A DNA stretch of 64,000 bases from Halapricum desulfuricans (lineage in GTDB: Archaea; Halobacteriota; Halobacteria; Halobacteriales; Haloarculaceae), in the NCBI RefSeq assembly GCF_017094465.1, contig NZ_CP064791.1:1364001-1428000 (forward strand). The letters are read 5' to 3'. Each line of letters starts with the position of its first letter. Positions within the stretch are counted from its first letter, which is position 1. The position numbers were made by a program, and so were the translations under genes. Positions 1-64,000 of this stretch are shown here, piece by piece. The notes beneath the pieces are model-generated. The model had not been told where the DNA came from. It worked only from the letters and a program-made list of their open reading frames with translations, and ran no database searches.

Positions 1-345
1 CTCGTCGATCTCTTCGACGACGAGTGCCATCGGATTCGAATCGAACGTCCCGACTTGCGTCATATAGCCGTAAAAACGGTGCAGATAGGACGCATATGTC
101 GCCACCGTACTCTCGGCGACTGTCCCGCGGAGGCTGTGAATATAAGCCATACAGTCGCGGTGTGTGGCCGCAGCGAGTGTCGCTACGGCCGTCGCATAGT
201 TGTCACCCTCATCGTCCAGGAACCGCGCAAAATCCCGTAGCACGCGCTCGTAAGCGGCCTGTGTACGCTCGCTTTTGCCCTGATACGCGATGTCCTGCAG
301 GAAGTACGCGATCGGGTCCTCCTCCGGATCGTCTGTCCGGCTCAT
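1..345 (-). CDS. Tyrosine recombinase/integrase, N-terminal part (cut by window edge)
   Basis: The first 115 residues are visible and the rest lies beyond base 1. They have the SAM-like core-binding fold of phage-type integrases: a segment around residues 25-45 with the pattern SERTQAAYERVLRDFARFL, then a second helical pair with STVATYASYLHRFYGYM. The catalytic domain with the R-H-R-Y residues is outside the window, so activity cannot be judged. The ATG at 345 overlaps the stop of the upstream gene as ATGA, so the two are probably translated together. Such integrases insert plasmids, proviruses or genomic islands. The family call rests on the N-terminal domain only. Confidence 0.75.
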   Translation of the reverse strand, partial: MSRTDDPEEDPIAYFLQDIAYQGKSERTQAAYERVLRDFARFLDDEGDNYATAVATLAAATHRDCMAYIHSLRGTVAESTVATYASYLHRFYGYMTQVGTFDSNPMALVVEEIDE

Positions 346-755
346 GTGACGAGAGTGTAGCCACCGTTTCGCCCACTGTAGCGGACGACGTTCTCCTCTT
401 GCAGGTCAGCCAGTGTCTCATCGAGGCGTTCCTCGATATTGTCGGTAATCGCCGCCAGCAGTTCGTCCCAGCTGTAATACTCGCCCGCCGTGAGCACGGA
501 TTCGACGCGCTGTTCGAGCCCGTCAGAGGTATCCGTTCCGTCGCTCGTTGTCGTTTCCTCGGTCGATGTCTCCTTGCTTTCGTCCGGAGTCGGTTGCTCC
601 GGAAAGCCGCGCCGACCTGCCTGCACCATCGTACGGACGAACTCGCTTTGGCTCATGTCGAGCTCGTCAGCGTGTTCGCGCCATTCGTCTTTTTGATATG
701 CGGGAACGTACGTTTTGACGACAGTCCGCGACGTATCGACCTGTTCGTCCGACAT
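342..755 (-). CDS. Small integrase-linked protein, DUF5805-like
   Basis: This 137-residue acidic protein directly precedes the integrase gene and overlaps it by four bases (ATGA). Residues 10-50 contain a ribbon-helix-helix-like stretch (VKTYVPAYQKDEWREHAD, then MSQSEFVRTMVQAGRR). The middle is a low-complexity Glu/Thr/Ser linker, and the end looks like a small winged helix (YYSWDELLAAI...ENVVRYSGRNGGYTLV). Proteins of this shape commonly sit beside integrases in haloarchaeal proviruses and islands and probably control integration or excision; that role is inferred. I chose ATG 755. A longer reading from 785 is possible, but its first ten residues do not look coding. Confidence 0.7.
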   Translation of the reverse strand: MSDEQVDTSRTVVKTYVPAYQKDEWREHADELDMSQSEFVRTMVQAGRRGFPEQPTPDESKETSTEETTTSDGTDTSDGLEQRVESVLTAGEYYSWDELLAAITDNIEERLDETLADLQEENVVRYSGRNGGYTLVT

Positions 756-1129
756 GGGCGTGTCGTGAACCCCCTGGCATATCAATTTGTCCCAGTCTCG
801 GGGATAAGGCCACTTATCCTGTTTTCTAGCCCCCTATATAGCGTCAAAAATGACAACGAACCATCTCGACTCCGGAAAAGAGATTGTATAGTACTACAAT
901 ACCATATAAAAATTGAGAGCGCGATCTGGCCTCCCGTCATCGCCGATCCTGTAAACCGACGTTCTCCACCTCCAACCCCTGGGGCTATCGGCGGAGAAAC
1001 CCGTATAAATCAACCATCACTTTCACGGCTGAACGGTAGCGTCCAGGTCGTGTTACTACCGACTGTAGCGGTTGAACGAATTCGACACGACTGGCTGCAA
1101 ATACCCATGCAAGCCACCGGCCATACAAT
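756..1129. other. Intergenic stretch between the integrase operon and a decayed transposase gene
   Basis: No gene is supported here. It holds the TATA element of the integrase operon and an imperfect operator-like palindrome at 884-899 (TTGTA, six bases, TACAA). Another TATA-like stretch, CGTATAAATC, lies near 1000 on the plus strand. Open frames across it are low-quality shadows. Confidence 0.4.
834..841 (-). promoter_or_regulatory. TATA box for the integrase operon
   Basis: The minus strand reads CTATATAG about 80 bases upstream of the ATG at 755. It is the only good TATA-like element in front of this gene pair. A start site about 25 bases downstream would give a leader of roughly 50 bases. 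Confidence 0.45.
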
Positions 1130-1673
1130 CGAGTAGACCACTCGCGGTGTCAGCAATCAACCGATGGTCTCCCGTCCGATGCCCACAGTATCTCGAAAGC
1201 AATCGTTGAGGGATGTGTCGAACGCGGTGTCGGGATGCGTGTCGCTGGCGACCTTGGCGGCATCCGGGAAGATGACGGGAGCGGCGAACCTCTGGGGCGA
1301 CCCCGATGATCTCGATCGACACGGATGGGCGTTTGACCGCTTCACGACGCCACTTGACTACAAGGCAGGAGTTGAGGGTATCGACGTGGAGTTGGTGTCG
1401 GAATGCTATACGTCGAAGTCGTGTTCGGTGTGCAGCCACACTGACGACAATCAGCGCGTTGAACGTGGACTGTACGTGTGTGAGAAGTGTGAGACGGTTG
1501 CGAACGCGGACGTGAAGGGCGCGAAAACAATTCAGCAAAAGGTACTCCCGAGCCTCGCCACGGATGTCGATGATCGGGATAACGGCTGGTTGGCACAGCC
1601 AGCGGTTCACCTGTTCGATCGTAGTGCGGGGTATTTCGCCCCACGAGAGCAGGTTGCTAACCGCAAATCGTAA
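1130..1673 (+). pseudogene. Decayed IS200/IS605-type tnpB, C-terminal remnant
   Basis: Only the C-terminal half of a TnpB nuclease remains, in two frames. Bases about 1180-1280 read ...SKAIVEGCVERGVG..VAGDLGGIRED, which is the RuvC region around the second acidic residue. The match then continues in another frame with DRHGWAFDRFTTPLDYKAGVEG and the four-cysteine zinc finger (CSVCSHTDDN...LYVCEKCET), ending with the usual WLAQPAVHLFDRS tail. The frame changes near 1275-1290. The N-terminal half, including the first catalytic Asp, is absent. It is therefore a dead copy. It lies next to an integrase, as is common for scavenged insertion sequences at island edges. The left limit is approximate. 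Confidence 0.8.
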
Positions 1674-2240
1674 TATCCCAATCCAGCGGTGCGGGGCTGT
1701 GGAATACCTGCGCATTCAGTCGCGGGAAAATTTCTCAGTGAGGTTGTCAGTGAGTTATCTACTGCCAGCAATCGGAGCCTCACTCGGGCTGGTATGGCTT
1801 TTTCAGCAGTCAGTCATCCGGCGGCGACAGATGACTTCGATCCCACCGCAGTCGAAGCTAGCTGATCTCGGCAAAACTGTGTCGTCAGCTCCGTAAACGC
1901 CACCAATATCACTCCGGGCAGGTATCAGGACCCAGGGGCCACACCGTAAGACCACTTGAGCAGTGCCCAGTATGCTGGCCGTCTCAGTCACTTCGGCGCC
2001 GGTCGTGGCTCGAAGACCACAGACCCCGTGTGGCCTGTCATTCAGCCGCCTCAACTATCCGAGACAGTGAGGTGATGTACAATCATGTTACCACAGGTCA
2101 CATGTGAACTGCTCTGATACTGCGTTCACCATCGAACGTATAAATCACATATCGCTATATATAATTCGGTGCCTGACCCGCAGCCGGAAAATACACGAGA
2201 GGAGCCAGATTTTTAGTGCTACCGGAGCGAGAGGGGTGGT
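1674..2240. other. Gene-poor stretch before the prenyl synthase
   Basis: I see no supported gene. A 22-codon frame at 1831-1896 (MTSIPPQSKLADLGKTV...) looks like the beginning of a transposase and may be an insertion-sequence scrap, but it is too short to assign. The last 90 bases carry the promoter of the downstream synthase. Confidence 0.35.
2155..2165 (+). promoter_or_regulatory. TATA box of the prenyl synthase gene
   Basis: The sequence CTATATATAAT lies 76 bases before the ATG at 2241. It is a strong AT run in GC-rich DNA and the best candidate promoter for the gene. The implied leader is about 50 bases. Confidence 0.5.
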
Positions 2241-3305
2241 ATGCGGGACGTGCTTGCTGACTGGCAGCCAGTCATCGACGATGCGATCGCCGAGGTATTG
2301 CCGCGCGAGATCGACGAGCAGTATCTGGCGGACTTTTTCGGAGCGCCGACGTACGCATACGACCCGGATGCGATTCAACAGGCGCTGTCCGATCCAATCT
2401 GGGAGCTTCTGGATCGTGGGGGAAAGCGATGGCGAGCCGTACTGGCGGCCCAGCTGTTCGAGGGATTCGGTGCCGACCCGACGGACTACCTTCAGTACGC
2501 GATCATTCCCGAGATCCTCCACAACGGGACGATCATCGTCGACGATGTCGAAGACGGAGCAAGCAAGCGCCGTGGGGGACCAGCCTTGCATCTCGAGTAT
2601 GGGACGGACATCGCGTTGAATGCAGGTAACGCGATGTACTTCTTGCCGTTGAAGATCATCACCCGAAACGGTGGCGATCTCGACGCGGAAACTCGCCTGG
2701 AGATATACGAGATGTTGATGTACGAACTCAATCGGACCCATCTCGGCCAGGGAATGGATATCTGGTGGCACAATGAAAAGGAGATACAGGCCACCGAAGC
2801 GGAATACTGTGAGATGGGTGCGTGCAAGACTGGCTGCATCGGTCGGATCGTCGCCAGATTGCCTGCTATCATTACTGGGCAAACGAACGAGGTCGAGCAA
2901 CGTGTCGCCGAGTACGCCGAACAGATGAGCATCGCGTTCCAGATCGGCGACGACATTCTCGACATCGAACACACGCTCGATCAGGCAGGCGAGTTCGGCA
3001 AGGAGTTCGGTAACGACATCCGGGAGGGCAAAAAGACGCTAATGGCGATCCATGCAGCAGAACACGCCTCGGCGAGTGACACTGCCCGCCTCGAAGAGAT
3101 CCTCTGGGCGGATACCAACACGGACGAGGAGATCATGGAGGCAATCGAGATATACCAGTCCGCGGGTAGCATCGACTACGCACGCGAGCGTGCCGAAGCA
3201 ATGGCCCGACAGGCCAGAGAGCGCCTTCCGGACGAACAGCTTGATCCCGCGATTGCCGAGCGACTGGCGGCGTTCACGCGGTTCGTCATCGAGCGCGACA
3301 AGTAG
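2241..3305 (+). CDS. idsA: Trans-isoprenyl diphosphate synthase (GGPP/polyprenyl type)
   Basis: This 354-residue protein condenses isopentenyl diphosphate with allylic diphosphates to make the C20 or longer chains used for archaeal lipids, quinones and dolichol primers. The first Asp-rich motif is seen as IIVDDVEDGASKRRGG near residue 97, the second as QIGDDILDIEHTLDQ near residue 235, and the substrate-binding GGKRWRA near residue 60. Length and spacing fit the family. The gene has its own TATA box and is followed by a halocyanin gene 59 bases on. Haloarchaea often carry several paralogues, so product chain length cannot be told from sequence alone. The gene symbol is the common one for the family, not proof of orthology. 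Confidence 0.85.
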   Translation: MRDVLADWQPVIDDAIAEVLPREIDEQYLADFFGAPTYAYDPDAIQQALSDPIWELLDRGGKRWRAVLAAQLFEGFGADPTDYLQYAIIPEILHNGTIIVDDVEDGASKRRGGPALHLEYGTDIALNAGNAMYFLPLKIITRNGGDLDAETRLEIYEMLMYELNRTHLGQGMDIWWHNEKEIQATEAEYCEMGACKTGCIGRIVARLPAIITGQTNEVEQRVAEYAEQMSIAFQIGDDILDIEHTLDQAGEFGKEFGNDIREGKKTLMAIHAAEHASASDTARLEEILWADTNTDEEIMEAIEIYQSAGSIDYARERAEAMARQARERLPDEQLDPAIAERLAAFTRFVIERDK

Positions 3306-3364
3306 ACCAAGCAATAACCGCTGGTTTCGCTATCTTCAGTAGTCGCCACCGGAAAGCGACTGTC

Positions 3365-3985
3365 ATGACGAACTCCGAGACGTCCCGACGTGACTTTCTC
3401 AGGGCAGCAGCTGGCGGTACCGCCAGCGGTGCTGGCGCACTCGCGGTGAGCGGATCGGCGGCCGCGCAGGCGAGCGTCCAACCGGACTACGGCGGATACT
3501 TGAGCAGTGCTAACGGGTTCAACGGCTCGACGACTGATCTCCGTGGCCAGGACGCGGTCACGATCGAAGTCGGGGCCGGCAGTGACGGCTACGCGTTCAA
3601 CCCGGCCGCCGTCTGGGTCGATCCCGGCACCACGATCACCTGGGAGTGGACCGGCAACGGCGGTGACCACAACGTCGTCGGCGAAAACACCGACTTCTCC
3701 TCGGGCGATCCCGTCGGCGAGGAAGGCTACACCTACGAACAGACCTTCGAAGAATCAGGCATCGTCACCTACTACTGTGACCCCCATCAGAACCTCGGCA
3801 TGCTCGGCGCCGTCGCCGTCGGCGACGACATTGCCACCGTCGAGGTCGGCGGCACGAGCGGACCAAGCCTTCCGGGGAGTGCAAAGACGATCGGTGTCGC
3901 TTCCGGCGTCGCGATGGCCTCGACGCTCGGGCTCGCATACTTCTTCATGAAGTATGGTGGCGACTACGGTGAGCCAGAGGTCTGA
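3365..3985 (+). CDS. Halocyanin-type blue copper protein, Tat-exported, C-terminal membrane anchor
   Basis: The 206-residue product begins with a Tat signal (SRRDFLRAAAGG, Ala-rich core, SAAAQA cleavage region). A plastocyanin-like domain covers about residues 60-160. The four type 1 copper ligands are visible: His in GGDHNVV, then Cys, His and Met in CDPHQNLGM. A hydrophobic segment (IGVASGVAMASTLGLAYFFM) near the end could tether it to the membrane with its copper site outside. Halocyanins carry electrons between membrane complexes and terminal oxidases. No oxidase genes lie beside it here. Its last 22 bases overlap the 3' end of the convergent SRPBCC gene. Confidence 0.88.
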   Translation: MTNSETSRRDFLRAAAGGTASGAGALAVSGSAAAQASVQPDYGGYLSSANGFNGSTTDLRGQDAVTIEVGAGSDGYAFNPAAVWVDPGTTITWEWTGNGGDHNVVGENTDFSSGDPVGEEGYTYEQTFEESGIVTYYCDPHQNLGMLGAVAVGDDIATVEVGGTSGPSLPGSAKTIGVASGVAMASTLGLAYFFMKYGGDYGEPEV

Positions 3986-4509
3986 CCTGTTTCACTCCGG
4001 CTCGTGTGGATTTCGAGGTCGACAGGTCGGGACTCACCTTCGATCTCAGTGACCAGTCGCTCGACGATTCGTTCGGCCTCGTCCCGGATGAGCGGCTTGA
4101 CTCGTTCGATCACCCAACCGAGCGAGACAAAGCGGGGGAGATCGATCGACCCTGCACCGGCTGACTGAGGGTCATAGTGGACGATAAACCGAATCCGTGT
4201 TGCAGCGTCTCGTTCCCCGGGAGGTGATTCGGATTCGAGTACCCAGGACCCACGAGCGTCGATATCCTTCGTGAGCCGCCAGTCAATCCGTTCCGGCGGC
4301 GTGAGGTCAGTCACAGTCGACCGAGCGGTATAGGTGAGTTTCCACCAGGCGAATTCGAGGCGATAGGTAGTCCTCGGAGACCCATCGCCGTTCTGGTGGA
4401 CCGTCCGAAGGTGTTCGGACAGCTCCGCGTATCGTGGAAAGTCGACGAGAAACTCGTACACGTCGGCTTTCGGGCGGTACACGACAGTGGTGACTTCGAT
4501 CGTGTCCAC
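3964..4509 (-). CDS. SRPBCC-superfamily protein (polyketide cyclase/Coq10-like)
   Basis: A 181-residue cytoplasmic protein with the START/SRPBCC helix-grip pattern: TTVVYRPKADVYEFLVDFPRYAELSEHL at the start, a Trp/Tyr-rich beta sheet, and a long C-terminal helix (ERVKPLIRDEAERIVERLVTEIEGE). These proteins hold hydrophobic ligands in a central cavity; no ligand can be deduced. The frame stays open far upstream, but the family-like start is the GTG at 4509 (VDTIEV), because the residues before it look like non-coding translation. It is divergent from trpB, with 86 bases between starts, and overlaps the halocyanin gene tail to tail. Confidence 0.72.
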   Translation of the reverse strand: MDTIEVTTVVYRPKADVYEFLVDFPRYAELSEHLRTVHQNGDGSPRTTYRLEFAWWKLTYTARSTVTDLTPPERIDWRLTKDIDARGSWVLESESPPGERDAATRIRFIVHYDPQSAGAGSIDLPRFVSLGWVIERVKPLIRDEAERIVERLVTEIEGESRPVDLEIHTSRSETGQTSGSP

Positions 4510-4595
4510 ATCGGCATTGCGGTCGCGTGCGTCAAAAGGAACCGGGCTCACGACAAGGGCCACAGTTATGGGCACCAGTCCCGATATTCCAGGCG

Positions 4596-5756
4596 ATGTC
4601 AGAAGACACCGGTGATTTCGAGGGATACGGGGGCAGGCACGTCCCCGACATGCTGGAGGAACCGCTCGAACGCCTCGCAAACGCGTTCGACGAGATCGTA
4701 CAGACGGAGACGTTCCAGGACGAATTTCGCTCGATACTCCGACAGTACGCCGGCCGGCCGACGCCCCTGTATCACGCCGAGAACCTCTCCGAGCGGTGGG
4801 GCGGTGAGATCTATCTGAAACGCGAGGATCTGCTGCACGGTGGGGCACACAAGATCAACAACGCGGTCGGACAGGGACTGCTCGCGAAAAAGGCCGGCAA
4901 GGAACGGCTGATCGCCGAGACAGGAGCCGGCCAACACGGTACGGCGACGGCAATGGCCGGCGCGCTGTTCGACATGGACACCGAGATCTACATGGGCCGG
5001 AAAGACGTCCAGCGCCAGCGGATGAACGTCTTCCGGATGCGGCTGATGGGCGCGGATGTCACGGAAGTCACCCAGGGCGGTGAGGGGCTCGCCGATGCAG
5101 TCGACGTGGCGCTCGAGGACCTGGCGCGGAACATCGAGGACACTCACTACCTGGTCGGGAGCGTCGTCGGACCGGACCCGTTCCCGCGGATGGTTCGGGA
5201 GTTTCAATCGGTCATCGGCACGGAAGCACGCGAACAGATCCTCGAACAGGTGGGCGAACTGCCAGATGCCGCAGTCGCCTGCGTCGGCGGCGGTTCGAAC
5301 GCGATCGGGCTCTTTCACGCGTTCCGCGACGACGACGTTGCCTTCTACGGCGGGGAAGGCGGCGGTGAGGGGTCGGGGTCGGACCGACACGCCGCCCCGC
5401 TCGACGACGGGACTGACGACGTGATCCACGGCATGAAAACGCGCGTGATCGACGACGATGTCGACGTGCACTCTGTATCGGCCGGACTCGACTATCCCGG
5501 CGTCGGTCCCGAGCACGCGATGTTCCGCGAGACCGGTCGCGCACAGTACCGTGCGATCTCAGACGACGAAGCACTAGAGGCGTTCCGAACGCTCAGCGAG
5601 ACCGAAGGTATCATCCCCGCACTGGAGACCAGCCACGGGCTCGCGATGGCCAAGCAGGTGCTCGAGGAGACCAGCCACGAGACGATCATCATCAATCTGA
5701 GCGGTCGCGGTGACAAGGATATGGAGACTGCAGCCGAGCATTTCGATCTGGCGTAG
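4596..5756 (+). CDS. trpB: Tryptophan synthase beta chain
   Basis: TrpB makes L-tryptophan from indole and serine with pyridoxal phosphate. The 386-residue product has the PLP lysine in HGGAHKINNA (Lys86), the TrpB glutamate region in ETGAGQHGTATA, and the phosphate-binding GGGSNAIG loop. Length and the HKINNA context match the classical TrpB1 type rather than the longer TrpB2. The ATG at 4596 is supported by the acidic start MSEDTGDFEGYGG, while the open frame before it is poor coding sequence. No trpA or other trp gene lies within the window, so it stands alone here. The close divergent SRPBCC gene has no obvious link to it. Confidence 0.93.
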   Translation: MSEDTGDFEGYGGRHVPDMLEEPLERLANAFDEIVQTETFQDEFRSILRQYAGRPTPLYHAENLSERWGGEIYLKREDLLHGGAHKINNAVGQGLLAKKAGKERLIAETGAGQHGTATAMAGALFDMDTEIYMGRKDVQRQRMNVFRMRLMGADVTEVTQGGEGLADAVDVALEDLARNIEDTHYLVGSVVGPDPFPRMVREFQSVIGTEAREQILEQVGELPDAAVACVGGGSNAIGLFHAFRDDDVAFYGGEGGGEGSGSDRHAAPLDDGTDDVIHGMKTRVIDDDVDVHSVSAGLDYPGVGPEHAMFRETGRAQYRAISDDEALEAFRTLSETEGIIPALETSHGLAMAKQVLEETSHETIIINLSGRGDKDMETAAEHFDLA

Positions 5757-5758
5757 AG

Positions 5759-6160
5759 CTAGGCGACGATAACGTCGATATCGGTAAGCTGATGGACTGG
5801 TGTTTTGTCGAAGTCGCTGGAATTGTGGGTGACGAACGTCCCACCGGCCTCTGAGGCGGTAGCGAGATGTAGCAAGTCAAGCTTGTCGAGTCCGATACCC
5901 TGCGAGAGAAGACGATCGTTGATTCGCCACGCTTCGACGGCGACATCGTCGGTGAGAGGGAGAATTTCGTCGAAAACGTCGTGCAGCCGTTGCTGAGTCT
6001 GTGCGACGATAGCCAGTTCGTCGTAGTGTTGGAAGAACTCGAAGGCCACCAACGACGGGATCGCCCAGGTCTCAGAGCTGTACTGACGCAGATGAGATGT
6101 CACCGCTGCATCGCCTTCGCGAAGGATTTTGACCGCGGTATCGTTATCGAGTACGATCAT
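5759..6160 (-). CDS. vapC: PIN-domain ribonuclease toxin (VapC family)
   Basis: The 133-residue protein has the PIN fold acidic set: Asp in MIVLDNDTAV, Glu in VAFEFFQHY, and Asp in GLDKLDLLHLATA, with a terminal THNSSDFDK. VapC toxins cleave RNA, usually initiator tRNA or rRNA, when not bound by their antitoxin. The start ATG overlaps the stop of the upstream antitoxin gene by four bases, which is typical of toxin-antitoxin operons. It converges with trpB; the two stop codons are only two bases apart. The actual RNA target is unknown. Confidence 0.82.
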   Translation of the reverse strand: MIVLDNDTAVKILREGDAAVTSHLRQYSSETWAIPSLVAFEFFQHYDELAIVAQTQQRLHDVFDEILPLTDDVAVEAWRINDRLLSQGIGLDKLDLLHLATASEAGGTFVTHNSSDFDKTPVHQLTDIDVIVA

Positions 6161-6393
6161 CGCCTAGGTCGCTCCGTCCGGTCGTCGAGAGACTGGTTTA
6201 ACGTCTCGTATGCCTGGCTGACAGATTCCGCTAGACCGTCATCTTCCGGCCTGTCGAAACTTCCGGCGATAGCGTCGATGTCTTTTTCGGCCCGACTCAG
6301 ACGGTCAAGCAACTCGTCATACGTCTCGTCATCGCGTTTCAGCCGCTCGAGTCGGTCTTTGATCTCATCGGAAACGCGGATTGTCGTGGTCAC
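6157..6393 (-). CDS. vapB: VapB-type antitoxin
   Basis: A 78-residue protein that begins with a DNA-binding strand-helix pattern (TTTIRVSDEIKDRLERLKRDDETYDELLDRL), followed by a charged, probably disordered tail that would bind the toxin. It precedes vapC with an ATGA overlap. The start is the GTG at 6393, giving VTTTIRVSDE as in related antitoxins, because the few residues upstream run into the promoter. A 15-base perfect palindrome lies three bases before this start and is a likely site of autoregulation. Confidence 0.78.
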   Translation of the reverse strand: MTTTIRVSDEIKDRLERLKRDDETYDELLDRLSRAEKDIDAIAGSFDRPEDDGLAESVSQAYETLNQSLDDRTERPRR

Positions 6394-6395
6394 AC

Positions 6396-6410
6396 ATATA
6401 CATTGTATAT
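6396..6410 (-). promoter_or_regulatory. Palindromic operator in front of vapBC
   Basis: ATATACA, one base, TGTATAT is a perfect inverted repeat two bases upstream of the vapB GTG codon. Its position at the probable transcription start fits self-repression by the VapB or VapBC complex. Binding is inferred. Confidence 0.55.
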
Positions 6411-6573
6411 CTCTTCCTGTAATAGTTTCGTCAGCCGGGAGCACTCTGCGAAACGCCAGTCGCCTTGAGATGGAAACGCGACCCCCCTCAGTCCGAACCG
6501 TCAGCCGCTAGCGTGAGGCTGACCACCGATCGATAGAGATGGTTTCAAACCCCCGGCCAGCGAAGGTAGACGT

Positions 6574-7737
6574 ATGCTGGAGGGCGTCAACGTCGCACTC
6601 GGAATCACGGGGTCGATCGCGGCCGTCAGGGCCGTCGAGTTCATCCACGAGCTCAGACGGCGCGGCGCGAACGTCCGCGCCGTGATGTCTCCCGAAGCGA
6701 CGAACATCATCCATCCGTGGTCGATCGAGTTCGCGACCGAGAGAGAGGTCGTGACCGAAATCACCGGCAGCGTCGAGCACGTCGAGCTATGCGGGGTCGA
6801 GGGTTGGGCGGACGTCTACCTGATTTCGCCGGCGACGGCCAATACTGTCGGGAAAATGGCCAGCGCCGTCGACGACACGCCGGTGACGACGTGTGCGACG
6901 ACCGCACTCGGCTCCGGGCTCCCGGTCGTCGTCGTCCCGGCGATGCACAAGCCGATGTACGACCACCCGGGCGTGCTGGAGGCTATCGAACAACTCGAAT
7001 CGTGGGGCGTCCACTTCGTCGAGCCACGGATCGAGGAGGGCAAGGCCAAGATCGCCAGCGACGATGCGATCGCGACCGGCGTCGCCCGCGCCGTCGGCGA
7101 TAGACCACTTGAAGGGGACCACGTCGTCGTCACAGCGGGCGCAACCACGGAGTCGATCGACCCGATCCGGCTCCTCACGAACCGCGCGAGCGGGGCGACT
7201 GGTCGAGCGGTCGCACGAGCCTGTTACGCCCGGGGAGCCGACGTGACGCTCGTCCACGACGGGCCGGACGTGCCATACGCGACCGTCGAGTCCGTCGAAA
7301 GCGCTGCGGAGATGCTCGCGGCCGTCGAGGACAGCGTCGAGGACGCCGACGCACTCGTCTCGGCGGCCGCGATCGCCGACTACACCGTCGAAGCTGCCGA
7401 CGAGAAGATCCGATCGGGACAGGGGTCGCTGACGCTCGACCTCGAACCGACGCCGAAGCTCCTCGATACCGTTCGGGACGCACACCCGGATCTCTCGATG
7501 GTCGGATTCAAGGCCGAGACAGGCAGTGACGACGAGACGCTGGTCGAGCGGGCGCGCGAACTCCGTGATCGGGTCGATCTCGAGTTCGTCGTCGCCAATG
7601 ACGCCAGCGTCATGGGGGACGATGAAACCCGCGTGCTGTTGGTCGACGACGACATCGAGACGGTCAGTGGGGACAAACAGGCGGTCGGAGCGGCCGTTGC
7701 TGGGCGACTGGCCGACGATGCCGTACGCTCCGAATAG
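6574..7737 (+). CDS. coaBC: Bifunctional phosphopantothenoylcysteine decarboxylase / phosphopantothenate-cysteine ligase
   Basis: CoaBC carries out two consecutive steps of coenzyme A synthesis. Residues 1-170 form the flavoprotein decarboxylase half (LGITGSIAAVRAVEF, then DVYLISPATANTVGKMASA and VPAMHKPMYDHP). Residues 180-387 form the ligase half (VVVTAGATTESIDPIRLLTN, SAAAIADYTVEAA with its conserved Asp-Tyr, and VANDASVMG). At 387 residues it has the usual fused length. The ATG at 6574 fits the family start MLEGVNVALGITG. It has no obvious operon partner and converges with the Mrp antiporter operon, whose last gene ends 59 bases away. Confidence 0.92.
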   Translation: MLEGVNVALGITGSIAAVRAVEFIHELRRRGANVRAVMSPEATNIIHPWSIEFATEREVVTEITGSVEHVELCGVEGWADVYLISPATANTVGKMASAVDDTPVTTCATTALGSGLPVVVVPAMHKPMYDHPGVLEAIEQLESWGVHFVEPRIEEGKAKIASDDAIATGVARAVGDRPLEGDHVVVTAGATTESIDPIRLLTNRASGATGRAVARACYARGADVTLVHDGPDVPYATVESVESAAEMLAAVEDSVEDADALVSAAAIADYTVEAADEKIRSGQGSLTLDLEPTPKLLDTVRDAHPDLSMVGFKAETGSDDETLVERARELRDRVDLEFVVANDASVMGDDETRVLLVDDDIETVSGDKQAVGAAVAGRLADDAVRSE

Positions 7738-7796
7738 GCTAATCGTATCGTAGAGTGCTCTGAAACGGGCGTCAAACGAACCGCAAAACGAGGTCG

Positions 7797-8138
7797 CTAT
7801 GACTCGTCGTTCACGTCGTCGGGCCAGTCCGCGTTCCCGTGGAATGGAACGCCCATCTTCTGGGCGGCCCGGGAGATGACGTGTGCGCCGGTCGGAGCCG
7901 TCAGAAACAGAAAGACGATCCCGACCAGCGACACCAGCCCGGGTCCTTCCGGGCCGAAGTAGACCGCACCGGCGAGAAACAGCGACGCCGCACCGAGGGT
8001 CGTCGCCTTGCTCGTCGCGTGCATACGGTTGTAGATATCGGGCAGTCGGAGTAGCCCGACGGTCCCGATGATGAGGAAAAACGACCCGATAGCGAGCAAC
8101 GCGGCCAGGACAGCGACGCGAAGTACGTGCATTGTCAT
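7797..8138 (-). CDS. mrpG: Na+/H+ antiporter subunit G
   Basis: This 113-residue protein is the last gene of the seven-gene Mrp operon. It has three predicted membrane segments (VLRVAVLAALLAIGSFFLIIGTVGLL, AASLFLAGAVYFG, LVSLVGIVFLFLTAPTGAHVI) and the MrpG hallmark GLLRLPDIYNRMHATSKATTLG. It is a small non-catalytic membrane part of the multi-subunit antiporter. Its start overlaps the mrpF stop by four bases. Confidence 0.9.
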   Translation of the reverse strand: MTMHVLRVAVLAALLAIGSFFLIIGTVGLLRLPDIYNRMHATSKATTLGAASLFLAGAVYFGPEGPGLVSLVGIVFLFLTAPTGAHVISRAAQKMGVPFHGNADWPDDVNDES

Positions 8139-8425
8139 TCGATGATGTCACCTTCCGTGATGTACCGTGCGGCGGCGATCGTGCTCACGAACCCGATTAT
8201 CGCGAGGACGAGACTCACCGTCACGAACAGCCCTTCACCGGTCTGAAGGGCATAGAGGATAGCGATCGCGACGACGTTCGTCCCGATCGTGTCCAGCGCG
8301 ACGACGCGATCCGGCGTGGTCGGCCCGACGATAACTCGATACCCCGCGAGCAGCGTGACGCTGCTGGCGAGCACGAGCGCGGCGAACACCATCGTCTCCA
8401 GCAGGGCCGGCAGTTCACTCGCCAT
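8135..8425 (-). CDS. mrpF: Na+/H+ antiporter subunit F
   Basis: A 96-residue protein with three membrane segments and the MrpF signature RVIVGPTTPDRVVALDTIGTN. The ATG at 8425 gives the family-like beginning MASELPALLETMVFAAL; the frame continues upstream only as a shadow of mrpE. It overlaps mrpE by 11 bases and mrpG by four, so the whole set should be on one transcript. Confidence 0.9.
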   Translation of the reverse strand: MASELPALLETMVFAALVLASSVTLLAGYRVIVGPTTPDRVVALDTIGTNVVAIAILYALQTGEGLFVTVSLVLAIIGFVSTIAAARYITEGDIIE

Positions 8426-8981
8426 CGGTCTCACCTCCGAGCGTGTCCGGATCCGGGACCGGATCGCCCGGGGAGCGCTCCTCGTCGAAGATCCGCAGCG
8501 CGTAGTCCTCCCAGCGCCGGATGGGTTCGACGACGGCCCCCCTGTTTGCCCCCGTGATCCCGTGGACGTACAGCGTATTTCGGTCGCGATCGTAATCCAT
8601 CGTGAGCGTCCCAGGCGTGAGTGTGATGCTGTTTGCGATCGTCGTGACGGCGAGATCGGACTCCACGCGGAGCGGGACCTCGACGACATCCGGCTTGATC
8701 GGCATCGACGGTGCTAACACCCGCCAGGCGACGTCCAGGTTCGCGACGAGCAGCTCACGGACGAACAACAGAACGTACAACACGCCGAACGGAGCCGCCA
8801 GCAGCCCGCCGCGGACGTTCATCTCCGCAGTGTAGAACCGCCGGAGGACGTACGCGATCGGCAGTCCGACCAGGAGACCGACCAGCAGTGTCGTCGCGAT
8901 TCCGGTCGGGGTGAGCGGTGCTCCGTTGACGAAGACCCACAGGACGGCGAGGGTCAGTCCGATAACTGGCCAGCGTTTCAT
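8415..8981 (-). CDS. mrpE: Na+/H+ antiporter subunit E
   Basis: The 188-residue protein has two or three N-terminal membrane segments (LTLAVLWVFVNG, TLLVGLLVGLPIAYVL, FGVLYVLLFVRELLVANLDVA) and a soluble domain containing TIANSITLTPGTLTMDYD, the conserved MrpE core. It is longer than bacterial MrpE because of an acidic C-terminal tail, which is usual in halophiles. It overlaps mrpD by four bases. Confidence 0.9.
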   Translation of the reverse strand: MKRWPVIGLTLAVLWVFVNGAPLTPTGIATTLLVGLLVGLPIAYVLRRFYTAEMNVRGGLLAAPFGVLYVLLFVRELLVANLDVAWRVLAPSMPIKPDVVEVPLRVESDLAVTTIANSITLTPGTLTMDYDRDRNTLYVHGITGANRGAVVEPIRRWEDYALRIFDEERSPGDPVPDPDTLGGETDGE

Positions 8982-10633
8982 CGTTGCACCTCCGTGTAAC
9001 TCGGATCGACGGCGTCGATGTATGCACCGCGGTCCAGTGCCGCGTTCGCCGCGCCGTGAGCCCCCTCGTACACCGGATCGAGGGCGATCCCGAGCACGAC
9101 CAGGGTCAGTGCAAGCACGGCGACGACCGACAGCAGGGCCACCGGCTGTGCCGTCGCTCGCAGAACGGCGTCACTCTGGGTGCCCCAGAAAGCGTCGCTC
9201 CAGACTTTCGAGACGTACGCGATCGTGAGTATCGCGGCGCCGAGTGCGGCGATGGCGGCGATCTCTCCGATTGGTCCGCTCGCGCTCATCGCCGTCGCTG
9301 CCGTCTCGAACACGGTGAGCTTGCCGAAAAAGCCCATCAGCGGGGGGATTCCGACCAGACTCAGGCCGCCCAGCAGGAACGCGGTCGAGAGATACGGCCG
9401 GCTGCGTGTCAACCCGCCGAGATCGTCGGTCGATATCGTCCCGACGGCCGCGTTGATCGTGCCGCTCACCAGGAACAGCAACGACTTCGCGACGGCGTGA
9501 TTCAGCGCGTACAGCAGCGCGGCGACGATCCCGAGGACCCGGAGCCCGTCGGTCGCGGACTTGCCGGCGGGAACCACGTACTCGCCGCCCAGCACAGCCA
9601 CCGATCCGGCGTCACCCAGCGGAATCGTTGCGACGACCGCCAGGGGCAGCACGATGAACCCGACCTGCGCGATCGAAGAGTACGCCAGCAGGCGATCCAG
9701 GTTAGGTTGGCCCACGGCGGCGAACCCGCCGAGGAACGCACTCCCGATCGCCATCACGAACAGGATCGGGCCGAAGAACAGCAACATCGATCCGTCTCCG
9801 AACGGCCCGAGATCGAGGTGAGCGGCCCCGAAGACCGTAAAGAGCAACCGGATGATCGCGTAGACGCCGACTTTCTTCGTCACGCCGGCCAACATTGCCG
9901 AGACCGGTGCGGGCGCCGCCTCGTAGGCGTCGGGCACCCAGAAGTGGAACGGGACGATCCCAGCCTTGAGTGCGAACACCGCGAACAACAGGGCGGCGAG
10001 GCCGACGACCGGCTCGACGGCGATACCGAACGCCCCGGGATTGGACAGCCTGACAGCCAGATCGGCCATGTTAAGCGTCCCAGTCGTGGCGTAGATGCCA
10101 CCGATGGATAGCAGCATAACGGCGCTGCCGATCAGATTCAAAACTGCGTACTGCAGGGCCGCGCGGGTGTGCTCGGGGCCGCTGTAAAAGACCACCAGGA
10201 CGTAACTGGGCATGAGCATGACTTCGAACCAGACGAAGAGGTTGAAGATGTCGCCCGTGAGAAACGCCCCGGTGACGCCGACAACCATCAGATGGAACAG
10301 CGGATGGTACGCGAGTTGCTGGCCGAACGTCTCGATGTAGTCCGCCGAGAACACGAGCGCCGCGATCGTCACCAGGGCACTCATCGCGAGCATAAACGCC
10401 GCGAGTTGATCGGCGACCAGCGTGATCCCGTACGGAGCCGTCCAGCCAGAGAGCTGATACGTCAGGATCGACTCCGAGAAGACCTGCCACACGAGCGCAC
10501 CGACGGCGCCGACGTATCCGGCCCCGCCGAGCAGGCTGATCGCCCGCTGGACGCGCGGACGCGAGCGCGTGACGAGCGTTAAAACGGCCGTGACCAGTGC
10601 GACCAGAAGCGGCGCGACGACGACGTTACTCAT
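8978..10633 (-). CDS. mrpD: Na+/H+ antiporter subunit D (proton-channel subunit)
   Basis: MrpD is a roughly 14-helix membrane protein related to complex I subunit NuoN/NuoM. It holds the family motifs: the conserved membrane Glu in FNLFVWFEVMLMPSYVLV, the proton-path lysines in AVFALKAGIVPFHFWVPDAYEAAPAPVSAML, and LNHAVAKSLLFLVSG. Start ATG 10633 (MSNVVVAPLLVALV) is chosen over the GTG at 10642; it overlaps the mrpC stop as ATGAGTAA. At 551 residues it has normal length. It works with MrpA to exchange protons for sodium at the cytoplasmic membrane. Confidence 0.93.
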   Translation of the reverse strand: MSNVVVAPLLVALVTAVLTLVTRSRPRVQRAISLLGGAGYVGAVGALVWQVFSESILTYQLSGWTAPYGITLVADQLAAFMLAMSALVTIAALVFSADYIETFGQQLAYHPLFHLMVVGVTGAFLTGDIFNLFVWFEVMLMPSYVLVVFYSGPEHTRAALQYAVLNLIGSAVMLLSIGGIYATTGTLNMADLAVRLSNPGAFGIAVEPVVGLAALLFAVFALKAGIVPFHFWVPDAYEAAPAPVSAMLAGVTKKVGVYAIIRLLFTVFGAAHLDLGPFGDGSMLLFFGPILFVMAIGSAFLGGFAAVGQPNLDRLLAYSSIAQVGFIVLPLAVVATIPLGDAGSVAVLGGEYVVPAGKSATDGLRVLGIVAALLYALNHAVAKSLLFLVSGTINAAVGTISTDDLGGLTRSRPYLSTAFLLGGLSLVGIPPLMGFFGKLTVFETAATAMSASGPIGEIAAIAALGAAILTIAYVSKVWSDAFWGTQSDAVLRATAQPVALLSVVAVLALTLVVLGIALDPVYEGAHGAANAALDRGAYIDAVDPSYTEVQR

Positions 10634-11024
10634 GTGTATCACCCAGTTCAGTGAGATCGAGTGTTCCGTGTTCCTCGTACACCCGGTAGGTAAGCACCAG
10701 CGCGAACGCGGTCGTCCCGAACCCGATGACGATCGCCGTCAACACGAGCGCCTGGACGAGCGGATCGGTCGTCGCCGTCGCCCCGTGACTGCCGTGGCCG
10801 ACGAACGGGACCGAGCCGGCGAGACCGCCCATCGTCACGAGATAGACGTTCGCAGCCTGGCTGAGAATCGAGATGCCCCAGACGACCTGTACGATGTCAC
10901 GCCGGAGGACGAGGAACGTTCCCAGCGCGAACAGCAGGCCGAGGACGACCGCCAGCAGGAACTGTGGGTCCCGGGCCGGGACGTACGCTCCAGCACCGCC
11001 AGCGGCGAGAACGCGTGCGATCAT
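10626..11024 (-). CDS. mrpC: Na+/H+ antiporter subunit C
   Basis: This 132-residue homologue of complex I subunit NuoK has three membrane segments (FLLAVVLGLLFALGTFLVL, VVWGISILSQAANVYLVTMGGL, LVQALVLTAIVIGFGTTAFALVLTYRVYEEH). The segment DPLVQALVLTAIVIG and the conserved membrane carboxylates identify MrpC. Its start overlaps the mrpB stop by four bases. Confidence 0.92.
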   Translation of the reverse strand: MIARVLAAGGAGAYVPARDPQFLLAVVLGLLFALGTFLVLRRDIVQVVWGISILSQAANVYLVTMGGLAGSVPFVGHGSHGATATTDPLVQALVLTAIVIGFGTTAFALVLTYRVYEEHGTLDLTELGDTHE

Positions 11025-11524
11025 TCGGCACCCACCACCGCGACGACCGTCAGCAGTCCACCGACGACGACAAAGTACACCCCGAGATCGAACGCCAGCG
11101 CCGACGCGACCTCGATCTCGTGGAACAGTGGAACGCCCTCCACGAAGACGACGGCCTGGCTGAGGAACGGATAGCCGAGTGCGATCGCGACGATCCCGCT
11201 CCCGGCAGCGAGCGCCAGTCCGATCGCCAGCACTTCGCTGAACTCCTTCGTCACGCCGGGCCGTTGCTGCTTCCCGTCTTCGACGGGTTCACCGGGAATC
11301 GCACGGGGCAGGGCCGCCCGGTCGAGGATCTCCGTCTCGAAGTAATCCAGCCCGAAGATGATGTAGACGAGCACGAACGCGACGGCGGTCAGGACGCCGC
11401 CGATAAAACCACCTCCGGGGGCGTTGTGACCCTGCAGCAGCAGCGACACTGCCGTGATCAAGATGATCGGTACGACGACTCTGACGACTGTTCGAGCGAT
11501 GACAGTCGGCTCGTTTTCTGTCAC
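11021..11524 (-). CDS. mrpB: Na+/H+ antiporter subunit B
   Basis: The 167-residue membrane protein has four segments and the MrpB signature GHNAPGGGFIGGVLTAVAFVLVY. It corresponds to the separate MrpB subunit next to MrpA. Start and stop codons overlap those of its neighbours by four bases each, so translation is probably coupled. Confidence 0.92.
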   Translation of the reverse strand: MTENEPTVIARTVVRVVVPIILITAVSLLLQGHNAPGGGFIGGVLTAVAFVLVYIIFGLDYFETEILDRAALPRAIPGEPVEDGKQQRPGVTKEFSEVLAIGLALAAGSGIVAIALGYPFLSQAVVFVEGVPLFHEIEVASALAFDLGVYFVVVGGLLTVVAVVGAE

Positions 11525-13947
11525 TGTGTCTCACCTCGTTCGCGCATCGCGACCAGCGTGATCACGGACAGCGCGGCCATCGCGATCACCGATATCTCGC
11601 CGAGTGTATCGAACGCACGGAAGTCGACGAGGATGACGTTCACGATGTTGGCACCCCCGCCGTGATCGAGAATCCACGTCCCGTGTTCGGCCGGCACGCC
11701 GCCGCGTTCGAGGAAGAAATTCGCGATCCGCTGATCGGGGTTTGCGCCCGTCGTCACCAGCACCGTCAGGAAGACCGTGATCCCGACGATACCCGACGCG
11801 ATGGCGTCTCTCGCGATGACCGACCGACGCGCCTCCCCGTAGAACGGGGGTAGCTTGTCGAGCACCAGCAAAAAGAGCACGAGCACGAGCGTCTCGATGA
11901 GCAGTTGCGTCAGCGCCAGATCGGGGGCGTCTCCCAGGATGTAGAAGATCGCCACCATGAACCCCAGGATCGAGAGCGTCAGCACGCCCACAATGTGCGA
12001 GGGCGCGCGCGTCAGTGCCAGCGCAGCCACGACGGCGACGCCGAGGACGATTGCCATCGGGACGGGCGTGACGATCCCCGCGAACGACGGCAGCGCGACG
12101 GCCGTCACGGCGTAGGCCAGCAGTGTCATCACGCTTACCGCGAGCAACAGCATCATCGCGTACGTGCGAAGCAGCCCCGTCTGGATCGTCGACTCGACCA
12201 CGCGAAGACGATCGAGGCCGTCGACGGCCGAGTCGTAATACCAGTTCGCGCTGAGCACCGGAACCGACCGCAATCGGACGATCGTCGTTCGGAGCTGGCT
12301 ATAGAACGGATACGCGACGATGCCGAGTCCGACCGTCGTCGCGCTCATCGCCACCGGAACCGTGAGCTCAGTCGGCAGGTAATACGAGAAGTGTGCACCG
12401 TGCTCGCCACCCTGGTCGATCGCGGTCGCGCCGACGACCTGCCGGACGAACTCCTCGAGCGGGTCGATGTGGACGCCGGCCGTCGCGGTGATCCCGCCGA
12501 TTCCGATGATCCCGGCGACGACGGCCAGCACGACCGCCGGCAGTCGCATCGACCACGGCGGCGTGTGGACGTGGTCAAGCGCCTCGGGCTTCTCGCCGAA
12601 GAACAGCATCAAAAAGCGGATCGAATACAGGAACGTGAACACGCTCCCGAAGACGGCGACGACCGGCAGGATCCACCACAGCCCGCCCGAGGCGTGTGCG
12701 AGTTCGTAGGTCGCCTCGAAGAGGAACTCCTTGGAGTAGAAGCCGTTGAACGGTGGGACGCCGGCCATCCCGAGCGCGGCAACGACCGTAACGCCGGCGG
12801 CGACTGGCAGATCACGCCACAGCCCGCCGAGGTCGTCGATCATCCGTGTCCCGGCTTCGTGGGCGATGATCCCGGCCACGAGGAAGAGTGCGGCCTTGAA
12901 CGCGGCGTGGTTGAGGATGTGAAACGCCCCGGTCTCGGCCCCGTACGCGCTCGCACCGCCTCCGACGACGCCGAACCCGGCGATAATCAGCCCCAGGTGC
13001 GAGGCCGTCGAATACGCCAGCAACTCCTTGATATCGCTCGCTCCGACAGCCAGGATCGCCGCGACGGTCATCGTCACCAGTCCCATCGTGACGAACAGCA
13101 GTTGCCACTCCTCGGAGGCCAACAGCGGTCGGAAACGGCCGACGAGATAGACGCCCGCCTTGACCATCGTCGCCGAGTGCAGGAACGCCGAAACGGGTGT
13201 CGGTGCCTCCATCGCGTTGGGCAGCCAGATGTGCAGCGGGACCTGCGCGGACTTCGCGGCGGCGCCGATCCCGATCAATACGAGCGCGGGCACGAACAGC
13301 CCGTCTGCACGGAGCCCCTCACGGATCGAGTCGGCCTGTGCGAGCAGCGCCTGGTCGGTGCCGAGCAACTGGAGGGTCCCGCCCTCACCGGCCACGAGCA
13401 GAAATCCGAGTAGCATGAACAGCCCGCCGGCGACCGTGATGAGCATCGACTTGCGGGCGGCGTACTGCGAGGACGACTGGCCGGTGTAGTGGCCGATCAG
13501 AATAAACGACGAGATACTGGTCAACTCCCAGAAGACGAACAGGACGATGAGATCGGCAGCGAAGGCGACGCCGAGCATCGACCCCATGAACGCCAGCAGC
13601 GTGGCGTAGAACTTCATCTTCCCCGGCTCCTCGTGCATGTATCCGCCGGAGTAAGTGAGAATCAGGACGCCGATCCCGCTGGCCAGAAAGCCGATCAGAA
13701 GCGAGAGCCCGTCGACGTAAAACGACAGCGCGACCTCGAACCCGGGCGCGTCGATCCACGTCCAGGAGACGAGCCCGCGCGCGCCGGTCATCGCAAACCA
13801 GCCGACGAGGCCGAACGTGACGGCCGCAACTGCCGCAGACGCGTAGGCAGTTCGCTCGCCGAGCAGCCGGTAGACGAGCGGCGTCAGGGCTGCAGCGAGG
13901 AACGGCAGTCCCACGATAACCGCCATGACCCACTGGTTCGGTTGCAC
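11521..13947 (-). CDS. mrpA: Na+/H+ antiporter subunit A
   Basis: MrpA is the largest subunit, 808 residues with about 20 membrane helices. Residues 1-500 resemble complex I subunit NuoL, with the channel Glu in VLFVFWELTSISSFILIGHY and proton-path residues in AAKSAQVPLHIWLPNAMEAPTPVSAFLHSATMVKAG and LNHAAFKAALFLVAG. The C-terminal part (from about 600) holds the MrpA-specific helices ending in FRAFDTLGEISVIAMAALSVI. It is the first gene of the A-B-C-D-E-F-G operon. The complex probably exports Na+ at the expense of the proton gradient and supports pH and salt balance. Confidence 0.94.
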   Translation of the reverse strand: MQPNQWVMAVIVGLPFLAAALTPLVYRLLGERTAYASAAVAAVTFGLVGWFAMTGARGLVSWTWIDAPGFEVALSFYVDGLSLLIGFLASGIGVLILTYSGGYMHEEPGKMKFYATLLAFMGSMLGVAFAADLIVLFVFWELTSISSFILIGHYTGQSSSQYAARKSMLITVAGGLFMLLGFLLVAGEGGTLQLLGTDQALLAQADSIREGLRADGLFVPALVLIGIGAAAKSAQVPLHIWLPNAMEAPTPVSAFLHSATMVKAGVYLVGRFRPLLASEEWQLLFVTMGLVTMTVAAILAVGASDIKELLAYSTASHLGLIIAGFGVVGGGASAYGAETGAFHILNHAAFKAALFLVAGIIAHEAGTRMIDDLGGLWRDLPVAAGVTVVAALGMAGVPPFNGFYSKEFLFEATYELAHASGGLWWILPVVAVFGSVFTFLYSIRFLMLFFGEKPEALDHVHTPPWSMRLPAVVLAVVAGIIGIGGITATAGVHIDPLEEFVRQVVGATAIDQGGEHGAHFSYYLPTELTVPVAMSATTVGLGIVAYPFYSQLRTTIVRLRSVPVLSANWYYDSAVDGLDRLRVVESTIQTGLLRTYAMMLLLAVSVMTLLAYAVTAVALPSFAGIVTPVPMAIVLGVAVVAALALTRAPSHIVGVLTLSILGFMVAIFYILGDAPDLALTQLLIETLVLVLFLLVLDKLPPFYGEARRSVIARDAIASGIVGITVFLTVLVTTGANPDQRIANFFLERGGVPAEHGTWILDHGGGANIVNVILVDFRAFDTLGEISVIAMAALSVITLVAMRERGETQ

Positions 13948-14059
13948 GTCGGAGGTTTTGCCCCAGTCCGGATTTAACTCTTCTCAAATGCGAACACAGC
14001 CGGAGTATAACCGGTGATCTTCTGTTGAGAAATCCGGCTACCCGTGCGTGCTGCTCGGG

Positions 14060-15775
14060 TCACTCCCACTTCGCTGCCGGGTTCGTCACCGCACCGTTCG
14101 CCGCCGAGCCGAAGTCGCGGTGGTACTTCGCCAGGAACCCACCCTCGTAGTTCGGTTCGGGTTCGTCACGCGCTTCGAGCCGGCGTTCGATCTCCTCGTC
14201 GCTCAGGTCGATCGACAGCTCGAGGTCGTCGATGTCGATCGTGATCCGATCGCCGTCCTCGAGTGCGGCGATCGGGCCGCCGACGTACGCCTCGGGCGCG
14301 ACGTGCCCGATCGAGAACCCGCGAGTCGCGCCGGAGAACCGGCCGTCTGTCAAAAGCGCCACGTCCTCGGCGTGGCCCTGGCCGGCGACCGCCGACGTGA
14401 CGCCGAGCATCTCGCGCATGCCGGGTCCGCCGCGTGGCCCCTCGTTGCGGATGACGATCGCGTCACCGGACTCGACGTGCCCTTCCTGGACGTATTCCAT
14501 CGCCTCGGATTCCTCCTCGAAGACTCTGACCGGCCCCTCGTGGTGGAGGTGGTCCGACCCGGTGATCTTGATGACCGCACCGTCGGGCGCGAGGTTACCC
14601 GAGAGGATACGGATGGCACCGCGCTCGTGGAACGGATCCTCGACCGGCCGGAGGTACTCGACGTCGAGTTCCTCGATCGTCGGCAGGTCCATCGCGGCCA
14701 GTTCCTCGCCGATCGTGTTGCCCGTGACCGTCCGGGCGTCGCCGTCGATCAGGTCGGCGTCACGCAGGGCCTCCAGTACGACCGGGACGCCGCCGACCTC
14801 GTAGAGGTCGTTCATAACCTTCTCGCCGCCGGGCTGGAAGTCCGCGATCTTGGGCGTGCGTGCGCTGATCCGGTTGAAGTCCTCGATGTCGAGGTCGACG
14901 CCCGCCTCGGCGGCCATCGCCAGCAGGTGCAAGACGGCGTTGGTCGAACCGCCGACGGCGACCTGCAGCGCGATCGCGTTCTCGAAGCTCGCCTTGCTGA
15001 GGAAATCCGACGGGCGGCGCTGCTCCTGGACGACCTCGACGGCGAGTTCGCCGCTCTCGCGAGCGACGGTGTAGCGCGACCACTCCTCGGCCGGCGGCGC
15101 GGCACTGCCCAGCGGCGCGAACCCGAGCGCCTCGGAGATCGAGGCCATCGTGTTGGCCGTGAACATCCCACCGCAGGAGCCGGCCCCGGGACAGGCGTGG
15201 CGCTCCATCTCGTCGAGTTCCGCCTCGGACATCTCGCCCTGTGCGACCGAGCCGACGCCTTCGAAGACGTTCTGGATCGTCACCTCGCGGCCGTCGTGCT
15301 CGCCGGGCATGATCGACCCGCCATAGAGGAACACCGAGGGGAGATCCGTCCGGATCGAGGCCATCATCATCCCCGGCATGTTCTTGTCACAGCCGCCGAT
15401 CGTCACCAGCCCGTCCATCCGCTCGGCGAAGCTCACAAGTTCGACCGAGTCGGCGATCATCTCCCGGGAGATCAGCGACGCCTTCATCCCCTCGGTCCCC
15501 ATCGATATCGCGTCGGAGACGGTGATCGTCCCGAACTCGATCGGCATGCCGCCGGACTCGTCGATGCCCTCGTAGGCCGACTCGGCGACCTCGTCCAGGT
15601 GGACGTTACACGGCGTGATGTCCGCCGCCGGGTTGGCGATCCCGACCATCGGCGAGGAGAGGTCCTGGTCGTCGTATCCCATCGCGCGGAACATCGCTCG
15701 ATGGGGGGCGCGTTCTGTTCCTTCCGTGACCTCCGCGCTCCGGAGATCCGGATCTTTCGCGTTTTCGTCCTCCAT
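14060..15775 (-). CDS. ilvD: Dihydroxy-acid dehydratase
   Basis: IlvD converts 2,3-dihydroxy-isovalerate and the isoleucine equivalent to the 2-keto acids, the third common step in branched-chain amino acid synthesis. The 571-residue protein has the three Fe-S cysteines of the family in [22 protein letters not shown] and [16 protein letters not shown], and the C-terminal [16 protein letters not shown]. The ATG at 15775 ([13 protein letters not shown]) suits the family; upstream residues do not. No other ilv or leu gene is close by. It is divergent from the amylase gene, with 190 bases between starts. Confidence 0.95.
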
Positions 15776-15886
15776 GTACACTCCGTGCGCGTCCGCGGTC
15801 TTAAGCACGAGGTCCACGACAAGGCAGGGATCCACGACAAACGTCCTCTCGTGAAGTTTGTATGACTATCTCATCCCAGGTCGTCA

Positions 15887-15898
15887 AATTTAATAATG
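15887..15898 (+). promoter_or_regulatory. Promoter of the amylase gene
   Basis: An AT-rich element, AATTTAATAATG, lies about 70 bases before the amylase ATG and is the best TATA candidate in the ilvD-amylase gap. No clear sugar-regulator operator is visible near it. Confidence 0.4.
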
Positions 15899-15965
15899 AA
15901 GATTCTGATATCGAGGTGCGTGCCACTAGGACACAATCGGTGTCACGTAGCGAGGTTGACTATCC

Positions 15966-17255
15966 ATGCGCGAAACCCCTCGAACGAGCAGACGTAGCGT
16001 CCTGAAAGGCATCGGTACAGCAGCGCTCGGTGCGCTCGGTTTCGGATCGGCAGGAAGCTCGCCCGCCGAGGCGGCAGGCGAGCCCATCATGATGCAGTAC
16101 TTTCACGAGCCGTGGAGTACTGTCGAGTCCGACATCCCGACTATTGCTGATATCGGTTACGACGCAATCTGGATCCAGCAACCGGCAGAGGCGATCCTCA
16201 CGTGGGACGACCAGGATGGGCGAAACGACCCGCCGCTGGGGTATCAGCCGGTCGATCTTCGAAACTTCAACAGCGAGTTCGGCACCGAGTCGGAGTTGCA
16301 GTCACTGATCGATACTGCACACTCCCATGGAGTCGAGGTGTACCTCGACACGGTTCTCAACCACATGGCGGCGGCCAGTTACGACACGTTCCCGCAGTTC
16401 GAATACGAACACTTCCACCACGACGTCGGAGCGATCGACGACTGGAGCGACCCGCATCAGGTCAAACACGGCGAGTTCCTCGGGCTGAAGGACCTCGGCC
16501 AGCTCAGCCACACCGACGGCGATCCGGCCTACGTCCGCCAGCAACTCAAAAACTACATGGACAAGATGGCCGAGTTCGGTGCGGACGGCCACCGGTTCGA
16601 CGCGGCAAAGCACATGTACACCGATTTCTTCTCGGACTACGCGAACCAGTGGGCCGACGACAACGGGATGTTCAAGGTCGGCGAAGTCTACGACGGGAAC
16701 GTCGACTACGTCCAGAACTACGCGGATACCGGGATGAACGTCTTTGACTACCCTCTCTTTTTCACGATGCACGATGCCTTCGAGTACGGCGATATGAGTG
16801 CGCTCGAAGGCGCTGGCATCACCGGACAGGACCCGTGGCACTCGGTGCCGTTCGCTGATAATCACGACGAGGACGGACCGAGCCAGTACGAACTGGCCTT
16901 CGCGTACGCCTCGACGATCGAGGGATACCCCGTACACTACAACCTCTATCCGAGCTGGCTGCTCGACAACGACAACATCAACAACATGGTCTGGGTCAAG
17001 AAGAACCTGGCCGGCGGGGAAACCTACTATCGCCACTCCGGCAACGACTTGCTGGTGTACGAACGGTACAACAACCTGCTAGTTGGACTGAACAACAACA
17101 CCAGCAGCTGGCGTGACGAGTGGGTCTACACGTCCTGGCGTGACGAGACGCTCAACGACTACTCCGGGAACGCCAGCGACGTGACGGTCAACAACGACGG
17201 CTGGGTGAAGATCAGCGTCCCGCCGGAAGGGTGGGTCTTCTACGCACCGTACTAA
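15966..17255 (+). CDS. Secreted GH13 alpha-amylase (Tat signal)
   Basis: The 429-residue enzyme starts with a twin-arginine signal (RTSRRSVLKGIGTAALGALGFG), so it is exported folded. The TIM barrel carries the four GH13 regions: VYLDTVLNH (residues about 125-133), GADGHRFDAAKHM with nucleophile Asp212, FKVGEVYD with acid/base Glu240, and PFADNHDED with Asp301. A small C-terminal beta domain ends the protein. It most resembles short alpha-amylases acting on starch or malto-oligosaccharides outside the cell. Only about 40 bases separate the probable transcription start from the ATG. The orphan sugar-binding lipoprotein at 21915-23339 could act in the same nutrition, but they are not linked in an operon. 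Confidence 0.88.
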   Translation: MRETPRTSRRSVLKGIGTAALGALGFGSAGSSPAEAAGEPIMMQYFHEPWSTVESDIPTIADIGYDAIWIQQPAEAILTWDDQDGRNDPPLGYQPVDLRNFNSEFGTESELQSLIDTAHSHGVEVYLDTVLNHMAAASYDTFPQFEYEHFHHDVGAIDDWSDPHQVKHGEFLGLKDLGQLSHTDGDPAYVRQQLKNYMDKMAEFGADGHRFDAAKHMYTDFFSDYANQWADDNGMFKVGEVYDGNVDYVQNYADTGMNVFDYPLFFTMHDAFEYGDMSALEGAGITGQDPWHSVPFADNHDEDGPSQYELAFAYASTIEGYPVHYNLYPSWLLDNDNINNMVWVKKNLAGGETYYRHSGNDLLVYERYNNLLVGLNNNTSSWRDEWVYTSWRDETLNDYSGNASDVTVNNDGWVKISVPPEGWVFYAPY

Positions 17256-17315
17256 CCACACAGCTACGTTGGAGAAGGATTGGGCAACTAACCACCACAC
17301 TGCACGACAGTCTCG

Positions 17316-17594
17316 TCACTCGTATATTTCGTTGCAGCGCTGAGCGAGTTCGATGTCCTGCCCGGTAATGCCGCCCGCGTCGTGGGTCGTCAGCCGCACC
17401 TCGACTTCACCCCACGTGATCGTGATCTCTGGATGATGCCAGGCGTCCTCCGCGAGGCCCCCGACTCCGGACGCGAACCCCACGCCCGGGAGATACGAGT
17501 CGAACTCGAAGGTGCGAACGATCTCCTCGCCGTCGTGGCTCCATCCGCCGGGAAGTCGATCGTCGATCTCGTCGTCGGAAAGTACGTCGCCCAT
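17316..17594 (-). CDS. 4a-hydroxytetrahydrobiopterin dehydratase (PCD/DCoH family)
   Basis: The 92-residue protein has the pterin-4a-carbinolamine dehydratase layout: an N-terminal strand WSHDGEEIVRTFEFDSY, helix GFASGVGGLAEDAWHHPEI containing the catalytic His pair, strand VEVRLTTHDAGGIT and helix DIELAQRCNEIYE. The enzyme recycles the pterin cofactor of aromatic amino acid hydroxylases. Related archaeal proteins may have other pterin roles. The ATG at 17594 was preferred to the GTG two codons earlier. It is divergent from uvrB. Confidence 0.85.
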   Translation of the reverse strand: MGDVLSDDEIDDRLPGGWSHDGEEIVRTFEFDSYLPGVGFASGVGGLAEDAWHHPEITITWGEVEVRLTTHDAGGITGQDIELAQRCNEIYE

Positions 17595-17729
17595 ACCCAC
17601 GTGAACGACTGCCAGTCGAAAATAGGTTCGGCTCCCGGCAGTGCAGGCGTCCGGTCGCTCCGTTGCGAGACGGCGGAATATATGGTGCTATCGCGCGCCT
17701 GAAGTGGCTGGGCCCCCTTGCTGAGAGCA

Positions 17730-19793
17730 ATGAGCGATAGTGGAGGCCCGCTGTCACCGGATCGACCGGAGGCCGAGCGTCCGTTCGAGGTACAGGCGCC
17801 GTTCGATCCCGCAGGCGACCAGCCCGAGGCCATCGAACAGCTCGCCGACGGATTCCGGCAGGGGATGGACGAGCAGACGTTACTCGGTGTCACTGGGTCC
17901 GGCAAGACCAATACCGTCTCGTGGACCATCGAGGAGCTCCAGCAGCCGACGCTGGTGATCGCCCACAACAAGACGCTGGCCGCCCAGCTCTACGAGGAAT
18001 TTCGCGAGCTGTTCCCGAACAACGCCGTCGAGTATTTCGTCTCCTACTACGACTACTACCAGCCCGAGGCCTACGTCGAGCAGACGGACAAGTACATCGA
18101 GAAAGACGCCTCGATCAACGAGGAGATCGACCGGCTTCGCCACAGTGCGACCCGGTCGCTCCTGACCCGCGACGACGTCATCGTCGTCGCGTCGGTCTCG
18201 GCGATCTACGGGCTTGGCGACCCGCAGAACTACGTCGATATGTCGCTTCGGCTCGAACGCGGCCAGCGGATCGACCGGGACGAACTGCTCGGACGGCTGG
18301 TCGATCTGAACTACGAGCGCAACGACGTGGACTTCACACAGGGTACGTTCCGCGTGCGCGGGGACACCGTCGAAATCTACCCGATGTACGGGCGATATGC
18401 GGTCCGGGTCGAGATGTGGGGCGACGAGATCGACCGGCTCGTGAAGATCGACCCCCTGGAGGGAGAGATCAAAAGCGAGGAGCCGGCGGTCCTGTTACAC
18501 CCGGCCGAACACTATTCGATTCCCGAACAGCGCCTCCAGCGGGCGATCGACGAGATCGAACGGCTGATGGACGAACGCGTCTCCTACTTCGAGCGCCAGG
18601 GTGATCTCGTGGCCGCCCAGCGGATCGAGGAGCGAACGACGTTCGATCTCGAGATGCTGAAGGAGACCGGCTACTGCTCGGGTATCGAGAACTACTCGGT
18701 CCACCTCTCGGATCGCGAGTCGGGGGACGCGCCGTATACGCTGCTCGACTATTTCCCCGATGACTTCCTGACGGTCATCGACGAGTCCCACCAGACGATC
18801 CCGCAGATACGCGGCCAATACGAAGGTGACAAGTCGCGCAAGGACTCGCTGGTCGAGAACGGCTTCCGGCTGCCCACTGCCTACGACAACCGACCGTTGA
18901 CATTTGAGGAATTCGAGAGGAAGACCGACCGGACGCTGTACGTTTCGGCGACGCCCGGCGACTACGAGCGCGACGTCAGCGACCGGATCGTCGAGCAGAT
19001 CGTCCGTCCCACGCACCTGGTTGATCCCGAAATCGAGGTCAGTCCTGCTGACGGACAGGTCGAGGACCTGCTCGAACGGATCGGCGATCGGGTCGAACAA
19101 GACGAGCGCGTGCTCGTGACGACACTCACCAAGCGGATGGCCGAAGACCTGACCGAGTACCTCGAAGAGGCGGGCGTCGCCGTCGAATACATGCACGACG
19201 AGACCGACACGCTGGAGCGACACGAACTCGTTCGCGGGCTCCGCGCGGGTGAGTTCGACGTCCTCGTGGGAATCAACCTGCTACGAGAGGGGCTGGACAT
19301 CCCCGAGGTGTCGCTCGTCGCGATTCTGGACGCCGATCAGGAGGGCTTTCTCCGGAGTGAGACGACGCTGGTGCAGACGATGGGACGGGCCGCTCGCAAC
19401 GTCAACGGACAGGTGCTGCTCTACGCTGACGACTCGAGCGACGCGATGGAATCCGCAATCGAGGAGACCCGCCGCCGCCGTCGGATCCAGCGGGAATACA
19501 ACGAGCAACACGGTTTCGAGCCGACGACCATCGAGAAGGAGATCGGCGAAACGAACCTGCCCGGCAGCAAGACCGAGACGCGCGACACCGCCGGAATGGA
19601 GCCCGAAGATGCCGACGCCGCAGCACATCTGATCGAGGAGCTACAGGAACGGATGGATGCCGCCGCCGACAATCTCGAATTCGAACTCGCAGCCGACATC
19701 CGTGATCGGATCCGGAAACTCCGGGAAGAATACGAACTGGACGGCGGCGAGGAAGACGGCGTCGTTCCGGAGCCAGGACTTGAAGAGCAGTAG
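17730..19793 (+). CDS. uvrB: UvrABC excision nuclease subunit B
   Basis: UvrB verifies DNA damage handed over by UvrA and recruits UvrC for incision. The 687-residue protein shows Walker A (GVTGSGKT, residues 53-60), the Tyr-rich beta hairpin region ([25 protein letters not shown], written here as key residues about 105-128), the DESHQT helicase box, motifs V and VI ([22 protein letters not shown]) and a C-terminal UVR domain ([19 protein letters not shown]). uvrA and uvrC are not in the window. The ATG at 17730 follows a weak upstream run. Haloarchaea acquired this bacterial repair set, and the gene looks intact. Confidence 0.96.
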
Positions 19794-19828
19794 CTACCGA
19801 CGGAAGTGCGAGGAAGCGACTGTCGCGA

Positions 19829-20104
19829 TCACAGATCGATGTACTGCTGTTCCCACTCGCGTCGCGCTTCGATTTCACGCCGGCCGCGCCGTGTCAGACT
19901 GTAGTAGTTCGTCCGTCGATCCCGCTGACCCTTCTCGACGAGGCCCTTATCGACGAGCGTGTCGAGGTTCGGATACAGTCGACCGTGGTGGATCTCTTTC
20001 TCGTAGTACTCTTCGAGTTCTTCTTTGATTGCGAGTCCGTGCGGCTCCTCTTTCCCAGCGATGACATATAGGAGGTCACGCTGAAATCCTGTCAAGTCGT
20101 ACAT
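19829..20104 (-). CDS. PadR-family transcriptional regulator
   Basis: A 91-residue winged-helix protein of the compact PadR type: DLTGFQRDLLYVIAGKEEPHGLAIKEELEEYYEKEIHHGRLYPNLDTL is spread over helices 1-3 (key pattern GRLYPNLDTLVDKGLVEK near residues 40-58), followed by the wing NYYSLTRRGRREIEAR. It lacks the long C-terminal dimerisation helices of larger PadR proteins, as haloarchaeal members often do. A perfect PadR-style operator lies four bases upstream of its ATG, so it probably represses itself. Its other targets are unknown; the divergent small frame at 20194 is the nearest. Confidence 0.85.
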   Translation of the reverse strand: MYDLTGFQRDLLYVIAGKEEPHGLAIKEELEEYYEKEIHHGRLYPNLDTLVDKGLVEKGQRDRRTNYYSLTRRGRREIEARREWEQQYIDL

Positions 20105-20107
20105 CGG

Positions 20108-20127
20108 TAATGTCCACTTTTACATTA
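20108..20127. promoter_or_regulatory. PadR operator (TAATGT, 8 bases, ACATTA)
   Basis: A perfect inverted repeat TAATGT-N8-ACATTA stands between the TATA box (20141-20150) and the padR start. It contains the ATGT-N8-ACAT core known for PadR-family binding sites. Occupation would block the padR transcription start. Sequence match is direct; regulation is inferred from the family. Confidence 0.65.
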
Positions 20128-20140
20128 CTATCGGAATAGC

Positions 20141-20150
20141 ATAAATATAT
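20141..20150. promoter_or_regulatory. Shared TATA element between padR and the divergent small frame
   Basis: ATAAATATAT is the only strong AT element here. Read on the minus strand it is correctly placed for padR; on the plus strand it lies 44 bases before the ATG at 20194. Confidence 0.45.
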
Positions 20151-20193
20151 CGGAGCGAAAAAAGCGTCCAGTCGATAGACACGGCGTTCGTCC

Positions 20194-20346
20194 ATGTCAA
20201 CTCGATCCGTCACAGATAACGACGCTGATGGGAAACGGCACATCGTGTTGTCGATTACTGACGAGCCACCAGGTGTCAACGACTGGAATATATGTATGAC
20301 CGCCGCTGTCGGGAACGAGACATACGATAGTGGGGCCGGTCAGTAG
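20194..20346 (+). CDS. Possible small protein divergent from padR
   Basis: A 50-codon frame starting MSTRSVTDNDADGKRHIV and ending ETYDSGAGQ. It begins 44 bases after the AT-rich element that also serves padR, on the opposite strand, which is the usual place for a PadR target. The composition is acidic and polar with no membrane segment or cysteine cluster, and I recognise no family. The short length leaves coding status uncertain. Confidence 0.3.
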   Translation: MSTRSVTDNDADGKRHIVLSITDEPPGVNDWNICMTAAVGNETYDSGAGQ

Positions 20347-20360
20347 ACACTATCCAACAG

Positions 20361-20477
20361 TTATAACGAGTGGAAAGCGAACCGACCGGGCAAAACATGC
20401 CCGGTCGGACGCTTGCCGCCCTGAATTGGTCCCCGCTGACGCTTCGGCCCTCCAAGCGAAGCGTCATCCCGATTTTG
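20361..20477 (+). ncRNA. Candidate structured small RNA
   Basis: A TATA-like TTATAACG at 20361 is followed by two strong hairpins and a short T run (CGATTTT, 20471-20477). Hairpin 1 pairs CCGACCGGGC (20382-20391) with GCCCGGTCGG (20399-20408) and is extended by AAGCG (20375) and CGCTT (20410). Hairpin 2 pairs GACGCTTCG (20438-20446) with CGAAGCGTC (20457-20465). Because AAGCG and CGCTT recur in both, the two halves could also pair with each other. No protein is supported across it. Transcription is not shown. Confidence 0.35.
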
Positions 20478-20570
20478 GGGTATAGATTGACTTAAAAGTA
20501 CCGACCTCTGCCGGGAATACCACCAGCGAATACAGCAACTGCGGCTCGAATTGGGAGACAAGCGGCACAG

Positions 20571-20650
20571 ATACGGGTGGCTGTACGTTCGGATAGATAT
20601 TCAGCAGTCGTGGCGAATCATTTCGAGATGGGATAGCTGCAGGACGAGTC
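20571..20650. repeat. Palindromic element copy A
   Basis: About 80 bases that match copy D at 36486-36565, including TACGTTCG, AGATATTC and CGAATCATTTCGA. Its ends are more eroded than those of D, so the terminal inverted repeat is weak. It directly abuts copy B. Confidence 0.55.
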
Positions 20651-20732
20651 ATAGTGATTACTGTAGCGATTTACCACTACGACCGCACGGCGTCGTGCGG
20701 TCGATATGGAACAGACCTACAGTAATCACTAT
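20651..20732. repeat. Palindromic element copy B with perfect 16-base terminal inverted repeats
   Basis: The 82-base element begins ATAGTGATTACTGTAG and ends CTACAGTAATCACTAT, exact reverse complements. The interior also contains a palindrome (CCGCACGGCGTCGTGCGG). The core CGATTTACC...GGTCGATATGG matches copy C at about 33974-34034. It ends on the first base of the DUF309 stop codon, so its hairpin may end that transcript. It could be a miniature mobile element or a repeat spread by other means. Confidence 0.7.
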
Positions 20733-21211
20733 CAGGCGTCGAGATTGCTGGCGTACTGATAATCTGCCTGTGCAGCGACCGGACGGGTGTCATCGAGCGG
20801 AATCTGCCATGCCTCGATCGTCGCCGGGTCAGCGAGTGCGTTCGTGAGTGTAGTGCGGACCTCAAGGACGTCGACGCCGTAGTAGTCTCTCGGGATGCCA
20901 TGTAAATACTGCAGTGCCGTCTCGAAGAGACTCACCATTCCGGCGTCGTTCTCGAAGTCGAAGTGCTTGTACGCGCCTGCTGCAACCTGCACCATCCCGT
21001 GCGCGAACGCACTTTCGGTCGTTCCCCGGCCGTAGTTGAACCACTCCGCTTCGAAACAGTCGTGGCTCTCGTGGTATGCACCGCTGTTGAACAGCCGGAC
21101 GCCGTGGACGACTGCTCGCCGAAGTGTTGCATGCTCCCAGGCAGATCCGGTCCAGCCAGTCGGTGACCCCGATGGTGGCGGAACGCTCTCGTCGCGCGTG
21201 TGTTCGTCCAT
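20732..21211 (-). CDS. DUF309 family protein
   Basis: A 159-residue soluble protein with the DUF309 core: [34 protein letters not shown] (key residues [12 protein letters not shown] near 48-59) and [13 protein letters not shown], a helical bundle with conserved His and Glu. The biochemical function of the family is not known. The ATG at 21211 is the only good start. The stop codon touches palindromic element B. Confidence 0.82.
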
Positions 21212-21253
21212 AGTTCTGATTAGGGGAGACGACGGGAAATACCATTGCCCGGT

Positions 21254-21456
21254 CTACAGAACCGTCCCGCACTCCGGACAGTGCGTCGCGTCCGGTGGTG
21301 ACAGCACGGACAGATCACGTCGTCGCCGGCACTTGAGCCACGCCTGGTGGACAGTGATCTGCTCACGCGGTCGGTTGCAAATGCGACCACTGCAAGGAGG
21401 ATGGCCACTGCGAAAACGCCGCCCAAGAGCATCGTCCCGACCGAGATCAGAGGCAC
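21254..21456 (-). pseudogene. Small membrane zinc-ribbon protein interrupted by a frameshift
   Basis: The frame from 21456 encodes a membrane helix (ISVGTMLLGGVFAVAILLAVVAFATD), a basic stretch, then VICPCC. From there the family-like continuation, PPDATHCPECGTVL with a stop at 21254, is in the next frame. Together they would make a one-helix protein with a C-terminal four-cysteine zinc ribbon. The frame changes within about 15 bases near 21305. It may be a real lesion or a base-calling error, because both halves look well kept. It lies 8 bases from DUF309 on the same strand. Confidence 0.6.
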
Positions 21457-21586
21457 GAGTGTACCATAGTGATAGTCGGCATCCGAGAGAAGTTAAATCG
21501 TCGCCAGGCGAGGAGTTCTCCGGCGCTGATCGCTTCCGTAGGAGGTTTAAACGTCCTCGAATAACCACCAACCGCACAACACGGGT

Positions 21587-21670
21587 GCGAGGGTAGCCAA
21601 GCCTGGAAACGGCGGCGGACTCAAGATCCGCTCCCGTAGGGGTCCAAGGGTTCAAATCCCTTCCCTCGCA
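21587..21670 (+). tRNA. tRNA-Leu (anticodon CAA)
   Basis: An 84-base class II tRNA with acceptor pairs GCGAGGG (21587-21593) and CCCTCGC (21663-21669), anticodon CAA at 21622-21624 within CTCAAGA, a long variable arm and T-arm GGTTCAAATCC. The discriminator is A and CCA is not encoded. There is no intron. Copies of its 3' end follow downstream. Confidence 0.95.
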
Positions 21671-21809
21671 TCGCTGTGAGGCCCACATCGGGCCGAGCAA
21701 GATGCACTCGGAAGGGTTTGAACGAGAGAACGTCTGCGTTCGCGTAGTTCAAATCCCTTCCCTCGCATCGAAAGATGCGGAAGACTGGCCGGAGCGGTCT
21801 TCCCTCGCA
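21650..21809 (+). repeat. Direct and inverted copies of the tRNA-Leu 3' end
   Basis: The last 21 bases of the tRNA plus TCG (21650-21673, starting GTTCAAATCCCTTCCCTCGC) recur exactly at 21747-21770, 97 bases on. Between them at 21711-21723 is GAAGGGTTTGAAC, an inverted copy with one base missing, which could pair with the second direct copy. A third, ten-base scrap TTCCCTCGCA is at 21800-21809. The rest of this stretch up to the next gene at 21915 shows nothing else. Confidence 0.8.
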
Positions 21810-21914
21810 AACTTCTCACGTCACAACCGGTACACAGCTCAGGCTCCGAGATGTGATCGGACACTCTCGATCACTGCTCTTGAGCGGAGCCACAAGATCG
21901 GCGTGGGATTGTCA

Positions 21915-23339
21915 TTAATAGTCTTCGTCCCAGGTAGTCCGGATGTCTTCAGCCGCATCCTGAAGATCGCTCTCGAGGCCGTCGGTGCCGCTGTCCCATG
22001 CTTGCGTCAGCACGTTGGAGTACGGCCCCCAGACAGCAGCAAATCGGGGGTTCTGCGGCATCAAAATCGCTTCTTCGGTCTGTTCGCTGAAGCCCCGGAC
22101 GTTGGGGGACAGCTGATCGCTACCGGAGAGATTGCTCTTTGCGGGCACCATTCCGGCATTTAGAGCCAGGTTGAGCTGGCGTTCGTTGCTCGTCGCGTAC
22201 CACTCGACGAAATCGCGGGCCGCAGTCGCCGTTTCGCCATCCGGCGAGTCGAGCATACTCGTGAAGTAGAGCATTCGCACGCCCATGTACGGTCGCGCGG
22301 TGCCGTCGCCGAACTCGCTGTGGCCCGTCTTGTCCGGAATCGTCGTGACACCGACGTTGAAGTCGACGTCCTCGATGAAGCCGGTAATCTCCCAGGGACC
22401 CGTGACGATAAATGGTGCCGCACCGTCCGTGAATGCGGCCGTCTGTGCACCGTAGAAGCCGTCAGTCGGCATGTATGGTTTGAGTTCATCGAGGATGATC
22501 CGAAGTCCTGCGGCGAACGCCGGATCGTCCAGGCCGAGTTCCTTGCCGTCGTACATGGCCGATCCGAACATGTGGCCGGCCCAGGTCACGTGGTAGGTGT
22601 CGACCGGCTGAGCGAAGCCGTAGTCGCCGTCCCAGTCGTCCATGATGGACTTCATCTCCCCGATGGTCTCGGGCGGCTCGACGCCCATGTCGTCCAGCGC
22701 GTCCCGGTTGTAGATCAGCGCCGGCGCTTCCATCGTAACTGGGAGTCCGTAGATACCACCGTCGTATTGGACGGCGTCCCACGCTGAGTCTGTGAACATA
22801 CACCCCCCGACGCGGAGTTGATCGGACATGTCCGTGAGCATATCGTTTTCGACGAACTCGCCCATCAGGTCGTGCGCCCACTGGAACGCGTCGGGTCCCT
22901 GTCCGGCGGCGATATCCTGGCGGAGCTTGTCCTGGAATGCGGAGGGAATTCGCTGGAGCTTCGCCGTCGGCCCCTCCATCGCGTTGAACATGTTTTTCGT
23001 CCCGTCAAAGAGCTGGGACGCAGCCTGAGTGCGATTGTGCCACAGTGTGAAGCTGCCGTTCGTCGTCGACGGCATCACCGTCGAGCAATCACAGCCGTCC
23101 GGACAGTCGCCGACGTACGTCGCGGTCGTCTCTGTCTCGGGATCTGTGGGCTCCTCGTCGGTTTCGGTAGCTGTCTCCGTCGGTCGGTCCGTCTCTGTCG
23201 AGGGATTGTCCGTCAGTTCCCAGTCGTCGTTCTGTTCGGAGTCGTCACCGAGCAAGTCTGACGAACAGCCCGCCACGAGTCCCGCGAGTGCGGGCCCACC
23301 GATGCGAAGGATTCGCCGCCGGGTGAGTTCATCGTCCAT
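21915..23339 (-). CDS. ABC transporter substrate-binding lipoprotein (sugar family 1 type)
   Basis: The 474-residue protein starts with TRRRILRIGGPALAGLVAGC: a twin-arginine motif followed by a lipobox whose Cys would be lipid-anchored outside the cell. A Thr/Glu-rich linker of about 60 residues with a CPDGCDC cluster follows. The body is a type 1 sugar-binding protein (FTLWHNRTQAASQLFDG, PDAFQWAHDLMGEF, YGLPVTMEAPALIYNRDAL, MLYFTSMLDSPDGETATAARDFVEWY), related to maltose-binding proteins. No permease or ATPase gene is near, so partners must be elsewhere. It is divergent from the inositol monophosphatase gene. Its substrate is not deducible beyond a likely oligosaccharide. Confidence 0.85.
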   Translation of the reverse strand: MDDELTRRRILRIGGPALAGLVAGCSSDLLGDDSEQNDDWELTDNPSTETDRPTETATETDEEPTDPETETTATYVGDCPDGCDCSTVMPSTTNGSFTLWHNRTQAASQLFDGTKNMFNAMEGPTAKLQRIPSAFQDKLRQDIAAGQGPDAFQWAHDLMGEFVENDMLTDMSDQLRVGGCMFTDSAWDAVQYDGGIYGLPVTMEAPALIYNRDALDDMGVEPPETIGEMKSIMDDWDGDYGFAQPVDTYHVTWAGHMFGSAMYDGKELGLDDPAFAAGLRIILDELKPYMPTDGFYGAQTAAFTDGAAPFIVTGPWEITGFIEDVDFNVGVTTIPDKTGHSEFGDGTARPYMGVRMLYFTSMLDSPDGETATAARDFVEWYATSNERQLNLALNAGMVPAKSNLSGSDQLSPNVRGFSEQTEEAILMPQNPRFAAVWGPYSNVLTQAWDSGTDGLESDLQDAAEDIRTTWDEDY

Positions 23340-23468
23340 GAATAGTGAGTGAAATCTACCACAAATAAAAGTACTCATATCTCTGATCAAGTAGGTAAAA
23401 CGAATAGGGGACATTGCATATGGAACACAAACACAGCGGCTATCACGTTCCCCTACAGAGTAGCACGT

Positions 23469-24329
23469 ATGACCGATAGCCGACAGCGGACTGCGCTGGT
23501 CGAACGGGCGGCCCGTGCCGGCGGCGCAGTCGCGCGGGACGCGTTCAGGGGGCCGCTGACAGTCGAAACGAAAGCGAACAAAAACGATCTGGTCACTAAC
23601 GCCGATAGCGAGGCACAGCGACAGATCGTCCACACGATCGCGGACGCGTTCCCCGACGAGCCGTTCGTCTGTGAAGAGGAGATCAACACGCGCACAGCCA
23701 CTGACGAAAGTAGCGATACCGCCGCGGAACCGGCCACACGGCAGACCGGACCGATGGTCGAGAGGGTCCCCGACACCGGTCCGTGCTGGGTCGTCGATCC
23801 GATCGACGGCACGGCGAACTTCGCCCGCGGAAACGTCCTGTGGGCGAGCAGCGTGGCTTCGGTCGTCGACGGCGAGACCGTTGCAGCGGCGACGTATCTG
23901 CCGGCCGTCCAGGACATCTACACGGTCGGTCCGGAGAGTGCAGCCAGGAACGGACAGCGACTCGCGGTCAGCGATCGGGCCGATCCCGAGACGTTCGCAG
24001 TTGGGCTGGTCGCTGCCTGGCCCTCGGATCGAAGCGATCGACTCGGGGCGCTCGTCTGGGCGGTCAACGAGCGATTCGGGGACAGCCGTCGATACGGAAC
24101 GTTGCAGGCGACGCTCGGATTCGTCGCCAGCGGCGAGCTCGAAGCGGCCGTCACGACTGAGCCGACGACGCCGTGGGATACGATCGCCGGTGTCGAGCTC
24201 GTCCGGTCCGCCGGGGGGACGGTGACAGATGTACACGGCAACCGCTGGACGCGCGACAGCGACGGTCTCGTGGCATCGAACGGCAACGCACACGACGAGA
24301 TCGTCGCGGCCGTCGAAGTGGCGAACTAG
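23469..24329 (+). CDS. Inositol monophosphatase family protein
   Basis: This 286-residue Mg2+-dependent sugar phosphatase has the family residues: Glu pair in FVCEEEIN, metal site WVVDPIDGTANFARG, and the C-terminal PWDTIAGVELVRSAGGTVTD. Members hydrolyse inositol phosphate, fructose 1,6-bisphosphate or NADP, so the exact substrate stays open. Residues about 75-95 contain an acidic Thr/Ser insertion not usual in the core fold. Start ATG 23469 was chosen because the frame upstream is AT-rich promoter DNA. Its TAG stop shares the tetranucleotide CTAG with the stop of convergent gcvPB. Confidence 0.85.
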   Translation: MTDSRQRTALVERAARAGGAVARDAFRGPLTVETKANKNDLVTNADSEAQRQIVHTIADAFPDEPFVCEEEINTRTATDESSDTAAEPATRQTGPMVERVPDTGPCWVVDPIDGTANFARGNVLWASSVASVVDGETVAAATYLPAVQDIYTVGPESAARNGQRLAVSDRADPETFAVGLVAAWPSDRSDRLGALVWAVNERFGDSRRYGTLQATLGFVASGELEAAVTTEPTTPWDTIAGVELVRSAGGTVTDVHGNRWTRDSDGLVASNGNAHDEIVAAVEVAN

Positions 24330-25741
24330 CTGTCTTCGAGGGCCCGCCAGGACAGGCGGGGTGATCGGGCAGCTTCGACCTGATCGATCCGCCGGGCAGT
24401 CGTCCGGTGGGGGGACGATTCGAGCGTGTCCGGATCCGCGTTACTCGCGGCGTCGAAGGCGTCGGCCAGCAACTCGAGCGTCTCCTTCGATTCTGCCTCG
24501 GTCGGTTCGACCATCAACGCCTCGTCGACGAGTTCGGGCCACTTCGTCGTCGGCGGATGGACGCCGCGATCGAGCATATGCTTCGCGACATTAGCGGCGT
24601 CCCGGTCGCCGGCGCTGGCGACGAACTCGTGGTGGAACGGGCCATACGGTATCTCGAAGTCGATCCGTTCGGCCAGGTAGTTGGCGTTGAGCACGGCTTT
24701 CCTGCTGGTCTCAGCCAGTCCCGCGTCGCCGAGCCGCCGGATGTACGCGTAGGCCTTCAACAGGACCAGCCAGTTACCCTGATAGCCGTGGACCTTCCCG
24801 ATCGATCGCTCGGGGTCGTACAGTTCGTATTCGCCCTCGGACTCCCGGACGTGTGGCCTGGGCAGGAAGGGCGCGAGATCCGCGGTCACACCGACCGGGC
24901 CAGCCCCGGGTCCCCCGCCACCGTGTGGCGTCGCGAAGGTCTTGTGGACGTTGTAGTGCATTATGTCGAATCCCATATCGCCGGGCCGAGCCTGTCCGAG
25001 CAGGGCATTGAGATTCGCACCGTCGTAGTACAGCAGTCCGCCGGCGTCGTGCACGATCTCGGCGATCTCGTCGATGTCACGTTCGAAAAGCCCCAGCGTG
25101 TTGGGATTCGTGAGCATCAGCGCGGCCGTCTCATCACCGACGGCAGCCGTCAGCGCGTTGAGATCCACGCGACCGTCCTCGCCGCTCGGGAGCTCGACGA
25201 CCTCGAAGCCGGCCATCGCTGCGCTCGCGAAGTTCGTCCCGTGGGCGCTGTCGGGGATCAGCACCTCCGAACGGTCCTCGCCACGGGACTCGTGGTAAGC
25301 CTTCGCGATCAGCAGGCCGGTATACTCCCCGGCTGCCCCGGCCGGCGGCTGCAGCGTCACGGCGTCCATCCCACCGATTCGGCCGAGCCAGTCCTGCAAC
25401 GTCGCCATAATCTCTAAGGTCCCCTGGACGCTTTCCTCAGGCCGATCAGGGTGGACCGCGGCGTTTTCGTCGGCCGCGACCGCCTCCAGCAGCGACGGAT
25501 TGTACTTCATCGTGCAACTGCCAAGCGGGACGGGGCCGCTGTCGACCCCGTAGGTCTCCTGAGAGAGACGTGTGTAGTGACGCGCAAGCTCGGGTTCGGC
25601 GGGCGAGGGCATCCTGAGTTGCTCGCGCGTCAGGTCGTCGGGTAGCGGCGAGTCCTCGATCTCGACGGTTTCGGAGCGCTTCTCGATCAGCAGCGGCTCG
25701 TAGTGGTCCGCCTCGCTCCAGCGGGCCTGGTCGTAGCGCAT
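24326..25741 (-). CDS. gcvPB: Glycine dehydrogenase (decarboxylating) subunit 2
   Basis: GcvPB carries the pyridoxal phosphate lysine of the P-protein of the glycine cleavage system, seen in MHYNVHKTFATPHGGGGPGAGPVG. Other landmarks are PLGSCTMKYNPSLLEA and LTNPNTLGLFERDI. The 471-residue length is normal. It follows gcvPA with no gap: the TGA of gcvPA is followed directly by this ATG. The pair forms the heterotetramer that decarboxylates glycine onto the lipoyl H-protein; gcvT and gcvH are not in the window. Confidence 0.95.
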   Translation of the reverse strand: MRYDQARWSEADHYEPLLIEKRSETVEIEDSPLPDDLTREQLRMPSPAEPELARHYTRLSQETYGVDSGPVPLGSCTMKYNPSLLEAVAADENAAVHPDRPEESVQGTLEIMATLQDWLGRIGGMDAVTLQPPAGAAGEYTGLLIAKAYHESRGEDRSEVLIPDSAHGTNFASAAMAGFEVVELPSGEDGRVDLNALTAAVGDETAALMLTNPNTLGLFERDIDEIAEIVHDAGGLLYYDGANLNALLGQARPGDMGFDIMHYNVHKTFATPHGGGGPGAGPVGVTADLAPFLPRPHVRESEGEYELYDPERSIGKVHGYQGNWLVLLKAYAYIRRLGDAGLAETSRKAVLNANYLAERIDFEIPYGPFHHEFVASAGDRDAANVAKHMLDRGVHPPTTKWPELVDEALMVEPTEAESKETLELLADAFDAASNADPDTLESSPHRTTARRIDQVEAARSPRLSWRALEDS

Positions 25742-27073
25742 TCAGGCCACCTCCGAGAGCGCCCCGACGAGTCCATCCGTCGCGTGCTCGTTCACGTCGG
25801 TCACACACAGTTGCAGGTGGTCCCCGTCGAGCGCGTGGACCGCGTACCCCCGGTCGCGGAGGTCGTCCCGAACGGCCGGCGCCGGCCGGTCGGTCCGGGC
25901 GAGGAACTCCCGAAAGTGGTGGCGATCGTGGACCGGCGCGTCGACGCCGTCGATGTCGTCGACCCGCGCTGCGAGTTCCTTCGGGGCTCTGACGGCCTCT
26001 TCGGCTAGCTCGACCAGCCCGTCCGCACCGAGCCAGGCAGCGTGGATCGCCGTCCGGAGCGCGACCCACGCCTGGTTGGTGCAGATATTCGAGGTCGCTC
26101 GCTCCTGTCGGATGTGCTGTTCGCGGGTCTGGAGGGTCAGCGTGTAGGCCCGCCGTCCGCTCCCGTCGGTCCCCGCCCCGACCAGCCGGCCCGGAACCTG
26201 CCGAAGGAACGACTCCCGCGTGGCGAACAGGCCGTGGCTCATCCCGTAGGCGTGCCCCAGTCCGAGCGCGCCCGCGTCGCCGACGACGACGTCCGCGCCG
26301 ACGCTCGCCGGCGCTTCCAGCAACGCCAGCGCGACTGGGTCACTGCCGAGACAGAACAGCGCGTCGTGACCGTCCGCAAGGTCGCCGATCTCGGCCAGCT
26401 GTTCCTCGATAGTTCCCCGGACAGTCGGGTTCTCGGCGTACACCATGACGACGTCGTCGTCGATCGTGGCGGTGAGCGCCTCCAGATCGGCGTTGCCGTC
26501 GTCGCTCGGGTAGGCCTCGACGTCGAGTCCGGCCCCGATCGCGTAATTCTCCAGGACCTCGCGCTGCTCCTCTCGGAGCAGTTCGGGGACGAGGACCCGC
26601 GAGCCGCTGGTCTCCCGGACCCGAGTGGCAAGCGTCGCTGCCTCGCCGAGGGCTGTCGCCCGATCGTACATCGAACTGTTGGCGACGTCCAGTCCCGTGA
26701 GCTCGACGAGCATCGATTGGTATTCGAACAGCGCCTGGAGGAATCCCTGGGCGACCTCCGGCTGGTACTGCGTGTAGGAGGTCAGAAACTCCGAGCGTGC
26801 GGACAACCTCTCGACGACCGCCGGGACGTGGTGGGCGTAGTGTCCACGGCCTAGAAATGACGCCGTCTCGTCGTTGCGCGAGAGTACCTGTTCGATTTCT
26901 CTGGCCGTTCCACGCTCGTCTTGGGAATCGATCCCGAACGCCCCCTCAAACCGGATCGACTCGGGAACGTCGAACAGTTCCGATTCGTCTTCGACGCCGA
27001 TCGTCTCGAGCATCGCGGCCGTCTCCGCGTCCGTGTGGGGGACGTACGGACTCCCGCCCCGTCGCCCGCTCAT
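25742..27073 (-). CDS. gcvPA: Glycine dehydrogenase (decarboxylating) subunit 1
   Basis: The 443-residue partner of GcvPB corresponds to the N-terminal half of the single-chain P-protein. Typical segments are [63 protein letters not shown] and [11 protein letters not shown]. It shares the aminotransferase-like fold but not the PLP lysine. It is the first gene of the two-gene operon and starts at ATG 27073. Beyond it lies only the tRNA-His repeat array. Confidence 0.95.
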
Positions 27074-27206
27074 CGGGTGAACACCGTCCGAAAAGTCATG
27101 TGATGAACGGGGCTAACGACCGCGAGTATAAGATTGTACCGAGAGGGTGTTCGGCCCTACTGCTAGCCATTCCTGCCTTTTCGACTCTTTCGGTCGCCAC
27201 AGAAAA

Positions 27207-27546
27207 GTCCGGGTGCGAGAATCGAACCGGAACCAGACGTGCTCGCTTCGCTGCGCGCGACTGGTAGGGCTCGATTCTCTGAGGACTTCTGCGGCTCGCG
27301 GGTTGCTCGCGGCAAGAAAGTCCGGGTGCGAGAATCGAACCACGGTCGGACGTGCTCGTTGCACTGCGCGCGACCTCCCTGATTAGGTTCTCGACGGACT
27401 GCTGTCGCTCACGAATTGTTCGCGACAAGACAGGTCCGGGTGCGAGAATCGAACCGGAACCAGACGTGCTCGCTCCGCTGCGCGCGACTGGTAGGGTTCG
27501 ATTCTCTGACGACTTCTACGGCTCGCTGTTTGCTCGCCGCAAGAAG
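27207..27546 (-). repeat. Tandem array of three units containing the tRNA-His 3' end
   Basis: GTCCGGGTGCGAGAATCGAA, the complement of the tRNA-His 3' end, occurs at 27207, 27320 and 27433, and again in the real tRNA at 27547. Spacing is 113, 113 and 114 bases. Each unit also has an inverted T-arm copy (for example GGGTTCGATTCTCT at about 27494) and two potential hairpins. Units 1 and 3 are close relatives; unit 2 is more diverged. Upstream from 27074 to 27206 is non-coding, with a faint fourth copy at most. Confidence 0.85.
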
Positions 27547-27619
27547 GTCCGGGTGCGAGAATCGAACCCGCGTCCCAGCCTCCACAAGGCTGGAGGATAA
27601 CCACTACCCCAACCCGGAC
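27547..27619 (-). tRNA. tRNA-His (anticodon GTG)
   Basis: The minus strand folds as a tRNA with anticodon stem CAGCC/GGCTG, loop TTGTGGA and anticodon GTG. The acceptor has eight pairs, GTCCGGGT with ACCCGGAC, so the extra G at position -1 is encoded (27619) and faces C73 (27547), as expected for tRNA-His. CCA is not encoded and there is no intron. Confidence 0.95.
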
Positions 27620-27743
27620 ACGCGTTGGGCACCTCATTGTAGCCGGAGTGCGATTGATATAGGTTACGTTCCCGAGCGGGTACGCTATGCCGTCACGCGA
27701 TCCCGGAGAAACCTCTATACGGTACCAAGACACACATACGAGT

Positions 27744-27878
27744 ATGGTAACCACGACCGAGCGAGACGGAGAAACGTGGTACCAGTGCGAGAAATGCGAG
27801 ATGCTGTTCGACAACCAGTCGGACGCCGAACAGCACGAACAGAACTGCGACGCGGAGGACCCGTCGTACATCCAGTAG
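27744..27878 (+). CDS. Small zinc-finger protein, DUF7128-like
   Basis: A 44-residue protein of the pattern MVTTTERDGETWYQCEKCEMLF..DAEQHEQNC, a single C2H2-like finger (CEKC, then His and Cys). Its end DPSYIQ is typical of a small, widespread haloarchaeal family that I know as DUF7128. Function is unknown; nucleic acid or protein binding is likely. The ATG at 27744 was preferred to one 57 bases upstream because the finger family starts there and a TATA-like CTATAC lies before it. Confidence 0.8.
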   Translation: MVTTTERDGETWYQCEKCEMLFDNQSDAEQHEQNCDAEDPSYIQ

Positions 27879-27926
27879 CGATACGCGAGGCTAGTCGATC
27901 ATCGAAAGCCGAAAAACGACCGGTCG

Positions 27927-28517
27927 TTACTTGCCGCGGCCTTTGCCGCTGTTGTTCGAGGGACGCGTGTGTTCGGTCCCTTTGCCCTTCTGCTGGAGCC
28001 CGCGGTTGGACTGGCCGGCACTGGTCAGCCCGCGCAGCGCGCGGTCGTCGTGGGTGTCGTCACAGATCCAGTTGAGATCGTCGTCGTTCTCGATCGCGGG
28101 GTGATTCGGATCCAGCAGGATGACTTCGAACCACTTCTGGCTACCGTCCTCGCCGACCCAGTAGGAGTTGAGCACGCGCAGGTTCCGGTACTTGCGGGTC
28201 GCGCGCTCCTCGGCGACGCGCTGGAGGTTCTTCCGGCGCGTGATCCGGGTAACGCCCTGTCGCTTCGACCGTCGGCCGGCCTTGTGTCGAACCTTGCGGG
28301 CGCTGCCCTTGCGGACGCTGACGCGAGCGACGACCACGCCCTGCTTGGCCTTGTAGCCGAGCGAACGGGCCTTGTCCAGACGGGTCGGGCGCTCGACGCG
28401 CTCGATCGCGCCCTGCTGGCGCCACTCCTGCATGCGCTGCCACTGTAGTTCCGCGACTTTGCCGTCGTCCGGGTCCTTCCATGCGTCCCGGATGTGTGAG
28501 TAGAAGCTCTTTGCCAT
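27927..28517 (-). CDS. rpl15e: Large-subunit ribosomal protein eL15
   Basis: The 196-residue basic protein is archaeal/eukaryotic L15e: MAKSFYSHIRDAWKDPDDGKVAELQWQRMQEW at the start (key residues 1-32), then KARSLGYKAKQGVVVARVSVRKG, GRRSKRQGV and LLDPNHPAI. It binds 23S rRNA in the ribosome core. It is a single gene; the 170 bases upstream hold only a possible TATA (CTTAAG near 28660) and no other gene. It is one of the most secure calls in the window. Confidence 0.97.
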   Translation of the reverse strand: MAKSFYSHIRDAWKDPDDGKVAELQWQRMQEWRQQGAIERVERPTRLDKARSLGYKAKQGVVVARVSVRKGSARKVRHKAGRRSKRQGVTRITRRKNLQRVAEERATRKYRNLRVLNSYWVGEDGSQKWFEVILLDPNHPAIENDDDLNWICDDTHDDRALRGLTSAGQSNRGLQQKGKGTEHTRPSNNSGKGRGK

Positions 28518-28687
28518 GGTTTCACCGCGGGCGTCGAGTGGTTCAGTCGGTCGCCCGACCACATTCCAGCCTGCGAGTCGCCGACCGCTCGATGCGGCCG
28601 CCAATAGCAGGTGCCCGCTGGAGCCCGCCACCAGCGAGTTGTCGAACCTTTCCCGCTGGAGCGCTTAAGGGCTTCGAACCCGATCGC

Positions 28688-29458
28688 TCACCCCTGGATT
28701 ACAACCGGGTCCACGTCCCATCGCTCGACGAACGCCGCCAGTTCCTCGGCGTTCTCCCGGAGGCTCTCGGGCGTGTGGGCGTCCGTCCCGAGGGTGAACT
28801 GCACGTCGTATTCGGCCAGGATTTCGCGAAAGGCCGGTCCCGGATGGAACTGCCCGTAGTCGTCGGTGACGCGGCCGGCGTTCAACTCGGGGACCGTCCG
28901 AGACGTCTCCAGAGCCGACGCGATCCGACGGTAGTGGTCTTCGGAGAACAACCCACGCAAGGCCTCGTTGCGCTGCGGGAGATCGACGTGTCCGGCGATC
29001 GCGAACAGTTCGGAGTCGATCATCGACACCACGCGATCGACGTACGTCTCGACGACGTCTCGGCGCTCCTCTCGCGATTTCGCGCCGAAATACGTCTCGT
29101 CGTGAAGGTTGTGCCCCTCGACGGTGTGCACGCTGCCGATCGCGTAATCGAACGTCGCCGTGTCGAGGAAGTCGGCGATATCGGCCTCGTCGGCCGGCCG
29201 GTAGTCCATCTCGACCGCGTCGAAGATCGCGATGTCGTATCGCTCCCGGAGCGATTCGATCGCGTCCCGGCGACGCTCGTGGGTCAGATCGAGGTTGAAC
29301 CCGAACTCCTTCGCGAACTGCTGCTGTGACGGGTCCGCGGAGACGTTGCAGTGGTCGGCGAACCCGATTCCGTCGAGCCCCTGGCGCTGTGCGGCCGCGA
29401 GCATGGCAGCGAGGAAGTCCCCGTCCGAGTAGTTCGAATGGGTGTGGTAATCGTACAT
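28688..29458 (-). CDS. PHP-domain phosphoesterase (histidinol phosphatase-like)
   Basis: The 256-residue protein has the PHP metal ligands: HTHSNYSDG at residues 5-13, FADHCNVSAD, the Glu in DAVEMDYRPAD, GSVHTVEGH, AGHVDLPQR and TLGTDAHTPESL. Such enzymes remove phosphate from histidinol phosphate or related small molecules. Without other his genes nearby the substrate is uncertain. It is encoded eight bases after the VOC gene on the same strand and is probably co-transcribed with it. Confidence 0.83.
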   Translation of the reverse strand: MYDYHTHSNYSDGDFLAAMLAAAQRQGLDGIGFADHCNVSADPSQQQFAKEFGFNLDLTHERRRDAIESLRERYDIAIFDAVEMDYRPADEADIADFLDTATFDYAIGSVHTVEGHNLHDETYFGAKSREERRDVVETYVDRVVSMIDSELFAIAGHVDLPQRNEALRGLFSEDHYRRIASALETSRTVPELNAGRVTDDYGQFHPGPAFREILAEYDVQFTLGTDAHTPESLRENAEELAAFVERWDVDPVVIQG

Positions 29459-29466
29459 ACTGGACC

Positions 29467-29862
29467 TCAGGTATCGCTCGGATTACGGGTTTCGGACTGC
29501 GTCCCGGCCCCGGGAATGGAGCCGGTCCCGTGCAGGAACGTCTGGACTTCGAACGACCGGCCGTCCGGATCTGTCCCGAAGAAGTTGTAGATCCGGTATT
29601 CGGTATTCTCGGTGGGCGGTCCCTCGGCCACGTCCGTCAACCGGTCGTACCACTCGTCGACGGCGTCTCGATCGTCGAGGACGACCGTGACGATGCCGCC
29701 GGTCTCGGTCTCCTCGCGCTGGCAGAATCCGACGAGCAGTGTCCCGTGTCGGAGGATCGTACAGGCCGGCTGTTCGAGCCAGACGTCGAAATCAAGCCGT
29801 TCGGTGTAGAAATCGACGACGGCGTCGTGGCGGTCCGTACCGAAGAAGACGATTCCGGACAT
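29467..29862 (-). CDS. VOC-superfamily protein (glyoxalase/dioxygenase fold)
   Basis: A 131-residue protein with the paired beta-alpha-beta-beta-beta units of the vicinal oxygen chelate fold: VFFGTDRHDAVVDFYTERLDFDVW and later YRIYNFFGTDPDGRSFEVQTFLHG. Metal ligands of true glyoxalase I are not clearly conserved, so the reaction is unknown. It lies directly before the PHP gene. Confidence 0.75.
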   Translation of the reverse strand: MSGIVFFGTDRHDAVVDFYTERLDFDVWLEQPACTILRHGTLLVGFCQREETETGGIVTVVLDDRDAVDEWYDRLTDVAEGPPTENTEYRIYNFFGTDPDGRSFEVQTFLHGTGSIPGAGTQSETRNPSDT

Positions 29863-29899
29863 GGCCGATCGAACGGCCGCGCGTGACAAAAGCCCCCGG

Positions 29900-31615
29900 T
29901 CAGAAGGTCCCGGGAGCGACGACGTACACCAGTAGCATGCCGACGGCACCGGTAAACAGCGCGAAGATGATCGTCGGGAAAAGTACCTTCCGGAGGATGT
30001 CACCTTCACGGCCCGAGATGCCGACGACACCACAGATCGCCGCGATGTTCTGCACCGAGATCATGTTCCCCACGCCGCCACCGACGTTCTGGATCGCGAC
30101 GACGATCGACCGGGAGATCCCGACGTCGCCGGCGGCGCTGTACTGTAGCTTCGCGAACAGGATGTCCGAGACGGTGTTGGATCCGGTGACGAACGTCCCG
30201 AGCGCGCCGATCCAGGGGGCGACCGCCGGCAGCGCCCCACCGGCGGCGCCCGCGACGGCCTGCGAGAGCGCCCCCATCATACCGGGAGTGAGAGACACGA
30301 ACTCCGCTTCGCCCGACTTGATCATGATCTGAGTCAGCGAGACGACGATCACCAGCGTCAGCGCGGCGGGCGCGACCTGTCGGACCGACTCGCGCCAGGC
30401 CTCCCTCGTCTCCTGGCCGTTCATCCGGAAGAGCAGCCCCGTGAGTATCGCGATCGGGATGAACGGCATCGTCCCGGGCAGATAGAGATACTGGAGCTCC
30501 CAGGCCAGGTCGCTGTATCCCAGGATACCCGGTAGCGTGACTGCGAAGTCCTTCAGGAGGGGAACGAGATCGAGCGTCGGCCAGCGCGTCACCAGCAGGA
30601 TGGCACCGACCAGCAGGTACGGCGTCCAGGCCAGCCACACCGGCATCTCCTGCTGTGGATCGTCGTCCTCGATACTCTCGAGGCTGAGCCCGCCGAGCCA
30701 CGTGTCGGACCACGATTCACGGTCCGGAAACGTCCACGTCGACTCGGGGACGAGCACGCCCCGGGAGGCCATGACGAGCCCCAGGCCGAAGACGACGAAC
30801 CCGGCGACGATGGAGGGCAGCTCCGTCCCGACGAACCACGCGATCGCCCACTGGGTCACGCCGGCGACAGTCCCGAGCACGAGTGCGAACGGAGCGACGG
30901 GGGCGGTCGCGCGCGCGGCTCCGCGCAGGGTGCGTTCGTCCTCGCTTCCGAACCAGTAGCTGAGCAGGAAGATCCCGAGGACGCCCCAGAAGACGAACGT
31001 GAGACCCGTCATCACGCCCGAATAGGCCGAGACCAGACCCTGGAACTCCGCCTGGGTGATCGGATCTGACGCGGCCGCGAGTTCGTCAGCCCCAATGACC
31101 GAATTCACACCGCCGAGAATCGGTGTCCCGGCTGCCCCGAATTGCGGGTTCGGCGCGTTGAAGAACAGCGCGAACACGGCCGCCCCGAGCGGCGGGAACC
31201 CGAGGCCGATCAGCAGCGGCGCGGCCAGCGCACCGGGCGTCCCGAAGCCGGCTACGCCCTCGATAATCGTCTCGAAACCCAGCCCGATCAACAGCAACTG
31301 GATCCGCCGGTCGGTCGAGATGCCGCTGAAGTGCCACCGGATCGTCGAAATCGCGCCGCTGACCTCCAGGTAGTTCATCAGCAAGATCGCGCCGAAGACG
31401 ATCAGGATGATCGATACCGCTTCGAGCGCGCCGTAGAGCGCCACTGCGGCCCACCACGACGGCTCCATCTGCCAGTAGGCGAGCCCGAGCACTGTCGCAA
31501 TTGCCCATCCGACTCCCATCGACCGTGCCGCTGACCACCGGAGCCAGACCAACAGTGTAAACGCAACTGCGATCGGCAACGCGGCGAACAGCGCTAGAAC
31601 CGCTGTACTTGTCAT
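29900..31615 (-). CDS. lctP: L-lactate permease
   Basis: The 571-residue membrane protein has about 13 helices and the LctP motifs GFGTPGALAAPLLIGLGFPPLGAAVFALFFNAPNPQFGAAGTPI (key block near residues 125-165) and WIGALGTFVTGSNTVSDILFA. LctP imports lactate or glycolate with protons. The C-terminal block QNVGGGVGNMISVQNIAAICGVVG is also characteristic. No lactate dehydrogenase genes are near. The 151 bases upstream, before the ABCE1 gene, show no further gene. Confidence 0.93.
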   Translation of the reverse strand: MTSTAVLALFAALPIAVAFTLLVWLRWSAARSMGVGWAIATVLGLAYWQMEPSWWAAVALYGALEAVSIILIVFGAILLMNYLEVSGAISTIRWHFSGISTDRRIQLLLIGLGFETIIEGVAGFGTPGALAAPLLIGLGFPPLGAAVFALFFNAPNPQFGAAGTPILGGVNSVIGADELAAASDPITQAEFQGLVSAYSGVMTGLTFVFWGVLGIFLLSYWFGSEDERTLRGAARATAPVAPFALVLGTVAGVTQWAIAWFVGTELPSIVAGFVVFGLGLVMASRGVLVPESTWTFPDRESWSDTWLGGLSLESIEDDDPQQEMPVWLAWTPYLLVGAILLVTRWPTLDLVPLLKDFAVTLPGILGYSDLAWELQYLYLPGTMPFIPIAILTGLLFRMNGQETREAWRESVRQVAPAALTLVIVVSLTQIMIKSGEAEFVSLTPGMMGALSQAVAGAAGGALPAVAPWIGALGTFVTGSNTVSDILFAKLQYSAAGDVGISRSIVVAIQNVGGGVGNMISVQNIAAICGVVGISGREGDILRKVLFPTIIFALFTGAVGMLLVYVVAPGTF

Positions 31616-31766
31616 CTGTCAGTCCCGTTTGGCTACGGGAACTTATCGGTTCGCATCTGTCACGCCGAACAATCACAAATATTACCTGAAATAGCAATTT
31701 TCCTTCGGTGGGTTACCCCATTTCCTGAAAAAGATCATTCACGTATTTCGGCCGGATGGAGTTCAC

Positions 31767-33599
31767 TTACTCCGGCGCGTAGTAGTACTCACCGGCCTGT
31801 TTTTGCTCGCGGTCGAGATTGCTTCCGGGCTTGTTGATCCGCGGGCGGCCGGTGCGCTCGTCACGACGGAACGTGACATCGAGGTTTTCGAGGAACTCGT
31901 TCATACCGTCGCGCATGCCCTGGGGCTGGGAGGCGGTTCCGTGAACGGCGGGTTCGCCGTCGAACACCAGCAATCGATCGCTCAGGAGATCGATCATGTA
32001 GATGTCGTGGTCGATGACCATCGCCGTCGCGTCGTGGTTCTCCGCGTACCGGCGGATCGCACTGGTCGCGAGCACGCGCTGTTCGACGTCCAGGTGCGCG
32101 GACGGCTCGTCCAGCAGGTACAGGTCCGCGTCCTTCGAGAGACAGGCCGCGATGGCGACCCGCTGGCGTTCACCGCCCGAGAGGTCGTCGAGATTTTGTT
32201 CCATCACCGCATCGAGCTGTAGCGGCTGGGCGATCTCGGTGTTCCAGTAGGAACTGCCGAACTCGTCGGTGATCGAGGAGAGGAACGCGTCGACGCGCAT
32301 CGGCTGGTCGATATCGATGTACTGGGGTTTGTACGCGATGTCGAGCTGTGCGTCGACCGTTCCCGCGTCGGGTTCGAGTCGGCCGGCCAGCATCTTCGCG
32401 AAGGTCGATTTGCCGATCCCGTTGGGACCGACTACGCCCAGCACCTCGCTCTCGCGAATGGTGCCCGACTCGACGGCGAGCGAGAACTCCCCGTCGCCGT
32501 AGCTCTTCTCCAGGGCCGGGTACTCGATGGCCACGTCGCCGCGAGTCACGTTCCGCGGGGCGTGCTGTTCGAACTCGATCGCCTCCTGGCGGATCCGCAT
32601 GTTCTCGTTGTCCAGGTACCCCTTGAGATACTCGTTGATCCCGTTCTTGGTCGATTTGGGGTCGGTGATGACACCGAAGGCCCCGGGTTCACCGTAGGCG
32701 ACGTGCAAGGCGTCAGCAAGCAGGTCCAAAATTGCGAGGTCGTGTTCGACCACGAGCATCGACCGGTCGCCTTCCTCAGCCAGTTCCTGAATGATCCGGG
32801 CAGCGGTCATCCGCTGTCCGATGTCCAGGTAGGGCGTGATTTCGTCCAGGAAGTAGAACTCTGCGTCCCGGGCCAGTGCCGCCACGAGCGCGACGCGCTG
32901 GAGTTCACCGCCCGAGAGCGTGTCGATGTCCTGATCGACGACGGGTCCGATGCCGACGCGCTCGATGAGGGCGTCCAGCTCGCCGCGCTCGTCGGTCCGT
33001 TCGAGCAGCTGGCGGGTCGTGCCGTCGAACTGGCCGGGGATCTGATCGACGTACTGGGGCTTGCGGGCGACGCTGACGTCGCCGTCGATCAGCGCTTCCA
33101 GGTAATCCTGGAGGGCGGTCCCGCGATACTCGTCGAGTACCGCGTCCCAGGACGATTCGTCGTTGTACGCCCCGAGGTTCGGCGTGAGCTCGTCGGCGAG
33201 GATGTGGACGGCCGTGGTCTTCCCGATCCCGTTCGGTCCGAGAATACCCGTCACGCGCCCCTCGCCCGGAGCGGGCAGACCGTACAGCGAGAAGGCGTTC
33301 TCGCCGTACCGATGGATCGGTTCGTCGTTCAGTTCCTGGGGGAGGTTGATGATCTCGATGGCGTCGAACGGGCACTTCTCGACGCAGATCCCACAGGACT
33401 CGCCCAGGCAGATCTCTTCGGAGATGCGGACCTGATCGGGTCCGCCCTCGAACGGTTCGTCTTCTTCGTAGGCGTCGCCGCGCTTGACGATACACTCCTT
33501 GCCCGTCCGGTTGGGCGGGCAGAAGTTCATACACTCGTAGTTACAGCGGTCGGGCTGGCATCGTTCAAGATCGACGACGGCTATACTGTCATCAGCCAT
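31767..33599 (-). CDS. Ribosome recycling factor ABCE1 (Rli1)
   Basis: ABCE1 splits ribosomes after termination. The 610-residue protein has two N-terminal 4Fe-4S clusters (CQPDRCNYECMNFCP and CLGESCGICVEKCPFDAIEI), then twin ABC domains with Walker A GPNGIGKTT and GPNGIGKST and signature motifs LSGGELQRVA and LSGGERQRVA. The ends match archaeal homologues. It is followed upstream (on the same strand) by the EMC6-like gene, 14 bases from its start. Confidence 0.96.
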   Translation of the reverse strand: MADDSIAVVDLERCQPDRCNYECMNFCPPNRTGKECIVKRGDAYEEDEPFEGGPDQVRISEEICLGESCGICVEKCPFDAIEIINLPQELNDEPIHRYGENAFSLYGLPAPGEGRVTGILGPNGIGKTTAVHILADELTPNLGAYNDESSWDAVLDEYRGTALQDYLEALIDGDVSVARKPQYVDQIPGQFDGTTRQLLERTDERGELDALIERVGIGPVVDQDIDTLSGGELQRVALVAALARDAEFYFLDEITPYLDIGQRMTAARIIQELAEEGDRSMLVVEHDLAILDLLADALHVAYGEPGAFGVITDPKSTKNGINEYLKGYLDNENMRIRQEAIEFEQHAPRNVTRGDVAIEYPALEKSYGDGEFSLAVESGTIRESEVLGVVGPNGIGKSTFAKMLAGRLEPDAGTVDAQLDIAYKPQYIDIDQPMRVDAFLSSITDEFGSSYWNTEIAQPLQLDAVMEQNLDDLSGGERQRVAIAACLSKDADLYLLDEPSAHLDVEQRVLATSAIRRYAENHDATAMVIDHDIYMIDLLSDRLLVFDGEPAVHGTASQPQGMRDGMNEFLENLDVTFRRDERTGRPRINKPGSNLDREQKQAGEYYYAPE

Positions 33600-33613
33600 T
33601 GTGAGTCACCCGG

Positions 33614-33916
33614 CTATACGGTCGACGCGGTGAGAAGCATCGTCCAGGAGATGAACCACAGGGAAAACGTCATAAACGCGATGTAGAGATGGTCCTTCGT
33701 ACTGAAGTCCTGCGTGTCGACGCCCAAGGCCTGGAGAATCGGTATCTGAACCAGGACCGCGCCAAGAATGACGAAGACGTTGATCCGTCCAGCGGGCGCG
33801 GCTTCGAGACCGTACTCGGAGATCAGCGCCGCGACGATCCCCATCAGGGAGGCCAGCGTCGTCACGGTCACGCTTCGGGCGTGACCGGTCAACCCGTCGG
33901 CCGTCTCGGTAGCCAT
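33614..33916 (-). CDS. EMC6-like small membrane protein
   Basis: A 100-residue protein with three hydrophobic segments (TVTTLASLMGIVAALISEYGL, VFVILGAVLVQIPILQAL, LYIAFMTFSLWFISWTMLL) and a charged N-terminus. Size and layout resemble archaeal relatives of EMC6, a subunit of the membrane insertase complex. The match is by general pattern, so the name is provisional. It directly precedes the ABCE1 gene on the same strand, which would suit a role close to translation. Confidence 0.6.
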   Translation of the reverse strand: MATETADGLTGHARSVTVTTLASLMGIVAALISEYGLEAAPAGRINVFVILGAVLVQIPILQALGVDTQDFSTKDHLYIAFMTFSLWFISWTMLLTASTV

Positions 33917-33973
33917 ACGTCACTCTGGGCTACCCGAAGTGAAAAACCGTTCGTTACGGGTCGGCTCCGATAC

Positions 33974-34034
33974 GGACTGCTGTAACGATTTACCGCCCCG
34001 ACCACCCAGAGTCGGCGGTCGATACGGTGCTGAC
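33974..34034. repeat. Palindromic element copy C
   Basis: GCTGTAACGATTTACCGC with CGACC and GGTCGATACGG matches the core of copy B. The outer inverted repeat is mostly lost, so this is an eroded copy. It lies between the EMC6-like and DUF302 genes, which are both on the minus strand. Confidence 0.5.
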
Positions 34035-34081
34035 TGACACCGGCCCCTGTCGGACGCTCCGCCGCCAGCGGATGAAACCGT

Positions 34082-34522
34082 TCACGTCGGCTGCGCGACG
34101 GCCGAATCCTCGTCGGTCGCCGTCGCGAACCGTTCGTCAACGGCGGCGATGACCCGCTCGAACCGCTCGCCGACGTCGGCTGCGGTCGCAGCGAGTTCCG
34201 AGTTGCCCGTCACACCGATCAGGCGCTCCGGATCGACCGCGTGCACGCTGACGGCACCGCTCTCGGTCTCGTAGACGACGACGTTACACGGCAGCAATGC
34301 TCCGAGTTCCGGCTCCGTGTCGAGCCCGTCGCGAGCTAGCGACGGGTTGCATGCACCGAGCATACGGTACCGCCTGAACTCCGTGTCGAGTTTCTGTTCC
34401 AGTGTCGATTGTACGTCAATTTCAGTCAACAGCCCGAATCCCTCGTCCTCAATGGCTTCGGCCGTCGCTTCGAGAATGTCTTCGAACTGACCGTCGACTG
34501 TCGTGGTGATCGTATACGTCAT
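34082..34522 (-). CDS. DUF302 domain protein
   Basis: The 146-residue cytoplasmic protein has the DUF302 pattern: YTITTTVDGQFEDILEATAEAIEDEGFGLLTEIDVQ, then YRMLGACNPSLA and LGALLPCNVVVYETESG (key residues GACNP and LPCNV). The two conserved cysteines may bind metal or act in redox chemistry; the family function is unsettled. Start ATG 34522 was preferred to the GTG two codons earlier. Confidence 0.85.
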   Translation of the reverse strand: MTYTITTTVDGQFEDILEATAEAIEDEGFGLLTEIDVQSTLEQKLDTEFRRYRMLGACNPSLARDGLDTEPELGALLPCNVVVYETESGAVSVHAVDPERLIGVTGNSELAATAADVGERFERVIAAVDERFATATDEDSAVAQPT

Positions 34523-34857
34523 CGTCACCCGATCGTACGTGAGTACGGGCGATATGCTCCTGGATGAAAACGGGCGTACGAAACGGACGTAGAGCGTGTA
34601 TCGTCCGATCTAATCGTGTACGAGTGTCAGATTCGTTCATGGCGGCGGTGTGCCCGGTCTATCGAGACGATATAGCATACGACGTGGTTCGAAAGTTCGG
34701 GGCAAGTACTCGCTCGTTCGAATCGAAACCGCGACCGTGAATCCCGTTGCCTCAATATTAGATCGCAATACAAAGGCCTCGACCAACTATATCCAGAATG
34801 AAGACAATAATTCTATCCCAAAAATTAAGTTATAATAGTGCCAATCAAGGGGTGGCG
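34523..34857. other. Intergenic stretch and left flank of the TnpB element
   Basis: No gene is supported. The right third (34760-34857) becomes AT-rich, with CAAAAATTAAGTTATAATAG just before tnpB, and probably contains the left end of the element and its promoter. I could not fix the exact end. Confidence 0.4.
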
Positions 34858-36099
34858 ATGGAATACAGCCACCGCTACCGAGCATACCCGACAGACGAGG
34901 TAGCGGAGCGACTGGAATACCAACTTGATGTCCATCGCCAACTCTATAACCATATCCGATGGGACTACACGAACAGTCCCGAAGACGAGAAGCCGAGCGA
35001 GTACGACCAGAACAACAAACTTCCAGAGTGGAAACGTAAGTGGCCGATATTCAGTAAACTGCACTCCAAGGCCGCCCAAGCTACTGTCGCTCGTTTCCAC
35101 TGGAACCTCTCGAACCTTTCCAAAAAGAAAGAGAAGGGGTACAAAGTCGGTCGTCTCAAACGGCAGACACCGCGTGATTACCGGAGTGTGACATACAACC
35201 AGAGTGGTTTCGACCTCGATGAAAAGAGGGGCTGCGACAGGTTCGCCTATGTCCGCTTCAGCAAAATTGGGTGGGTCAAAATCCGCTACTCACGCGCGAT
35301 TCCTGATCGCGCCACAATGAAGGAGGTTACGTTCAAGAAAGAACGAACCGGCGAGTGGTTCGTCTCTTTCGGTCTCGAAACCGATGATGCCGATCTACCC
35401 GAGAAACCCGACGTGGACTCACTTGATACGAGCAACAGCGTTGGTATTGACCTTAGCATCCTCAACTACATCCACACCAGCGACGGCAAGACTGTCGATT
35501 GGCTCGACCTCGAAGACGAGTACGAGCGTCTCCGGCGCGAACAGCGCAAACTCACTCGGAAAGAATACGGAAGTCGGAACTACGAGAAGCAACGTCGGAA
35601 GGTCGCCACGGTGAAGCGCTATATCCGCCGAAAGGTGCTGGATTACCAGCACAAGCTGACGACGTGGCTCGTCCGCGAGTACGATGCCGTGTTCGTAGAA
35701 GACCTCAACGTCGCCGGAATGCTTCAAGCAGATGAGAACGCTCGGAACAAGCATGATGCGGCGTGGCGACAGTTCATCACTCTCCTCGAATATAAGGGTA
35801 ATCTGTACGGCACGCACGTCGTGCAGGTCGAAGCCCGAGGAACGACGAAAGAGTGTGCCAAATGTGGTGTAGAGACAGAGAAACCGTTGTGGGTCAGAAA
35901 ACACTCTTGCCCATCATGTGGATTCGAGACAGATAGAGACGCGAACGCCTCGATTAACGTCCTCAAGAGAGGATTTGCTGAACTAGGGATGGGATGGCCC
36001 GAAGACACGCCTGTGGAGACTGTGACCGCTACGGACACGACTGATTTTCGGACAGTGTCTGCAAGTCACGTCGTGGAAACAGGAAGCCTGCCCTCGTGA
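34858..36099 (+). CDS. tnpB: TnpB, RNA-guided nuclease of an IS200/IS605-type element
   Basis: A full-length 413-residue TnpB. All three RuvC acids are present: Asp in NSVGIDLSILN, Glu in AVFVEDLNVAGML and Asp in DRDANASINVLKRG. The zinc finger is intact (CAKCGVETEK...CPSCGFETD). TnpB proteins cut DNA guided by an RNA made from the right end of their element and help the element persist. No tnpA transposase gene accompanies it, so it would need one in trans. Codon use is less GC-rich than its neighbours, consistent with recent arrival. Start ATG 34858 gives the usual MEYSHRYRAYPTDE. Confidence 0.93.
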   Translation: MEYSHRYRAYPTDEVAERLEYQLDVHRQLYNHIRWDYTNSPEDEKPSEYDQNNKLPEWKRKWPIFSKLHSKAAQATVARFHWNLSNLSKKKEKGYKVGRLKRQTPRDYRSVTYNQSGFDLDEKRGCDRFAYVRFSKIGWVKIRYSRAIPDRATMKEVTFKKERTGEWFVSFGLETDDADLPEKPDVDSLDTSNSVGIDLSILNYIHTSDGKTVDWLDLEDEYERLRREQRKLTRKEYGSRNYEKQRRKVATVKRYIRRKVLDYQHKLTTWLVREYDAVFVEDLNVAGMLQADENARNKHDAAWRQFITLLEYKGNLYGTHVVQVEARGTTKECAKCGVETEKPLWVRKHSCPSCGFETDRDANASINVLKRGFAELGMGWPEDTPVETVTATDTTDFRTVSASHVVETGSLPS

Positions 36100-36111
36100 G
36101 AGCAGGATGCC
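36082..36111 (+). ncRNA. Right-end hairpin, probable omega-RNA scaffold of the TnpB element
   Basis: The end of tnpB and the bases just after it form a hairpin (GGAAGCCTGCCCTC, loop GTGA, GAGCAGGATGCC). Related elements have such a hairpin at the right end, where the guide-RNA scaffold is encoded. The exact element end and the guide start (shortly after 36111) were not determined. Confidence 0.5.
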
Positions 36112-36167
36112 CTGTGCCACCGTGCGCGGGGTAACATTCAAACGGCGCGGGGCCCTGCTTTCAGCCA

Positions 36168-36434
36168 ATGACAGAATCCGACGGAGAGGCGATCACGGAT
36201 CTACCGCCGAGCGCGAAGCTCGTATTCAAGGTTCTGGAGTACAAGGGACCACTGACACAGAAGGGGATCGTCGAGGAATCGATGCTTTCGGCCCGGACGG
36301 TACGTTACGCGCTCGAACGCCTCGAGGAAGTCGGCGTCGTCGAAGAGGACGTCTACTTTGCGGACGCCAGACAGAACCTCTACGAGCTGACGATCGAAGA
36401 CGCCGACAAGTCCGAACAGGCCCTTTCGGACTGA
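36168..36434 (+). CDS. Winged-helix DNA-binding protein
   Basis: An 88-residue protein with one winged helix-turn-helix (SAKLVFKVLEYKGPLTQKGIVEESMLSARTVRYALERLEEVGVVEE across residues 15-60) and a short tail. The pattern TVRYALERLEEVGVV is a MarR/TrmB-type recognition helix and wing start. It is conserved-looking and acidic and may be a general regulator. It begins 57 bases after the TnpB hairpin and appears to be a native gene flanking the insertion. Confidence 0.75.
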   Translation: MTESDGEAITDLPPSAKLVFKVLEYKGPLTQKGIVEESMLSARTVRYALERLEEVGVVEEDVYFADARQNLYELTIEDADKSEQALSD

Positions 36435-36485
36435 CACTTCGCCGGATTGTCGATATCTCCGGGCTGTCGACGCTGTGGGTGGCTC

Positions 36486-36565
36486 ATACTGGTGGCGATA
36501 CGTTCGTCCAGATATTCGGCACGACGGCGTGTCGAATCATTTCGAAACGGTATCACCACCAGTAT
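36486..36565. repeat. Palindromic element copy D
   Basis: An 80-base element with near-perfect terminal inverted repeats, ATACTGGTGGCGATACG against CGGTATCACCACCAGTAT. The interior shares TACGTTCG, AGATATTC and CGAATCATTTCGA with copy A. It lies alone between two genes and is not inserted in a coding frame. Confidence 0.65.
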
Positions 36566-36623
36566 TAGACGGCAGCTCCGATGAGTGTGTTTTTACGTGC
36601 GGGCGGCCCACTCACTGCCAACA

Positions 36624-36956
36624 ATGCCCTTCGTCACGAAGCTCACGTTCGAGAGCGGGGACCGGCACTTGCTCGAGGACGTCGTCGACGAGATCAAGAC
36701 CGACGCCGCACGCAAGGGCGTCGAACACAAGGGGCCCCATCCACAGCCGCCGGACGACCTGCGGGTCCCGCAGTCGAAGACGCTGCTCGATTCCGGCGGT
36801 GACTTCGACGCCTGGAACTACACCGTCTACACCAGGACCATCGAGATCGTCGGGCACGACGAGTTCGCGCGGTCGGTCGCCGGCCGCGATCTCCCCCCGG
36901 CGATCTCGGTCGAGGTCGAGGTCCAGCAACAGCGCGGCCAGGGCCACGGCGACTGA
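36624..36956 (+). CDS. uS10/mL48-like protein
   Basis: A 110-residue protein with the S10 fold pattern: TKLTFESGDRHLLEDVVDEIKTDAARKGVEHKGPHPQPP (key HKGPHPQPP near residues 35-43), then DAWNYTVYTRTIEIVGHDEFARSVAG. It is a paralogue of ribosomal protein S10, not the canonical one encoded with EF-1A. Its cellular role is unknown. It starts at ATG 36624 just after the palindromic element. Confidence 0.75.
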   Translation: MPFVTKLTFESGDRHLLEDVVDEIKTDAARKGVEHKGPHPQPPDDLRVPQSKTLLDSGGDFDAWNYTVYTRTIEIVGHDEFARSVAGRDLPPAISVEVEVQQQRGQGHGD

Positions 36957-37083
36957 TGCCGTCCGGCGAGTCGCTTCGGGACTTGCTACCAGTCCGCAAC
37001 TGTGTCGAGACGCGGTGACACAGCCACCCTCGAAATGTTCTGGTTCTCCGTGGTATAAGTTCGGCAAGCCCCTACTGGTGAGC

Positions 37084-38235
37084 ATGGTCGAAACGATCAC
37101 CGCGAGTCAGTTACGCGATCGAATCGACGTCGGCGACTCGTTCGCACTGCTTGATACGCGTCCCAAAGAGAGCTTCGAGGCCTGGCACATCGAGGGCGCG
37201 ATCCAGTACACGTACAAGCCGGATTTCGAGTTCGACGCCGAACAGTTCCGCGAGGCGACCGGGCTGTCGACCGACGACGAGATCGTCACGATCTGTGCGA
37301 AGGGGATCTCCTCTCACGACCTTGCGACCCACCTCGAAGACAGCGGCTTCGAGGACGTCACCGTCGTCGACGACGGCATGGAGGGATGGAGCGAGGTCTA
37401 CGACACCGTCGACATTCCGCTGCGGGACGGTCTCGACGTCGTCCAGTTCCAGCGCCGGGCAAAGGGATGTCTCAGCTATCTGATCGGGGATCCGGAGTCG
37501 GACGTCGCGGCCGTCGTCGACCCGACGCGCCACGTCGAGCGGTTCGCCTCGGCCGCCTCCAGTCGGGGGTACTCGATCGAGCACGTGCTCGACACGCACG
37601 TCCACGCCGATCACGTCTCCGGTGGCCGACAGCTGGCCGAGTACGTCGGCGCGACCTATCACCTCGGGGCGGACGCGGTCGATCGCGGCGTCACCTACGA
37701 GTACGAACCGCTGGAGCGCAACGAGGTCGTCACGGTCGGCGAGCACGATCTCAAGGCCGTCCCGACGCCCGGCCACACCTCCGAGATCGTGAGCTACCTG
37801 CTCGACGACGCGGCCGTCCTGACGGGCGATACCCTGTTCGTGGACTCGGTCGGCCGGACCGAACTCCAGTTCGGCGACGGCGACGCCGATACCGGCGCAC
37901 AGCAGCTGTACGAGTCGCTACACCGGACGCTGCTCGCGGAACCCGACTCGGTCACGATACTGCCCGGGCACTTCGCCGTCGACGCCGACGGGGCGACCGA
38001 CGTGACGCCCGGCGAGCCCGTCGCGACGACGATCGGCGCCGTTCGGACCGGGCTGGCGCTGCTGTCCGCGGACCGCGAGACGTTCGTGGACCGGCTCACC
38101 CGTTCGCTGCCGGAGAAGCCGCCCAACTACGAAGAGATCATCGCCGTCAACGCCGGCCGCGACGAACTCGAAGACGAGGCGGCGGCGACGGAGCTGGAGC
38201 TCGGCCCGAACAACTGCGCGGCGAGCGGGGACTGA
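37084..38235 (+). CDS. Rhodanese and metallo-beta-lactamase fusion (persulfide dioxygenase-like)
   Basis: This 383-residue protein has an N-terminal rhodanese domain (residues 1-115) with the active-site Cys in VTICAKGISSHDLA, followed by an ETHE1/glyoxalase II-like metallo-beta-lactamase domain (THVHADHVSGG, PTPGHTSEIVSYLL, TGDTLFVDSVGRTEL, ILPGHF). Such fusions handle sulfane sulfur: the MBL domain oxidises glutathione-type persulfide and the rhodanese transfers the sulfur. Haloarchaea lack glutathione, so another thiol must serve. The rhodanese comes first, while many bacterial fusions have it last. The M20 peptidase gene starts seven bases after its stop. Confidence 0.85.
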   Translation: MVETITASQLRDRIDVGDSFALLDTRPKESFEAWHIEGAIQYTYKPDFEFDAEQFREATGLSTDDEIVTICAKGISSHDLATHLEDSGFEDVTVVDDGMEGWSEVYDTVDIPLRDGLDVVQFQRRAKGCLSYLIGDPESDVAAVVDPTRHVERFASAASSRGYSIEHVLDTHVHADHVSGGRQLAEYVGATYHLGADAVDRGVTYEYEPLERNEVVTVGEHDLKAVPTPGHTSEIVSYLLDDAAVLTGDTLFVDSVGRTELQFGDGDADTGAQQLYESLHRTLLAEPDSVTILPGHFAVDADGATDVTPGEPVATTIGAVRTGLALLSADRETFVDRLTRSLPEKPPNYEEIIAVNAGRDELEDEAAATELELGPNNCAASGD

Positions 38236-38242
38236 CCGCGGT

Positions 38243-39319
38243 ATGAGCACGGCCGTGACGGCACTCGCCCGGCGGCTGGTCGCGACGCCGAGCCACGACG
38301 ACCCGGACGCGGCCGGAGCGCTGCTCGAATCCTGGCTGCGCGAGCACACGGACGCGACCGTCGAACGCGACGAACACGGGAACGTCATCGCCCGCCGGGG
38401 CGACGGGGACCGATCGCTCGCGCTCGTCGGCCACCACGACGTCGTTCCGCCGGCCCCCGAACAGCGAGACGATGGGTACCTCGTCGAGGAGCGCGACGGG
38501 CGGCTGTTCGGCCGCGGCAGCGCCGACATGAAGGGATCGCTGGCGGCGATGGCCTGTGCGTTCCGGGACAGCGATCCGGCGGGTGAACTCGTCTTCGCGT
38601 CGTTCGTCGGCGAGGAGCGGGGCGGTATCGGGTGTCGGGCGGCGATCGAGGACGGCTTCGCCCCCGACTACGCCGTCGTCGGCGAAGGGTCGACGGGCTA
38701 CTCCGCCCCGGGCGTCACGGACGTCGCGATCGCCCACAGGGGACGCCGCGCGAGCACGATCACGGCGCGAGGGACGGCGGCCCACGCGAGTGAAGTCGGT
38801 GCCGGCGAGAACGCGATCTACCGCGCGACTGACGCCGTCGACGTGATTCGGGACCTGCCCGCTCCCGAGACGACCGTCCACGGGCGGAACGTACAGGGAA
38901 GCCTCGCAGTCACGGAAATCGACGGCGGGGACGCCTGGAACGTGATCCCGGACCGGTGTACCGTGACCGTGGACGAGCGGACCGTCCCCGGCGAACGGGC
39001 CGGACTCGACGCTGTCGAGTCGATCGAGGGCGTCACCTGGTCGGTCGAACAGGATCTCCCACCGATGGCCTGCGAGGACGAACGCTTCGCCGCTGTGGCT
39101 CTGGAGATCGCACGGAACGTCCAGGACGGCGACCCCGAGCACGTGGTCAAGCCACACGCGACCGACGCGGGCTGGCTCGCCGCCGAAGCGGACACGCGGA
39201 CGCTCGTCGTCGGGGCGGCCGAGCCCGGCGAGGCCCACACGGCAGCCGAAAGCGTCTCGATCCCCGTCCTGGAGCGGTGCCGGCGACTGTATCGAGTCCT
39301 CGCCGAGCGGTGTCCGTGA
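38243..39319 (+). CDS. M20 family metallopeptidase (deacylase-like)
   Basis: The 358-residue zinc enzyme has the M20 metal residues: His-x-Asp in VGHHDVVPP, Asp in FGRGSADMKGS, the Glu pair in FVGEERGGIG and VVGEGSTG, and a late His in EAHTAAESV. A dimerisation domain sits in the middle. Relatives include succinyl-diaminopimelate desuccinylase, LysK and acetylornithine deacetylase. Without biosynthetic neighbours the substrate is undecided. It probably shares a transcript with the rhodanese/MBL gene. Confidence 0.83.
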   Translation: MSTAVTALARRLVATPSHDDPDAAGALLESWLREHTDATVERDEHGNVIARRGDGDRSLALVGHHDVVPPAPEQRDDGYLVEERDGRLFGRGSADMKGSLAAMACAFRDSDPAGELVFASFVGEERGGIGCRAAIEDGFAPDYAVVGEGSTGYSAPGVTDVAIAHRGRRASTITARGTAAHASEVGAGENAIYRATDAVDVIRDLPAPETTVHGRNVQGSLAVTEIDGGDAWNVIPDRCTVTVDERTVPGERAGLDAVESIEGVTWSVEQDLPPMACEDERFAAVALEIARNVQDGDPEHVVKPHATDAGWLAAEADTRTLVVGAAEPGEAHTAAESVSIPVLERCRRLYRVLAERCP

Positions 39320-39385
39320 CTGGAACATCCGGGTGTGGAATGCCGTGACCACGGGTACTTTATCGCCGCGGCCGTATGCCCGGTC

Positions 39386-40885
39386 ATGTCAGCGGAGACA
39401 CCACAGGCGTACGACGACCTGCTCGACGCGTACCGTCGGGTGAGCAATCTCGGTTCCGCCGTCGGAGTCCTCTCCTGGGACCAGCAAGTGACGATGCCCG
39501 AGGGCGGCGGGCCGGCCCGGAGCCAGCAGCTCTCGACGCTGTCCGGGCTCAAGCACGAACTGCTGACCGACGACGAGGTCGCCGACGCGCTCGACGCCGC
39601 CGGCGAGGCCGAATTGAGCGACGAACAGCGGGCCGTCGTCCGCGAGATCCGCCGCGAACACGAGCGGGCCGCGGCGGTCCCACAGGAACTCATCGAACAG
39701 ATCAGTGCCACGTCCTCCGAGGCGCTCGAGGTCTGGGAGTCGGCGAAAGCCGACGCGGACTTCTCGCAGTTCGCACCCGTGCTCGACGAGCTGGTCGAGT
39801 TGCGCCGCGAGTACGCCGCGCACATCGATCCGGACCGGGACCCCTATGCCGTCCTCTTCGAGGAATACGAGCCGTACCTCGGCCTGGAGACGGCCGAAAC
39901 GGTCCTCGAACGACTCCGCGACGAACTCGTCCCGCTAATCGAGGCCGTCGGCGACAGCGACGTTACCCTCCCGGAGCCGTTCGCGGACGGAACCTATTCC
40001 GAGCAGCGCCAGGAAGACCTCTCCCGGGAGATCCTCACCGACCTGGGATACGACTGGGACCGCGGTCGACTGGACGTGTCCAGCCATCCGTTCACGTCGG
40101 GCAACCAGTTCGACTGCCGGGTCACGACGCGATTTCTCTCGGAGGATCCGCTGAGCGCGCTCACGGCGACGATCCACGAGTTCGGCCACGCCTTTTATAA
40201 TCTCGGTCTCCCCCAGGAGGAGTACGGGACGCCGCTCGGTGCCTCCCGGGACCTCAGCGTCCACGAGTCCCAGTCGCGGCTCTGGGAAAATCACGTCGGC
40301 CGGAGTCGCCCGTTCTGGGAGTCGATCGCGGACGACGTTCGATCCGCCTTCGAGGGCGTCGACGCCGATGCCGACACGCTGTATCGGGCGGCCAATCGCG
40401 TCTACGACGACAATCTCATTCGCGTCGACGCGGACGAGCTCACCTATCACATGCACATCATCGTCCGCTTCGAGATCGAGCGCGACCTGATCAACGGCGA
40501 TCTGGCCGTCGAGGACGTGCCGGCGGTCTGGAACGACAAGTACGAGCAGTACCTGGGCGTTCGCCCGGAAAACGACGCCGAGGGCGTCCTGCAGGACATC
40601 CACTGGAGTCACGGCAACTTCGGGTACTTCCCGACGTACACGCTGGGCAGCGTCATGGCCGCCCAGCTGTACGCGGCGGCCGAGGACGATCTCGGCGACC
40701 TTGACGGGGCGATCCGCGACGGCGAGTTCGAGGACTTGCAGACGTGGCTCCGCGAGAACGTCCACCGCCACGGCGCGCGCTACAGGACCGACGAACTCGT
40801 CGAGCGAGCGACCGGCGAGCCCTACACCGCCGAGTACTTCCTCGAGTACGCGACCGAGAAGTACGGCGATCTCTACGACCTCTAG
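39386..40885 (+). CDS. M32 carboxypeptidase (Taq type)
   Basis: The 499-residue protein is a zinc carboxypeptidase with HEFGHAFYN as the metal site and the M32 blocks LGSAVGVLSWDQQVTMPEGG, VHESQSRLWENHVGRSRPFWE and YHMHIIVRFEIERDLINGDL. It removes C-terminal residues from peptides in the cytoplasm. Start ATG 39386 gives MSAETPQAYDDLLDAYR as in related proteins; the earlier frame overlaps the preceding spacer. Length is normal. Confidence 0.93.
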   Translation: MSAETPQAYDDLLDAYRRVSNLGSAVGVLSWDQQVTMPEGGGPARSQQLSTLSGLKHELLTDDEVADALDAAGEAELSDEQRAVVREIRREHERAAAVPQELIEQISATSSEALEVWESAKADADFSQFAPVLDELVELRREYAAHIDPDRDPYAVLFEEYEPYLGLETAETVLERLRDELVPLIEAVGDSDVTLPEPFADGTYSEQRQEDLSREILTDLGYDWDRGRLDVSSHPFTSGNQFDCRVTTRFLSEDPLSALTATIHEFGHAFYNLGLPQEEYGTPLGASRDLSVHESQSRLWENHVGRSRPFWESIADDVRSAFEGVDADADTLYRAANRVYDDNLIRVDADELTYHMHIIVRFEIERDLINGDLAVEDVPAVWNDKYEQYLGVRPENDAEGVLQDIHWSHGNFGYFPTYTLGSVMAAQLYAAAEDDLGDLDGAIRDGEFEDLQTWLRENVHRHGARYRTDELVERATGEPYTAEYFLEYATEKYGDLYDL

Positions 40886-40969
40886 ATCCAGTCGGAGTCG
40901 GATGTCGGTGGCGAAGGACGGGCCGCGTTCCAGGCAACGCTTTTCCGTGTCGGCGTTCCCCTGTCGGAT

Positions 40970-41377
40970 ATGTCCCTCCAGCGTAGCGATCTGATCGCGA
41001 GCGGATTGCTCGTCGCCGCCGCGCTCGTTGGCGTCGTCTTCTGGGAGTCGCTGCCCGCGGAGATGGCGATCCACTTCGACGCGGGCGGAACGCCGAACTC
41101 GTACGTGTCGAAACCGGTCGGTGTGATGCTGGCGCCCGCGATCGGGCTCGCTTCGATCGCGTTCACGCGCGTCGCGATCCGGGTCGATCCCGCAAGCGAT
41201 CCGGTCATCGAGAACGCGGCGATCTACTTCCTCGGCGGCGTCGTGAGCTACGTCCATCTGCTCGTGATCGCGTACAACCTGGACTATCAGTTCTCGATGA
41301 CGGCCGCGATCGGTCCGGTACTGGTCGCCGCGGCCGCCCTCGCCGCGTGGGCGATATATCGGGACCGGATCGCCTGA
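40970..41377 (+). CDS. DUF1648-type membrane protein
   Basis: A 135-residue protein with four predicted helices and the N-terminal DUF1648 pattern LPAEMAIHFDAGGTPNSYVSK. This domain is found in SdpI-like immunity proteins and in many unknown membrane proteins; only the N-terminal unit is present here. Function is not known. It converges with the DUF368 gene, with 45 bases between. Confidence 0.75.
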   Translation: MSLQRSDLIASGLLVAAALVGVVFWESLPAEMAIHFDAGGTPNSYVSKPVGVMLAPAIGLASIAFTRVAIRVDPASDPVIENAAIYFLGGVVSYVHLLVIAYNLDYQFSMTAAIGPVLVAAAALAAWAIYRDRIA

Positions 41378-41422
41378 TCGACTTCAGCAGAGGGGTCCAG
41401 CGATGGAACGGCCGTCGCCCGA

Positions 41423-42403
41423 TCAATACGACAGGTCGTCGGTGTAGCGGTCGAGCACGAGGACCGCACCGCCACCGACGACAGTTGCGAGGAGGAGCGG
41501 CGCGATGGATTCCGGGGATAGCGTCGCAGTCGCATCGCGCATCTCGATGACCGGCAATCGCAGCGCGCCGACCATGAGACTGACCAGAAAGGACAGGGTC
41601 GCCGCCCGGTAGTGATCGAGCGCCCAGCGGATGGCGTGTGCGACCGTGAACAGTCCCACGACGGCGCCAGCGACGAACGTCACGACGGTCGTCGCGGGAT
41701 CGAGCAGCGACCCGACCGCTCGGTCGCCGACGGCCGCGGCGATGATCCCGTCGACGAATGCGGTGAGCGTGCCGGTCAGGTACTCGTACTGGCCGAGCAA
41801 GACGAGGAAAAACGCGCCGGAGACGCCCGGCAGGATCATCGCGACGATCGCGATCGAGCCGGCGACGAAGACGACCGGCAGCGCGTGGATCCCGTCGGCT
41901 CCAGCGGTGACACCCGACACGAGAAACGCAAGCACGAAGCCGGTGGCCGCGGCCGCGATCCGTCCCGGCGTCGCCAGCGAGAGCTGTTCGTACAGGACGA
42001 TCGCCGAGGCGGCGATCAGCCCGAAGAAGAACGCGAACGTCGCCCCGGGAGCCTCCTGGAGCGCCAGGTAGACGAACCGGGAGACGGCGACGACCGCCGT
42101 GACGACACCGGTCCCGAGCACGACGAGGAACGGCACGTCCATCTCGATAAGTCGATCGGCCAGTCGCTGGCGACCGCGACCGCTCGTGATCCCCAGCAGC
42201 AGTGTCGCCGCGGCCGGATCGACGCTCGTGATCGCGGTGATGAGACGCTCGTAGATCCCGGTGATGAACGCGATCGTCCCGCCCGAGACGCCGGGGATCG
42301 AATCCGCGGTGCCCATCGCGATGCCTTTCAGATAGATGGACAGCCAGCTCGTGAGGGTGTCACCCAGCGCCGTCCCGGTCGCCTGCTGGGTGTCTCCGGC
42401 CAT
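41423..42403 (-). CDS. DUF368 polyprenyl-phosphate transporter (PopT-like)
   Basis: The 326-residue protein has about nine membrane helices and two copies of the family signature: GTADSIPGVSGGTIAFITGIYERL and AIVAMILPGVSGAFFLVLLGQYEYL. DUF368 proteins have been proposed to move undecaprenyl phosphate back across the bacterial membrane. The archaeal equivalent would be dolichyl phosphate. It follows aglB with a two-base gap, so the two are almost certainly one operon. That link supports recycling of the lipid carrier released by AglB on the outer face. Confidence 0.87.
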   Translation of the reverse strand: MAGDTQQATGTALGDTLTSWLSIYLKGIAMGTADSIPGVSGGTIAFITGIYERLITAITSVDPAAATLLLGITSGRGRQRLADRLIEMDVPFLVVLGTGVVTAVVAVSRFVYLALQEAPGATFAFFFGLIAASAIVLYEQLSLATPGRIAAAATGFVLAFLVSGVTAGADGIHALPVVFVAGSIAIVAMILPGVSGAFFLVLLGQYEYLTGTLTAFVDGIIAAAVGDRAVGSLLDPATTVVTFVAGAVVGLFTVAHAIRWALDHYRAATLSFLVSLMVGALRLPVIEMRDATATLSPESIAPLLLATVVGGGAVLVLDRYTDDLSY

Positions 42404-42405
42404 GG

Positions 42406-45369
42406 TTAGCCTGCGATGCGGGCGGACGGCGACTGCTCGACGCCGACAGTACGCGGGTCGACCAGATCAGACGTGGCGTCGTCGGTCGTGTTGCCGCCAG
42501 TGCCGTCGTCGGTCTCGTTGCCGTCGGTGCTGTTCGTCCCGTTGCCGTCAGTCTCGTTGCGATCTCGCTCGGTGAGGACTGTCTCGCTCAGCTCGACCGT
42601 CGAAGCCGAGTCGTTCTCTCCGATGACCTGCCCCTCGGTGACGTGGGCCGTCCCGTTGTACATGATCAGCTGTTCGGTCCCGTTGCCCGTCTCGGTCTGC
42701 AGATCGGTCCGGAGCTGATACGGGCCAGTCGCGCGGACGCTCGTGTTCGTGTAGCCGTCCTCCGGCCCCCAGTCGCCGGCGCCGGTCGAGGCGTACGGGA
42801 CCGTCATACTGAACTGGCCGTTCTCGCCGACCTGAGCCTGCTGGGTGTAGGTGAACGTGTCGTTGGCGTTGGGCATCCGCATCGTGACCGACGCCGTCAC
42901 GTTCGCGCCTGCCGGTCCTTCGCCCTCGATCGTCGCGCCCGAGACGCGCTCGAAGACTTTCGTGTAGTGCGGGTTCGGCTCGGCGGCGAGGCCGATCGAC
43001 CGATTGTCGAAGCCGAGGCGAGTCGGACTCAGCCCGTACTGGAAGAGACGCAGCAGCTGCGAGTGCGCCGCCTGGTAGGGGTTCACCGTCGCGTCGCTGA
43101 CCTGCACGAGCCGGTAGTGCTCAAGCGCCGGCACGCGCTCTGCCGGGTTCGGACCGACACCGCCGACCTGGCCGCCGGACTGCCGGGCCGCCTGGCGTGC
43201 TTCTTCGAGCGACTGGTACGTTTCGACGAAGTCGGTCTCCTCGGTGTTGACCGTGTTCGTGACGACCGGCCGCGGGTCCTGGGCGCTGCCGTGGTAGCGG
43301 TACAGCCGGTTCACCATCGTGTCGTAATAGTTCTGGCTGTAGAAGTAGAACCCGGCGTTCCCGACGCGAGCGGTCCGGACGAAGTCGGAGGCGCTGACGC
43401 CGTCGACGAACGCCGGCGGCGCGCTGAACTTGCTCGCGCCCGTGGCCATCTGCCAGTCGACCATGACGTAGCGGGTGTCCCGGTTCTCGCCGTCGCTCAT
43501 CTCGCCGATGACCTGGTCGGCCTGGCTTTCATTTTGGGCGAGGAGGAACCGCGCCGCCTCGGTCGCCGACTGCTGGAACGGGTTGGCGACCGGGATGCGC
43601 TCGGCCTCGCTTGTGATCCAGTGGCCGTAGTCCCACCACGAGAGCACGCCGTAGGACCCCTCCTCGTACTCGTAGTCGTCGGTCTTCGCGTATTCGCCCC
43701 AGTAGCTGACGTTGTTTCCAGCGTCGGCGAAGTTGCCGACTGTCGGGGTGTTCTCTGACATCCATTCGAGGCTGCTGTCCCAGCCGAGGATGCCGCCTGG
43801 ACCGCTGTTGTACGTCTCGTTGGACTGGGTGACGGCGTCCTGTGGCATACCGCGATCGCCCGTCGCCATGACCATCGGCGCCATCACGACGATCAGGACG
43901 GTGAACACGGCCATCACCTGATACGGCCGCACGTCCGTCGAAGCGCGCCTGGCGGCGGTCGAGAGGTATGTGAATCCGGTGCCGATCGCGTAGGCCGCCA
44001 TCACTGCGACCGGGACCGTGAGGTAGTACCCGAACCGGACCTGTGTGAGCGTCATCGAAAATGCGACGGCGAGCCAGATAGAGACGAACAACAGTTCGGA
44101 TCGCTTGTTCGAGGTGACAGTCTGTCTCGCGAGCGCGAGGACGACGCCGACGACGGCGATGATGTGGACGAAGCCATACCAGCTGTAGAGCGCATCGCCC
44201 GGATTCTCTAGGGCGGCGATCTCGCCGACGGTCGCCGCTGCTCCGGTTGGATCCTGGCCGATAATCCCTCCGAAGACACGGACAAGCTGATCTGCCATCA
44301 GGTCGGCTATTCCCGGCGAAAGAATGAACAGTCCGAGAGACACAGCGCCGAGAACTCCGATAGCACCGATCGGATACGTCCAGACAGGTTCGGAGCGCTC
44401 GTCAAGAATGCGGCTGAGTCCGGCGAGGAAGCCACTCCAGACGAGGCCGGCGGCTGCAAGACCAACTTGCAGAAGGGAGAAATTAGTCGGTGCGATTCCG
44501 AACGTATCGAATGGAAGGAGCATTAACACTGCGGTGACGGCGAAGATGACGCCGCTGACCAACAGCATCGGTTCCGGACTCGTCCCGCGGAGATGGTCGA
44601 TGATCGCCTGGATCGTGACGTACAGCCCGAAGATCCCGACCATCACGATGCCCGGCGGCCAGGTCCACATATACAGAGCGAGCGCCACGCCGGCCAGCGC
44701 CCCGTATCCCACCGGCTTTCGGAGTCCGGCGACATCTCGATCGAGGATGAGTTCCCAGATCGGTTTCTCGCTGTCGGCGACCTGCAGCGCCACGACGATT
44801 GCTAGGGCTGCGAGAGCTTGCGTGAACGCCTCGGCGACCTGGTGATCGGAGAAGCCGACGAGGCTCCGTCGAAGGAGGACACCACTAGAGAGCGCGACGA
44901 TCAACGCCGCGGCGATCCCGCTGAACCGGTTCTTGCCGACCCGCTTGCCGAGGTAGTACGCGATCGGCACGATACCGGCCCCGATCACAGCGGGGGCGAA
45001 CAGCAGCGTCAGCCGGACGGTCGTCTGGTCGGGACTTCCGAGACCGACGATCAGTGCGACCGTCGCGACGACCTGGTCGTAGATCGTCCCGAACTGTGAG
45101 ACGGAGGTGCCGCTCGGGAAGTTCGTCCAGATATCGTAGGGCATCGTCTGCGGCCAGTGACGGACGGTGTACTCGACCTGGCGGAGGTGATACCAGGCGT
45201 CGTTGCCGCTGAACATGACCGTGCCGTCGACGACGAAGTTGCTCCACGTTCGGGCGCGTGCCCACAGCGCGAAGACGAACAGCGCCAGCACCGACGGGAT
45301 ATGATACCACTTGCTAAGCCACTCGATGCCTTCTTCGAGCTCCTCGGACATCCCTTCCTCTTGGCTCAT
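42406..45369 (-). CDS. aglB: Archaeal oligosaccharyltransferase
   Basis: AglB transfers the lipid-linked oligosaccharide to Asn in N-X-S/T sites of surface proteins. The 987-residue product has a 13-helix membrane part (residues about 20-500) with catalytic acids in MFSGNDAWYHLRQVEYTV, and an external domain with the WWDYGHWI motif near residue 577. The C-terminal 170 residues are beta-rich and end in a Thr/Asn/Gly/Asp repeat. It leads the aglB-DUF368 operon and is divergent from a glycosyltransferase gene. GC content here is as high as the chromosome average, unlike the glycan genes that follow. Confidence 0.95.
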   Translation of the reverse strand: MSQEEGMSEELEEGIEWLSKWYHIPSVLALFVFALWARARTWSNFVVDGTVMFSGNDAWYHLRQVEYTVRHWPQTMPYDIWTNFPSGTSVSQFGTIYDQVVATVALIVGLGSPDQTTVRLTLLFAPAVIGAGIVPIAYYLGKRVGKNRFSGIAAALIVALSSGVLLRRSLVGFSDHQVAEAFTQALAALAIVVALQVADSEKPIWELILDRDVAGLRKPVGYGALAGVALALYMWTWPPGIVMVGIFGLYVTIQAIIDHLRGTSPEPMLLVSGVIFAVTAVLMLLPFDTFGIAPTNFSLLQVGLAAAGLVWSGFLAGLSRILDERSEPVWTYPIGAIGVLGAVSLGLFILSPGIADLMADQLVRVFGGIIGQDPTGAAATVGEIAALENPGDALYSWYGFVHIIAVVGVVLALARQTVTSNKRSELLFVSIWLAVAFSMTLTQVRFGYYLTVPVAVMAAYAIGTGFTYLSTAARRASTDVRPYQVMAVFTVLIVVMAPMVMATGDRGMPQDAVTQSNETYNSGPGGILGWDSSLEWMSENTPTVGNFADAGNNVSYWGEYAKTDDYEYEEGSYGVLSWWDYGHWITSEAERIPVANPFQQSATEAARFLLAQNESQADQVIGEMSDGENRDTRYVMVDWQMATGASKFSAPPAFVDGVSASDFVRTARVGNAGFYFYSQNYYDTMVNRLYRYHGSAQDPRPVVTNTVNTEETDFVETYQSLEEARQAARQSGGQVGGVGPNPAERVPALEHYRLVQVSDATVNPYQAAHSQLLRLFQYGLSPTRLGFDNRSIGLAAEPNPHYTKVFERVSGATIEGEGPAGANVTASVTMRMPNANDTFTYTQQAQVGENGQFSMTVPYASTGAGDWGPEDGYTNTSVRATGPYQLRTDLQTETGNGTEQLIMYNGTAHVTEGQVIGENDSASTVELSETVLTERDRNETDGNGTNSTDGNETDDGTGGNTTDDATSDLVDPRTVGVEQSPSARIAG

Positions 45370-45420
45370 GGATATACGACACTCCGGGGACTCATTAGCC
45401 GGTCAAACTGCCAACTCGCG

Positions 45421-45433
45421 CATAAGCCTTATG
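45421..45433. promoter_or_regulatory. Symmetric TATA-like element between aglB and the glycosyltransferase
   Basis: CATAAG, one base, CTTATG is a perfect palindrome 52 bases before aglB and 89 bases before the glycosyltransferase. It can be read as a TATA element in both directions. No other strong AT element is in the 152-base gap. Confidence 0.45.
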
Positions 45434-45521
45434 AAGTCCCATCGGTCGGGGTCCCAGCGAGGCGCGCGCTCGGACGTGAACGACAACGCTTAGGCCAGTC
45501 GACAACGGAACGGGCGAGTGA

Positions 45522-46463
45522 ATGCGCGTTTCCGTTGTCCTGTGCACGCACACGCTCGATCGATATCACGATCTGCTCGACGCTGCGGAAAGCGTCCGCG
45601 AGCAAACCTACGACGACGTCGAGCTCGTGCTCGTCAGCGACGGGAGCGAGGCAGTCACCAGGCAGTTCGAACGTGACTTCGCGGACAGCGAGGACGTCGT
45701 GATCACGGAGCTGGACGAGAATAGCGGCTTGCTCGAAGCGCGCAACCACGGCGCGGAAGTCGCAAACGGGGACGTGGTCGCGTTCATCGACGACGACGCG
45801 ATCGCCGACCCGGAGTGGGTGGACCAGCTCGTCGAATCCTACGAACAGCAAGACGCGGTCGCCGTCGGCGGCAAGATGGTGCCCGAGTGGGTCGCGGGAA
45901 AGCCGGACTTTCTGCCCGAGGAGTTCTACTGGCTGGTTGGCGTGACTCACCGCGGGTTCGGTCCGGGTGGAGAGCCCAATACTGCAGGCGAGGTACGGAA
46001 TACGAATGGATCAAACCTGTCGTTTCTTCGTGAAGTATTTATAGAGTTAAACGGGTTTGATACTGCGATTGGTGGGCGAAAAGGTGATGCAAATCTCCAG
46101 GGCGGTGAAACAGAACTGTGCGCGCGGCTACAACAAGAGTGCGGGAAGGGCGTTTGGTATAATCCCAATGCTGTCGTCTCGCACAAGGTGTTTGAATATC
46201 GGATGAACATCTGTTGGCTGCTCGATCGAGCGTTTTGGCAGGGTTATTCGAAGCGAGCAATGGAGACGTTTGTCGAGGACTCGACTGGTGAGGAAAGCGC
46301 CTTTCTCAGGCAACTTCTGATGACATATTTGCCACAGCGGCTTTGGATCCTATTGACTGGTCCGAGTCGTGAGAAAGCAGCGCAACTTGTTATGGTCATT
46401 GTGCTCACCGGTATTGTTGGAATCGGATATATTTATGGGATGATTAAATACTACAGTTTTTAA
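45522..46463 (+). CDS. Family 2 glycosyltransferase with C-terminal membrane anchor (AglG/AglE-like)
   Basis: The 313-residue protein has a GT-A fold: VSVVLCTHTLDRYHDLLDAAESV, VLVSDGSEAV, the metal motif VAFIDDDAIADPEWV and acceptor region GGETELCARL. Two hydrophobic segments follow (QLLMTYLPQRLWILL and LVMVIVLTGIVGIGYIYGMI), which place it at the membrane. It probably adds one sugar to dolichyl-phosphate-linked glycan. The first half has high GC codons while the part after about 46000 is much more AT-rich, so the gene looks mosaic. Confidence 0.87.
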   Translation: MRVSVVLCTHTLDRYHDLLDAAESVREQTYDDVELVLVSDGSEAVTRQFERDFADSEDVVITELDENSGLLEARNHGAEVANGDVVAFIDDDAIADPEWVDQLVESYEQQDAVAVGGKMVPEWVAGKPDFLPEEFYWLVGVTHRGFGPGGEPNTAGEVRNTNGSNLSFLREVFIELNGFDTAIGGRKGDANLQGGETELCARLQQECGKGVWYNPNAVVSHKVFEYRMNICWLLDRAFWQGYSKRAMETFVEDSTGEESAFLRQLLMTYLPQRLWILLTGPSREKAAQLVMVIVLTGIVGIGYIYGMIKYYSF

Positions 46464-46568
46464 ATATATCTGTACGAATCTCTACTCACTGACTCTGACC
46501 AGATCGCGATATTTTTATAGTGCTCATCCTCTTCGTCAAATACTGCACTTAGACAGATTGGAGATATC

Positions 46569-47657
46569 ATGAACACGCTCTTGGTGACCGTTGACTCTCT
46601 TCGGTACGATCATTATCAGTATATGATACACACCCAGGATTTCCTGGGGGAATCTCATGACCGTACGTTTGCGACAGCAACAGCCACGCTGGGCTGTTTT
46701 CCAACCATTTTTACTGGACGAACAAACGAGCCCCATGATATTGATCCAACCGACTCGTTCGTTAATGAGATCAATGACTTCACTATTGGGATAACTGCGA
46801 ATCAACTTGTTTCTGAACGCTACGGCTACGGCGGGGGGTTCGACCATTTCACCTCGCCAATCACGGAGGGCGGTATTTCGATGAAAGACAAGATTGCAGA
46901 GCGTATTCCCCGAGGAATTACATATGATATAGCTACGCGAGTCTGGTCCACTTTCGAGCGCGCTCTCTCAATTGTATCTGATCCGGACCCGCCTTTCCGC
47001 CCTGCAGACGAGATGATCAACGAGTTCCTCGAAAATTGTGGTGATACCTACTTTGGGTGGCTTCATTTTATGGAGCCACATCATCCATATAGCCCGAGAT
47101 CGGAAACAGGTACCCGTGCCCGGCGACTATCGCGCAGTGCAGTGGCTGGCGAAAATCCGGATCGGCCTGAGGAAGTCCGTCGTCTCTATAGACAAGAAGT
47201 CGAGGAACTCGACGAATCCCTCCATCGGCTGTGGCAATCGATACCGTCAGATACCCAAGTCATATTTACTGCAGATCATGGTGAGCTACTTGGCGAGTAC
47301 GGTCGATGGGGACATCCGGGATTCTTAGTTCCCGAACTGCTGCAGGTACCATTTGCAACTCGAAATATCGATATCAGCTCTGAAGTCGTGTCGCTATTAG
47401 ATATACCGAGCTATATTCTTGGAACCGAATTCAAAGATGGACAGTTTGATCGTGAGGTAGCTTATGCATCTATCCAAGACAGCAAAGCTGCGATTAATCG
47501 TGGACATATTGTCAGCACAGAGGGGTCATATGCCCTTGGAGAAGAGACAGAAGTCGACTCAGCTCTTAAACGCGAACTGGCTCGGTTTAGACCGTCCGGC
47601 GTCTCGAAAACCGACGCCGTCGAGGAAGATCTTGAAGCACTCGGTTATCTTGAATAG
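46569..47657 (+). CDS. Sulfatase/alkaline-phosphatase-fold protein
   Basis: The 362-residue soluble protein has the metal sites of the AlkP superfamily: LLVTVDSLRYDHY at the start, WLHFMEPHHPYSP and FTADHGELLGEYGRWGHPG. The usual sulfatase C-x-P-S-R motif that yields formylglycine is absent; the equivalent stretch ATATLGCFPTIFTG offers Thr or Cys as nucleophile. It ends with EDLEALGYLE, like the second such gene at 51913-52863. It may hydrolyse or transfer a sulfate or phosphate group on the glycan or its lipid. Base composition is AT-rich, as in neighbouring glycan genes. Confidence 0.75.
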   Translation: MNTLLVTVDSLRYDHYQYMIHTQDFLGESHDRTFATATATLGCFPTIFTGRTNEPHDIDPTDSFVNEINDFTIGITANQLVSERYGYGGGFDHFTSPITEGGISMKDKIAERIPRGITYDIATRVWSTFERALSIVSDPDPPFRPADEMINEFLENCGDTYFGWLHFMEPHHPYSPRSETGTRARRLSRSAVAGENPDRPEEVRRLYRQEVEELDESLHRLWQSIPSDTQVIFTADHGELLGEYGRWGHPGFLVPELLQVPFATRNIDISSEVVSLLDIPSYILGTEFKDGQFDREVAYASIQDSKAAINRGHIVSTEGSYALGEETEVDSALKRELARFRPSGVSKTDAVEEDLEALGYLE

Positions 47658-47811
47658 AGGTAATCATCTATTGTAAACGTTAGTGAGACACTGTCTAGAA
47701 TTTCGTATATTTAATAATTAAATATTGATTTTAGTAAAACTAAAGTCAGAATAAATGCTACCCTCAATCAGGCTTCCGAGATCCTCTATATTGTTCTCGG
47801 CAAGTCCAGTA

Positions 47812-47960
47812 TCATACGTATCCCAGTGATTCAAGGCGATCTTCAACAATATCATCATCCAATTGTTCTTGGTCAACCGGAGGATCCGAACAGACTTCTC
47901 GGGCGTCGCCATCGAATGTAATCCAAGGCACGCGCAACAGCGATCGATTGACTGACGCAA
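47812..47960 (-). pseudogene. C-terminal scrap of a sulfatase-fold gene
   Basis: The residues VPWITFDGDAREV...DIVEDRLESLGYV at the end of an open frame match the tail of the intact sulfatase-like proteins nearby (compare VPWDVRECTDEE and SDRLQKLGYMDE at 51913). Nothing of the catalytic core remains. The upstream border with the beta-propeller remnant, near 47960, is approximate. The 150 bases from 47658 to 47811 are AT-rich and hold no gene. Confidence 0.6.
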
Positions 47961-48720
47961 CCGTCGTTGGGTCACTCGGCGGCCCGATCTCCAGCTCGGC
48001 CCACGCATTATTTCCTTCGATGTCGTTGAAGCCCGAGAGCGTGTAGCTGTTTGTGCCTTCCACTATCGTCTTGCCTTGTTCTCAGCGGTCCTATCGGCAT
48101 CCGTGTCCTCATACAGCCGCAAGACGACATCTCCGCTTCCGGTTGGGGTGGTTACGTCAGTCGTGAGTGTCACGTCGGTCATCTCACTTCACCTCTGTTG
48201 TGAGAGTGTTGCCACCAGTCCGCGATGCCAACTGATCTTGATACATCAGCTGGGTGTTATACTGGTTTATCATAATGTGGAATTTACCTGTGTCTGGGTG
48301 CTCCCATGTCGCCGCTGTATGGGCGTTGTCCTGATCATCAGCCCGTCGCCACGGGATCGGCCCGTTTTCGATATCCGACCAATCACTGAATGAGGTCCAG
48401 TTTGGCGGGTCGACATCGGTGTAGAGTATCGTCCGCGACCAGTCGCCTTCCTGAGTGTTAATCGCGTGGATCGTCATAAACCAGCGCCCATCCGATTCGC
48501 CGCGGAAGAGGTTGTCACAGACGACTTGGAACGCCCCGTAGGGGCAAAGTCGTTGTTGTCGATGATGGGATTATCGCCGCTTTTTGACCACGACCCGTCG
48601 AGTGAGTCGGCAGTCGCCAGGCCCAGTGATACTTCGCTGTTGGCATCGATCCCTTCGTACAGTATTGATTCTCTCCAGAACCATTTCTGTATCTCAGACT
48701 GCCAAAATCAGCCGATTTAG
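47960..48720 (-). pseudogene. Decayed five-bladed beta-propeller protein (GH43/GH32-like)
   Basis: Read on the minus strand in three frames, the pieces join as WRESILYEGIDANSEVSLGL, ATADSLDGSWSKSGDNPIID, then ESDGRWFMTIHAINTQEGDW, PPNWTSFSDW and TGKFHIMINQYNTQLMY, followed by GTNSYTLSGFNDIEGNNAWAEL. The repeated pattern of Trp/Tyr strands with GLATADSLDG is that of glycosidase-type propellers. At least two frameshifts and an in-frame stop are present and the N-terminal part is missing. It probably once handled a surface glycan. Confidence 0.6.
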
Positions 48721-48721
48721 C

Positions 48722-50134
48722 TCAACTAGACAGTACCTGTCGGATGAAGTGTCGGAAATCAGGTATCCACAGAAATATTGCAATAGAGTAGATAAATACT
48801 CCAAGCCCGACTAACCCAAAGATGGCAGTACCTGAAAAACGAAATATATTGTTGAAACTTGTGACTATAGCAAACATGCCCGCCCCAGATATGATCTCTA
48901 TTTTTAGATAGTGTGGAAAGAGATCTAGATCTGGCATCCGAGATTTCAATGAATAGTATAGGATTATATATTTTAATAAATTAGAGATAATTGACGAAAA
49001 TAAAACGCCCAGAATACCATAAATTTGGATGAGGAAGAGAGCGATCACTATATTTAGGCATGAAGTGGCTAAGTTTATATACATTAAAATTTTAGGCTCA
49101 TCTAATCCTCCTAAAATACTCAATAATGGTGAGGTCTGTGATTCAATAACCTTATATAGTCCCATCATTGCAACTAATACTCCAAGTCCAGTATATTGTG
49201 AACCAAATATTGTAGATACTAGCGACTCTCCGATTGCTACAGATCCAAAAAACATCGGTAGCGAAAGGACACTGCTAAAAGACAAATTTCGAGATACTTC
49301 TTTATCAATACTTTCATTTTTGCTATCAAGATTGCTTATTCGAGAAAAGAGGCCAGATTGTATCACTCCAGTCATAAGTAAAGCAGGCATCATCAATCTA
49401 TAAGTGACTTCATACTGGCTAACGGCAACAGTTGTCAAAAAGAAGCCAATAATAACCTTGTCAATTTGATTAGAAGCGCGTGAAACAACTCCGCTCACCA
49501 TACTGTACTTTGCGAATGCCCACAAGCTTTTAATTGTTCCAATAGAGGGGACTTCAGGACGGAATCCAAATAAAAATAGGATGATTGGTACTGTAAGAGC
49601 TGACGCTACGCTCATTCCGACAATTAGTCCGAAGGCCCCAAATCCAGCGGTAGCTAAGATCACCTGTATAATAGAACGGACAACACTTCTCCCGAATTCT
49701 ATCCAATTTTTTTGGCCAACTTTCCCAGTGCCCAAGTAAACTCTGAAGATTGCATTAGAAGCCACTACAGAAAAGAATAATATTCCCAAGAGACTTGGCT
49801 CGTTGAGGGTCCTAGTAAACTCAGCAACAATTAATGCTCCTATGAAAAATATCGCAGATACTACGGTGGTTAATATCAAAACAGCGCCCACAATTTCTCT
49901 ACGATCTGACCCAGTCTCTGAGAAGCGCTTTTGTGCAGCAGAAGCAAAGCCCGTTATTGGTCCATCCGTCACATGAACAATAGAAAGAAAAAAGAAATAT
50001 AGTCCAAACTCGCTTGAGGGGAGGATTCTAGCGAGATAGACAACTACTAGAAATCCAAGAACCATTTGAACAGTTTTAGCGATACTGCCAGAGACTACTT
50101 GTTTTCTCTGGCTAACGTCACTCACTTCTGTCAT
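48722..50134 (-). CDS. Oligosaccharide flippase (Wzx/MATE-like, AglR-type role)
   Basis: The 470-residue protein has 12-14 predicted membrane helices and the polysaccharide-transporter start GSIAKTVQMVLGFLVVVYLARILPSSEFGLYFF. Such proteins move lipid-linked glycans to the outer face of the membrane, which AglB needs. The gene is AT-rich with many ATA, AGA and TTA codons, unlike the chromosome core. Its start overlaps the stop of the following glycosyltransferase gene by four bases, so these genes form one operon read on the minus strand. Confidence 0.85.
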   Translation of the reverse strand: MTEVSDVSQRKQVVSGSIAKTVQMVLGFLVVVYLARILPSSEFGLYFFFLSIVHVTDGPITGFASAAQKRFSETGSDRREIVGAVLILTTVVSAIFFIGALIVAEFTRTLNEPSLLGILFFSVVASNAIFRVYLGTGKVGQKNWIEFGRSVVRSIIQVILATAGFGAFGLIVGMSVASALTVPIILFLFGFRPEVPSIGTIKSLWAFAKYSMVSGVVSRASNQIDKVIIGFFLTTVAVSQYEVTYRLMMPALLMTGVIQSGLFSRISNLDSKNESIDKEVSRNLSFSSVLSLPMFFGSVAIGESLVSTIFGSQYTGLGVLVAMMGLYKVIESQTSPLLSILGGLDEPKILMYINLATSCLNIVIALFLIQIYGILGVLFSSIISNLLKYIILYYSLKSRMPDLDLFPHYLKIEIISGAGMFAIVTSFNNIFRFSGTAIFGLVGLGVFIYSIAIFLWIPDFRHFIRQVLSS

Positions 50135-50991
50135 AGAATCTTTTTAATCCCGCGCCGAAGAAGGCCTTTAATTCCACTTTTTTGGTAGTGGTATACTGCC
50201 CTCTCTAGGTCTGTGTGATTATTAGGACCAGAGCTCATAATATGGTTCCCAAACCCGTTTAAGCTTTCATATTCCCACTTATCCAAAAAGTATAAATTAT
50301 CACTCATAATAGATTCTTCATTTCTCCTAATATTCTTAGCGTATCCTGTATTCATAGAGGGATAATGATGGAAGACGACTTCGGGAGTTGTTGCAAACTC
50401 CCACTCAGATTCTTTCCAATGAGATATAAAGAAATCTAAATGCTCTCTATGGATATTATATTCTTCATCCCATGATTGATCTTCAATAATACTAGTCCGG
50501 TACAACCCAGGGAGAGAAATATAATCTGCGCGATATATTGCCACCCCGTTAACAAGATCTATTTTTGGCGACCGCAATGCCTTTTTTATTAATTTATTAT
50601 CTAATTCTTTGAAATTGGCACCTGTTAAGAATGATTTGCCAGTTTCGGGCTCAACTATCATACCTGACACTCCACCAAGAGTCTCATCTTCATCTAATAC
50701 CCTGTGTAAGCGATTTATATTGGGTGGCAACAAAATATCTGAATCTATAAGTAACAAACGCTCGTCGGCCCTTTTAAATATGCTATTTCTTGCAGCAGAT
50801 ACACCCACACCATGTTCTAGGTCAACCACCTCGATAGTAATGTCCCATCCGCTATAGAACGGATCAGAAGAGTTCTTTTTCCCATTGTCCCCTACTATAA
50901 CTTTATTTATACCATTGTGTTTTTCTGATTGTCTAAGTAATCTCTCTAGTTTATTATATCTGCTGAAAACTGGGACGCCAAGTGTCGTCAT
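50131..50991 (-). CDS. Family 2 glycosyltransferase
   Basis: The 286-residue protein begins TTLGVPVFSRYNKLERLL and has the GT-A signs DLEHGVGVSAARNSIF and LLLIDSDILLPP (the D-x-D metal motif), plus a C-terminal amphipathic stretch (GLLRRGIKKIL). It likely adds a sugar on the cytoplasmic side. Donor and acceptor are unknown. It lies between the flippase and another glycosyltransferase in the minus-strand operon. It is the most AT-rich of the glycosyltransferases here. Confidence 0.8.
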   Translation of the reverse strand: MTTLGVPVFSRYNKLERLLRQSEKHNGINKVIVGDNGKKNSSDPFYSGWDITIEVVDLEHGVGVSAARNSIFKRADERLLLIDSDILLPPNINRLHRVLDEDETLGGVSGMIVEPETGKSFLTGANFKELDNKLIKKALRSPKIDLVNGVAIYRADYISLPGLYRTSIIEDQSWDEEYNIHREHLDFFISHWKESEWEFATTPEVVFHHYPSMNTGYAKNIRRNEESIMSDNLYFLDKWEYESLNGFGNHIMSSGPNNHTDLERAVYHYQKSGIKGLLRRGIKKIL

Positions 50992-50992
50992 A

Positions 50993-51916
50993 TCAGTACC
51001 ACTTTCTGTTCTTTATATCTGAAATTACCCACAGGATCCGATTTGGAACCCGGAAAACTCCTTCATGTAGAATGTGTTGTGGGAGAGCAAAACGAAGATT
51101 GCGCTTCTCACAGAAGTCACGATACCCCTCCAGTTTAGCGTTCCAGTCGGTGCGGTTCCTGTTCGTGTCGTCTTCTGTTCGCTTATCATGGTAGAAGATT
51201 GTCTCACAGCTCATTACGATTTCCCAGCCAGCATTGGCTACGTCCAAACAAAAGGCAATATCCTCAAATGTCTGCCGATCAGGCAGAGACACGTCCGACA
51301 GAACATCCGTACGGACGAGAGCTGATCCGATCGGGATACTGTCGACTGAGATACTTGAGACATCAGGGTCCGCAAGAGCACTATAGTCGGCTTGGTCCCG
51401 GATCAGTATATCACGATCTGCATCGTAGGCAGGGATTCCTGAGCCCCAAGTCATAATCCGTCCACCGTCTCTTATTTCGTTCGTCCCTGGGATCATAAAT
51501 GGTGCACCGATCATACCGATATCTGGGTCTGATTCAAAAAGAGGAAGCATTGTATGGTCCCATCCATCATCAACGTACATGTCGTCGTCAAGGATGAGAA
51601 CGTAGTCTGTCTCAATATCCGTTTCCTCAAGTAGAAGGCGTCGACTTCCAGCACCTCCCAAATTTTCATCCGTCTGAATCAACTCATCAATCAGGCCTTC
51701 GTCCACTAGATCTGCTAACTGGGCATCGACATCTTTTGTCGATCCGTTTTCGTGTACTCGAATCGTCAGTGAGACATCCGTCACACCCACCAACTGCTCA
51801 AGCGCTCGTCGCAGCTTTTTTGGCCGATTGTGGTGAGTAAAGCAGGCCGTAACCTCCCAAGCCGATCCGTTAAAATCCTTTGCTGCTGCGTGGTTATCTT
51901 GATCAGCCATTGTCAT
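50993..51916 (-). CDS. Family 2 glycosyltransferase
   Basis: The 307-residue protein has VTACFTHHNRPKKLRRALEQL, QTDENLGGAGSRRLLLEE and the metal motif YVLILDDDMYVDDGWD. The nearest relatives by pattern are rhamnosyl- or galactofuranosyl-type transferases, but this is not proof. It starts at ATG 51916, overlapping the stop of the sulfatase-like gene as ATGA; ATG 51910 is a second choice. Its stop is one base from the next gene start. Confidence 0.82.
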   Translation of the reverse strand: MTMADQDNHAAAKDFNGSAWEVTACFTHHNRPKKLRRALEQLVGVTDVSLTIRVHENGSTKDVDAQLADLVDEGLIDELIQTDENLGGAGSRRLLLEETDIETDYVLILDDDMYVDDGWDHTMLPLFESDPDIGMIGAPFMIPGTNEIRDGGRIMTWGSGIPAYDADRDILIRDQADYSALADPDVSSISVDSIPIGSALVRTDVLSDVSLPDRQTFEDIAFCLDVANAGWEIVMSCETIFYHDKRTEDDTNRNRTDWNAKLEGYRDFCEKRNLRFALPQHILHEGVFRVPNRILWVISDIKNRKWY

Positions 51917-52863
51917 TCGTCCATATATCCTAGCTTCTGCAAGCGATCCGAGACGACATCGTTTACATCGTCCTCAGATTGGTCAGTTGGACCGATCTCC
52001 GGCTGATACGTCTCTTCGTCAGTGCACTCCCGAACGTCCCAGGGGACCCGACGCATCCCTGGGTGCGGGATTGAAGGACGGTGCCCCCACTGCCCCCACT
52101 CCCCGAGCGCGTTCCCGTGATCTGCAGAGACCACGACCTTTCCGTCGACGTTCTCAAGCAGCAGTTCGACATCATCCATCACGTAGTCCAAATTGGCATC
52201 ATACGCGTCCAGAACAGTTTCAGTAGGAAGTTCACCAAGCAGGACACGATCCCACAAGCCCAACTCGTCACCGACCTCACCGAATGTCTCCTGATCCATC
52301 ATGCCAATTGGTGTTTCTCCCTCATCCAGATCGCCGATAAATGGGTAATGGGGTTGCATGTAATGGACTATTACACGATCGAACTCATTGCGGCGCGCAG
52401 CAGCGATTCCGTGGTCAGTGACAGGGCGGGCAGGTACAGTCCCGAGTTCCTCGTCCCAGCCGTCACGCCAGACTTCGTCCAGCAATCCAAGTTCGATACC
52501 CTCCAATGCGTCTGACCGTTCTGAGAACGGGTTTGAGGTCACGTAGGCGGTGTTTTTAAGAACTTCGGGACTTGCTTCATTGAATGTTTTTCTCATCCAC
52601 TCCGCAGAGGATCCGGCAACAGACCAGATTGACTGGCACTTCTGGACACGCCGTTCGTACATATCGTGACGACAGGCATCAAGGATCACCAATACGTCCC
52701 ATTCACGGTCAAAGACGTGTGCCCCATCTGCTAACGAAGGAACTCGTTCTGTAACGCGAGCAAAAGCACTGAGGGTGAAATCTTTGATAATTGGAGATAG
52801 CGCCGCAGTCCCCCTCATTTCGTACCGCATTTTCGATTTATCCAGAAATTCTTGGAATGACAT
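51913..52863 (-). CDS. Sulfatase/alkaline-phosphatase-fold protein
   Basis: The 316-residue protein has the superfamily metal motifs: REWDVLVILDACRHDMYERR near residue 55, HYMQPHYPFIG, and VVSADHGNALGEWGQWGHRP. A Ser-Ser pair in SVAGSSAEWMRKTF may be the nucleophile region; a formylglycine motif is not seen. It ends SDRLQKLGYMDE. No signal peptide is visible, so it would act in the cytoplasm on precursors. It is placed between glycosyltransferase genes in the operon. It is a distant relative of the protein at 46569. Confidence 0.75.
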   Translation of the reverse strand: MSFQEFLDKSKMRYEMRGTAALSPIIKDFTLSAFARVTERVPSLADGAHVFDREWDVLVILDACRHDMYERRVQKCQSIWSVAGSSAEWMRKTFNEASPEVLKNTAYVTSNPFSERSDALEGIELGLLDEVWRDGWDEELGTVPARPVTDHGIAAARRNEFDRVIVHYMQPHYPFIGDLDEGETPIGMMDQETFGEVGDELGLWDRVLLGELPTETVLDAYDANLDYVMDDVELLLENVDGKVVVSADHGNALGEWGQWGHRPSIPHPGMRRVPWDVRECTDEETYQPEIGPTDQSEDDVNDVVSDRLQKLGYMDE

Positions 52864-52883
52864 GGTGTGTAGTTGTTGCCTAT

Positions 52884-53903
52884 CTATGGAATACCTGCTT
52901 CAGTAAGTTTGTCGGTATCCTCTGGACTAGCATTTCGTTCGATAATCTGCTTATTCAATTTCGACCGATAGACGGAGATTATTCGTCTGCTTATACGCTT
53001 GGGTGCAAGTGACAATCCAGCTATTTCAAGGGACTCGATATCGAGTGGCGAGTACCTCCATGCCCGCATCGCTTCTTCGAAAGCTGCTCTGCGTCGCCCG
53101 TACCGGAGTAGTTCTTGTGCAATCTCAGTATGTATCTCTGCTTGTTCTTTCTTGGAGAGAGCTTGGTAGATCGCAGCTGCCCCATCCTTCTGGATGCGGG
53201 TCTCAAGATCTATTTTCCTATCACCGCGGCTACGTTGACGGGCATACCAGCCGAACAGCTTCGCCGGGAGAAGGTCGTCGGCAAACACACTCTCCTGTCG
53301 GAGCCTGAGTGTGTAAAGTGGCGCGTCAAGGTTACGGACGGGATATTCTTGTGCCAGACGAAGCCAGAGATCATAGTCTTCTGAAGTCTCAAAGAGCGTA
53401 TCATATCCACCAGTTGCGTCCAATACTTCTTTTTTCCGGTACATCACTGATCCATGAACAAACTGATTTGAGTCAAGTAGATCGTCGATCGTCGGCCGTT
53501 CAAGTACGTGCCGGAAATCAATGTCGTGACCTGAATCAGTTATCATCCGTGTTGCAGTGCCCACGAGTGGGACTTCGGGGTGACTTTCGAGAAACGCGAC
53601 TTGCCGTGCGAGGCGGCCTGGTGCCGAAATATCATCTGCGTCTTGTCTGGCAATATACTTTCCCCTTGCGGCTTTGATTCCATCATCCAGTGCGCCTGCG
53701 AGACCATCGGGCTCATCACGTCTGAGCAAACGAATTCGTTCGTCACCATATGAGTCAACAATGGATAGTGTGTCGTCAGTAGAACCATCATCAACGACAA
53801 TTATTTCGAAGTCGTCAATTGTTTGTCGAAGAAGACTATCGAGAGCTTCTCTGAGATATCTTCCGGCGTTCAATGTGGGCAAGACAATACTAATTCGTGG
53901 CAT
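52884..53903 (-). CDS. Family 2 glycosyltransferase
   Basis: The first gene of the minus-strand glycan operon encodes 339 residues with a classic GT2 start, RISIVLPTLNAGRYLREALDSLL, VVDDGSTDDTL, and the metal motif KYIARQDADDISAPGRL, then YDTLFETSEDYDLWLRLAQ. The C-terminal 100 residues are helical and basic. It probably builds the outer part of the glycan. An AT-rich promoter region of 175 bases precedes it. Confidence 0.85.
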   Translation of the reverse strand: MPRISIVLPTLNAGRYLREALDSLLRQTIDDFEIIVVDDGSTDDTLSIVDSYGDERIRLLRRDEPDGLAGALDDGIKAARGKYIARQDADDISAPGRLARQVAFLESHPEVPLVGTATRMITDSGHDIDFRHVLERPTIDDLLDSNQFVHGSVMYRKKEVLDATGGYDTLFETSEDYDLWLRLAQEYPVRNLDAPLYTLRLRQESVFADDLLPAKLFGWYARQRSRGDRKIDLETRIQKDGAAAIYQALSKKEQAEIHTEIAQELLRYGRRRAAFEEAMRAWRYSPLDIESLEIAGLSLAPKRISRRIISVYRSKLNKQIIERNASPEDTDKLTEAGIP

Positions 53904-54078
53904 GTCTTTACACTCTGTTACTGCTGTCTTGGTAGTAAACAGTGCGGTCGAGATATGAGATAGGGGCGGATTTATATATGTTATTATATATAATGGATTT
54001 TAATGCGAATATTTAATAGCTCGGGAATATTTACCGCCAGCCCACCATTCAACCTGGGCCAGCACCCAACCCCACACG
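53904..54078. promoter_or_regulatory. AT-rich divergent promoter region of the glycan operon and the 54079 gene
   Basis: TTTATATATG, TTATTATATATAATGG and AATATTTAATAG occur within 70 bases (53970-54020). They offer TATA elements in both directions. GC content returns to the chromosome average just after this point, so it is also the right border of the AT-rich island. Confidence 0.45.
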
Positions 54079-54270
54079 ATGCAATTCGACACGCTCACCA
54101 CGGCCTCCGTATTCATCGCCCTGATCGCGCTCGGCGTCGGCGGCGCCTCGATGTCGCCGATGACACTCGAAACGACCCTGATGATGGTCCTCCCGTCGGC
54201 ACTGATATTCGGCGCGGTTGTCCTCGTCCTCGGCGTCAAACACGGCCAGTACCGTGCCCGAAACGCCTAG
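54079..54270 (+). CDS. Small two-helix membrane protein, DUF7333-like
   Basis: A 63-residue protein with two hydrophobic helices (TASVFIALIALGVGGASMSP and MMVLPSALIFGAVVLVLGVKHG) and a short basic tail. Similar small proteins are common in haloarchaea and have no known function. It lies 43 bases before the DHH gene on the same strand and may share its transcript. Confidence 0.65.
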   Translation: MQFDTLTTASVFIALIALGVGGASMSPMTLETTLMMVLPSALIFGAVVLVLGVKHGQYRARNA

Positions 54271-54313
54271 TACGCCCTACACACCTAACTACATAGAGCG
54301 AGTACAGTCACAG

Positions 54314-55333
54314 ATGAGCACGGCCGCCGATCTCCAGGCGCTGTTGGCCGACGGCGAGGAGATCAACATCGTCTGTCACGACAACCCCGATCCGGACTGT
54401 CTGGCGAGTGCGCTCGCGCTGGGCCGGATCGCGGCCGACGCGGGCATCGACGAGCGACACATCCTCTACAGCGGGACGATCTCCCACCAGCAGAACCGCG
54501 CGTTCGTCAACCTGCTCGATATCGACATCCAGTCGTTCGATCCGAGCGCCGTCGAGGACCGACCGCCGGACTCGCTGCTCGCGTTCGTCGACCACTCGAT
54601 CCCCGGCGAGAACAACCAGGTTCCCCCGGACACGCCCGTCGACATCGTCATCGACCACCATCCCGCCGAGGACGTCGAGGCGCGATTCGTCGACCGCCGA
54701 GAGGAGGTCGGCGCGGCCGCGACGATCCTCACCGAGTACGTCCGGACGCTCGAGATCGAGGTCGATTCGACGCTGGCGACGGCGCTTATGGTCGCGATCC
54801 GGTCCGATACCCTCGATTTCCTTCGCGGGGCGACCCACGCGGAGTACGAGGCGGCGGGCTTTCTCCAGGAAACGGTCGACGACGAGATGGTCCGACAGAT
54901 CTCCTCGCCGTCGGTCTCCGGGGCGACGCTTGATGCGATCTCGACGGCGATCGACAACCGGATGACGAAGGGGGCGATCCTCATTTCCCACGTCGGCCGC
55001 ACGTCCGAACGCGACTCGCTCCCCCAGGCCGTCGATTACCTCGCGCGACTGGAGGGCGTCCAGACGGCGATCGTCTTCGGCATCGTCGAGGACACGATCC
55101 ACGTCAGCGCCCGGTCGCCGGACCCGCGAGTCCACGTCGGCAACCTCCTCCGGGACGCCTTCGACGACGTGGGCAGCGGCGGCGGCCATCACGACGTGGC
55201 TGGCGGGCAGATCCCGCTCGGGATCTTCGCCGACTACACGACCGACGACGAACAGCTGCTCGACATCGTCGAGCGCGTCATCACCGACCGTCTCTCGAAG
55301 GGGCTGAACATCGCCGAGGACGAGGAGGCCTAG
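54314..55333 (+). CDS. DHH-family phosphoesterase (NrnA-like)
   Basis: The 339-residue protein has the DHH motifs HDNPDPDCLASALAL, AFVDHSIPG and VIDHHPAEDVEA, and a C-terminal DHHA1 domain ending in GSGGGHHDVAGGQIP. Proteins of this build degrade short oligonucleotides or pAp. Start ATG 54314 is preferred, since the upstream frame overlaps the small membrane gene. The helicase gene starts 83 bases on. Confidence 0.87.
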   Translation: MSTAADLQALLADGEEINIVCHDNPDPDCLASALALGRIAADAGIDERHILYSGTISHQQNRAFVNLLDIDIQSFDPSAVEDRPPDSLLAFVDHSIPGENNQVPPDTPVDIVIDHHPAEDVEARFVDRREEVGAAATILTEYVRTLEIEVDSTLATALMVAIRSDTLDFLRGATHAEYEAAGFLQETVDDEMVRQISSPSVSGATLDAISTAIDNRMTKGAILISHVGRTSERDSLPQAVDYLARLEGVQTAIVFGIVEDTIHVSARSPDPRVHVGNLLRDAFDDVGSGGGHHDVAGGQIPLGIFADYTTDDEQLLDIVERVITDRLSKGLNIAEDEEA

Positions 55334-55416
55334 CGACCGTAGCGGCGTCGAGAGAGCCAGCCGCGACGCCGGATCCGTACGTTCAAGAGTGACCACGCCC
55401 CAGCCCGGAGTACCTG

Positions 55417-57816
55417 ATGGCCGACCCCGACTGGGAGCCCTACTTCGGATTCGACGAGCCCTACGAGAGCCAGGCCGACGCCGTCGAGTCGGCGATCGAC
55501 GTGGCACAGCGGCAGGGCTATCTCGCGATGGAGGGGCCCTGCGGGACCGGCAAGACGATGGCGGCCCTGACCGCCGCGGCGACGCTCCTGCGAGAGGGCA
55601 ACACCTACGAGACCGCCGTCGTGGTCACGCCCGTCAAACAGCAACTCACGCAGTTCGTCGACGACCTCCGGACGCTCAACGCGGGCCTGCAAGACCCCCT
55701 CGCAGGCATCTCGCTGGTGGGCAAGCGCGACCTCTGTCCCTATGGCCGCGAGGACGTGTTCCCGCCGGATACCAGCGTCCACGATCGCTGTGAGGACCTC
55801 CGTGAGAACACGGCACACCTCGTCGAAAGCGACGGAGAGGGCGGTGACGAGCCGCCGGCCGCCGAAAGCGCCGTTGGCGGCGACCCCGACGAGATCTGGT
55901 GGGACCCCGACATCGCCAGCGACCTCGCGAAAGCGGCCCGCGCGGACGCCCCGGGACAGCGTGCACTCGGGGACGGCCTCTCGACGGCCGGCGCGAGTTC
56001 CCCCTACCGGACGAGCCAGCCCACGGCACCCGAAGACATTGCCGGCGACGACCCGCCGATCTACTGCCCCTTCGAAGCCGACTGGTACGCTCGGAACAAG
56101 GGGTCGCCCGTGGATTTCACCGCTGGCGAGGAATGCGTCCTCACGGCCGAGGACTATCTCCCGGCGGCCACCGAGCGCGGGACCTGCCCGCACCGGGCGA
56201 TGAGCGTCCTGCTCGCGAACGCCGACGTGGTGATCGGCAACTACAACCACCTGTTCGATCCCGATTCCCGACCGCTGCTGGCGGAGATCCTCGACGAGCG
56301 CACGTTCGTGATCGTCGACGAGGCCCACAGACTCGAGGGACGCGTCCGGGACCTCCTCTCGGATCGCGTCGGCCGCCAGACCCTCGTACAGGCCCGCAAC
56401 GACTGTCACCAGCTGCTCCAGCGCGCCCGCCAGACCGACGATCACCGCGCGCAGGTCGAGGCGCGGCTGACGAGCCACGAGGTGAGCCTCGACGCAGTCG
56501 AGTCGGCCCGCGAGTTCTACGACGACGTCCTGCGGTGGCTGGACGACCGCGTCGAGCGCGCCCTCGACGATGAGGCCGGCCGCGGCTGGCGAGCCGACCC
56601 CGACGCGCTGCCGGAACGCGACATCGAAGTCCCGCTCCGGGATCCCGAAGCCGTCGAGACTGACGACCTGACCGAGTGGGCCACCGAACACGGATATACC
56701 GGATCGCTGTGGCGGACCCTCCCCACGATCGGCGCGGCCGTCGAGGACACGATGGATCAGTTGGGGATCGCCCGCCAGCCGGTCGCGGCCGCCACGGGCG
56801 CGATCATGGCCCGGTGGTGGGAGCGCGACCACGCCACGAAGCTGCGGGAGATCGAACTCGAACACAGCCCGACCGACGACCAGCGCGTCGAGGGCTGGCA
56901 GCGCGAATATACCGCCGGACTCGTGCTGTTCGACTGTATGCCCACTGAAGCCCTGCGGGAGATCTTCGACGGCCTCGGCGGCGGTATGCTCATGAGCGCG
57001 ACGCTCTCGCCGCTGTCGGTGTTCACCCAGGTCGCGGGCCTGGACGCGCTGGCCGAGGGCGATCCCGACGGAGATGACTCCGGCCGGCCGATCGAGACGC
57101 GGTCGTATCCGCTGCGATTCCCCGAATCCAATCGGGCGAGCTGGCTCGTCGACGCCAGCCCGTTCACCGCGCGCAACCGCGGCGAGCCCACCCAGGACCA
57201 ACAGTCCTGGACGAACACCCGCGACGAGTACGCCCACGTCCTGCGGACGGTCGCGCGCAGTCCGGGCAACGTCCTGATCGCGATGCCCAGCTACCGGGAG
57301 GCCGCGTGGGCCGGCACGTATCTCGAAACCGCGGTCGACAAGCCGGTTCTCGTCGACGAATCGACGGGCAACGAGGCGACGGAGACGCTGAAACAGCGGT
57401 TTTTCGACGGCGATGGAAAGGTGATCGTCACGAGCACGCGCGGGACGCTGACCGAGGGCGTCGATTACGACGGGGCGAAGCTCTCGACGGCCGCGGTCGT
57501 GGGCGTGCCACTGGTCAACGTCGGCTCCCCGCGCGTCCAGGCCGTCCGGCGGGCCTACGGTGACGCCTTCGGCGAGGACAACGCCTTCGAGTACGCGCTG
57601 ACGGTGCCGGCGGTCAGACGCGCCCGGCAGGCCATCGGCCGAGTGATCCGCGGCACCGAGGAGGTCGGCGTTCGGATCCTGGCCGACCGCCGATACGTCG
57701 AGGGAGCGCGCCACAGCGTCAACGGTCACCTCTCGCCGGCAGAACAGCAGGAGTTCCGACGGATGACGCCCGACTTTCTGTCGGGCAAGATCGAGCAGTT
57801 CTGGGCAGATCGGTAG
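55417..57816 (+). CDS. XPD/DinG-type superfamily 2 DNA helicase with Fe-S domain
   Basis: The 799-residue protein has Walker A GPCGTGKTM near residue 45, DEAH box VIVDEAHRLEGR near 305, and motif VI QAIGRVIRGTEEVGVRIL. Cysteines that may hold the XPD-type 4Fe-4S cluster are seen in KRDLCPYG, HDRCEDL, IYCPFEA, EECVLT and GTCPHRAM, with an acidic insertion between them that is typical of halophiles. It unwinds DNA 5' to 3' in repair or recombination. The adjacent DHH nuclease may take part in the same pathway, but this is inference. Confidence 0.88.
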   Translation: MADPDWEPYFGFDEPYESQADAVESAIDVAQRQGYLAMEGPCGTGKTMAALTAAATLLREGNTYETAVVVTPVKQQLTQFVDDLRTLNAGLQDPLAGISLVGKRDLCPYGREDVFPPDTSVHDRCEDLRENTAHLVESDGEGGDEPPAAESAVGGDPDEIWWDPDIASDLAKAARADAPGQRALGDGLSTAGASSPYRTSQPTAPEDIAGDDPPIYCPFEADWYARNKGSPVDFTAGEECVLTAEDYLPAATERGTCPHRAMSVLLANADVVIGNYNHLFDPDSRPLLAEILDERTFVIVDEAHRLEGRVRDLLSDRVGRQTLVQARNDCHQLLQRARQTDDHRAQVEARLTSHEVSLDAVESAREFYDDVLRWLDDRVERALDDEAGRGWRADPDALPERDIEVPLRDPEAVETDDLTEWATEHGYTGSLWRTLPTIGAAVEDTMDQLGIARQPVAAATGAIMARWWERDHATKLREIELEHSPTDDQRVEGWQREYTAGLVLFDCMPTEALREIFDGLGGGMLMSATLSPLSVFTQVAGLDALAEGDPDGDDSGRPIETRSYPLRFPESNRASWLVDASPFTARNRGEPTQDQQSWTNTRDEYAHVLRTVARSPGNVLIAMPSYREAAWAGTYLETAVDKPVLVDESTGNEATETLKQRFFDGDGKVIVTSTRGTLTEGVDYDGAKLSTAAVVGVPLVNVGSPRVQAVRRAYGDAFGEDNAFEYALTVPAVRRARQAIGRVIRGTEEVGVRILADRRYVEGARHSVNGHLSPAEQQEFRRMTPDFLSGKIEQFWADR

Positions 57817-57919
57817 TGCAATCCATACCGGGATCGGGTCGCTCGATAGCCATCGCCTATGATCCCGAGACACCCTGTCGGTAGAAACGTTTACTGAGTT
57901 ACGGACGTTACGATCAGAT

Positions 57920-58195
57920 ATGGCTACCGCAGTGAAAGTCGACGAAGACGCGAAGTCACGGCTCGAAGAACTACAGGCCGAGGTCCGATTGCGAACGGGC
58001 CACAACGTCACCCAGCAGGAGATACTCACACGACTGATCAACGACGCGTACGAATCACACGAGGCATTCGTCGACTCGTTCCGGGACACGACTGTGCCAC
58101 TTTCCGAGGATGAAAAAGAGACGATGCAGCGAGGCCGAATCAGTTCCGGAGTCGAGACGGACGAAGAAGACATCGACGATATTCTCTACGGATGA
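57920..58195 (+). CDS. Antitoxin of a second VapBC-type pair
   Basis: A 91-residue protein with an N-terminal DNA-binding-like strand and helices (AVKVDEDAKSRLEELQAEV, TQQEILTRLINDAYES) and an acidic tail (ETDEEDIDDILYG). It resembles DUF7557-type antitoxins of haloarchaea. Its stop overlaps the start of the PIN gene by four bases. It differs from the VapB at 6157, so the two pairs are not recent copies. Confidence 0.75.
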   Translation: MATAVKVDEDAKSRLEELQAEVRLRTGHNVTQQEILTRLINDAYESHEAFVDSFRDTTVPLSEDEKETMQRGRISSGVETDEEDIDDILYG

Positions 58196-58623
58196 GTGTT
58201 CTCGTTGACACGGGCGTGCTATACGCGGATCACGATACCGATGCGACTCGACACGAGTCGGCTTCCCACGCTCTTGACGCAGTCTTTGACGGCCGATTTG
58301 GGCAGCCGTACGTGAGCGATTATATCTACGACGAGGTGATCACGCTGACCCTCAAACGAAGTGGCTCGCACGCTGCTGCAACGACTCTCGGACGACGTAT
58401 CCGGGGGGTGGACCCGTATCCAAACGCCTACGAGTGGCTTCGTGTCTCGTCTGCCGTGTTCGCTGACGCAATCGAGGTGTTCGAACGCTTCGACGACCAG
58501 CGACTGAGCTTCACCGACGTGACGACAGTTGCGCTGACCGATCGCTACGATATCGATCACGTCTTGAGCTTTGACGATGACTTCGACGGTCTCGTCGACC
58601 GCCTTGACCCGGCGAGCATGTGA
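58192..58623 (+). CDS. vapC: PIN-domain ribonuclease toxin of the second pair
   Basis: The 143-residue protein has PIN acids at SVLVDTGVLYADHD, VSDYIYDEVITLTLK, and LSFTDVTTVALTDRYDIDHVLSFDDDFD. It is longer than the toxin at 5759 and of a different subfamily, with the D-x-D-x-D-like end. The operon with its antitoxin and the ATGA overlap are typical. The ArsA gene follows 78 bases on. Confidence 0.8.
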   Translation: MSVLVDTGVLYADHDTDATRHESASHALDAVFDGRFGQPYVSDYIYDEVITLTLKRSGSHAAATTLGRRIRGVDPYPNAYEWLRVSSAVFADAIEVFERFDDQRLSFTDVTTVALTDRYDIDHVLSFDDDFDGLVDRLDPASM

Positions 58624-58701
58624 TTCCGTGGAGTCGCACCGGTTCCATCGAATCACGCCGAGACCGACGAGTACACAAGTCCAGCACCGATAGCGCCGCG
58701 C

Positions 58702-59730
58702 ATGACAGACATCGACGTCGAGCCGGTCGAGGAGATCGACGACGCGGCCGTGCCCGCCGGAGTCGACGCTCCCGAGTACGTCCTCTACGGGGGCAAAGGC
58801 GGCGTTGGGAAGACGACGATGGCCGCCGCGACGGGACTGGCGAGTGCCCGCGACGACACCGCGACGCTGATCGTCTCGACCGATCCGGCACACTCGCTGT
58901 CGGACACCCTCGAGACCGACATCCCGGACGAACCGACGAAGATCCGTGAGGAGATCCCGCTGTACGCCGTCGAGATCGATCCCGAGAACGCCTTCGGCGA
59001 GAACCCGCTCGGCGTCGAGGACAGCCTCGGCCCACTCTCGGAGCTGCTCGGCGACGACGTGGCCGATCCCTTCGGGGCCGCGATGCCCGGCACCGACGAG
59101 GCCGCGGCGATGCGCCTGCTGATCGAGTACCTCGACGACGAGCGGTTCGACCGCGTGGTCGTCGACACCGCGCCGACGGGCCACACCCTCAGATTGCTCG
59201 AACTCCCGGACGTGATGGAGACGATGGTCGGCCGCCTGATCGCCTTCCGCGAACGTATGAGCGGCGTGATGGAGTCGGTGACCGGTATGTTCGGAAACGA
59301 TGACGAACAGCTCGAAGAGGGGCTGGGCGACCTGCGCGAGCTCAGCCGGCGGATCGAAAAGCTACGTGCAGTGCTGCAGGATCCCGACAAGACGGACTTC
59401 CGGGTCGTGATGGTGCCCGAAGAGCTCAGCGTGATGGAATCGGAGCGACTCCTGACCCAGCTCGAGGAGTTCGGCATTCCCGTCGGGACCATCGTCGTCA
59501 ATCGCGTGATGGAGGATCTGACCGACGTCGCCGACATCGAGGCCGACTGGTTCGTCTCGCCGAACCTCGACAGCTGTGAGTTCTGCAAGCGCCGCTGGGA
59601 CGTCCAGCAGCAGGCACTCCAGCAATCTCAGGACGTCTTCCGCGGTCACGACGTCAAGCGCGTCCCGCTGTTCGCCGACGAAGTGCGCGGCGAGACGCTC
59701 CTGCGGGCCGTCGCGGCCTGTCTGGACTAG
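58702..59730 (+). CDS. ArsA/Get3-type ATPase
   Basis: The 342-residue ATPase has the deviant Walker A GGKGGVGKTTMAAATGLA, switch STDPAHSLSDTLE, switch II VVDTAPTGHTLRLLELP, and a late CEFCKRRWDVQQ zinc motif. These are marks of Get3/TRC40, which guides tail-anchored membrane proteins, rather than of the arsenite pump, since ArsB is absent. The archaeal role remains unclear. Its TAG stop shares CTAG with the convergent glycerate kinase stop. Confidence 0.87.
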   Translation: MTDIDVEPVEEIDDAAVPAGVDAPEYVLYGGKGGVGKTTMAAATGLASARDDTATLIVSTDPAHSLSDTLETDIPDEPTKIREEIPLYAVEIDPENAFGENPLGVEDSLGPLSELLGDDVADPFGAAMPGTDEAAAMRLLIEYLDDERFDRVVVDTAPTGHTLRLLELPDVMETMVGRLIAFRERMSGVMESVTGMFGNDDEQLEEGLGDLRELSRRIEKLRAVLQDPDKTDFRVVMVPEELSVMESERLLTQLEEFGIPVGTIVVNRVMEDLTDVADIEADWFVSPNLDSCEFCKRRWDVQQQALQQSQDVFRGHDVKRVPLFADEVRGETLLRAVAACLD

Positions 59731-61046
59731 CCGTCCGACTCGACCACGAGTACCCGGAGATCGTTGACGTTCGTCCCCGTCGGTCCAGTTTCGAGCAGCG
59801 CGCCGGCGTCGTCAAGCACCGAGACAGCGTCGTTTTCCACCAGCGCGCGCCGGGCAGCCATCGGGTCCGCGACGGTCTCGCCGTCGACGATCGCGCCCGC
59901 GGCGTCGGTCGCGCCGTCCGACCCGTCCGTGTCGACGCTCGCACAGACGACGCCTTCGGGGAGGGCGAGCCCCGCCCGCAGCGCGAACTCCAGGTTCGGT
60001 CCGCCCTCGCCGTTGCCGAGGACAGTCACCGTCGCTTCCCCGCCCGAGAGGAAGACGGCCGGCGGCTCGATTGGATTGCCGGTCGCGCGACACTCCTCGG
60101 CGATGGCGACCTGGCTGAGCGCCGCCTCCGTCGCCTCCCCGCGGATCCGCGAGGAGAGGACCACAGGTTCGTAGTCGGTGTCGGCGACGACGCTCTCGGC
60201 GGCCGACAGCGCCGTCCACGCGTTCGCGAGGACGTGGTTGTCGACGTGTGGTAACTCGCCCGAGGGCGTCTCCGATCGCTCGCCGGCCGCCCCGGCCTCC
60301 AGGTGGTCGACCACCGGCCCGGGCGCGTCGACGTCGTACTGGTCGAGCACGGCGAGCGCGTCCTCGTAGGTCGTCGCGTCCGGCGCGGTCGGACCGGAGG
60401 CGATCGTCGCGGGGTCGTCGCCGACCACGTCCGAGAAGACCAGCCCGACGACCGTCGCCGGCGCGGCGGCTGCTGCCAGTCCACCGCCTTTGATCGCCGA
60501 GAGGTGCTTGCGGACGGCGTTGATCTCCTCGATCGCCGCGCCGCTCTCGACGAGCGTCTCCGTGATCGCCTGCAGATCCCGAAGGCGGACGTCGCCCGCG
60601 GGCAGCGGGAGCAGGGCACTCCCGCCGCCGGTGATCGGCACGAGCAAGAGGGCGCGCTCCCCGTGTTCGCGAGCGCGATCCAGAATCTCGCGAGCGCCCT
60701 CGCGTGCTCGCTCGTCCGGCACGGGATGTGCGCCCTCGACGACCTCGACGGCCGCCGTCTCGACGGGGTCAGTCGTCACGACCAGCCCGCGGTCGATCCG
60801 GTCGTCGAGCACGTCACCGAGTGCCCGGGCGACGACGTCGGCGGCTTTGCCGCCACCGAGCAGGACGATCTCGTCGTATGCGGTGAGATCATACTGGGTA
60901 TCGACGATCCGGAGTGTGTCGCCTTCTACGGAGACGTGTTCGGCGATGACGCGCTCGGGCTGAGCGGCTTCGATCCCGGCCTCGATACAGGACAGTGCGA
61001 GGTCGTGTGCCGGCGTTCGGGCCAGTTCGTCGCGGTCCTCGATCAT
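59727..61046 (-). CDS. Glycerate 2-kinase (MOFRL family)
   Basis: The 439-residue enzyme phosphorylates glycerate for entry to glycolysis, as expected in the archaeal semi-phosphorylative pathways. Motifs are VLLGGGKAADVVARAL, HPVPDERAREGAREIL, PITGGGSALLPLPAG, NAVRKHLSAIKGG, SGGEATVTVLGNGEGGPNLEFALR and DTDGSDGATDAAGA. ATG 61046 gives the usual MIEDRDELARTPAHD; a GTG at 61055 that overlaps the upstream stop as GTGA is the alternative. It is in an operon behind the SDR gene. Confidence 0.9.
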   Translation of the reverse strand: MIEDRDELARTPAHDLALSCIEAGIEAAQPERVIAEHVSVEGDTLRIVDTQYDLTAYDEIVLLGGGKAADVVARALGDVLDDRIDRGLVVTTDPVETAAVEVVEGAHPVPDERAREGAREILDRAREHGERALLLVPITGGGSALLPLPAGDVRLRDLQAITETLVESGAAIEEINAVRKHLSAIKGGGLAAAAAPATVVGLVFSDVVGDDPATIASGPTAPDATTYEDALAVLDQYDVDAPGPVVDHLEAGAAGERSETPSGELPHVDNHVLANAWTALSAAESVVADTDYEPVVLSSRIRGEATEAALSQVAIAEECRATGNPIEPPAVFLSGGEATVTVLGNGEGGPNLEFALRAGLALPEGVVCASVDTDGSDGATDAAGAIVDGETVADPMAARRALVENDAVSVLDDAGALLETGPTGTNVNDLRVLVVESDG

Positions 61047-61051
61047 TCGGA

Positions 61052-61885
61052 TCACCGTCGTAGCGACGTCACACGGCGAAGCAGTCCCCAGACGCGGTCG
61101 CGCGCTCGATCCGGCAAATGCCGGGCGAGCGTCGCCGCCTTCGCGAGCCGACCGACCGGATATCGCGGATCCGGATCGGTCACTGTCGCGGCGTCTTTGA
61201 TCGTCGTCGCCACTGCCTCGGGCGCCATCCCGAACGTGTCGCTGGCCTCGATCGCAGCGCGGTCGTCCTGGATCCCGTAGATCGCCTCGTACGCGCCCGA
61301 GCGCTCCAGGCGGTCGCGGGACGCCTCGACGCGCTGCTCGAACTCGGTCGCGACCGGGCCGGGCTCGACCAGCACGACCTCGATGCCGTACTGGTCGACC
61401 TCGTTACGGAGCGCGTCGCTCAGCCCTTCCAGCGCGAACTTCGAGGCGCTGTAGGCACCCTCGCCGGGTGTCGCGAGAAAGCCAGTCACGCTGGAGACGT
61501 TGATAATCCGCCCTTCTTCGCGGTCGCGCATGTGCGGCAGGACCGCCCGGATCAGCCGGTGTGGGCCGTACACGTTGACGTCGAACTGGTCGTCGAGAGC
61601 GTCGGTGGGTACGTCTTCGAGTGGGCCGAACTGGGCCGTCCCGGCGTTGTTGACCAGACAGTCGATCCGCCCCTGCTCGTCGGCGATCCGATCGACGACG
61701 CGTTCGACTTCGCGGGCGTTCGTCACGTCCAGTTCGGCCGTTTCACAGCCGGCGTCGTCCAGATCCGCGATGTCGTCCTCGTCGCGGGCAGTCGCGTACA
61801 CCGTCCATTCGTCCTCGAGGAACGCTTCGGCCGTCGCGCGCCCGATTCCGGACGAACACCCCGTGATGAGTACCGTCTTCGTCAT
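61052..61885 (-). CDS. Short-chain dehydrogenase/reductase
   Basis: The 277-residue classical SDR has the cofactor motif TGCSSGIGRATAEAF, NNAG, the catalytic Ser in NVSSVTGFLATPGEG and YSASKFALEG. It reduces or oxidises an unknown alcohol/ketone with NAD(P)H; residues after the first strand (ATARDEDDI) hint at NADPH. ATG 61885 gives the normal start. The gene leads a two-gene operon with the glycerate kinase. Confidence 0.88.
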   Translation of the reverse strand: MTKTVLITGCSSGIGRATAEAFLEDEWTVYATARDEDDIADLDDAGCETAELDVTNAREVERVVDRIADEQGRIDCLVNNAGTAQFGPLEDVPTDALDDQFDVNVYGPHRLIRAVLPHMRDREEGRIINVSSVTGFLATPGEGAYSASKFALEGLSDALRNEVDQYGIEVVLVEPGPVATEFEQRVEASRDRLERSGAYEAIYGIQDDRAAIEASDTFGMAPEAVATTIKDAATVTDPDPRYPVGRLAKAATLARHLPDRARDRVWGLLRRVTSLRR

Positions 61886-61970
61886 ACGCCACCCCTCGAA
61901 GCGCTGGTAGGTAAGACCGTCGGCTGAGGAGAACAGTGACGATATGCCACTCAAGCACGGACAGTGAGGT

Positions 61971-62258
61971 ATGAAGTGGCTCCAGAGCGGTCGACGCCGG
62001 GACATCTGTGTCCTGCTGTACGGGACTGACGGCCGTCCGGCACAGAAACTCAAGACGGCGCTCGAACGACATCACGACGAACGGATCGACCCCGAACAGT
62101 TCTACGGAGCGCTGGAGGCGCTCGAACGTCTGGGCCACGTCGAATCGCGGACTGACGGACTCAGCGACGTCTACGAACTCACCGAGGCAGGGGCCGAGCA
62201 CGTCCAGGCATACGCGGCGTGGCTCGACGAGCAGGTCGGCGAATACGACGAGGAATAA
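61971..62258 (+). CDS. PadR-like winged-helix protein
   Basis: A 95-residue protein with a PadR-type winged helix: DICVLLYGTDGRPAQKLKTALERHHDERIDPEQFYGALEALERLGHVESR across residues 11-60 (key FYGALEALERLGHVE), then YELTEAGAEHVQAYAAWLDEQ. It is divergent from the SDR/glycerate kinase operon, with 85 bases between starts, and may regulate it. I see no clear ATGT-N8-ACAT site there. Confidence 0.78.
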   Translation: MKWLQSGRRRDICVLLYGTDGRPAQKLKTALERHHDERIDPEQFYGALEALERLGHVESRTDGLSDVYELTEAGAEHVQAYAAWLDEQVGEYDEE

Positions 62259-62298
62259 CCGCAATTACCGGTCACACGACGACAGGGAGCGGAACCTG

Positions 62299-62487
62299 CT
62301 ACCCCGATCGGATGTCCTCGCGGTCGGCCGCCCGCATGTGCGCCAGCGTGAACGCGTCGACCGGGGGCGCACCCGTTTTTGCCTCCGTTTCGCCGTCAGC
62401 CGTCTCTGCTGTTGGCGTCCGCGGCGAAACGTCCTCCGGGACGACATTGCGGTCCCCGTGAGTGCGGAGTTGCTCGCTCGAGGGCAT
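62299..62487 (-). CDS. Small acidic haloarchaeal protein
   Basis: A 62-residue frame (MPSSEQLRTHGDRNVVPEDV ... TLAHMRAADREDIRSG) with GC-rich codons like those of the surrounding genes. A TATA-like GAATATATGG lies about 30 bases before its ATG, so the message may be leaderless. The protein is polar, with no membrane helix or cysteine, and I recognise no family. Good codon use supports it being real. Confidence 0.5.
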   Translation of the reverse strand: MPSSEQLRTHGDRNVVPEDVSPRTPTAETADGETEAKTGAPPVDAFTLAHMRAADREDIRSG

Positions 62488-62652
62488 GTTACGCGATATA
62501 TCGCCATTCCGAGACCATATATTCTTCGAAGCATGCGCAAAACCGACCCATCTATCCGGAAAATAGATGGTGTATTTCCCCGAATGCCGGGACGGAATAC
62601 AATACCTTATATTCTTACCATGAGTGATTATACCGGAAGCCAGATATAGGGC

Positions 62653-62664
62653 AAAATATATATG
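62653..62664 (+). promoter_or_regulatory. TATA box of a leaderless small gene
   Basis: AAAATATATATG lies 28-39 bases before the ATG at 62692. This spacing places transcription start at or a few bases before the start codon, the normal arrangement for leaderless haloarchaeal messages. Confidence 0.55.
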
Positions 62665-62691
62665 CCAAGTCGCGATAGATGTAGATACACA

Positions 62692-62802
62692 ATGAGTTCC
62701 AAACCGAGTTCCACCTCGCGCGTCGAATCGTCGGAGAAAGTACTGCACTTCTGGTCGAAGACCGACAAGGAGACTGTCTCGGCCACCGACGACGACCGAT
62801 AG
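62692..62802 (+). CDS. 36-residue small protein
   Basis: The frame encodes MSSKPSSTSRVESSEKVLHF and 16 more residues ending TDDDR. It has a strong promoter at leaderless distance and halophile-like codons. The middle holds an aromatic patch (VLHFWSKTD) between Ser-rich and acidic ends, so it could bind a partner protein. I know no family for it. Confidence 0.5.
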   Translation: MSSKPSSTSRVESSEKVLHFWSKTDKETVSATDDDR

Positions 62803-62933
62803 ACGACCGCGAACAAACGCCCGGAATCCACAGCGAACCGGTCCCGTCGGGGTCGCCTACGGAAACCACCCCGTTCTCACGGCGTGGTAATTCCCGGGCA
62901 GTTTTGGACGAGCACTGTCGTAGGTCCGGATAG

Positions 62934-63254
62934 ATGAACGGAGAGTACTTTGAGCAGTTGGGACGGCTCGTCGGTCCGCTGCCCGAACGCCAGGCGGCGT
63001 TCGGATGTAACTCCTGTCAGGCGATCTGGTACGGCTTCGAGGAGGCCGCACCGGACGGCCGCCACCCCCGGCCGGATCGCTACTGTCCTCACTGTGGCAG
63101 CGAGGACGTCCAGGAACTGCCGGAGATCCCCGGTGCGCTCGCACTCAAATCCTGGATCGACTGGCCAGAGGACTGTCCGTCGATGGAGACGGAGACGGAG
63201 CCGGAATCTACTCAAGCAGATCAGACAGCCGGGCGGCGCCCTCCGCAACCGTAA
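62934..63254 (+). CDS. Zinc-binding protein with two CxxC pairs
   Basis: A 106-residue protein with FGCNSCQAIW and RYCPHCGSEDV, which should form one zinc ribbon of about 50 residues, and a disordered acidic tail (TETEPESTQADQTAG). The front (MNGEYFEQLGRLVGPLPERQ) is helical. Function is unknown. Its last 47 bases overlap the convergent ABC ATPase gene. Confidence 0.65.
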   Translation: MNGEYFEQLGRLVGPLPERQAAFGCNSCQAIWYGFEEAAPDGRHPRPDRYCPHCGSEDVQELPEIPGALALKSWIDWPEDCPSMETETEPESTQADQTAGRRPPQP

Positions 63255-64000
63255 GCGGTAGCTCCTCGGCACCGGCCGTCTCGAAGAGTTCCGTGACGGT
63301 CGGCGCCGCGAGACCGCACCGTTCGAGCAACGAACTGTCTGTCAGTATCTCCTCTGTCGGTCCGTCGGCGACAACGTCCCCGGTCGCATCGAGAAGTACG
63401 ACCCGATCGGCGAGGTGCGGGACGAGATCGACGTTCGGCGTCGAGACGATCTGTGTGTCACCGTCCTCGGAGCGCTCCTCGAGCAGCGAGAGGATACGCT
63501 CGCGGTATGCGGGGTCGATGTCCGCGACCGGCTCGTCCAGCAACAGCAGGTCCGGATCGACCGCGACGGCACTGGCGAGCGCGGCGCGACGCTGCTCGCC
63601 GCCGCTCAGCCGGAACGGTGGCTGATCGAGCAATCCCGTCAGCTCGAGACGCTCGGCGAGCGCGTCGACCCGATCACGCGCCTGCGCTTTTGGGATCGAT
63701 AGCTGTGCCGGGCCGTACTCCAGATCGTCCCGCACCGTCGAGTTGAACAGGTACTCGTCGGGTTGTTGGGGCAGCACAGCGATGCGATCGCGCAGGTCGT
63801 CGGCCGGTGTCTCCGATTCGAAGTACGCGATCGAGCCACTGTCGGGATCGATGAGCCCACCGAGTAGCTGGATCAGCGTCGACTTCCCGGCGCCGTTCGG
63901 GCCGACGAGCGCGACCCGCTCGCCGACCTCGATCGTGAGGTCGAACGCCTCGATCGCGCTCGTCCCGTCGGGATAGCTGTAGGACACCGCCCGAGCATCG
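63208..64000 (-). CDS. ABC transporter ATPase, ECF/CbiO type (start beyond window)
   Basis: At least 263 residues of an ATPase are present: AVSYSYPDGTSAIEAFDLTI, Walker A GPNGAGKSTLI, Q-loop VLPQQPDEYLF, signature RLSGGEQRRAAL and Walker B DLLLLDEPVADID. The pattern with SYSYPDG and the PQQPDEYLF loop is typical of energy-coupling-factor or cobalt-type transporters. The frame is open to the window end, where the first few residues are missing. Partners should lie past base 64000. Confidence 0.87.
   Translation of the reverse strand, partial: DARAVSYSYPDGTSAIEAFDLTIEVGERVALVGPNGAGKSTLIQLLGGLIDPDSGSIAYFESETPADDLRDRIAVLPQQPDEYLFNSTVRDDLEYGPAQLSIPKAQARDRVDALAERLELTGLLDQPPFRLSGGEQRRAALASAVAVDPDLLLLDEPVADIDPAYRERILSLLEERSEDGDTQIVSTPNVDLVPHLADRVVLLDATGDVVADGPTEEILTDSSLLERCGLAAPTVTELFETAGAEELPLTVAEGAARLSDLLE

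Follow-up and report, generated by a model that had tools for sequence, protein, structure and literature searches.

What process leaves copies of the 3' end of a tRNA gene, one direct and one inverted, in the DNA immediately downstream of that gene? The question is raised by the tRNA-Leu(CAA) gene of Halapricum desulfuricans, and we sought to answer it from the stretch of 64,000 nucleotides that contains it (the window, G000:C1:1364001-1428000), from the whole 2.88 Mb genome, which holds 45 tRNA matches, and from related genomes. The original prediction was that an exact 24-base direct copy of the tRNA-Leu 3' end stands 97 bases downstream, that an inverted copy lies between the two and that a further scrap follows. 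Checked letter by letter, the 24-mer GTTCAAATCCCTTCCCTCGCATCG occupies 21650-21673 and returns exactly at 21747-21770, with a start-to-start spacing of 97; the inverted copy is indeed present between the direct copies, and the scrap proved to be the end of a shrunken second module. The features of the locus, together with those of the neighbouring tRNA-His array and of a recombinase gene in the window, are as follows.

21586-21672, + strand: tRNA-Leu(CAA) gene (ARAGORN; the Rfam tRNA match covers 21587-21670)
21649-21670, + strand: tail of tRNA-Leu(CAA), G52 to N73 by T-loop register
21650-21673, + strand: copy 1 of the 24-nt direct repeat, from the T-loop to just beyond the discriminator (sequence)
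21671-21709, + strand: hairpin 1 region (stems GCATC/GATGC and GGCCC/GGGCC around the tRNA end) and spacer up to the inverted tail
21703-21723, - strand: inverted tail of Leu module 1, with its best-paired part, GGAAGGGTTTGAAC, at 21710-21723 and a TGC at 21703-21705 facing the tRNA 3' end
21724-21746, + strand: hairpin 2 of Leu module 1, in a short form (GAACG/CGTTC)
21747-21770, + strand: copy 2 of the 24-nt direct repeat, exact, which closes Leu module 1 (21671-21767)
21768-21809, + strand: shrunken second Leu module (our own reading of the sequence), with palindromes GCATC/GATGC and GGAAGAC/GTCTTCC, ending in the 11-nt CTTCCCTCGCA (21799-21809)
27546-27618, - strand: tRNA-His(GTG) gene, the neighbouring case
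27434-27546, - strand: tRNA-His module 1
27320-27433, - strand: tRNA-His module 2
27207-27319, - strand: tRNA-His module 3
1-345, - strand: 5' part of a gene for a Xer-like tyrosine recombinase of 346 aa (whole gene G000:C1:1363308-1364345)

In local alignment, the direct copy at the Leu locus scored 46; on that flank no tail of another tRNA exceeded 32, and the gene's own tail scored 13 upstream. The inverted copy taken alone was borderline, with a score of 23 versus 22 for the best other tail. The strand from 21650 to 21742 is predicted to fold with an energy of −26.5 kcal/mol (DNA parameters; z −5.77), which none of 200 shuffles equalled. No integrase gene was found between tRNA-Leu and tRNA-His in the window. 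Elsewhere in the window, Rfam sot0042 (sense overlapping transcript) matches 1540-1728 on the + strand with 88.7 bits, at a gathering score of 88 bits.

For each of the 45 tRNAs, we aligned the 3'-terminal 32 nt with 400 nt of its own flank downstream and upstream, and the tails of all the remaining tRNAs served as the control. An own direct copy with a score of at least 30 was found downstream of 21 of the 45 genes, so that the layout is shown by other tRNAs of the genome as well, and the highest own-tail score upstream was 21. Across the 45 genes, own tails outranked other tails downstream in the direct (mean percentile 0.76, p 3e-6) and in the inverted orientation (mean percentile 0.70, p 5e-5), and no own-tail preference was seen upstream (mean percentiles 0.46 and 0.49). 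The inverted copy is therefore better than chance over the tRNAs of the genome and borderline for tRNA-Leu by itself. The earlier suggestion that the same process had acted on another tRNA understated the case, since about half of the tRNA genes of the genome, and nearly all sampled Halobacteriales genomes, are involved. That the Leu layout is not a simple duplication of the tRNA-His array was upheld, and such a duplication is ruled out, as hairpin 1 is never common to different tRNAs within a genome (none of 1332 same-genome pairs from different tRNAs exceeds 0.7 similarity).

We extracted 26 modules from this genome, of which 23 were aligned and three odd ones dropped. The aligned modules share a common plan in which the tRNA tail (G52-N73) is followed by hairpin 1, an inverted tail, hairpin 2 and a copy of the tail; they are 97-148 nt long, typically around 120 nt, and arrays hold up to four modules. 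Strong folds are a feature of the modules, with z between −2.9 and −5.9. Over 108 copies, the direct copy spans G52/G53 to the discriminator N73 and has sharp ends: agreement with the tRNA rises from 0.39 at position 51 to 0.77 at 52 and 0.85 at 53, stays at 0.81-0.99 over 54 to 73 (0.94 at 73) and drops to 0.58 at +1. The 11-nt core of the inverted copy, located without using the host tRNA, agrees with that tRNA at 978 of 1122 positions (102 of 104 modules), and none of 5000 permutations of tRNA identity reached this value (mean 904, maximum 943). The inverted copy thus tracks the variants of its host tRNA and is not generic.

The inverted copy also runs through the tail into hairpin 1 and forms one long stem with a recurrent unpaired centre. 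In 101 modules, pairing is 0.83-0.98 at positions 54-63, lies at chance over positions 66-69 (0.478 versus 0.527 for a foreign acceptor) and recovers over 70-73 (0.624 versus 0.550, p 1e-4), with position 73 at 0.82 versus 0.62. Hairpin 1 is specific to its tRNA, so a whole module does not simply jump between tRNAs, whereas hairpin 2 falls into families common to several tRNAs (29 pairs from different tRNAs above 0.75, including 8 within one genome). In 15 of 217 module tails, at several tRNAs, the T-loop is an odd one of 8 bases, TTCACAAT, always joined to a tRNA-specific 3' part, which places a junction in or just after the T-loop.

A covariance model, R1, was built from the 23 modules and applied with a threshold of E<=0.001. 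It matches Leu module 1 (G000:C1:1385670-1385767, E 5.8e-7) and gives 29 matches in this genome, 27 of them within about 0.4 kb downstream of a tRNA gene; of the remaining two, one is a distal portion of the Lys-ctt array and the other a module that an integrated element has displaced. The Lys-ctt array (L094, L077) is itself interrupted by about 1.2 kb that, read by eye, seem to carry a small secreted-protein gene, and it is also broken by a second palindromic repeat type of about 165 nt, which is present after tRNA-Arg(CCT) and the tRNA-Phe module of the same genome too.

All six genomes of the genus hold between 21 and 41 R1 matches each, and at least one match is present in 114 of 116 Halobacteriales genomes, in counts (about 30 candidates scored per genome) that favour similar modules since R1 derives from this genome. 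A phylum-wide sample gave R1 in 16 of 17 members of the order and in none of 83 other genomes. Haloarcula, Haloferax, Halorubrum, Natrialba, Halobacterium and Haloterrigena are holders among the matches listed, Haloferax being represented there by species such as Haloferax elongans and H. larsenii. A pattern search returned at least 120 stretches; in the 82 matches read (81 loci and the viral L162), a same-strand tRNA lies within 1.5 kb upstream in 64, and the other 18 include three bacterial chance matches and several at contig edges. In the stretches of three genus members, 84 of 89 R1 matches lie no more than 800 nt downstream of a tRNA gene on the same strand. Among the five exceptions, L332 shares some bases with its tRNA, and L302, L305, L340 and L346 are preceded by a complete or partial tail copy, the tRNA being outside the stretch. 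L162, L171, L220 and L235 were left out of one step of the comparative module analysis.

G020 and G057 are the two genomes of the 116 with no R1 match, and own-tail copies were found at none of the 8 and 9 tRNAs examined in them. Two early-branching genomes, G019 and G021, have one R1 match each and own-tail copies at 4 of 10 and 1 of 7 tRNAs examined, some accompanied by clear inverted copies; in their plan (L374, L392) a hairpin and then an inverted tail stand between two tails, and the hairpins bear no sequence relation to R1.

The number of modules at the same tRNA varies erratically between congeneric species. For three of these, G001, G002 and G004, we compared stretches picked from module and tRNA matches (36, 30 and 17 tRNAs, respectively), so the comparisons sample those genomes by match and are no full census of them. 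Clean differences of whole modules were found at Ser-gga (1 versus 0), Val-gac (1 versus 0), Arg-tcg (2 versus 0), Leu-gag (2 versus 1), Leu-taa (3 versus 1) and Ser-tga (4 versus 2). Among 74 comparisons of more against fewer modules, the distal flank was alignable in 26, the remainder being too diverged or rearranged, and not all of the 26 begin exactly at the copy end. Tail identity by position along the arrays was 19.74, 19.58, 20.0 and 19.5 of 21; as there is no trend, an age polarity along arrays was rejected. Loss of modules through recombination of one tail with another would account for the pattern of presence and absence just as well.

If a sense-strand RNA were under selection, its stems would be expected to contain more G.U than A.C, and the two were counted in three ways, over all stems, over the core alone and by position. 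Among 196 of 208 distinct modules, hairpin 1 has 23 G.T against 35 A.C, i.e. no excess of G.T, and the whole core, the tail stem, has 143 G.T against 34 A.C. By position, with tails carrying TTCACAAT left out since they shift the register, the excess of the core is concentrated at the hairpin-2 end (51 versus 2), where the tRNA-fixed bases G, G, T and T allow only G.T, and the core interior is balanced, at 11 versus 12. We read the stem pairing as acting at the level of DNA, with some room for RNA.

In search of an enzyme, we considered the Xer-like recombinase at the start of the window. Its gene is present in 116 of 116 Halobacteriales genomes, usually in single copy (L364 606-1646), and its best NCBIfam match is archaeal XerA, below the cut-off of that model. 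The module-free G020 and G057 carry the gene as well, so it is a candidate only, and the proposal that it decides the presence or absence of modules was rejected, the gene being in all 116 genomes. PF00589 has seven matches in this genome; two were classified, and the one of 311 aa scored far below the cut-offs of integron integrase models.

Integrase genes do occur near modules, six of them at about 0.2-0.7 kb. In L126 (1079-11832, genome G003), tRNA-Phe and its module are separated by an integrated element of 10.5 kb that carries an integrase, and the repeat of the element reaches further 5' than the module copies do. This arrangement indicates that such elements use the copy in the tRNA gene, displacing modules outward, and that integrases adjoining modules need not be the modules' own; the idea that modules are the att sites of resident integrases was rejected on this ground. 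The sequences of L123, L124 and L129 fit an element between tRNA and module, and in L122, where an integrase follows a tRNA-Leu module, a distal copy was looked for and not found. Carriage of modules by viruses or plasmids was also rejected, since they are nearly absent from the phage, viral and plasmid collections searched: the pattern matched one IMG/VR contig, close to its end, the only phage match is confined to tRNA sequence, and a weak tRNA-His-like match on a 363-kb plasmid of Haloarcula halophila (NZ_CP119561.1; L365 1501-1556) has no tRNA listed nearby, in a gene table that lists no RNA genes.

Several known systems resemble the modules in part. Elements of the CTX-phage type carry a host recombination site twice, in inverted orientation, and as single-stranded DNA the two copies would fold into a single site. 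The direct and inverted copies of the modules would fold in the same way, but the modules have no phage genome, tRNA tails stand in place of dif and the host enzyme is a candidate. REP/BIME sequences with their RAYT form mosaic arrays of alternating palindromes; the modules differ from them in being tied to tRNA genes, in matching each tRNA and in needing no Y1 transposase. MITEs differ as well, since what the modules duplicate is a constant tRNA segment of 22 nt, and their inverted copy is internal and not terminal. Integron attC sites are conserved in structure more than in sequence, and their palindrome folds from one strand into two paired boxes (PMC4792948). The modules are similar in their strand geometry, with paired boxes around an unpaired centre, and in tandem insertion at one site; unlike integrons, they leave at 97-148 nt no room for a cassette gene and target the tRNA T-loop, each copying its own target, and no integron integrase was found among the two PF00589 matches classified here. 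Integrative elements that target tRNAs likewise make a direct repeat of the tRNA 3' end and leave the tRNA intact (PMC8371274); the modules, of about 120 nt, hold no integrase or cargo between repeats, their inverted copy is obligatory and they are found at about half of the tRNAs. In the accessible part of their description (PMC3119063), the PATE and SMR repeats of Haloquadratum are small mobile palindromes without genes, 52 to about 110 bp long, that target other mobile elements or short oligonucleotides without target duplication, and no tRNA link is given there, whereas the modules follow tRNA genes. Integron arrays, REP/RAYT, MITEs and integrative elements each fail at least one defining feature tested. 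We found no published description of such modules in the literature searched, most subscription journals being outside its coverage, so that this lack is no proof of novelty; the modules would be a new class of element if no description exists beyond that literature.

Taken together, these data lead us to favour, tentatively and at rather less than an even chance, modules that are DNA-level insertions specific to the 3' ends of Halobacteriales tRNA genes and spread by site-specific recombination at the T-loop, with an enzyme and a reaction that would be as follows. One strand of the module would fold into a rod. Its tail and inverted tail would together make up a recombination site, with a paired T-loop box, an unpaired centre at about 64-71 and a second paired box of base 73 and the foot of hairpin 1. 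This geometry, an unpaired centre between two paired boxes, is that of attC and CTX-phage sites, and insertion of a folded single strand is favoured for this reason. A tyrosine recombinase, for which the host Xer-like protein is an available candidate, would join the folded site to the tRNA gene by a crossover in or just after the T-loop; insertion would thus keep the tRNA intact and duplicate its tail, repeated insertion would build arrays and recombination between tail copies would remove modules. The specificity of hairpin 1 may reflect fold-back copying of the local flank, which would merge this mechanism with replication-based origins. What we infer from the layout comprises the folded form of the substrate, the enzyme, the direction in which modules change and any circle.

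An origin in replication or repair, with no dedicated recombinase, would have fold-back template switching, prompted by the T-arm and by downstream palindromes, create and perfect the inverted copies (quasipalindrome correction) and slippage between tails generate the tandem units. It accounts for a hairpin 1 that is local to its tRNA, for the near-identical tandem units within arrays such as that of Leu-taa in G001 and for the lack of a sense-strand preference in hairpin 1 and the core interior; yet hairpin-2 families and the odd T-loop are common to different tRNAs, the copies have fixed ends (52/53 and 73), the middle of the stem has remained unpaired and uncorrected, and the modules are confined to one order although T-arms are universal, so that we consider this origin unlikely. 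The tail copy could also be an old attR and the hairpins leftover attP arms, i.e. remnants of ordinary tRNA-targeting integrative elements. The segment from the T-loop to the 3' end is a known type of integrase target (PMC8371274), and integrated elements with integrases do occupy the same tRNAs, but gene-free modules of such uniform plan at about 20 tRNAs, with an inverted tail every time, are difficult to explain as debris, as are the order of tRNA-Phe, element and module in L126 with its repeat reaching further 5' and the scarcity of modules in phage, viral and plasmid collections; we regard remnants as quite unlikely.

A structured RNA in the tRNA trailer, whose inverted tail would switch its pairing between the tRNA tail and the copy downstream and thereby control tRNA processing or termination, would suit the fixed position and strand after tRNA genes, the strong folds and the G.T excess of the whole core. 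The missing excess in hairpin 1 and the core interior argues against it, an erratic presence among congeners would be odd for a function of the given tRNA, and T-rich starts directly after the tRNA suggest that transcription may terminate before the module, which makes this a very unlikely account. Spread of REP/BIME-like palindromes by a Y1 transposase (RAYT or IS200) agrees with alternating palindromes in mosaic arrays, and haloarchaea carry IS605 elements and palindrome-associated repeats (PMC3119063). Nevertheless, Y1_Tnp (PF01797) has no match in 45 of the 116 genomes, among them G056, G124, G027, G029 and G037 with 19-28 module matches each, and is present in the module-free G020 and G057; on this distribution a RAYT or IS200 transposase was rejected as the mover, and we give this route almost no credence. 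Integrase remnants, REP/RAYT and an RNA function all fit less well than insertion modules.

In its fullest form, which we hold to be possible and somewhat doubtful, the reading of the modules as insertions describes a minimal, gene-free mobile DNA of about 120 nt that folds into a rod, is customised for each tRNA by the direct and inverted copies of its 3' end and enters in the form of a folded single strand through the action of a host tyrosine recombinase, every tRNA tail being a potential integron-like platform. The modules shape the flanks of tRNA genes and the attachment sites used by viruses and plasmids, and they affect how tRNA fragments are annotated. The Xer-like recombinase found throughout the order is a candidate enzyme that is directly testable, and if the folded-strand mechanism is true, the modules would represent a gene-free archaeal equivalent of recombination at integron attC sites, in which the evolution of single-strand recombination could be studied.

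Follow-up and report, generated by a model that had tools for sequence, protein, structure and literature searches.

Many haloarchaeal tRNA genes are followed by a family of small tRNA-anchored hairpin units, of which a tRNA-His array is one case

The closest known system, judged by analogy of layout, is that of the Escherichia coli tyrT/tyrV repeats (RttR/rtT RNA, tpr). These are tandem units directly 3' of the tRNA gene; a copy of the tRNA-Tyr 3' end (AATCCTTCCCCCACCACCA) closes each unit, and in the predicted fold an inverted tail copy, GGGGAAGGAT, pairs with ATCCTTCCCC around inner hairpins. The units that we describe here in haloarchaea resemble them in all of these respects. They differ in that the E. 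coli repeats occupy one bacterial tRNA locus, have a 178-bp unit, copy the tail from about nucleotide (nt) 59 with the encoded CCA included and have no common core, whereas the haloarchaeal units are found at 33 tRNA types in most genera of an order, with a common core and with arms adapted to the host tRNA. When positions 26900 to 27900 of the window (the whole 64,000-nucleotide stretch of the Halapricum desulfuricans genome that was analyzed) were scanned with Rfam at E ≤ 1, the tRNA was the sole match and no rtT was found. The haloarchaeal units are thus not a member of the rtT family and are like it in layout only.

Integron cassette arrays and CRISPR arrays grow beside an anchor and have a repeated end. 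The haloarchaeal arrays are comparable by analogy only, in that a repeated end with its left edge at G53|T54 lies beside the tRNA; unlike in those systems, the repeat is a tRNA tail and most units have no cargo. The haloarchaeal units have inverted arms and the G53|T54 edge, by sequence a possible counterpart of the folded recombination site of an integron. Archaeal tyrosine recombinases use att sites in tRNA 3' ends and likewise leave the 3' part of the tRNA duplicated beside the gene (PMC8371274), but the haloarchaeal units have no integrase or gene cargo, carry an inverted arm and stand in tandem at about 113 bp. The transposase-free repeats of Haloquadratum (MITE, PATE, and SMR) are also short, non-coding, palindromic and dispersed, and PATE and SMR have been described as causing no target duplication (PMC3119063); the units described here, in contrast, are tied to tRNA 3' ends and have host-specific tails.

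We found no description of the family in the literature searched, in which subscription journals were poorly covered, and it seems unreported so far. Our data suggest that a structured repeat system, specific to each tRNA and quick to change, makes up the 3' flanks of tRNA genes in haloarchaea, as an order-wide archaeal counterpart of the E. coli tyrT repeats with their single locus. The family offers a tractable route to asking if a mobile element captures tRNA tails or if the tails are retained as trailer RNA; we supply the covariance model and the loci for tests in culturable strains.

The array behind tRNA-His and the anatomy of a unit

The array is anchored at tRNA-His (GTG), which lies on the minus strand at 27546 to 27618 (ARAGORN and Rfam RF00005). 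An earlier note on this DNA had reported that the tRNA 3' end is repeated three times at a spacing of 113 to 114 bases, and we recovered the copies, starting at 27207, 27320, and 27434 (spacing of 113 and 114 bp). The copied sequence, GTTCGATTCTCGCACCCGGAC, is nt 53 to 73 of tRNA-His and closes each of three minus-strand units, numbered here from the tRNA outward: the tRNA-proximal unit 1 (27434 to 27546, 113 bp, with the tail copy at 27434 to 27454), unit 2 (27320 to 27433, 114 bp, tail copy at 27320 to 27340), and the distal unit 3 (27207 to 27319, 113 bp, tail copy at 27207 to 27227).

Each unit is predicted to fold into a hairpin I, formed by its first ∼34 nt, and a hairpin II, formed by the antisense arm, the core, and the tail. 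Hairpin I of unit 1 (CTTCTTGCGGCGAGC..GCGAGCCGTAGAAG) would span 27513 to 27546. Across units, pairing in the first hairpin survives sequence change (CGGC/GCCG and TGTCGC/GCGACA), as the earlier note had observed of what it called the second hairpin. Hairpin II of unit 1 (27443 to 27507) comprises an inverted T-arm copy at 27495 to 27507, the inner core, and the T-loop part of the tail copy, and it was matched by our covariance model R2 at 79.2 bits. The corresponding hairpin of unit 3 (27216 to 27280) scored 76.9 bits, and that of unit 2 (27329 to 27393), a unit with a core of a different type, scored 37.9 bits. An inverted T-arm copy had been claimed for every unit. The antisense of the T-loop, AGAGAATCGA(A/G)CC, is indeed clear in units 1 and 3 (27268 to 27280 in the latter); in unit 2 it is degenerate (about 27381 to 27393). 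Over the 451-nt array region, the predicted fold was 5.4 standard deviations more stable than those of shuffled sequences.

A second anchor in the window is tRNA-Leu (CAA), on the plus strand at 21586 to 21672 (ARAGORN). It is followed on the same strand by a single 97-bp unit (21671 to 21767) with an exact tail copy at 21747 to 21767 and an inverted arm that includes one G.U pair.

Across the family, a unit begins with hairpin I, followed by an antisense copy of the host T-loop (nt 53 to 63), the inner hairpin core, and a direct copy of host nt 53 to 73, and the units mostly measure 97 to 206 bp. In 93 units, the copy starts at nt 53/54 and ends at nt 73, and identity drops sharply just outside both edges. 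Tails matched their host tRNA with an identity of 0.91 to 1.00 per position at nt 57 to 73, compared to 0.26 to 0.48 at variable positions in mismatched pairs. The antisense arm was host-specific at nt 57, 59, 62, and 63, and the sequence beyond the arm was random. At these four positions, 353 of 448 cells were paired versus 230.6 ± 8.1 after shuffling (112 unique units); with one unit per tRNA type (33 types), the mean z was 8.6 and the minimum was 6.6.

The proposal of the earlier note that the hairpins are maintained with covariation was borne out by the alignment of hairpin II from 29 sequences: standard pairs filled 93.5% of the cells versus 81.4% after shuffling, with none of 500 shuffles as high, and double changes, affecting both sides, occurred in 11 of the 18 pairs. 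Slid-alignment controls were paired at 18 to 53%. Double changes were present in all six of the inner pairs of hairpin II, which are independent of the tRNA tail; the sequences in all of these unit statistics are related and hence non-independent.

The apical loops of the hairpin cores are mostly of the form C-GNA-G, for example, GCGAAGC, and this loop pattern was present in 125 of 136 units. Loops of this GCGAAGC type form unusually stable DNA mini-hairpins. We also observed a frequent form of the tail copy, GGTTCACAATCC, which has one extra T-loop base, in units at Arg-TCG, Thr-TGT, Val-TAC, Ile-GAT, and Phe; this form is absent from the tRNA genes themselves.

The sense strand is probably the one that folds. 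In related sequences, the z score of hairpin II was −4.38 for the sense strand and −3.88 for the antisense strand, and that of segment I was −1.91 (the mean across 111 units) versus −1.26. A U-rich start follows the tRNA and each tail copy (T frequency of 0.66 to 0.46 over nt 74 to 78), a pattern that would suit trailer transcription with stepwise termination. G.U and A.C combinations in arm-tail pairs numbered 26 and 17, respectively, among 112 unique combinations, a difference that was not significant (P = 0.22), and RNA-level selection is therefore not established. A ratio of 15:3 in a small set (nt 54 to 61) was not sustained in the larger one, and we do not count it as evidence for the folding strand.

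The strength of these folds, the stronger sense-strand scores in hairpin II and segment I, and the U-rich starts are also what one would find if the units were simply trailer RNA structures (terminators, processing signals, or sponge RNAs) conserved at each tRNA since an ancestor, with copy number changing by slippage only and no movement between tRNAs. There is a precedent in the E. coli 3'ETS-leuZ trailer, which reportedly acts as a small RNA sponge. We nevertheless consider this explanation unlikely, since the nearest core lies more often at a different tRNA than at the same tRNA, the presence of units varies between congeners, and one tail can be common to unrelated bodies within an array (see below). 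In the reading that we favor (below), too, units may be transcribed within the tRNA trailer, where the sense strand would fold, and selection might preserve pairing between the antisense arm and the tail copy, which would mask the spare T-loop and 3' end in the precursor; we put this forward as a proposal, with less certainty than the joining of units to the tRNA.

Units behind other tRNA genes and across genomes

A search of relatives with the tRNA-His array returned matches 3' of many other tRNA genes (Asp, Arg, Ser, Leu, Gln, Val, Lys, Pro, and more), and the units at these genes each bear the tail of the local tRNA. Counting copies within 500 nt downstream and with at most 3 mismatches in 17, we found that 19 of 45 tRNAs in the host genome and 18 of 33 in one congener are followed by their own tail. 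Control pairs of mismatched tails and flanks gave a tail match in 10 of 1,858 cases in the host genome and in 4 of 980 in the congener; the host-genome frequencies exclude chance as the source of the tail copies. In related haloarchaea, units were found 3' of about half of the tRNA genes checked, and the family spans 33 tRNA types, in a set of loci that counts as a random sample only for G000 and for most of G001 and G002 (the three congeners compared below). The tRNA-His array belongs to a family of small, non-coding hairpin units that are anchored at tRNA genes in haloarchaea, and its reading as a feature of tRNA-His, as in the earlier note, was too narrow.

The covariance-model search of haloarchaeal genomes that had been suggested along with that reading gave R2 matches in 102 of 117 genomes of the host's order, representing 42 of 48 genera, and in none of 101 sampled genomes of the phylum outside this order; these counts are lower bounds owing to Infernal filters and candidate limits, and the model E values are rough. 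In four genomes that are complete or nearly so, R2 gave 111 matches, of which 103 (∼93%) had a tRNA on the same strand no more than 700 nt upstream. Most of the inspected matches among the remainder were likewise located at tRNAs. Several adjoin tRNAs missing from the tRNA table, including an intron-containing tRNA-Trp and a Leu tRNA; one lies within the extended array at Lys(CTT), and another is an orphan unit. None of 30 tRNAs in four non-haloarchaeal control genomes had a unit, and two apparent tail copies there look like neighboring full tRNA genes. The core pattern was absent from the viral contigs searched, and units were absent from the phage collection searched.

This distribution bears on whether the units are scars of attachment, that is, remnants of integrative elements with an att site in the tRNA 3' end. 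Archaeal integrases often target tRNA 3' ends (PMC8371274), and the Lys(CTT) array of the host genome spans a 208-amino-acid open reading frame (ORF). Against such an origin, the units are short (about 100 to 160 bp), gene-free, and tandem at about 113 bp, they involve 33 tRNA types, and their antisense arm and conserved core are foreign to att scars. The tail copies are likewise not tied to the ends of integrated elements, the setting to which they would have been confined had the earlier note been wrong in calling simple scars insufficient. We regard this origin as largely refuted and very improbable.

Cores are shared between tRNAs. For 89 of 128 units, the core of closest similarity was at a different tRNA, in the same genome for 11 of these 89, and Leu(TAA) in one genome and Val(TAC) in another are followed by an identical 41-nt core.

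Gain or loss of units and the proposed growth of arrays

The number of units differed between the three congeners. In G000, G001, and G002, respectively, we counted 3, 1, and 0 units at His (the locus for which a comparison between relatives had been proposed), 1, 3, and 1 at Leu(TAA), 1, 4, and 1 at one Met, and 1, 2, and 0 at Ser(GGA). At Lys(CTT), one extra 139-bp unit sits precisely between the tRNA end and a flank that is 96% identical. Whole-unit differences between congeners were also found at Leu(TAA), Lys(TTT), Val(TAC), Thr(TGT), and Ser(TGA), with flanks that are 92 to 98% identical; the direction, gain or loss, is not polarized at most loci. Whole-unit gain and loss between relatives fits the earlier suggestion of a repeat that grows at tRNA genes.

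Within arrays, neighboring units whose bodies are at chance identity (mean of 0.58 for random pairs) had a tail identity of 0.965, and the distal-most tails were more decayed than the others (0.940 versus 0.987; P = 0.003). Unrelated bodies with near-identical tails, together with decayed distal tails, argue against tandem duplication as the sole source of the arrays and for addition beside the tRNA. Plain tandem duplications were seen in some arrays (Val-TAC in G001 and Lys-TTT in L042), and because such identical neighboring units occur, duplication contributes as well. The extra unit at Ser(GGA) is at the distal side and not tRNA-proximal.

The reading that we favor, with a probability of roughly 0.6, is that these small hairpin units are added at the tRNA 3' end, duplicating the tail, and that the arrays lengthen chiefly on the tRNA side and lose units through tail-tail recombination. 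Addition mainly next to the tRNA would push older copies outward, where they would decay, and recombination between tail copies would remove units; short direct-repeat deletions are common in the haloarchaeon Haloquadratum (PMC3119063).

Such deletions would equally serve a neutral process, in which slippage, together with ectopic gene conversion between tRNA flanks that have GGTTCRANTCC in common, enlarges the arrays and neither a selected function nor dedicated mobility is involved. The tail and arm provide about 10 nt of homology at both ends of the core, which allows core exchange, and the identical neighboring units are also in line with this process. The host-specific compensatory arms and the inner-helix covariation, however, need selection or a correcting mechanism, and the units are confined to one order, with none at the 30 control tRNAs outside it. 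These points make a purely neutral origin improbable, even more so than conserved trailer RNA.

A bolder version of the favored reading is that the units are minimal cassettes, gene-free and hairpin-forming, which insert into nearly any haloarchaeal tRNA gene at its T-loop/3' end, adopt the tail and antisense arm of that tRNA, and build arrays that grow on the tRNA-proximal side. They would then constitute a new class of integrating element, an idea that we hold tentatively and think somewhat more apt to be wrong than right.

The Lys(CTT) array (L158; G000:C1:1628000-1631000) extends over 1.9 kb and has six tail copies. It encloses the 208-amino-acid ORF, which has a Tat-like signal, and a 164-bp unit is repeated on both sides of this ORF.

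Related sequences were also observed on plasmids. On Haloarcula halophila plasmid NZ_CP119561.1 (L236:1426-1568), a tRNA-Cys-like gene is split between nt 53 and 54, which is the edge of the tail copies, by an insert of about 68 nt that ends in the hairpin core of the family. The split gene sits in a dense array of at least 17 tRNA genes, next to a gene with a TROVE domain (Ro60-like) and a gene for a type B DNA polymerase. Were the cassette-insertion reading true, it would represent a misplaced insertion. On Natrinema thermotolerans plasmid CP031304.1 (L240, around 690 to 865), a unit lies 3' of a tRNA 3' part that has no ARAGORN tRNA call and is possibly a partial tRNA. Other haloarchaeal plasmid loci carry the inner hairpin core at a distance from tRNAs (L237:783-850, L238:794-845, and L239 around 801), and these tRNA-free repeats have a different common end, CCGAGGGCTTTC.
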